A DNA stretch of 28,631 bases, from assembly GCF_003324165.1 (NCBI RefSeq), contig NW_025407847.1, positions 1-28,631 on the forward strand, read 5' to 3'. Below the pieces are notes generated by a model. The model saw only the letters and a program-made list of their open reading frames with translations, ran no database searches and had not been told where the DNA came from. The position numbers were made by a program, and so were the translations under genes. Of this stretch, positions 1 through 28,631 are shown piece after piece (position 1 is the stretch's first letter; the number at the start of each line of letters is the position of its first letter). The DNA is from Naegleria lovaniensis (taxonomy: Eukaryota > Heterolobosea > Eutetramitea > Acrasida > Naegleriidae).

Positions 1-143
1 TCAATGTACTCCAAATAAGTATTGGGGAGATCAGTGTGAAACAACTTCATGTTTCTCCATCATGTCAAATTCAACCAACCCAAAACCATGTTCTGGAAAT
101 GGAAATTGTGTTTCATTTGACAATTGTTCTTGTGTCACTGGAT
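1..143 (+). pseudogene. EGF-repeat receptor gene, 5' fragment left of transposon
   Basis: The reading frame whose codons begin at position 2 encodes cysteine-rich EGF-like sequence (C-T-P-N-K-Y-W-G-D-Q-C, then C-S-G-N-G-N-C and F-D-N-C-S-C-V-T-G). It is almost identical to sequence at 4253-4395 on the far side of the transposon, so this is the 5' part of the receptor gene that resumes at 4028. The 5' end lies outside the window. At 144 the frame enters the transposon and meets a TAG stop at 227-229, so this allele would give an EGF-only truncated product ending in about 28 element-encoded residues. Removing the element plus one target-site copy puts both halves back in one frame (act-gga-tac). 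The net 3,892-bp insertion is not a multiple of three. Confidence 0.85.
136..143. repeat. Target-site duplication, left copy
   Basis: CACTGGAT immediately precedes the left TIR and is repeated exactly at 4028-4035. The undisturbed target is visible in a paralogous EGF unit around 4388-4395. Confidence 0.93.
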
Positions 144-157
144 CTGGCGTTCCCAAC
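144..157 (+). repeat. Terminal inverted repeat, left
   Basis: CTGGCGTTCCCAAC is the exact reverse complement of 4014-4027. Beyond the 14 perfect bases the ends remain partly similar (TACCAC against TCCCAG), so the recognised terminus may be slightly longer. Confidence 0.93.
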
Positions 158-244
158 TACCACTTCGCTGGTGTAACATTCCTTTATTTGGTTCATTCGG
201 GCTACGTCTCAGTGTTTTTGTTACATTAGCTTTTTGTTGTTCGC

Positions 245-292
245 CCAGCAAAAGCTGCTTTGTCTTTGTTGAAGGACAAAGGCTTCTGCTGG
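245..292. repeat. Hairpin in the transposon 3' region
   Basis: CCAGCAAAAGCTGCTTTGTC (245-264) pairs with GACAAAGGCTTCTGCTGG (275-292), leaving a two-base bulge, one A-to-G difference and a 10-nt loop. It lies about 100 bp inside the left end, downstream of the transposase stop. It may be a subterminal transposase-binding site, an mRNA 3' structure, or a remnant of nested inverted repeats. Confidence 0.7.
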
Positions 293-444
293 AGCTATAA
301 TGAATAATAAAACGACTTGAGGTATGTTGTTGTGATTAGAAAAATACGGTGTAATTGTGGTCGGAAGAAATAAATAGGTGAACAATTTTAAACGTGTTCC
401 AATTTTTGGACGAACTTTTTTTGTGATGAAAAATGCTTGACATT

Positions 445-3400
445 TTATTGCATGTCTTGAGACGAAGCCACCACCTGGCTCAGCTGGGAATACGAAACGA
501 GGTTTTTTGTTTTCTTTGCAAATACGTAAAAAGGAGGTGACAACAACTGATAATTTCCAACAATCACAGCAATTTGTTTTTGATAAAGCTTGGTGCTGGT
601 TGTTGATGAAAATTGTCCAATTAATTTAAATTTGAATGGATCCGTCTGATTTGGTGCCACAAATATTTTAAATGAGTTAATTGGTTCAGAATGTCGAGAT
701 GCATTTTCATTGTTCTCATTGAAATTGCGAACCTCTACGGTTGCATTGCTCAAAGAAATATGATTAGTCTTAATTTCAAATTCTACGGGCTTTTTAAGCA
801 AAAATGCCGCAATATGATTTTGAGCATGAATTAATGAGTCGTGTGTTTGAATAATGGTAAAACTGATGTCGTCGGTTAATGTAAGTCGTTCTGTTAAGTT
901 TGGCAAAACTTCACTTGTTTCAATATGGAAAACAGGAAGTGAAATGTTGTAGTAATTGGAAATGCTTGTCTCCATGAAATCGGTGGCAAATCCGGCCCTA
1001 TAGTCATGTCTTGACTGATGGTATGATTGACGGATGGAGTTGACACGATGTTGTAAACATCGCAATTGTAAGTCTTTCGCACAAATTAAATCTTGATCTG
1101 TAAAACTATAAGAAATGGATGTCACGCTTTCTCTAGCTTGCTTTCTTTCATTATTAAAGTCAACAAATTGTTTTTCAGTCATTCTCATCAAAATTTGTTG
1201 GTTAATTTGACTAGGGGCATCACAATATTTCCTCTTTCTATCGTTATTGTATGAAAGATATACACATTCTTTTTTCACTAATTTGATTTTCATGTTTGAG
1301 TAACTTCTATGATAGTCCAATACTGTGGTTCTTTTTGAATAATCACGTGACTCTCCGAAAAATCCTTCAAGAGAACGTGTTCCCAATAAAGACAAATCAA
1401 AAACTGCATCTTGTGGAATAATTCTGATCAATTTCTGAATTGTTTTGATGTTATGGATAATGATGTTTTTTGTGAGGGTTCCGGATAATGTAAAATTATT
1501 ATTCTTATTGGAAATAATGACGTCTTGGAAAACGGTATCCCACTCATTCAAATAGTCCAAATTTTCCTTAAGAACTTGCAACACTTCGTGCAAATTGTGT
1601 GAAGATGTTCCATCATGATTTTTGTCATCGTAAACATGAAATAAATCATGTATCGCTTTTAAGTACTTATAGAATCCTAAATATCGATAGTTGGTTCTCT
1701 CGTTCAATAATCGTAATTTTTCAAGTAACTGTAAATTGCATACATCACGTAATACATCCTCAGATTGATCATCATATTTGATAAACGAGCTCCGTTTAAC
1801 TATTTTACACCACTCTAAAGGTTGTTGTCTATATATTTCATCGAGTGTGTTCAATTCAAATCGTTGTAAAATAGAACAAGAAATTTTGGTGACAGCTATG
1901 TCTTGATTGCTAAAATTTGCCACACACACTTTACCAATGTTAGTATGAAGGGTTTCACTCAACAACGTAACACTTAATTCGTTGTCATTGCTGCTATGAT
2001 AGAAAGAAATGCCTCCAGAGTTAAAATTCCGTGGTTCTTTTTCTTTCCATTCAAATGAAATTGTGTCTTTGTCATTCACTATGAAGGAAAGTGGTATGTT
2101 GGTCGCTTGTGTTCTTTGAATAACAATTTTCATCAAATGGCAACCGTTTCCGTTGTCGTTGGAAGAAATACAAGCAGAGGAATGGCGTGCAATTTGAAGG
2201 TTTGGAGCACCTACTTTAGTGGCAACCGGATATAATTTTGGTCTCCCATTAATTGCATTCCTCATGTTTTTGCAATGGTGACTGTAGCAAAAATGATGTA
2301 GTTCATTTGGGCTCGATGTGAAATATTTGTAATTAGCAGACCCTGCATCTGACACAGTACAGACGATGTTTCGAGTATATGTGTCACGAAATTCAGAAAT
2401 CGTGTCTCTAATGGTTTGTTCAGTTTCAGTAGTGCATACTTTGAAGTTTCCAGGAATTCGAACTTCACCGTTAATACTGCAATATAAAGTTTGAACAATT
2501 TTTTCAGCTAAAAAACCCTTGGGTGGAAAATTCGGACTCTGAGCTAGTGCAGTACAATCACTAATCTTCAATGGACCTTCATTGGCACCGTATACAAGCC
2601 CAAGCTTGGTATTGATTCCTAAATGCGGTGTTACATCTACTGCATCAATTTGAACAAGACCAAAATTTTGATTTTCAATAACCTTCATTTTTTCTACTAG
2701 CTTATCAAAGTCATCTTTGTCTAGTTTAGTATTCCCTTCTCCATATGATGCGGTGTGAAAATGATGGTCGAGTGTGGATGAACAAGGTAGGACTAAGTTA
2801 CATCTTTCAGAAGAGGGTTCAAATTCTTGTCCTCGTTTCAACCCTCTCGCCAATGCTTCATACGCATTGTATCCCATGATAACCAATAAATCTTGAGCAA
2901 AACAAAGAACAGATGGGCTCCATCTATGGCCTCTACTGTCTTTGCAAATTAATTGTGAAAAAGCATCACGAAGATATGTGAAAAAGAAAGTTCGAGGTAC
3001 TAATTTGCGACTACCTAACACCTGAAAAAACAATTTTTTCAATTCTTGAATATCCTCATCAAATATATCACATTCCGAATAATAACTATCATCATCGTTA
3101 TTTTGTGATTTAAAATCAGCATGGTCTACAAAATTATGAGAGATGGTGTCGGACTTGGTATTTACAATTGATGAGTGTGTTGGAATAAATTTGTTGTTAA
3201 TTAGTTGTTGCAGCATGTAATACGGTGCTGTTTGTTCTTTTGTTGAATATGACAACGTGATGTAGTCTTCAGCAAAACCATGATCCAGGATTTTATGTAA
3301 TTCAATAACGCCGACATTTTTTTCTGGTTCGAGTAATTTCATGATGGTTGAACTAGAATAACGTTGTGACGTTGTTGAGGTTTGAGGTGGGTCTTCGCAA

Positions 3401-3885
3401 GCTGTACTTGTTTTGGAGTGTTTACGTTTTTGACGAATTCGCATCAGCTCGTCATGACACTCTTTCAATTTCAAATAGCCTTGAAAATGTAGTTTGTTGA
3501 TCCATTCTGATGTTAACTCTTGATTTTGTCTTTGATTTTGAAATTTTGGGTCAGAGTAAATGTTATAGATAGCACTATCCTCGTCCGGGTCAATGCAATC
3601 AGTAACATATTGTGCAATCTTTGTTGAATTGTCAACCTGGAATTTGCAACAGTATAGAACAAATGGGACTCGTTTGTTGTGTGTGATGAGGTATGAGAAA
3701 TATAGTTCGAGATGGCGATGGATGGTATTAAAATCCTTGCGATGAAATCCACATTGATCAATAATATCTTCTATTAAATGTTCGACATTAATATATTGAT
3801 GGACTGCGAATAGCATTGTTTTGATGGCAACATGATATTCCGGTCTCAACAGACCGACAAAGGCGTTTCGTTCATGTTTTAACAT
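445..3885 (-). CDS. DDE-type transposase (P/hAT-like fold)
   Basis: The first ATG in this frame is at 3885, giving 1,146 residues. The frame is open about 35 codons further up to a TAG near the TIR, without another ATG. It should cut and join the element's own ends in the nucleus. Three acidic residues sit in a DDE arrangement: Asp414 (V-Q-I-D-A-V-D), Asp513 (V-S-D-A-G-S-A-N) and Glu840 (T-R-S-L-E-G-F-F). About 325 residues separate the second Asp from the Glu, like the inserted helical domain of hAT and P-element/THAP9 transposases. H-H-C-K-N-M-R-N about 20 residues after Asp513 resembles the P-type H-L-x-K-N-x-R-N signature. No clear THAP or BED finger is visible at the N terminus; a Lys/Arg-rich stretch (R-I-R-Q-K-R-K-H-S-K) is near residue 155. 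The last ~150 residues look beta-rich and are unassigned. A possible poly(A) signal (AATAAA on the minus strand) is at 183-188. The transposase identity is firm, the superfamily is not. Confidence 0.72.
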   Translation of the reverse strand: MLKHERNAFVGLLRPEYHVAIKTMLFAVHQYINVEHLIEDIIDQCGFHRKDFNTIHRHLELYFSYLITHNKRVPFVLYCCKFQVDNSTKIAQYVTDCIDPDEDSAIYNIYSDPKFQNQRQNQELTSEWINKLHFQGYLKLKECHDELMRIRQKRKHSKTSTACEDPPQTSTTSQRYSSSTIMKLLEPEKNVGVIELHKILDHGFAEDYITLSYSTKEQTAPYYMLQQLINNKFIPTHSSIVNTKSDTISHNFVDHADFKSQNNDDDSYYSECDIFDEDIQELKKLFFQVLGSRKLVPRTFFFTYLRDAFSQLICKDSRGHRWSPSVLCFAQDLLVIMGYNAYEALARGLKRGQEFEPSSERCNLVLPCSSTLDHHFHTASYGEGNTKLDKDDFDKLVEKMKVIENQNFGLVQIDAVDVTPHLGINTKLGLVYGANEGPLKISDCTALAQSPNFPPKGFLAEKIVQTLYCSINGEVRIPGNFKVCTTETEQTIRDTISEFRDTYTRNIVCTVSDAGSANYKYFTSSPNELHHFCYSHHCKNMRNAINGRPKLYPVATKVGAPNLQIARHSSACISSNDNGNGCHLMKIVIQRTQATNIPLSFIVNDKDTISFEWKEKEPRNFNSGGISFYHSSNDNELSVTLLSETLHTNIGKVCVANFSNQDIAVTKISCSILQRFELNTLDEIYRQQPLEWCKIVKRSSFIKYDDQSEDVLRDVCNLQLLEKLRLLNERTNYRYLGFYKYLKAIHDLFHVYDDKNHDGTSSHNLHEVLQVLKENLDYLNEWDTVFQDVIISNKNNNFTLSGTLTKNIIIHNIKTIQKLIRIIPQDAVFDLSLLGTRSLEGFFGESRDYSKRTTVLDYHRSYSNMKIKLVKKECVYLSYNNDRKRKYCDAPSQINQQILMRMTEKQFVDFNNERKQARESVTSISYSFTDQDLICAKDLQLRCLQHRVNSIRQSYHQSRHDYRAGFATDFMETSISNYYNISLPVFHIETSEVLPNLTERLTLTDDISFTIIQTHDSLIHAQNHIAAFLLKKPVEFEIKTNHISLSNATVEVRNFNENNENASRHSEPINSFKIFVAPNQTDPFKFKLIGQFSSTTSTKLYQKQIAVIVGNYQLLSPPFYVFAKKTKNLVSYSQLSQVVASSQDMQ

Positions 3886-4013
3886 TTTTATTGAAAAAAC
3901 CTCCAGCAAACACCAGAACAAAACTTCGACAGCCTGCTCGACCTTTTTTAAAATGGTTAGGATTCTAAAAAATAAAGTGCTTTCCAAATGCTATTGTAAC
4001 ACTATTTCTGGGA

Positions 4014-4027
4014 GTTGGGAACGCCAG
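4014..4027 (-). repeat. Terminal inverted repeat, right
   Basis: GTTGGGAACGCCAG on the plus strand, the inverse of 144-157. It lies about 130 bp upstream of the first ATG of the transposase, so the promoter must be very close to or inside this end. Confidence 0.93.
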
Positions 4028-4035
4028 CACTGGAT
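4028..4035. repeat. Target-site duplication, right copy
   Basis: CACTGGAT immediately follows the right TIR and is identical to 136-143. Confidence 0.93.
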
Positions 4036-4770
4036 ACTCTGGGGAGCAGTGTCAATATTTTAGTTGCAATGGAATTCCATCAAATTCATCCGCCGTCTGT
4101 TCTTCGAACGGTAACTGTTTCACTCCAAACAATTGCACATGCTTTGATGGTTATTCAGGCTCAGATTGCCAATTCTATCAGTGCTTCAACATTTCCCATA
4201 ATAGCAGTCATGTATGCTCGGGACATGGTTTATGTACACAACCAAATGAATGTCAGTGTACTCCAAATAAGTATTGGGGAGATCAGTGTGAAACAACTTC
4301 ATGCTTCTCCATCATTTCCAATTCTACTAATCCAAAACCATGTTCTGGCAACGGAAATTGTGTTTCATTTGACAATTGTTCCTGTGTCACTGGATACTCT
4401 GGGGAGAAGTGTCAATATTTTAGTTGCAATGGAATTCCATCAAATTCAACTTCTGTATGCTCTTCTAACGGTAACTGTTTCACTCCAAACAATTGCACAT
4501 GCTTTGATGGTTATTCAGGCTCAGATTGCCAATTCTATCAGTGCTTCAACATTTCCCATAATAGCAGTCATGTATGCTCAGGGCATGGTTCTTGTACAAG
4601 ATCAAATCAATGTCAATGTACTCCAAATAAGTATTGGGGAGAACAATGTGAAACAACGTCATGCTTCTCCATCATGTCTAATTCTACTAATCCAAAGCCA
4701 TGTTCTGGAAATGGGCTCTGTGTGTCATTTGACAATTGTTCATGCTTTGGTGGTTATGAAGGTTTAGATT
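4028..4770 (+). repeat. Tandem 360-bp EGF-repeat units
   Basis: The EGF part of the receptor is built of 360-bp (120-codon) units, each holding three cysteine-rich modules of about 40 residues. Unit spacing is exact: the segment starting TCAATGTACTCCAAATAAGT at 1 recurs at 4253 and 4613. Position 1 becomes 3893 once the transposon is subtracted, again 360 bp away. The copies differ at few positions, which implies recent duplication or gene conversion. Confidence 0.88.
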
Positions 4771-7700
4771 GCTCTGTAAACTCGAACTCTATTTCCTTAA
4801 CAGTTGAAAACGCGCCGTACTATATTTCGAGCAGAAACAGGACCATTGAAATTGAAGGTCATGTCATCAACGTTAACACGAGTGAAATATTGAATGAAAC
4901 CATTGTCTTCAATATTCATTGCCTTAATTGTACTGACGAAAGTAGTACCGTCTTCAAAGTAGTACATAACAAAGGATTGAAGACGTTTGATTTCTCGCTG
5001 TTTAACATTACTACAGCTGGAAGATATTTACTTATCATGAATGCATCGCTTTTCGACAACAATTCGCCGTACAGATATTGGAAACAAAGAACTGTCAATT
5101 TTTTCGTCACATATATTGGTGATACTGAGCTAGTGATGCACGGACTACCACATGCATTGGTCACAAACATCCAGCAGTCATTTCAAGTCGTCATTTCAGC
5201 TGTTAAATTTCCTCAACGATCCGAAGAAATTCCAAACAGCTACCTTGGGACAAGCACATTGATGAATAATGCTTCCAACCTTGTGTCTTTTTCTATAGAG
5301 CTCAAAGACACATCTTCCAGTAACAACACTCTGTGTTGGACCTCTGGAAAAACCTATGCTTCAGGAACTCTTGTAGAAGGAGGTTCATTCACCACTTCCG
5401 TGCTTTCGCCAGTTGTCTCATTACAATGCAATTTTCTTCACACAGTAACTTCAGCATCGCGAGTCTCGTTGAATGTCGTACTCACTAATGACAAAAATCC
5501 AACCGATGCTGTACAGTTTAGTTATGAAATACCAATGCTCAGCTTTAATTTTCCACTGGTACGAAATAGTACCATCATTAGTCCTAAACATGGCGTTGCC
5601 CTTGACACGTTGTTTTCAGTTTCTCTGATAGATGTGACTATTTTACATAGTGTTCCTGCCTCTCTTTTTCCATTGGAGTTTGCTTTTGGATTTGTTTTGG
5701 AAGATTCCAAGCAAAAGATAAGACTGACCCCTTTTTCACAACATTACAACAATGTCAATTTTGCTCTTCCATTCACTTTTTATCAGAAACCAGCACTAAA
5801 GGAACAGTTAGACATTTTACTTTTCATTCGAGACGTCTTTTCAAATGAATATTCTCAAACCATTGGACAAGTAGAGATTTACCCCAACACAAACGCAGAC
5901 AGCCTTACTGAAAAAGTGAAACTTAACAAGAATTTGGCATTGGCTGCCACCTATGATCGCTCTCTTCTCGCTTCTCAACAATCTAGCAACACGTCTATCG
6001 ACATGACTCTTTCTGCTGTTCAACAGTTAACTCTCACAGCACTTGATAAGGACTATTCACAATCACTGCAGGCCTTGTCACTTCTTTCGGAGCAGTCCTT
6101 TGTGGAACAGCTCATTGCTTCAGCACTGACAGAAAAGGTTGGTCAGTTCCTGAGCGAAATGAAACAACTCTATATCAGAGAAAAGAGGCAATTCGGTTTT
6201 GTCCAAAAAACGGTAGACACTGATTTACAGTCTTCTCTTGAACTCACATCCAATATCATGAAACGTGGACTTTCCATGAACGAAATTGCTGAACTATGCC
6301 AAAAGATCTCAACCATTGCTCAAATAAGAGAAAATCCAACACTGCTTCATTCCAATTCTTCCAGTGTTCCAACAGTGAGACATTTATTTTCTGAACAAGT
6401 GAACATTACAGTCATGAGCTTTGTACAAGACGTGTCTCTTCAAAATTATTCAAAGAACGCATTCTTACAAGATGTTGAATTTAATACTCGATACATTCTC
6501 TCAAAATATGACGGTTTCTCTCAAGAAATGGGAATCAAGAAGGTTTCTTTCACAAAGAGTGTGAAAACACACAAAGAGGATACAAATCAACTCATTTCAT
6601 CTGTAAAGGATTTTTCCTTCTCAAAGAATATCCAAGAACTTGCATTACAGGATTTAGAAGAACCTTTAATCTTGTCATTTAACATTCAGAATCAAAGTTT
6701 AGATCTTGGAAGCAACATTTCAAAACTATCTTGTCGCTACTGGAATGAAACGACACAATCTTGGAATACGAATGGATGTGAGGTGTTGAGAGTGGTGAAC
6801 GAAACTCGTGAAGTATTGTGCTCGTGCAATCACACCACCATGTTCTCTGTCTTTATGCAGTACGACAACTCTTCGTTGCAAGGAGAACCAAATCGACAAC
6901 AATTCTTGTCAACATTATTTATTGGACAAGTGACTGTTGGAGTTTTTTACTTTCTAGCTTCAGTAATTATATTGATTTGTTTATTCCTATTTCGTACTAA
7001 ACAGCCCATCAAGAGTCGATTGTTTACACCATTTGTTGGAATGGTAAGCTTGATGATTCAAAGCATTTTGATTTCCATGACTCAAAAAGGAGTACTTTTA
7101 TCTTTGACACAAGAAAATTTTACACAATCAAGTGTTACACATTGGGAAGGTTCATTGCAAAGTGCTAATATTCTTGGTAATGTGGCCATGATTATTTCTA
7201 ATACCTTATCCATTACTGCGATTGTGTTTTATTTAGTTCAAGTCCTGAGATTTCAATTTTTGAAATACTTTTATCATAAAATGATGATGAACAATCATGT
7301 GAAGAATGGAGAGAAATCAAACACCAATGACATCACTACTCCACAACAATTTGGTCAGCTTCCACCCATTCAAAAGATGATCAAGCAAGTGGCATCAAAA
7401 TCCCTTTCTACCACAGTATTAGTCATTTGTTTACTATTGAATTTGGGTTATTGGACGTTGTTTGTGATTTTAGTAAGGTCTGAAGCAATTTCTCCTACAG
7501 CATACACCTTTGTGGTCTCCATTTCATACACTGCATTCGTTTTATTGTGTGGACTTTTAATTACAGGAGTTGCTGCAAGCGATTTTATCTATTCCTTTAT
7601 ACTCTCCATGATTCAGAGACATGGGCCAGAACAACAACCAGCAACGCATCTCTCCAATGTTGGAAATTCCAAGTCTGTTGTAGCTCCACCAGAAAAGATT

Positions 7701-8810
7701 TCCGGAACGTCTAAAAAAGTGGTTCAATGGCTTCATGTGAAACCACTTCGAGATTGGTTTGCAGATTTGGATGCTCCTCTTTATTTCAGAGGAGAAATGA
7801 TATTATTCATGTTATGTTACACTTTCCTGATTTGCAACCAATTAACAGGTCTCTATACCTTGATGAACAAGGATGCTCCGTCACAACAGGCAGTAATGAC
7901 CTTTGATGTGATTTCGTTTGTATTTGAAATCTTATATGTCGCCACCTATATTCTAGTGTTTGGAGGCTTTTCTTTGCTTATTTTGGCTTTTAACACATTG
8001 AAACCAATACTTTCAAGAAGAACGAAGAAGCAAGGATCTGTTACAGATAATCAGACACAAGACGAGACAGAACTTCAAACTCTCTTAAATAGCAAGGAAG
8101 GAAGAGAGTTAATGGAAGAATTTTGTGAAAAGGAATTCTCGTTAGAGAACATGTTCATGTACAAGGACCTGACGCAGTTTAAAACCGATTGCAAGTCAAA
8201 TTCAATCAGCTCTATACATTCATTTATGAACAACATTCATTCCAATTACATTGCTTCAGGATCTCCAAAAGAAGTGAATATTTCCTCTGCTTGTAGAAAA
8301 GAAGTTCTCAAAGTGTTCAAAGACATTCAAAATACATCTTCACAAGAATTGAAAGAAGTCAAGAATATTCAACACACACACCCTCAAGACATGACTGCGT
8401 TTGAGCAGTGTATTAATCATCTCACTGAAGAAATTCTGTTAAATCTTGGAGACACATTCTCAAGATTGGCCACTACGCCACGATATTCTCAATTTTGTGC
8501 TGTGATGAATAATAAGGAAGAAATGATGAAGCAAGTTAATCTCTTGTGAGACTTTGGTTGGGATTGCTATTGATCGAATAATGGGTCTCTGATTAAGGTT
8601 ACACCATAAAGAAGGCTTTGGTAAGGTTGTGGTGGACCGATCCAAAAACCAGTGTGAATAGTAGCATTTGATAACGCTTCAACAACCATAACATATTTGG
8701 ACCAAATTTAAAGAAATGAAAATTATGTGATAATAATAAATAATAAATTAAGGTGATAATTGTTTAATCTTAGTAGTGCTTCACTTATTTAACTATTATA
8801 CATGTCAAAT

Positions 8811-10299
8811 TTACAACTTTTGAGATTTCCAATTCACGTTTTCAATAATGGTAGCAGTAGCAGCACCATGACCAATACACATGGTTTGCAATCCATAACG
8901 CTTACCAGATCTTTCCAATTCGTTGACAAGCTTGGTCATTAAAATAGCGCCAGTAGCTCCCTAATTTAGGTTAACATAACAATACCAATTGCATGAAGTG
9001 AGCAATACATGTCATGTTGAAAATTGAATGTTCATATTGTAACCAATGATTGTCAATAACTTACCAATGGATGTCCATGAGCAATAGCACCACCATTTGG
9101 ATTCAACTTGGAATCTGGAACGTTGAAAGTCTTCTTCCATGACAACACAACACTGGCAAATGCTTCGTTCACTTCAAAAACGTCAATGTCAGAAATTGAC
9201 AAACCAGACTTCTCCAAAACCTTTCTAGTGGCTGGAATGACACCATCTAACATCATCACTGGATCACAACCAACAACAACTCTACTAACAATACGAGCAC
9301 GAGGCTTGAGACCCAATTGTTTGGCCTTTTCGCCAGAGCAAAGCAAGACAGCAGCAGCACCATCGGAAATTTGACTGGCATTGGCAGCAGAAATCACACC
9401 ATCACGTTTAAATACTGGCTTCAATTGTGACATCTTTTCAACATCCACTGGATAACGAATACCTTCGTCGGTCTTCAACCAGAATTCCTTGTCACCTTTG
9501 GTAACCTTAATTGGTAAAATTTGTGAATTAAAAACTCCCTTCTTGGTTGCTTCAAATGCCTTTCTGTGAGAGTCAACAGAAAATTCATCAATTTCCTTCT
9601 TTGAAATCTTGTAGTGCTCTGCAATCAATTCCGCACTAACACCTTGATGGAGCAATTTATGAGGGAATGGAGCAAACTTTGGTTCCTTTGGAGTCGTTGA
9701 AACTTGGAACAATTCAGGATCGCAATCGCTTCCCATAGGAACGACAGACATCATTTCAACACCACAAGCAACCACCATTTCCATATCTCCCGAAGCAATT
9801 GCTTGAGCAGCGAAGTGTACAGCTTGTTGTGAGCTACCACACATACGATTGAGTTGAACACCTGGAACAGTGACAGGATATCCAGCTTTCAAGAGAGCCA
9901 AACGAGGAATGTTAGCACCTTGTTCTTTGACTGGAGTGACTACTCCGCATACAACATCTGTGGAAAATGTCAAATGACAATTCAACAAAATCATTTAATG
10001 TTGCAGGTGAGCATTGGTTGTTGTATTTCAATAAATTTTAAAAGCATCATCATCATCATTGGATTACAAAGAATGTATCTATGAAATAGTCATCTTTCAA
10101 AACACATACCTTCAACTTCAGCCTTATTTACGTTATTTCTCGAAGTAACATTATCCAAAACCAATGATAACAAAGTAACAGGATGAATTCCATTCAATGA
10201 TCCTGAGCTTCTTCCCAATCCAATAGGAGTTCTTACGCAATCTACAATATAAACATCACGTCCACATGAGGAACCAGCAGTTTCATTCATGCTCAACAT
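8811..10299 (-). CDS. Acetyl-CoA acetyltransferase / 3-ketoacyl-CoA thiolase
   Basis: Three exons: 10110-10299, 9065-9957 and 8811-8960, with GT-AG introns of 152 and 104 bp, giving 410 residues, the normal thiolase length. Thiolases condense two acyl-CoAs or cleave 3-ketoacyl-CoA. The nucleophilic cysteine lies in N-R-M-C-G-S-S. The conserved histidine is in G-G-A-I-A-H-G-H-P-L-G, which spans the second intron. The C-terminal catalytic cysteine is in M-C-I-G-H-G, where many thiolases have C-x-G-G-G. The N terminus (D-V-Y-I-V-D-C-V-R-T-P-I-G) aligns directly with the family, leaving only about 14 extra residues and no obvious mitochondrial presequence. The protein ends S-Q-K-L, which resembles but does not match the peroxisomal S-K-L signal. 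It converges with the receptor gene across 261 bp. Whether it is biosynthetic or degradative cannot be read from sequence. Confidence 0.92.
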
Positions 10300-10664
10300 T
10301 TTCCGATAATGATAAATAACGATTTTGAGGAGAAATTAAAATTTGATGATGAGGCTGATGATTGTTGTTCGCCGACGACCGAAAAAAAACGACTCTCAGA
10401 GATGGGTTGGGATTTTTTTTTTGTTACTTTTTCATCGCGACGATCATGAACGAACGGCAGGATTGGGAGAATTCGAAATTTTCCTTCAATCTCCTGTTGT
10501 AAACCTGCGATCATCAAAATCAATGATGGATGTGAAAAGGAAACCAAAGACAATGGTTTTGAACAAAATTTTAAATAGGTTTTGTGTACATTGTTTTTTC
10601 AAAAAAGTAGAGAATGTGAAATGGCCTTAGTGAATCTCAAGTAATGTTCATCCTCAATATCAGA
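10300..10664. other. Intergenic: thiolase 5' side / RGS-sensor 3' side
   Basis: This 365-bp gap separates the 5' end of the thiolase from the stop of the sensor gene, both on the minus strand, so it should hold the thiolase promoter. It contains homopolymer runs (A8 near 10382, T9 near 10412). Short frames of 86 and 95 codons exist on the two strands, but they overlap each other, resemble nothing and carry low-complexity composition. I see no RNA gene here. Confidence 0.5.
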
Positions 10665-13437
10665 TTAATTAGTAGTAATTGAAGATGCTGAATCTGAGGT
10701 ATCTGTACTCTCTTCATTTTCTCGTTCCATCATAAATCTCGAAAATGTGTCATCCAAAATCATTCCTTTCACGACCACTTCCAACTTGTCAAATAAATCC
10801 AATTGTCCATAACCGCTTGCAATTCTCTTATATTCTGTCTCGAGAATTTTCTGAGAAACATTGAGTGGTTGAGGTGAATTTGGTAATAAATGTCTTCGAA
10901 CGATTTCCTTTTGAAGAACTGCTCGTTCCTTAGATTTTGAAATGGTCTTGTATTGTTCAACCATTTCCAGGAAGAGGAAATTTTCAGAGCTTCTTTCCTT
11001 AATAGTGAATTCTTTGAATTTGTGTCTCAATTCCTTATCAGCCATGACTTTATCAAATTTGGCGACTTTTTGAATTTCCATTAATTTTTCTTGTTGCATG
11101 GACAACATGTTCTTCAATTCGGCTTGTTCTGACAAATTCTTCATGACAATGATGAAGGCATCACCAATCACTCCTTCTCTGACCGTCATTTTCGTTTTGT
11201 TGACACTCACATGTACAGGATATTTGCTTCCAAGATCTGAGTACAGTGTGGTTTCAAAGGCTTCTCCACCACGAGAAAGAATATCCAATTTTTCTAATAA
11301 TTCTTGAAGTGTTGAGAAGTTAGTAATGTACTCATTGATGACATGATTTTCAAAAGGTGTTGATTTCATGGAGTGTGGCGATTGAGGTTTTTTCTTTAAA
11401 ATTTTGTTTTCAAACGATGAATTAATGTTAATAATTAATCCCTGTGGATGTTCATGTCGTAATTATCATGGATGGGTGAAATTAAAATAATATTATATTT
11501 ATATTAATAATAGTAATTTTCAATCAAGCAATGAACTCAAAGCATGTACTTACCGATGAGCATTCCACGGTCACCACAAAATCTGTAATGCTATTCAAAA
11601 TGCATCGACTCTTTTCCTCCTCAATGGCAGTTCTTTCCAAAATATTTTGCATCATCATATTGTCATTGGCAAGTTTCGATTGTGACACTTCCAACGCTAC
11701 CAACATTCCATTAATATCCGCCGAAAGATCTCCCAATTCATCAGAACTCACATTCACAAGTCTTCGAGAGAGATCATTTTCATTGGTCACACTTCTCACA
11801 AAACGTCCAATTTTTAACACTCTTCTCAATACTACAAATTCCACAAATACCAACACTGCAGCAGCCATGATAATGACCAACGCTAAAATAGCAACGGCTG
11901 TATAAAGGAAAGAAAACCATCCCAATGAATAAACCTCTCTGGAAATGTCTGTTCGAATGACCAATGCTTGTTGTCCACTCCAATCATTGACAAGCTTGAA
12001 AGCAGAAAATCGTGTCGAACCACTTTCAGAAGGAGTATAGCATTGTCTCTTTTTAGAATCATCATAAATCACTCCAGGAAACATGGCAAATGGAGCCTCA
12101 ATCGTCCATGCATCTTTGGTGGAAATGGTCGATGCATTTTGTGTAGATAAATAATCTTTCAATTCTCTTGTCGAGTCAAATCCCATACATTTCCTTAATA
12201 CTTCCAAATCAGTGGAATCTCTCAAATCAAAGAATGTATTACATTGTTGATTTCTTCGAGCCAGATCAGACATAATATTGGCCGTGATATATCTAGCAAA
12301 AATCATCAAACCATTCGTTGCTGAATTGTCCGTAGGTTGAATGGGTTGAGCTGCGACCATGATGATATTCGTATGATTGGTATTTTCTGGCAATAAATCA
12401 GAAGTAATTGGAGAAATTCCACTCTGTTGCATTAATTGAGTAATGGTGAGTGAGGGAGTGATCAATGTTTCTTGCCGCTTTTCTGGAATGTTCACATCGA
12501 TGAAAAAACTTGCATCCAATTGTGTCAATTCACTCGGAAATGCACTCAATTTCACACCTCCAAAACAATTCACACCTCGAAAGAAGGTTTGATTTGGAAA
12601 ATACATCATGACATAATGCATATTCACTCTCTTCATATAACTACATGAAAAGTATTCATCAAGAAGATTATCTGCTTGAGAGGGACTTTGTGCTTCCAGA
12701 ATGTTATACACTTCATCCCAAGCTGCATATTCGTAGAGTTTGTTGAATAGTACGTCATAATCGTCGTGGAGCGCTTTGGAAAGTTTTTTCACTGATTCTT
12801 CGCCGAATCCTCTTTCAACATTGCGGAATGAAAATTCAAAGGAGAGAGATAGACCTAGAGCACATAGACAGACAATGACTGTTGTTGTAGCAACAAGGAG
12901 TCATGAATGACAGGATCATGAAGGTTTTAGAGATTGGTCATCGGTGTAGTAATGGTCACATGTCAAGCGACATGTCAAATTTAGAAATTATATTCATCAT
13001 GATGATCATCAAATTGATTCCAATAACCAACACGTCGACGTGACCATTATTGTGTGTCAATATTGAAACAACAATTGTTATAATCATTTCATTAAAAAAG
13101 TGTAACAACAAAACACTAACTTACTCATCGATGTCATCAACAAAGCCGTAGTGGTCTTCAATCGCAATCCAAACCAACTTTGAATTTTCAACCACACACC
13201 CGTCAACCCATCCACTCCTTTTTCATGATTCAAGATGGGTTCTTGTTGTTGTTGTTGAGTAAATAGGACTTCACCACCCATGATTGTACTTCCGAGTTTG
13301 GGAGAATCGAATCCTGCTGTGCTTTGTGAACCAGTCGAAGAGTCATGGTTGTTGTTGTTTCCATTCACAAATCCAGTCCATGTTTTATTGTAATAGGAGG
13401 GTTTTCGAGGAGAAGTTGTCGTATTCATTTCGAACAT
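10665..13437 (-). CDS. Membrane sensor: CHASE4-like, HAMP, PAS, RGS
   Basis: Exons 13125-13437, 11554-12878 and 10665-11441 (GT-AG introns of 246 and 112 bp) join in frame to give 804 residues. After a Gln/Asn-rich cytoplasmic N terminus, the first exon junction restores a single transmembrane helix (T-A-L-L-M-T-S-M-I-I-V-C-L). The ectodomain contains Y-E-Y-A-A-W-D-E-V-Y, the hallmark of CHASE4 sensor domains. A second helix (L-A-L-V-I-I-M-A-A-A-V-L-V-F) leads into a HAMP linker (D-E-L-G-D-L-S-A-D-I-N-G-M-L), a coiled coil and a PAS-like domain starting I-L-N-S-I-T-D-F-V-V and crossing the second intron. The C terminus is an RGS domain (F-K-E-F-T-I-K-E-R-S-S-E-N-F near its start, D-T-F-S-R-F-M near its end). 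There is no kinase or cyclase output domain, so the likely output is GTPase-activating control of a G-alpha protein in response to an extracellular ligand. Confidence 0.83.
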
Positions 13438-14096
13438 GTTGATGATGAGTATGACTTGTTTGATGAATATTATATAAATTGTTGTGTGTAAAATGAAGTG
13501 TTAGATGGGAAATGACAGAAACGTTTGGGAGACGAACAAAACATATACTAGTAATTCTCCAATGATCAAGTCGGTTGTTGCTGCTGTTGTTTGATGAATA
13601 GCACAATAGAGACAATCACGCAAGAGAGCTCTGTAGCAGAACACTATGGGTGACTTGAACTCGTGTTTGTTTTTAATGAGATGTGGTGACACTCACTCGA
13701 GTGCTTCGTCGGTTATTGCCAGAAGGAAGGGCTTATTGGCTAGATTTGACAAGTGGAGCGAATTTTGTGCGGACTCGAATGTAAAAATGTTGACGACGAC
13801 GGAGGGAACTCTCCATGTTTGAGGTGTAAACAATCAGCGCGAGAAAATGAAATTATCATGGGAAGGTATCGTGCCATGAATATTGCTGCACTGAAGAAGT
13901 GAACAGTATTGCCATTTCTCAGTGATACAATCGCGTGATGAGGTTTCTTCATAGTTGGTGGTGTGAATTCAGATGCAAGATCATCGTATATTGTACAATA
14001 ATTGTTAATCCACAAAAAGAGCATGTCAACTATTCTTTAAAATGGAACATTCCAATGTATGTCGACTACCCTCTCGAGATCAAAAACGTTCCGTAT
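13438..14096. other. Intergenic: RGS-sensor promoter side
   Basis: This 659-bp stretch lies between the start of the RGS sensor and the stop of the downstream-coordinate F-box/DUF4116 gene, and is the longest gap in the window. Short frames on both strands (63-112 codons) overlap, have no recognisable motifs and look like chance. An AT-rich patch (TGAATATTATATAAATTG, about 13463-13480) lies just upstream of the sensor's ATG and could be part of its core promoter. No tRNA or repeat was recognised. Confidence 0.5.
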
Positions 14097-15884
14097 TCAC
14101 TTTTTTCTCCTTAATGCCTTTTTTGAGGTATTCTTCATACGATTCTTCAATGGAATGGAAGCTTTTTCTTCTTCATACGAGGATAACGAATTGGGTTCAC
14201 GATTCACCACATCTGCATTTCGTTGCATGGCCACATATTGTTTACATTGCAACTTTTTCGAGGCATATGAAAGGGCCTTTCCATTTCTTCGGATGGCCAA
14301 GAGCACTATATCAAGATCTTCACGCAATGCTTCAGATGCATACTGTAAAGCCATGGGATTATGCTGAATGGCTAATTTGACCAGTTCCTTATCATTTCGT
14401 AATTGGTCATTGGCGATTCGAAACAGACCGTGATTCGATCCAAATGCTGAGCTCTGGATGAGTGCTGTCACAATTTCACGATCCTGTGCAAAACATCTAG
14501 GAAGGTAATGCATACACCAGCCATTGCTTTTCACAGCTTGTAATGCAAATTCACGATATTGACTCTCAGGAGGTTTGAATTTAAATTTGGTTAGACTGAA
14601 AGGATCTGTTTTCACAGCCAAGAGTTGTAACTGTTCATCTTGTTGTAGCTCTTCAGGTAAGTCTCGTAAGAGGCGACCATTTCGTTCCAATACCAAGGTC
14701 AAGGTTTGTTCATTCAACTTTAAACTTCCACTGATGTGTTGGTAAGTACGCACATTACCATTCAGAGCTTTCATGACAATTTCAAAATCATTTTTCAATT
14801 CTAAAGACGCATACGAAATGGAATCGGGGTAGTTCTCGATTGCTTTCAGGACTAGTTCTCGATCGTTTTTGAGATCAGAGGAGGCCTTTCTGAGAAATTG
14901 ACCACCGATTTGAACAGCCTGTAGCATAAATTCCTTCCTGTGAAATAATTCGTGAGTTTTGGTTAAGTAGGTCAGCAGACACTCGGGGTCTATTTGGAAC
15001 AGTTCCATCACTAGCTCAGTATTTTGATTTTGTAATTCATCAGAGCAAAATTTGAACGACTTTGGATTTTGACGATAAGCTTCCTTTACAATCTGAGGAT
15101 CTTTCTTAAACTCCATGTCTGCATATTGCAAACATAATCCATCTCGTTGTACACAATGTAAGGTAAACCATCGTTGGGATGTGAAGATGGATGGAAGGAT
15201 GCTGTACACAGATCTTTGAATGTGATAAGGAAAATACTTTTTCGATTTAAATTTCTCAGCATCGTATAAAGTGTGATTGAAAGTACGATTTTGCATGGTT
15301 ACATAATGTTTGAAATTAATTTTTTGATGATTCAATCGAATAATGCTATGCTTGGGATCCAAAGTCAACGACATTGAATTTTGAGTGGACATTCCCAGAA
15401 GGATCACTGTTCGAGCATGATTATATTTCCACAATTCCACACGATTCAACATGTTACTGACATGATCGACTTCATCACTCCAAGCAGGTCTTCCATTTGT
15501 AATTTTCAGAAATTCCCTCAAACAAAGTGGAAATTTTGTTTTAAATTCCATTTCTCGTTTCACAATGAATTCTTCATCCACTGGAGGCTCAGAAAGTGGT
15601 TTGCGTAAACACAAATTCTCATCATGCCACATGTATTGAAACTCTCTTCGTGCTACTGTACGACATGCCTCCTGAAAGCACATGCATACATGTTGGGCCA
15701 TTTCACGATCTTGTTCATCCAAAAATTCGGCAATACTTTCGATCGTGTCAGAAGCAAGAAAGAGAGTGGGAATGTTTGGATCTGTGGTTTCATTTTCAGG
15801 AATGATTTCTTGGTTTGAATTTTCATCATCACTGTGAGGCAACACACCGTTCGGAGAAAAATTCCTACCCAGACGAAGAAACAT
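14097..15884 (-). CDS. F-box-like / DUF4116 repeat protein
   Basis: I start at the ATG at 15884 (595 residues). The frame is open to 16016, but that would overlap the stop of the preceding gene at 15961. The N-terminal part (about residues 38-80, from P-T-L-F-L-A-S-D through D-R-E-M-A-Q-H-V-C-M-C-F) looks like an F-box. The C-terminal half contains repeated helical units of the DUF4116 type, recognised by forms such as N-D-R-E-L-V-L-K-A-I-E-N-Y-P and L-R-E-D-L-D-I-V-L-L-A-I-R-R-N-G followed by A-L-S-Y-A-S. F-box proteins are substrate adaptors of SCF ubiquitin ligases, and the repeats would be the binding surface. That role is an inference. The C terminus is strongly basic (K-K-A-L-R-R-K-K). 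It follows the next gene by only 76 bp in the same orientation. Confidence 0.78.
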   Translation of the reverse strand: MFLRLGRNFSPNGVLPHSDDENSNQEIIPENETTDPNIPTLFLASDTIESIAEFLDEQDREMAQHVCMCFQEACRTVARREFQYMWHDENLCLRKPLSEPPVDEEFIVKREMEFKTKFPLCLREFLKITNGRPAWSDEVDHVSNMLNRVELWKYNHARTVILLGMSTQNSMSLTLDPKHSIIRLNHQKINFKHYVTMQNRTFNHTLYDAEKFKSKKYFPYHIQRSVYSILPSIFTSQRWFTLHCVQRDGLCLQYADMEFKKDPQIVKEAYRQNPKSFKFCSDELQNQNTELVMELFQIDPECLLTYLTKTHELFHRKEFMLQAVQIGGQFLRKASSDLKNDRELVLKAIENYPDSISYASLELKNDFEIVMKALNGNVRTYQHISGSLKLNEQTLTLVLERNGRLLRDLPEELQQDEQLQLLAVKTDPFSLTKFKFKPPESQYREFALQAVKSNGWCMHYLPRCFAQDREIVTALIQSSAFGSNHGLFRIANDQLRNDKELVKLAIQHNPMALQYASEALREDLDIVLLAIRRNGKALSYASKKLQCKQYVAMQRNADVVNREPNSLSSYEEEKASIPLKNRMKNTSKKALRRKK

Positions 15885-15960
15885 TTTTTTGTGTGGTGTA
15901 CTGCTGTTCAAGGTGGAGATTGATTTCCAAACAATTTTATTTACTCTTGAGCAAGGCAAA

Positions 15961-18341
15961 CTAGTTTTCTGTCTTGTTCGTTTCCAAAGATCTACCAATT
16001 TTGTTTTGCATGGCATCAGAGAAATATTGTAAACTCTTTGGACATGCTAACACTAGTTCTACTAGCTCGTCTACTCCTGACACTAAATGGACAAGAGACT
16101 CTGCAATTTCCTTATTTAATTTCTCTGCACCGGTTCGTTCAAATATCTTTTTCAAGACAATCATATCCCTATCCCAAAGAAATCTGACCATGTTACTGGA
16201 ATACCAAGGATTATAGGTAAAGGTTGCTCGAATGATAAAATCTTTGGTAATCAACGGTACTATCAGATCAGGATCAACAGAATACAGGCGTGAAAAATGG
16301 TTATGGACTGATATCTTCACAAGCTCAATAATAACTTCATCGTGTGACATGTGGGGAACGTTGTGAAGGGAGTGTACATATCTAGTTGGTGATGATTTTA
16401 GTAGAGTGACCACTTGAGAAGGAGTGATCACATCTTCAATATTAGAAACTCCGTCAAATTGAGCTGTTTGAAGATAGCGTAAAAAGTTAGAGTATTTCAA
16501 TACATGATCTCTCACAATGAGTTTTCCAGTCTCCACATTGGTTGAAAATATGATGTCATGTACCAATTTTGGCCGGTCTCTACTCCGTCTGTAAAATAGT
16601 CTGTGTTGCTTGTTCCATACTTTTAAATAAAATTCTTCAGTTCTTTCATTTTCAGGCACAAAATCCAAGGTATAAGGTAAGCATGCATGAATAATGGTTG
16701 AATGTGTCTTAAGCTCTTCAGGAAGCTGTGAAAAAAGTTTTGGATAAAAGGAAACCATTTTGGTAACAATAGACTTGTCACTAAATGCAAATGTGACAAG
16801 GTCTGAGGCCATTTTCTTTGCAGTTTCATCGACACACTTTGATTCTAATGTCTTGCATAAAATATGTTTGGCGAGGGCAGGTGCCATTCTTCCACTCTTC
16901 ATGTATCTCATTAAATACTGAATAGTTGGAGCAGAGAAAGAATCGGACATAAAAAATTTGAAATAGCCATGATCTTTTTCCATCAAGCGTTCAACAATCT
17001 CCATCATGTTCCACTTTCTGAATGGTGGATACCCTTCCATACCATCCATTGGTTCTCTAAAATTATTATAAAAATATCCATACGGATCAAGATGCACATT
17101 CTCTACATTCTCAGTGCCAACATGAAAATAAGCGTAAAAGTATTTCTCTAATAATTGATAGGCCATTTTGAAATTTCTAAGAGTGAAAAATGTAACCTGT
17201 AAAGCATCCAGCATAATATCCTTGGGCAATTTAGTAATTGCAACCAATTCGGTCACCACGTTTAGCTTTTCTTTCTTGAAGGCAACACGTAAAATTTCTC
17301 TATCGATCATTTCACCTCTAGAAAAGTAATGGTACAAAACATGCCGACGAAGCTTGGAAAATCTGATACCTTGTCCATATTCATTGTGGAGAAGATGGTT
17401 GCGGCTCGGCTTACAAGAAAGGACTGCTTTGAGTACATCATTATCAATAGTGGCACCATAGGGTATATGATTCAGAAGAGCACCATTATGTTTCATAGCA
17501 GCAATCATGACATCCTTGTCAGATCTAAGTCTAGTGGATAAAGCTATGTAGCAATTTGGGCTTTCACGAGATGCTTTAAACGCCTTTTTAAGAATGAACT
17601 CTTTGTCATCAAGTAAACGCTCAGGAGTGTAATGTTTAAAATCTTCAATACATTCAAAAATGGTATCTTCTTGCAGAGGTCTCAGATAGATGTCATCAGT
17701 GAGCTCGAAAGATAAATCGCAATACTTGTGGTCTGCTTTCAAATATTTGAATAAATTTCGTTGATACTTCCCTGTACGAATTAAAAAGTCGAAAATATCA
17801 AATTGTAGTGCTTTGGAGAAATTGGGATCATCACTGGGAGATCTTTCCACTTTAGAAATAAGTTTGTCATTTTCAAATTTACGGGATTTTCGTCATTACG
17901 AAAAACAATGATTCAACATTGAAAATAATCATTGAGAGTACAGTACGCACCAGTTAATGCAATAATTGAGTCCGCGTTTACATTAGGCGAGCTTATCAGT
18001 ACCGACTTGTAATCCTTTGAAATCTTCTTCAACACTAGATACCTCCTATTGTAGGTCATTATTTCAGAAAAGGCTGTGCAAACTAAACAAAACCGATTAA
18101 AATCAAATAATGGAATAAACTCTGAAACGTAGAGCCAATAATCTTCCGAGAGGTGGTGCTGATCATGGTTGATATCAGTAACCTCCCGATGACGATATTG
18201 AATACTTTTTGAAAATTCAGGACGTGATTCTTTGATAGTTTCCGCTAAATTTGCGTTAAATTCAAAATCTGTCAAATTGAACACAAAATCATCATCGTCA
18301 AGCACAGTAGCCTGCGTGTTGGAAGGATTACTACTAAACAT
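15961..18341 (-). CDS. F-box-like / helical-repeat protein (DUF4116 type)
   Basis: Two exons, 17951-18341 and 15961-17849, joined through a 101-bp intron (donor GTGCGT, acceptor TTCTAAAG) into 759 residues. Phase is kept: the codon at the junction is GTG. Exon 1 has an acidic N terminus and an F-box-like segment (L-S-E-D-Y-W-L-Y-V-S-E-F, then F-N-R-F-C-L-V-C-T-A-F-S-E-I). Exon 2 has repeated units related to DUF4116, for example L-R-S-D-K-D-V-M-I-A-A-M-K-H-N-G-A-L-L, although many are more diverged than in its neighbour. Shared architecture and tandem placement suggest an old duplication. Function is unknown; a ubiquitin-ligase adaptor is plausible. It shares a promoter interval with the armadillo gene, which runs the other way. 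Confidence 0.78.
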
Positions 18342-18617
18342 TTTTTTTGTCGTGAATCAGTTCAATCCAACATGACAACTGGTGTGAACATTTCATTTCT
18401 TTTGAACAATTTCAAATCCAAGAATGAACCAATAGCAACAATGTTACATAAATCTCCAAATGCTTTCAAATACCTTAGTATTACTCGTCAATGACGGCTG
18501 AATGAATTAGTACCAGTATCTCTAAGGAAATCTTGGATTATTTCTTTGTTTGATGTTTGCTCATCAACAATCATCAAAGCGTTCAACTTGTCATCACACA
18601 TAAAAAAAAATTTCAAG
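18342..18617. promoter_or_regulatory. Divergent intergenic/promoter region
   Basis: This 276-bp stretch lies between two divergent genes, the F-box-like protein (minus) and the armadillo/lid-repeat protein (plus), and must serve both. An A9 tract (18602-18610) stands 7 bp before the proposed ATG at 18618. I recognise no named promoter element, and the plus-strand start is itself inferred. Confidence 0.5.
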
Positions 18618-21600
18618 ATGTGTAAGTAAATTCACACCAACTGTTTTGACTTTGTGTATTCACACCAACTTGATCATCATTGATACTTGATCCAAATAAT
18701 GGCACTCTCCACATAACGGATCGTTGTGCACAACAATTACTCTATTACATCAATCTACCGATATAATTTCCAAATATTTTATTTTGTACCAACCCAACTT
18801 GTGCTTTTCTCAATCTTGATCATTTCTGACTTTCTTTAACAATTTGTGAAATCACATCATCAATCGAATATCACTTCTCAATTCACACATGTCCAGCTGG
18901 AGACGTTAAAGGAACACTTTCCAAAGTCAAAAGTGGAAATGTCTCAAGTCGGCTTGCTGCCATTGGAGCTCTCTTCTCCCTTGCCAGTGATGACGACATT
19001 CGTGAAGAAATTAGAGAAATGGGAGGAATTGGTATTTTAGTGGGTTGTTTGGATGAAAGTGCTGATCCTCGTATTCCACGTCAAGCTTGTGGTGCTTTGT
19101 TGAATATGGCCAACGATGACAAGTGTCGTGAAGAAATTCGTGATTATGGAGGTATTGAATTAATTCTCAAACTCATTGAGAATCAGTTCAAGGATGCTAC
19201 CAGTTTGGAATATGCCACTGGTGCTTTATTAAACTTGTCATCCGATGATGAAACAAGAGAAATGGTTCGTGAAGCCAATGGTGCTCCCATTCTTGCACAT
19301 TGTTTAAAGGATGCTCCGAGTGATGAAGTTTTGAGAAATTCTGTGGGATCCGTTGCTTCCTTGTGTTTCGATCCAGAATTTACTCGTCAATTGGTGAGTG
19401 AAGGAGCATTGCCTCATATTATCAATGCTTTGGAATCAAAGGATGGTGAGACACGTTCAAGAACCAGTGGTTGTATTTGGAATCTTAGTGTCACCTCAGA
19501 TGAAACACGTGAAGCATTGGCTCGTGAAGGATGTTTGGAAAAATTAGTGGACTTGTTGAAACATCACGAAGAGAATAATGAAGATCCTGAAACTGTTGGA
19601 AATTGTGTCATGTGTTTATCTATCTTGAGTTCCAATGATTTGGTTTCTGAGACACTTCGTGAAATGGATGGATGTTTTGAAATGATTGTCAAGTTTTTGA
19701 CCAATTCAGATGCCACCATTGCTCAGAATGCTGCAGCTGCTGTTTGGAATTTGGCTCACAATGATGAAAATAAGAAGGTTCTTGCAGGTTTGGATACAAT
19801 GGCTGCTTTGATTCCATTGTTAGACGCTTTCCAATCAGAAAGTCAATGGGATGCTTTGGAAAAGGTGTTGGGAGCAGTGTTGACTTCAAGCACCCATGAT
19901 ACCATGGCTGATCAGGTAAGTACAAGGTGTGAAATGTTTGAATTGATTTTGGAATTCTAACTCATATTTCACATGTGTTGCGTTATTCATATTCATGTAT
20001 TCACTGTGCTGCGTTGCTATTTTCCATATCTCGTTTGTATATGGATGAATATGTTCACATGTCACTCACTTTTAACATTCTCGTTGTTGTTAATTGTCCC
20101 AACAGTTCCGTGAAAATAATGGCTTCCCTTCTTTGAAATCTATCATTGAAGGCAAAGTAGATCCAAATTCCATTCAAGACGATCAACACAAGAAATGTGT
20201 ACTTTACGGCATTATTGGTTTTGCAGTTCTTGCTTACAATGACAAGAACAAGGACGAAATTCGTGAGTGTGGTGCTCTTGCAGATTTGATTGAGTTACTT
20301 CGTTTGGAATATGACGATGACTTGCTCGAGAAGGTCACTGCTGCTCTTCTCAATTTGACTCACAACATTGAAAATCGTGTGGCCATTCGTAAATTGGACG
20401 GTATTGCACCACTCATTGAATTGTTGTATCACCCCAATGAAACCATTTCTATGAATGCAGCTGGTTGTTTGTGGAATTTGAGTAATGACGAAAGTTGTAA
20501 GGCTGTCATTCGCAGTTTGGGTGGTCTTAAACCCTTGTTGACCATTATTGGTGGTGGTAAAGTGGCTCCCAAGTCTAAAAAAGATAGAGCAATTAGTAAG
20601 GAAGCTATTGAGGCTGCCAATCGACTTGTGGGTGGAGCTGACGACGAAGAACCTGTTCCTGAAGAGAAGTTTGATGTCGCTGAATTCATTGAAGAAAAAT
20701 TCAATCCTAATAAGGAATATGAAAAGTTGGATGAACAAGTTGATAAACCATTGAAGAATCAACCTCAATTGAATCGAAATGGAGAACAAAGAACTACTAC
20801 TGGAGCTGGTATTGAATATGGAGAGGAAACTGGTATGACTCCAGCCAAGATCATTGTCGGAGCTGCTCGTATCGACATTAAGAATCGTCGTAGACAAGCT
20901 GAAATTGAACGCGAAAAGAAAGAAGCTGAAGAAAGAGAGCTCAGAAGAAAGGAAGCTGAAGAACGAGAACGTGCTCGAAAGAAGAAGGAGGAAGAGGAGC
21001 TCAGACGTAAAGAAGAAGAGCAAAAGAAGAAACAAAAAGAAGAAGAAGAAAGAAAACGTAAATTCGAGGAAGAAATGAAACGCAAGGCTGAAGAAGAGGA
21101 ACGTCAGCGATTGTTGGCCGAAGCAGAACAAACCAAGAATCAATCCAAAGATGCATTCGATGCCAAACATAAGAGAAAGAATGTCAAAGATGAAGACATT
21201 GATTGGGATGAAATCTATGAAGATGGTTTCACACCTTCCAAAACCAAAGAAGAAGCAAGAGACAAATTACAGGGTCAAATCGATGAATATTCCAATTTAA
21301 TTGATCCCTTCAATTCGAATGGTGTTCGTGACCAATTGACTGAGGATGATCTCAAATTCATTGAAAGTGAAATTGAGAGAGCTAAAAACTTTTTGGAACA
21401 AAATCCAAATGCTACCAAAGAACAAATCGACGATGCTCGTAAGGAATTGGATGCCAATGTGAAACCTCTCATTGAGAGAGCCAAAGCAAGAAAGGTCCTC
21501 ACGGACATGACTCAAAACATTCGTGATCGATTAATGAATGATTCCGAGTTGTTGAATAATTTGACTCCTGAGGAGAGACGTGAACTCGAGCAAGCATTGG

Positions 21601-24600
21601 CCGAGATGGAAGAATGGCTTCGTGATCACCCTGATGCTACCAAAGAAGAAATTGAAGCCAAAGAACGTGAACTCTTATCCAAGATTAAACCCATTCTCGC
21701 AAGAGCCAAAACCAGAAATGATTTGGAGAATTATGCTCACGACTTGAGAAAGAAAGCTTCTGGTGAGGATGAAGAGATGGAATTCGACTTGTTGGGCGAC
21801 GAAGATAAGAGAAATGTACACGATGCCATTCGTGAGATTGAGGACTACTTGTTGGAACATCCTCATGCCACCGCACAAGACTATGAAGACAAGTTGCAAG
21901 AGGCTAAAAAACGTGTCGATCCCATTCTGAAGAAGGCTCGCGCCAAGAAGGAATTACTCGAATACGCTTCGGGCATGAGAGATCGTTTGCAGAATGATCC
22001 CGATTTGAAGAAACGAATCACTCCTGAGGAGAGAAGAGGTATGGAACAAGCGTTGGATGATTTCGATAAGTGGATCAAGAATCACCCTAATGCCGATTTA
22101 GAGTCTCTGGAGAAGCAGAAACAGCGTTTGAAACAAAAGTTGGATCCTATTGTCTCACGTGCCGATGCACACAACACTTTGGATGAGTACATTAATCGTA
22201 CCAGAAAGAGAATTGATGATAAGGATGATTTAGGTGATTTATTGGACGACATGGATAAGAAGACTCTCCAAAAGGAATTGAAGGACTCGGAAGACTTTTT
22301 GAAGAAGGTAGAGAAGGAGCCTTCCAAATACACAGCCGATGACATTTCTCAAAAGAAGAAGGAACTCAAGGAGAAGATGGCTCCACTCTTGGAGAAGGCC
22401 AACAAGAGAAAGGATCTCAAGGACTATGCTCGTCGCGTGCGGGATGTACTTGCATCGGATCACGAGTTGGCTCCATTCCTTTCACCAAAGGAAAGAAAAC
22501 TCATTGAGAATGAAACTCAAGATGTTGAAGATTGGATTCGTAACAGCAAGAAGGCCACTCCACAACAAACTGAGGAGAGAAGAAAGAAATTCGAAGAGAA
22601 GGTGAAACCAGTGTTGGATCAAGCTGCACAGCGAAAAGAACTCTCCGATTATGCTCAAAGAATTAAGGATCGATTGGAGGATCCTCAATTTGTGGACAAG
22701 TTGAAGCCAGAAGAGAAGAAGGCTCTCCAAGATGGACATGATGAGTTGAAGAACTTTTTAGCAAAGAATCCTGAAGCAACTTCCAAAGATATTGAGAAAC
22801 AACGTGATAAGGTGAATGAAAAAGTTTTACCAATTTTGGAAAGAGTCAGAGAACAAACAGCATTGGAGAATCATGTCAACAATGTTCGTGACAAAGTGCG
22901 TGACGACCCACAATTGAGTAAATTCCTTTCAGATAAGGAAAAGAAGGCCATTGAGAAGGCTGTTCAAGACGTCGAGAAAACTCTCAAGAACAAGCCTTCC
23001 ATTGCTGAGTCAAAGAAGGCCAAGGATCAATTCAATGACACTGTGAAACCTCTCATTGAAAATGCATTTGCTAGAAGCAAGCTCTCCGATCACGCTGATG
23101 AAATTTTGAAGGAAGTGATGGAAGATCCTCAAACTACTTCAAAGGATAAGGAAGCTGTCAAGAAGGCAAAGAAGGACTTGATAGATGACTTTTTGGCAAA
23201 GAACCCAGACGCCACCAAAGATCAAGTAGAACAACAACGAAAGAAATTTGATGATGCCGTATCTACTGTCACCGATCGTATTCATAAAAAGAAGGAATTG
23301 GAAAGAAAACTCAATGATCTTCAAAGAAAATTGGATGATCCAGAAAGCGCTGTCTGTACCAAATCAACACCTGAGGAGAGACAATATTTGGTTTCTAAAT
23401 TGAATGAAATGAACAAATTCTTGGATGAGAATCCAAATGCCACCACCAAACAACTTGAAGATAAGCTGAATGAATTTACTTCACAAGTTGAACCAACCAT
23501 GAAGACTTGTGAAAAGAGAGCTCAATTAGATCAATTGGCCAACAACATTAGAGATCGACTTGTAGATCCTAATGATGATTTATGCAAGTATTTGAATGAC
23601 AAAGAAAAGCAACAACTCAGAGATGCCACCATGGAAGCTCTGAACTTTTTAGAAAAGAATCCAGGTTGCTCTGGAAATGACGTTACCCAAGCCAAGAAGA
23701 AACTTGATGACAAGACCAAGGAATTGCTTGAAAGAGCCAAAGCAAGAGGTGGTCTTTATAGAAAGGCTGGTGGTTTGATTAGCGATGCATCTAATTATGG
23801 AGAAGGTGGTCTTGGAGGAAAATTGAATTCCGTTGAAAGAGCTGAACTTGTTGACAAGTGCAATGAAGTCATTTCCTTCTTGGACAAGAATCCAAATGCT
23901 ACTACAAAACATATCAAAGACAAGGAGAAGGAACTTAACAAGGTTGTGAAACCAGTTTTGGAAAAGATCAGCGAAAGAGAAAACCTCATTGACTTGGTGA
24001 AGGGCATTCGTGATCAAGTATTTGACATGGACACTGGTCTCGTTGAAGACGAAGATGAAACTAAGAATCTTCTCGCAGCAACTCAAAAGGACGCTGCTGA
24101 TGAATTAGAAGATTTATTGAACGGACCTACACGTACCTCCAAATCTGCAAAGGACGAAAAGGCACGTTCTGAAAAATTGGGCAATTTCCTCACAGACGAA
24201 GAGAAGAAGAAGATTGATGCTGCTACAAAGCATGTCTTGGATCTTGTGAATTCAGATCCAAACCTTACTGTCTCTGATTTGAAGGAACAAGGAAGAAATG
24301 TCAAACAAGATACAGATAACATTTTGAAAGCAGCCAAGACTAGATCTGATTTCAAGGATTACTTGACAGGAGTTCGTGATCAACTTAGAGATGAAAAGGA
24401 TTTGGCAGCCAGCAATTTGAGTGAAACCGATAAGAAACAAATTGAAAATGCAGTGAATAACGCACTCGATTGGTTAAACAAGGAAGGAGCTTCTGCATCC
24501 TCAGACGCTGTAGACCAAAAGAAGAAAGACGTCATGAATCAAATTGAACCTCTCCTTCAAAAAGCCAAAGAAAGAGGAGAATTAGAAACAATTGCCAACA

Positions 24601-26939
24601 AGTTGAAGCATCGTTTGGAAGACGACGTTGATTTGACCTCTGCTTTGACCGATAAGGAAAAGAAGACTCTCGAAAACGAAGTGAAAGAGGTTTTGGACTT
24701 TTTGGCCAAGAATCCAAATGCCACCACCGAACAATTAATGGATCGTCGTAAGAAATTCGATGAAAATGTGTTACCTATTTTAGAAAAGACAGAAGCAAGA
24801 AACAAGTTGAAGAATTATGCCAATGAACTTCGTACTCGACTCTATGATGAAGATGATCTTGGTGGAAAACTGTCTGAACAAGACAAGAAGAAGATTGAGA
24901 ATTTCATTGATGAAGCTGTTGACTTTTTAGAAACCAATCCTAATGCCACCAAAGAACAAATCGACCAAAAACGACACGCCCTCGAGTCGAAAGTTGCTCC
25001 AATCCTTAAGAAGGGAGATAAGGCAAGAAAGGCCGAAGAACTTGCCAATGATATTAAGAATCGTTTGGAGAATGATTCCACACTGAGAGAAGCATTGACC
25101 CCAGAGGAACGTAAGATCGTCTCAGATGCAACCAATGATTTCTTGGATTGGCTTGGAAAGAATGGAGCTACTGCCACAGAAAATGAAATCAAAGACAAGG
25201 AGCGTCAATACAAGGAGAAGGTTGATCCAATCTTGAATAAGGCCAAGAACCGAAATGTTCTCAAAGAACAGGCCAAGAAACTCCGAGACAAGTTGAATCA
25301 AGATCCACAAGTCTCTGGTTTAAAGTTCTCCGACTCGGAAAAGAAGGAACTCGAGAAACACATTCAAGATGCCATTGATTATTTAGATACTGTAGGAGCC
25401 AATACTGCCACCACTGCAGATCAAATCAAGGACAAGATCCAAGACTTTAAGAATAAGACAAGTCCCATTGTTGAGAAAGCCAAACACAGAAGAGCTTTGG
25501 AAAAGTATGCCACAGGCGTTCGTGATAAGATCCAAAACGATCAAGCCATCTCATCAAGACTCACACCTGAAGAGAAGAAACTCATCGATAACACTGCAAA
25601 GGAAGTATTGGATTGGATCCAACGTCATGGAGATGAAGCCTCCTTACTCGATCTGAAAGAAAAGATGCGTGAAGCCAAGAACAAGATCGAGCCAGCCATG
25701 CAACGTGCAGAGAAACATAAGCAATTGGAAGAGTATGTGAACAAGATTCGTGACAAGATAAATGGTGAGTTGAAGGATTGTCTCACTCCTGAAGAAAAGA
25801 AGATCATTGAGGCTGAAACCCAAAAGACTCTCGACTGGTTGAGCAAGAATAAGACTGCTCCAATGAGTGCTGTCGAAGCTCAACAACGTGCACTTGATGG
25901 AAAGATTTCAAGCATTATGGAGAAGGCTCAAACCAAGAAGGATTTGGCAAACTTTGCTCATGCCATTAGAGATCGTTTGAAGAACGATAAGGAATTGGAT
26001 CAATTGCTCACTGCTGAAGAGAAGAAGATGATCAATGATGCCGTTCAGGAAACATTGGATTGGCTCTCAAAGAATCCTAATGCCTCACTCGCCGATCTCA
26101 AACTACGAAAGAAGAAGTTGGAAGACGTTGTGAACAACGTATTGGGTGATAAGGAAGCTGCTGAAAACTTTAGAAACTATGCCGAAAAGATTCTTGAAGT
26201 CTTGAAGAAGAACAAACAAGTTCAACGTGATTTGACCGACGAAGAGAAGAGAGATGTTGAATTGTTCGCAGAGACAGCCAAAGATTGGCTTCATCAAAAT
26301 CCAAATGCCACTGCTCGTCAAATTCGTATGGAAAAGAAGAGACTCGAAGAAAAGTTGGGCAAGATCAAGAAATTCAAATTTGAAATTCCTAATGTGACCT
26401 ATATTGGTAAATTCTCTGAAAAGTTACGTTGGGGTGATGAATCGAAACGAACCAAAGATATTTCAGCACTGATGGGATCCTATATCAAGAAGGGTGATAC
26501 AACCACCAAGACTTCCAAGCCAGTTCAACCTCCAACCAAACAATACAAGATGGTCATTCCACAACGAAAGCTCACCAAAGAAGAAGAGGAAGAGTTGAAA
26601 CTCTTTGAAACCATGAAACATAATAAGGGTGGTCTCATTGAAGCTAAATTACAAAGTTTGATGGGAAGTGTGAATGCTGGAGGTCATGGTGCAGGATTGG
26701 TTGAAGAAGATCCAAATGCTGAACCTGCTGTGGTATATCCATATGCTGAATTGAAGAATAACAAACAAAAGAAGTATCCTCCCGGCGTTGATGTCAATAA
26801 GAGAGAGCAATATTTGAGCAATGCTGAATTCTTGCAAGTGTTCAAGATGAGTCGTGAAGAATTTAGAAAATTGCCTGAATTCAGACAAACAAAGGCTAAG
26901 CGTGATGCAGAATTGTTTGCTTATGCCTACGAACTTTAA
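18618..26939 (+). CDS. Giant ARM / Hsp70-lid-repeat / villin-headpiece protein
   Basis: Proposed exons 18618-18621, 18897-19915 and 20106-26939 give 2,618 residues. The second intron (GTAAGT...CAACAG) is secure. The first, leaving a 4-nt coding exon (ATG T), is inferred because the armadillo frame has no ATG upstream of residue ~43. Residues about 10-510 are armadillo repeats (A-L-L-N-L-S, G-C-L-W-N-L-S-N-D-E). Residues about 600-685 form a Glu/Lys/Arg coiled coil. Residues about 723-2431 hold ~22 helical modules of about 75 residues with the pattern L-x-x-Y-A-x-x-I-R-D-R-L, L-T-P-E-E-K-K, W-L-x-x-N-P-N-A-T, P-I-L-x-x-A, close to the Hsp70 C-terminal lid. Residues 2552-2612 are a villin headpiece (G-V-D-V-N-K-R-E-Q-Y-L-S). 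There is no Hsp70 ATPase domain. The headpiece suggests actin binding and armadillo repeats suggest protein docking, so a cytoskeletal scaffold is the likeliest role. AATAAA is at 26956. Confidence 0.85.
21247..26375 (+). repeat. About 22 tandem Hsp70-lid-like modules (~225-230 bp)
   Basis: Counting from the Leu that opens each module (L-x-x-Y-A-x-x-I/L-R) to the P-I-L-x-x-A that closes it, I find 22 units, most of 72-78 residues. One unit (near 24000-24350) carries an extra acidic stretch of roughly 45 residues. The units differ greatly from one another in protein and DNA sequence, so the array is old and held by selection rather than freshly duplicated. The best match to the Hsp70 lid is the unit near 24811-25020, with D-D-L-G-G-K-L-S-E-Q-D-K-K-K-I followed by F-L-x-x-N. 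Confidence 0.85.
26736..26918 (+). other. Villin headpiece domain coding segment
   Basis: This segment encodes residues about 2552-2612 of the armadillo/lid protein. Y-P-Y-A-E-L-K, G-V-D-V-N-K-R-E-Q-Y-L-S and F-K-M-S-R-E-E-F-R-K-L-P follow the family pattern. The usual Trp of the L-P-x-W-K-Q cap is Phe (L-P-E-F-R-Q), and the following K-K-x-x-G-L-F is K-R-D-A-E-L-F, so F-actin affinity may be changed. Confidence 0.85.
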
Positions 26940-27068
26940 ATGAGTTTTTGTCCTGAATAAATCCGAGTTATCAGTATTCAATTTTTCACAGTTTTTGAAA
27001 TTAGTGGTGACATTAGAAAGCAATCTCGTCCATGAAAATGTTTTGCCTTCAGGGATAAAAAAATTCTG
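26940..27068. other. 3' region of the giant gene and tRNA trailer
   Basis: It contains an AATAAA poly(A) signal at 26956-26961, 17 bases after the stop of the giant protein, then the 3' trailer of the minus-strand tRNA. Nothing else is recognised. Confidence 0.6.
27057..27063 (-). terminator. RNA polymerase III terminator of tRNA-His
   Basis: Seven A residues on the plus strand make a T7 run on the transcribed-sense minus strand, 6 bases beyond the tRNA 3' end. This is the usual Pol III stop. Confidence 0.85.
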
Positions 27069-27139
27069 TAGGAGCAGAGGGAATCGAACCCTCGTCTAAG
27101 GAACCACAATCCTTCATTCTACCATTGAACTATGCCCCT
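27069..27139 (-). tRNA. tRNA-His (anticodon GTG)
   Basis: The minus strand folds into a full 71-nt cloverleaf. The 7-bp acceptor AGGGGCA/TGCTCCT has one G-T pair; D stem GTTC/GAAT; anticodon stem AAGGA/TCCTT with loop TTGTGGT (T33, anticodon GTG, G37); T stem GAGGG/CCCTC with loop TTCGATT; discriminator A. No intron and no encoded CCA. The first pair is A1-T72. The extra 5' G that histidyl-tRNA synthetase needs is not encoded in paired form (the base before A1 is A), so it would be added after transcription, as in most eukaryotes. Confidence 0.95.
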
Positions 27140-27240
27140 TTTCTTTTATTGCTGTTTTCCTCTTTTTTTTCTTACATAATGAAACAGTGAATAGCTTGAA
27201 ATCTTTGGTTGACAAGTGTCTTCAATTTGTGCTTGATGTT

Positions 27241-27603
27241 TTATTTTTTTGCCCACCCGGAAAGCATTCTTCGTAGTTCGTCTATATCGTTCATGGTTGA
27301 AATCTTTTCCACCAAAATCATATCATCAGTATCACTCTTGAAAGATTTTTTCAATTCCGCAATCTTTTGTTGATAATATTCCATTCGTTGTTGAATAGAA
27401 TGCAAATCTTCCTCCAGTGGTGGTGGTTGTTGTTTCATTTGTTCATCGAGTTGCAATAATTCCATTCGAATTTGAATCAATGTTGGTATTCTTTCATCAT
27501 CCGCATGATCATGGTCTTCTGGTATTACTATCCTTTCAGCAGCACTGTTTTCATTGTTCTTTGCCAGAGTCTTTCGGACATTAGGTCCATAACACCTCAT
27601 CAT
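27241..27603 (-). CDS. Small coiled-coil protein, unknown function
   Basis: A single exon from ATG at 27603 gives 120 residues. The N terminus is M-M-R-C-Y-G-P-N-V-R-K-T-L. The middle is acidic with His/Asp (D-H-D-H-A-D-D-E), and the rest is strongly helical with heptad-like Leu/Ile/Met spacing (I-R-M-E-L-L-Q-L-D-E-Q-M-K-Q, then I-Q-Q-R-M-E-Y-Y-Q-Q-K-I-A-E-L-K-K). I see no membrane segment, signal peptide or known domain. Composition and an open frame from ATG to TAA between a tRNA gene and a divergent neighbour make it more likely real than chance. Function cannot be inferred. Confidence 0.6.
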   Translation of the reverse strand: MMRCYGPNVRKTLAKNNENSAAERIVIPEDHDHADDERIPTLIQIRMELLQLDEQMKQQPPPLEEDLHSIQQRMEYYQQKIAELKKSFKSDTDDMILVEKISTMNDIDELRRMLSGWAKK

Positions 27604-27755
27604 TTTTTTTTACAATAATTCTCTTTATTATTGAAAAAAGCTTTGAGTCTCTTGAATTTTTTGATCAATTATTGAAAGATTCTTTAAAGACTTCTCAAGT
27701 AGGAACATTAGGTGATCTTTACTAAAAGATTGAGAGTTTTTCCGGAACTCAAAAA

Positions 27756-28157
27756 ATGTTGTCACAACCTCCACCACTCAGCATGATGCGTCAACTGGAA
27801 CAAACCTCCTGGAATCATCTCCATGACCACACGCACACAGCTTCCAATCATCCCCGAAGACCATTTAAAAAACTTCAACCCTTGCTTGTCCGTTCCAATA
27901 AAGTCGTTGACCTTAATGTGAGGATGAATTCGGATCACCAGTGGTCATCAAAGTCATCAAACAAGCATGCTCAACTGCAAACCGACCATGATGATGATTA
28001 CCATGTCATGTACGATCAAGATCTCGATGAAGAAATGCAAAATAATTCTGGAGAAATGGATTCACAATTACTTTCCGTGTATCAACAATTTTTCAATTCA
28101 TCATGTATTGACTTTAAAAGAACCTGTGATCCTTCATCCCTACACACAACCGAATGA
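27756..28157 (+). CDS. Hypothetical protein, possibly 5' part of a broken gene
   Basis: A frame of 133 residues starts at the ATG at 27756 with M-L-S-Q-P-P-P-L-S-M-M. It is rich in His, Ser, Asp and Gln, with an acidic patch (D-Q-D-L-D-E-E-M-Q). No domain is recognised. Its tail (T-C-D-P-S-S-L-H-T-T-E) overlaps a better-looking stretch in another frame (E-P-V-I-L-H-P-Y-T-Q-P-N-E-F-D-E-L-E-L-L, about 28121-28180). The original reading frame may therefore have shifted near 28120, making this the first segment of the decayed gene that follows. An intron could give the same picture, but I found no good donor/acceptor pair. Confidence 0.45.
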   Translation: MLSQPPPLSMMRQLEQTSWNHLHDHTHTASNHPRRPFKKLQPLLVRSNKVVDLNVRMNSDHQWSSKSSNKHAQLQTDHDDDYHVMYDQDLDEEMQNNSGEMDSQLLSVYQQFFNSSCIDFKRTCDPSSLHTTE

Positions 28158-28229
28158 ATTTGATGAACTTGAATTACTCCCTATCGAGGAAAGAATTTGG
28201 CACAATTGAGAGAAGAAGTGTCATCATGA

Positions 28230-28631
28230 ATGTCTTTTTTACAATTAATTTTTCAAGGAGTTTGTGGATTAAAATCATTTCATGATCATCACTTGATTCA
28301 TCGAGATGTGAAATTGGAAAATATTTTCGGGAGTCTGGAAAAGAATGGACAAATTTTGCATGTCGTGATGAAGTCGCACTTTTGAAATTTATTTTTCACA
28401 ATAATGAGGAATTGCAATACGTTTCTGAAGAACATCCAGAAAATGTTCATGACATGGTCGATGAATTATGTAACGAGATATATCGTCTCGCCGTTTTACA
28501 AAAATGGTCATGACTGCCATCGAACAAGATCCCACTTCATTCGATGGAGCTTCCGAAGAATTGAGAAATGATTTTAATTTTGTTCGAATTTGTGTGAAGA
28601 AAAATGCACTTGTTTTTAGAAATGTTTCTCA
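28230..28631 (+). pseudogene. Frame-broken kinase catalytic loop plus DUF4116 repeats
   Basis: From ATG 28230 to TGA 28385 one frame reads G-L-K-S-F-H-D-H-H-L-I-H-R-D-V-K-L-E-N-I, the catalytic loop of a Ser/Thr protein kinase (H-R-D, then Lys and Asn). It stops where the D-F-G segment should follow. A second frame (28361-28513) reads C-R-D-E-V-A-L-L-K-F-I-F-H-N-N-E-E-L-Q-Y and a third (28507 to the window end) reads G-A-S-E-E-L-R-N-D-F-N-F-V-R-I-C, both typical of DUF4116 repeats. So the segment has at least two frame changes plus a kinase piece lacking its N lobe and activation segment. It is best read as a pseudogene. Assembly errors, or an unrecognised intron, are the alternatives. It continues beyond the window. 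Confidence 0.6.

Follow-up and report, generated by a model that had tools for sequence, protein, structure and literature searches.

What kind of protein carries 22 successive modules resembling the lid of Hsp70 between armadillo repeats and a villin headpiece, and where would such modules have come from? The question is raised by a gene at 18618-26939 on the + strand (as are all features below) of the window, by which we mean the whole stretch of Naegleria lovaniensis DNA analysed, 28,631 nucleotides of contig NW_025407847.1. The gene model has three exons, 2,618 codons, no internal stop and GT..AG introns, and the start and end proposed in the first-pass annotation, 18618 and 26939, fit it. 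Exon 2 (18897..19915) holds the first part of the armadillo repeats and is placed by its splice sites and by an Arm match in frame 19019-19957. Exon 3 (20106..26939) is one open frame with the last armadillo repeats, a linker, the lid array, the headpiece and the stop. Putative exon 1, just four nucleotides (18618..18621, ATG T), is uncertain, resting on the GTAAGT donor next to it and on the stop-free joined frame; it is weak, and the ATG at 19019 is an alternative start.

Does the model fuse two neighbouring genes, or reflect an assembly error? The suspicion draws on the model being known from genome sequence alone and on a first exon of 4 nt. Against it, one uninterrupted frame of 2,281 codons, 20094-26939, takes in the last armadillo repeats together with array and headpiece, and intron 2 preserves the reading frame between consensus ends. 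We regard fusion or misassembly as very improbable: the armadillo and repeat parts, which the first-pass annotation had allowed might prove to be separate genes, share a single frame with the headpiece at the genome level.

The order of domains along the gene is armadillo repeats, charged helix, 22 tandem units and villin headpiece. Armadillo repeats had been expected ahead of the array, and Pfam Arm (PF00514, cut-off 20.6) finds several copies above its cut-off in both large exons: six stretches in exon 2 (frame 19019-19957; E 7.7e-39, 131 bits) and two more at 20106..20750, in frame with the array (E 6.6e-19, 67.7 bits). Downstream, at 20868..21131, lies a segment of 88 aa in which D, E, K and R make up 75% of residues. 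Oppositely charged residues are paired at i,i+4 in 45 of 84 cases, against a shuffle mean of 24.0, and none of 2,000 shuffles reaches 45; the segment is a candidate single alpha-helix.

The array itself occupies 21267..26387, as placed by an iterated profile, boundary analysis and lid homology, and corresponds to 1,707 aa (aa 273-1979 of the 2,162-aa ATG frame). Units 1-8 start at 21267, 21486, 21711, 21942, 22167, 22404, 22629 and 22851; units 9-15 at 23070, 23286, 23514, 23742, 23973, 24339 and 24570; and units 16-22 at 24795, 25020, 25248, 25485, 25713, 25932 and 26157. The count of 22 and the median length of 75.5 aa, from an iterated profile trained on this same protein, agree with the roughly 22 units of about 75 residues first reported. 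Lengths run from 72 to 79 aa except in unit 13 (23973..24338), the weakest unit, whose 122 aa consist of helices B, C and D plus an insert of about 46 aa that interrupts the B-C loop. Its helix B, ERENLIDLVKGIRDQV, is at the normal spacing, and one in 1,000 shuffles of that stretch scores equally high. The units are 26.4% identical on average, versus 8.0% once units are shuffled inside the alignment, where the top value in 200 shuffles was 8.5%. Tandem Repeats Finder, searching periods of up to 500 bases, does not pick out the array in the DNA, and the copies are therefore old.

What are the units? When a profile of all 22 was searched against the PDB, Hsp70 lids took ranks 1-16 of 35 matches. 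The best was GRP78/BiP (E 2.5e-15, positions 1-73, gapless); the best match outside Hsp70 was PCIF1 at rank 17 (E 1.5e-3), so that below 1e-3 there were lids alone. The reciprocal question can be asked with the amoeba's own chaperones. A profile from five Hsp70 lids of N. lovaniensis matches all 22 units at 13.4-64.2 bits, the top score belonging to unit 16 (24795..25019), the most Hsp70-like, and the 13.4 bits to unit 13 from aa 1222 on, its own helix B excluded. The best of 1,100 shuffled units reached 11.5 bits, and reversed units 4.0. A scan of the joined protein with the same profile gives 25 rows, 22 of them inside the array; the first three (aa 520, 605 and 649) precede it and are at chance level. 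Among 108 control frames from other loci the best true control reached 3.2 bits against the lid profile and 7.6 against that of the units, one high frame (L057; 25.4 and 54.2 bits) having been excluded beforehand as it overlaps the array itself. Profile-profile comparison of units with lids gave a probability of 99.1 (E 4.8e-19), and a genome search with a two-unit query listed 20 places, 13 in the array gene and seven in or beside Hsp70-family genes.

The resemblance extends to the core of the fold. Fourteen core residues of the human HSP70 lid are named in PMC4110032, and the unit columns that map to them are 92% hydrophobic versus 19% for other columns, a mapping that rests on an alignment of the units with one own lid, which itself favours pairing hydrophobic columns. 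None of 20,000 random column sets was as hydrophobic. Shifting the register by one or two lowers the figure to 5-28%, and by three or four to 38-62%, as helices would. Judged by sequence, then, the units are homologues of the Hsp70 lid, and each is the lid's three-helix bundle: the end (second half) of helix B, helix C and helix D. The central claim of the first-pass annotation, that these are Hsp70 lids and neither spectrin-like nor FF-like repeats, is sustained by significant lid matches in profile searches, to which competitors were never comparable.

Might the units instead be some three-helix repeat, spectrin-like or other, whose likeness to the lid arose by convergence? The topology is common to any up-down-up three-helix repeat, and charged helical sequences match many families weakly. 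Pfam named no lid family for the units: among the best 25 of 91 families, PF00012 appears in only three of the 22 single units (best E 0.042) and is outscored in some by FIVAR (five units, best 4.8e-4) and MYO10_CC (one unit, 7.9e-4), and GST_C_5 matches the whole 2,162-aa frame at 2.1e-4, under its cut-off. Convergence with spectrin, FIVAR and GST_C_5 was considered and rejected, these Pfam matches being weak and below cut-off, none extending across the units, and the PDB search yielding only lids below E 1e-3. Spectrin is absent from the 35 PDB matches and PF00435 from the Pfam families listed for the frame, where HMMER filters discard most matches above about 0.1; the seven spectrin-like places listed in the genome all lie away from the array. 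Convergence is already contradicted by the gapless match over 73 lid positions and by the match of own Hsp70 lids to every unit, and we give it hardly any credence. That most of this 2,600-residue protein goes unlabelled by Pfam follows from the array consisting of lid modules.

The rest of the chaperone was sought in the gene. PF00012 is not one of the six families that Pfam lists in the 2,162-aa frame, and the 20 PF00012 places listed genome-wide all lie off this contig, in keeping with the earlier remark that the Hsp70 ATPase and beta substrate-binding domains are missing. For the beta domain we note further that the Hsp70 matches cover the lid end and at most about 40 residues further upstream. 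The EEVD tail of cytosolic Hsp70 has no occurrence in the 2,618-aa model.

What evolutionary steps account for the array? Most likely, a eukaryotic Hsp70 lid was captured once and then, in the distant past, duplicated in tandem. In a tree omitting L007 (its lid split over two frames), L016 and the Hsp110-like modules of L014, the 22 units fall on one side of a branch versus seven Hsp70 lids with support of 92/93, although this figure for a single origin carries no star and the bootstrap had yet to settle. A different source would be the double lid-like region of Hsp110. The gene at L014, which we read as Hsp110-like, has two consecutive lid-like modules (aa 620-689 and 704-787 of its frame), for which the unit profile gives 24.1 and 33.2 bits, versus peaks of 15.8 and 9.8 in 1,000 shuffles each, and a query of two array units can be aligned with this gene across 123 query residues at E 9.9e-6. 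Units two apart are also the most alike (29.1%, p 0.0034), a hint only, this being one of five offsets tested after the means of seven had been inspected. Three ordinary Hsp70 lids, however, score higher with the unit profile (L006, 56.1; L009, 55.2; L008, 53.0 bits), an argument limited by the scores of L010 (38.2), L011 (36.1) and L013 (20.6), which are in the range of the Hsp110 modules. On balance we think an Hsp110 origin quite unlikely.

How would 22 lid bundles be arranged? Counting from helix D's conserved Pro to the Leu in the following helix B gives 11 residues at all 21 junctions (20 as first measured, the 21st from the re-read unit 13), whereas spacings inside units vary, with six values for B-C and five for C-D. 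The fixed D-to-B distance, together with variable internal loops, suggests a spectrin-like rod with continuous linker helices across the junctions, and may reflect selection on rod geometry. Pro and Gly together make up 1.3% of the end of helix D past the conserved Pro and 3.4% of helix B, as against 11.3% and 16.2% of the loops. In 16 of the 22 units the conserved Pro falls inside the putative continuous helix, which it may kink.

We think it probable that the gene encodes a large modular linker protein with a rod built from 22 Hsp70 lid bundles in tandem. Helix D would run straight into the helix B of the next unit, and the bundles would stack head to tail, in the fashion of spectrin repeats, into a stiff rod some 60-80 nm long. 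At its armadillo end the protein would dock on a partner protein, the charged single helix would lengthen the reach, and the headpiece end would touch the actin cytoskeleton or another ligand. The lid would have been recruited for the way it folds and behaves mechanically rather than for any chaperone action. Where the first-pass annotation proposed a long helical rod or spacer of some 1,700 residues, the length holds; the rod geometry is something we infer from sequence only.

Alternatively, the array might be a multivalent binding scaffold: every bundle would keep a lid-type surface, a partner such as a chaperone cofactor, ribosomes or another cargo would be collected in many copies, and the rod shape would be secondary. 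The PDB matches include the Hsc70 lid fragment of 4kbq chain D, whose partner there is presumably CHIP. Where helix C begins, the E/D-K/R motif keeps lid-type charges, acidic in all 22 units and basic in 21, at charged positions that are also present in lids. Yeast Hsp70 Ssb moreover binds ribosomes through its three-helix lid bundle, by loop BC and helix D (PMC5123055). Yet there are few conserved columns in the units beyond core and capping positions, unit-to-unit identity averages 26%, EEVD is absent, and the fixed junctions point to rod geometry as the object of selection. We therefore find a scaffold unlikely, if less so than an Hsp110 origin, and prefer the linker with a lid-bundle rod.

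Does the far end of such a linker reach actin? After a linker (26388..26732; at E up to 0.1, Pfam shows only VHP in 26391-26936, and VHP lies outside the linker) comes a villin headpiece of about 62 aa at 26733..26918, with core PF02209 at 26811-26918 (E 4e-13, 49.5 bits, cut-off 27). A 62-residue match to the dematin and villin headpieces indicates that both subdomains are present, and the terminal headpiece first noted is thus complete. Its proposed link to actin is weakened. In published headpiece structures a Trp, a Lys and a free terminal Phe touch actin; the Naegleria headpiece has Phe at the first position, Arg at the second and, at the third, a Phe followed by six further residues, AYAYEL (26919..26936, from the headpiece comparison), so that none of the three contacts is strictly kept. 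The other four headpieces found in the genome end directly after that Phe. Actin binding by this headpiece is doubtful. Neither frame has a gelsolin domain among its listed Pfam families.

In titles and abstract openings among the matches listed, a literature search found no tandem or lid-only array, as the first-pass annotation had supposed, and no armadillo-headpiece protein of Naegleria. Relatives were sought in viral and prokaryotic DNA collections, which are uninformative on other amoebae; single-protein scans gave 7, 23 (viral) and 50 (prokaryotic) pattern matches, none confirmed. We lean, a little less firmly than for the linker itself, towards a new class of cytoskeletal rod, in which the Hsp70 lid bundle was detached from the chaperone and amplified into a spectrin-like repeat. 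If so, this is an independent route to spectrin's mechanical solution, and the Hsp70 lid is also a structural repeat family. Studies of the lid treat it as a chaperone's moving cover, whereas in this gene it is a free-standing, repeatable building block. Its twenty-two natural sequence variants with a common core and a fixed junction show that the bundle is able to evolve apart from the ATPase and the substrate pocket, a natural experiment on lid stability and on the transition from capping domain to rod. The cell biology of heterolobosean amoebae gains an unusual large linker, possibly a cytoskeletal one.

How does the protein compare with known systems? With the Hsp70 lid (SBD-alpha; human HSP70 537-610, BiP) the units share the sequence family, a length of 70-75 residues, the core residues and the B-C-D order; the array gene differs in having 22 tandem copies, with the ATPase, beta domain and EEVD tail not found. 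The Hsp110 lid region, as in L014, likewise has two lid-like modules in a row, but only two, and on a chaperone with an Hsp70-type body. Like the villin and dematin headpiece proteins, the Naegleria protein has a complete C-terminal headpiece; it departs from them at the three published actin contacts, none of which it strictly keeps. Spectrin, alpha-actinin and dystrophin are spectrin-type rods. From these the array differs in repeat family, spectrin homology not having been found, and in repeat length, about 75 versus the 105 positions of PF00435; what it would share with them is the proposed working principle, three-helix bundles joined through continuous helices in a large linker protein.

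The 22 tandem units at 21267-26387 (+) are almost certainly homologous, judging from sequence and profile comparison, to the Hsp70 lid, and five tests concur. When PDB was searched with a profile of the units, ranks 1-16 of the 35 matches at E up to 1 were all Hsp70 lids (E 2.5e-15 to 1.7e-8), the best aligning without gaps over positions 1-73, and spectrin was not among the 35; the lid reading of the first-pass annotation, which had named spectrin as a family that would overturn it, is thus upheld. A profile of five Hsp70 lids from the same genome matches 22/22 units at 13.4 to 64.2 bits (unit 13 entered as the part from aa 1222 on, which lacks its helix B), against at most 11.5 bits for 1,100 shuffled units and 4.0 for reversed units. 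Profile against profile, unit and lid give a probability of 99.1 and an E of 4.8e-19. The genome (30,690,286 bases in 97 contigs, with the window at the start of contig C26) was also searched. A two-unit query listed 20 places, 13 within this gene and seven in or beside genes listed for PF00012, and a query with the 2,162-aa frame that begins at ATG 19019 found 11: itself, five Hsp70 lids, four other headpieces and one charged frame.

Do the units also keep the lid's hydrophobic core? A crystal-structure paper (PMC4110032) lists 14 hydrophobic residues that form the core of the lid in human HSP70. With the genome's own Hsp70 lid L006 as the bridge between HSP70 and the units, the corresponding columns hold hydrophobic residues (A, V, I, L, M, F, W, Y, C) in 92% of cases versus 19% in other columns, a level that none of 20,000 randomly drawn column sets attains. 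Shifted by 1-2 columns the pattern falls to 5-28%, and at a shift of 3-4 columns it stands at 38-62%, the periodicity expected of helices. Of the five tests this is the least independent, because its alignment favours matching hydrophobic columns. Pfam gives the units no lid family: PF00012 matches three of them (best E 0.042), and in some units it is beaten by FIVAR (five units, best 4.8e-4) or MYO10_CC (one unit, 7.9e-4).

Outside the Hsp70 family, the best match to lid profiles is a helical part of PCIF1 (PDB 6irx chain A 115-174), with E of 1.5e-3, at rank 17 in the PDB search by the unit profile, and 1.2e-4 in a further search; it is possibly a distant lid-like bundle.

What, then, is one unit? 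In HSP70, according to PMC4110032, the second half of helix B and helices C and D make an antiparallel three-helix bundle, solved alone as residues 537-610 and 534-615. Aligned with HSP70, a unit runs from the position of residue 538 to about residue 610, and therefore each unit is that bundle. The ATPase and beta domains had been described as missing, and indeed PF00012 is unlisted for the 2,162-aa frame; nor does EEVD occur in the 2,618-aa model.

In the 2,162-aa frame, the iterated profile puts the units at aa 273-1979 (1,707 residues), and the predicted count of about 22 proved accurate. Twenty-one are 72-79 aa long; an extra stretch of about 46 aa in the B-C loop lengthens unit 13 to 122 aa. 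Pairs of units are on average 26.4% identical, versus 8.0% when shuffled in the same alignment (200 shuffles, highest 8.5%). A search for repeats in the DNA itself does not report the array, from which we infer that the duplications are old and that selection has kept the protein pattern. Units two apart are 29.1% alike, against 24.9-27.4% at offsets 1 and 3-7 (p 0.0034, unit order permuted), which hints at growth by pairs.

The gene (18618-26939, +) is modelled as exons 18618-18621, 18897-19915 and 20106-26939 with GT..AG introns, and the joined model reads 2,618 aa stop-free. Its weakest part is the 4-nt first exon; the next start is ATG 19019. Pfam, run on both large exons, finds armadillo repeats as six stretches in frame 19019-19957 (E 7.7e-39) and two in 20106-20750 (E 6.6e-19). 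Since one 2,281-codon open frame holds the second group and everything downstream, the armadillo and repeat parts, whose separation into two genes would have overturned the first-pass annotation, read as one gene at the genome level. Elsewhere in the window lie a membrane-receptor-like gene (4028-8549) with matches to EGF, GPS and RGS, a 360-base tandem duplication (91% matches, 4028-4741) near its start, and DUF4116 matches in two frames at 14097-17508 (-), one frame with seven stretches. In the genome's enolase, a 284-residue stretch has two differences from PDB 7ugh, which is from Naegleria fowleri.

Spectrin repeats are up-down-up bundles joined by a continuous helix. Here 11 residues separate the conserved Pro of helix D from the conserved Leu in the following helix B at 21/21 junctions, one of them the junction that leads into helix B of unit 13, ERENLIDLVKGIRDQV (as high a score in 1/1,000 shuffles of that stretch). 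Spacings vary inside units, with six values for B-C and five for C-D (unit 13 at its initial boundary). Pro plus Gly is low at the D end past the Pro (1.3%) and in B (3.4%), and high in the loops (11.3% and 16.2%). The pattern fits a spectrin-like, continuous D-to-B helix, which the conserved Pro (16/22 units) may kink. A straight helix would turn the core-facing side by about 102 degrees between D and the B that follows, so that the rod would twist. Allowing about 3-3.5 nm for each unit, we estimate its length at 60-80 nm.

After the armadillo part and ahead of the array, an 88-aa segment is 75% charged, with opposite charges in 45/84 i,i+4 pairs (shuffle mean 24.0, 0/2,000 as high), making it a candidate single alpha-helix. 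At the C-terminus lies a villin headpiece, as first annotated, and it is complete. The link to actin drawn from it fares less well. A 2025 villin structure (PMC12674126) assigns contact with actin, shared by dematin, to Trp812, Lys813 and the carboxyl terminus at Phe824, whereas this headpiece has Phe, Arg and an internal Phe followed by six further residues (26919-26936). With these three positions altered, actin binding is plausible but not to be assumed. The four other headpieces in the genome all end directly after the terminal Phe, and two retain the Trp-Lys pair.

We consider it fairly probable that the protein as a whole is a spectrin-like spacer, in which lid bundles would supply mechanical length from the armadillo docking platform to the headpiece. 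The chief rival reading takes the protein for a multivalent scaffold that uses lid surfaces, for which yeast Ssb offers a precedent (PMC5123055).

How did the array arise? In a tree of the 22 units and seven Hsp70 lids, all units fall on one side of a branch with support 92/93, not starred and with the bootstrap unsettled. Such a grouping is consistent with a single capture that was amplified later; the tree does not tell from which class of Hsp70 the source came. Against the unit profile, the genome's own lids score 56.1 (L006), 55.2 (L009), 53.0 (L008), 38.2 (L010), 36.1 (L011) and 20.6 bits (L013). The lid fold is known; we found no account of its use in a tandem array among the literature matches listed, and an undiscussed InterPro-type database entry may exist. 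Among the best candidates scored with the two-unit and 2,162-aa queries there was no second array in this genome. An Hsp110-like gene (L014, contig C28) carries two consecutive lid-like three-helix modules, at aa 620-689 and 704-787 in its frame. Excised and scored with the array profile, the second does better (33.2 bits) than the first (24.1). Two such modules in a row may be a general Hsp110 feature, and this gene provides a small precedent for lid duplication.
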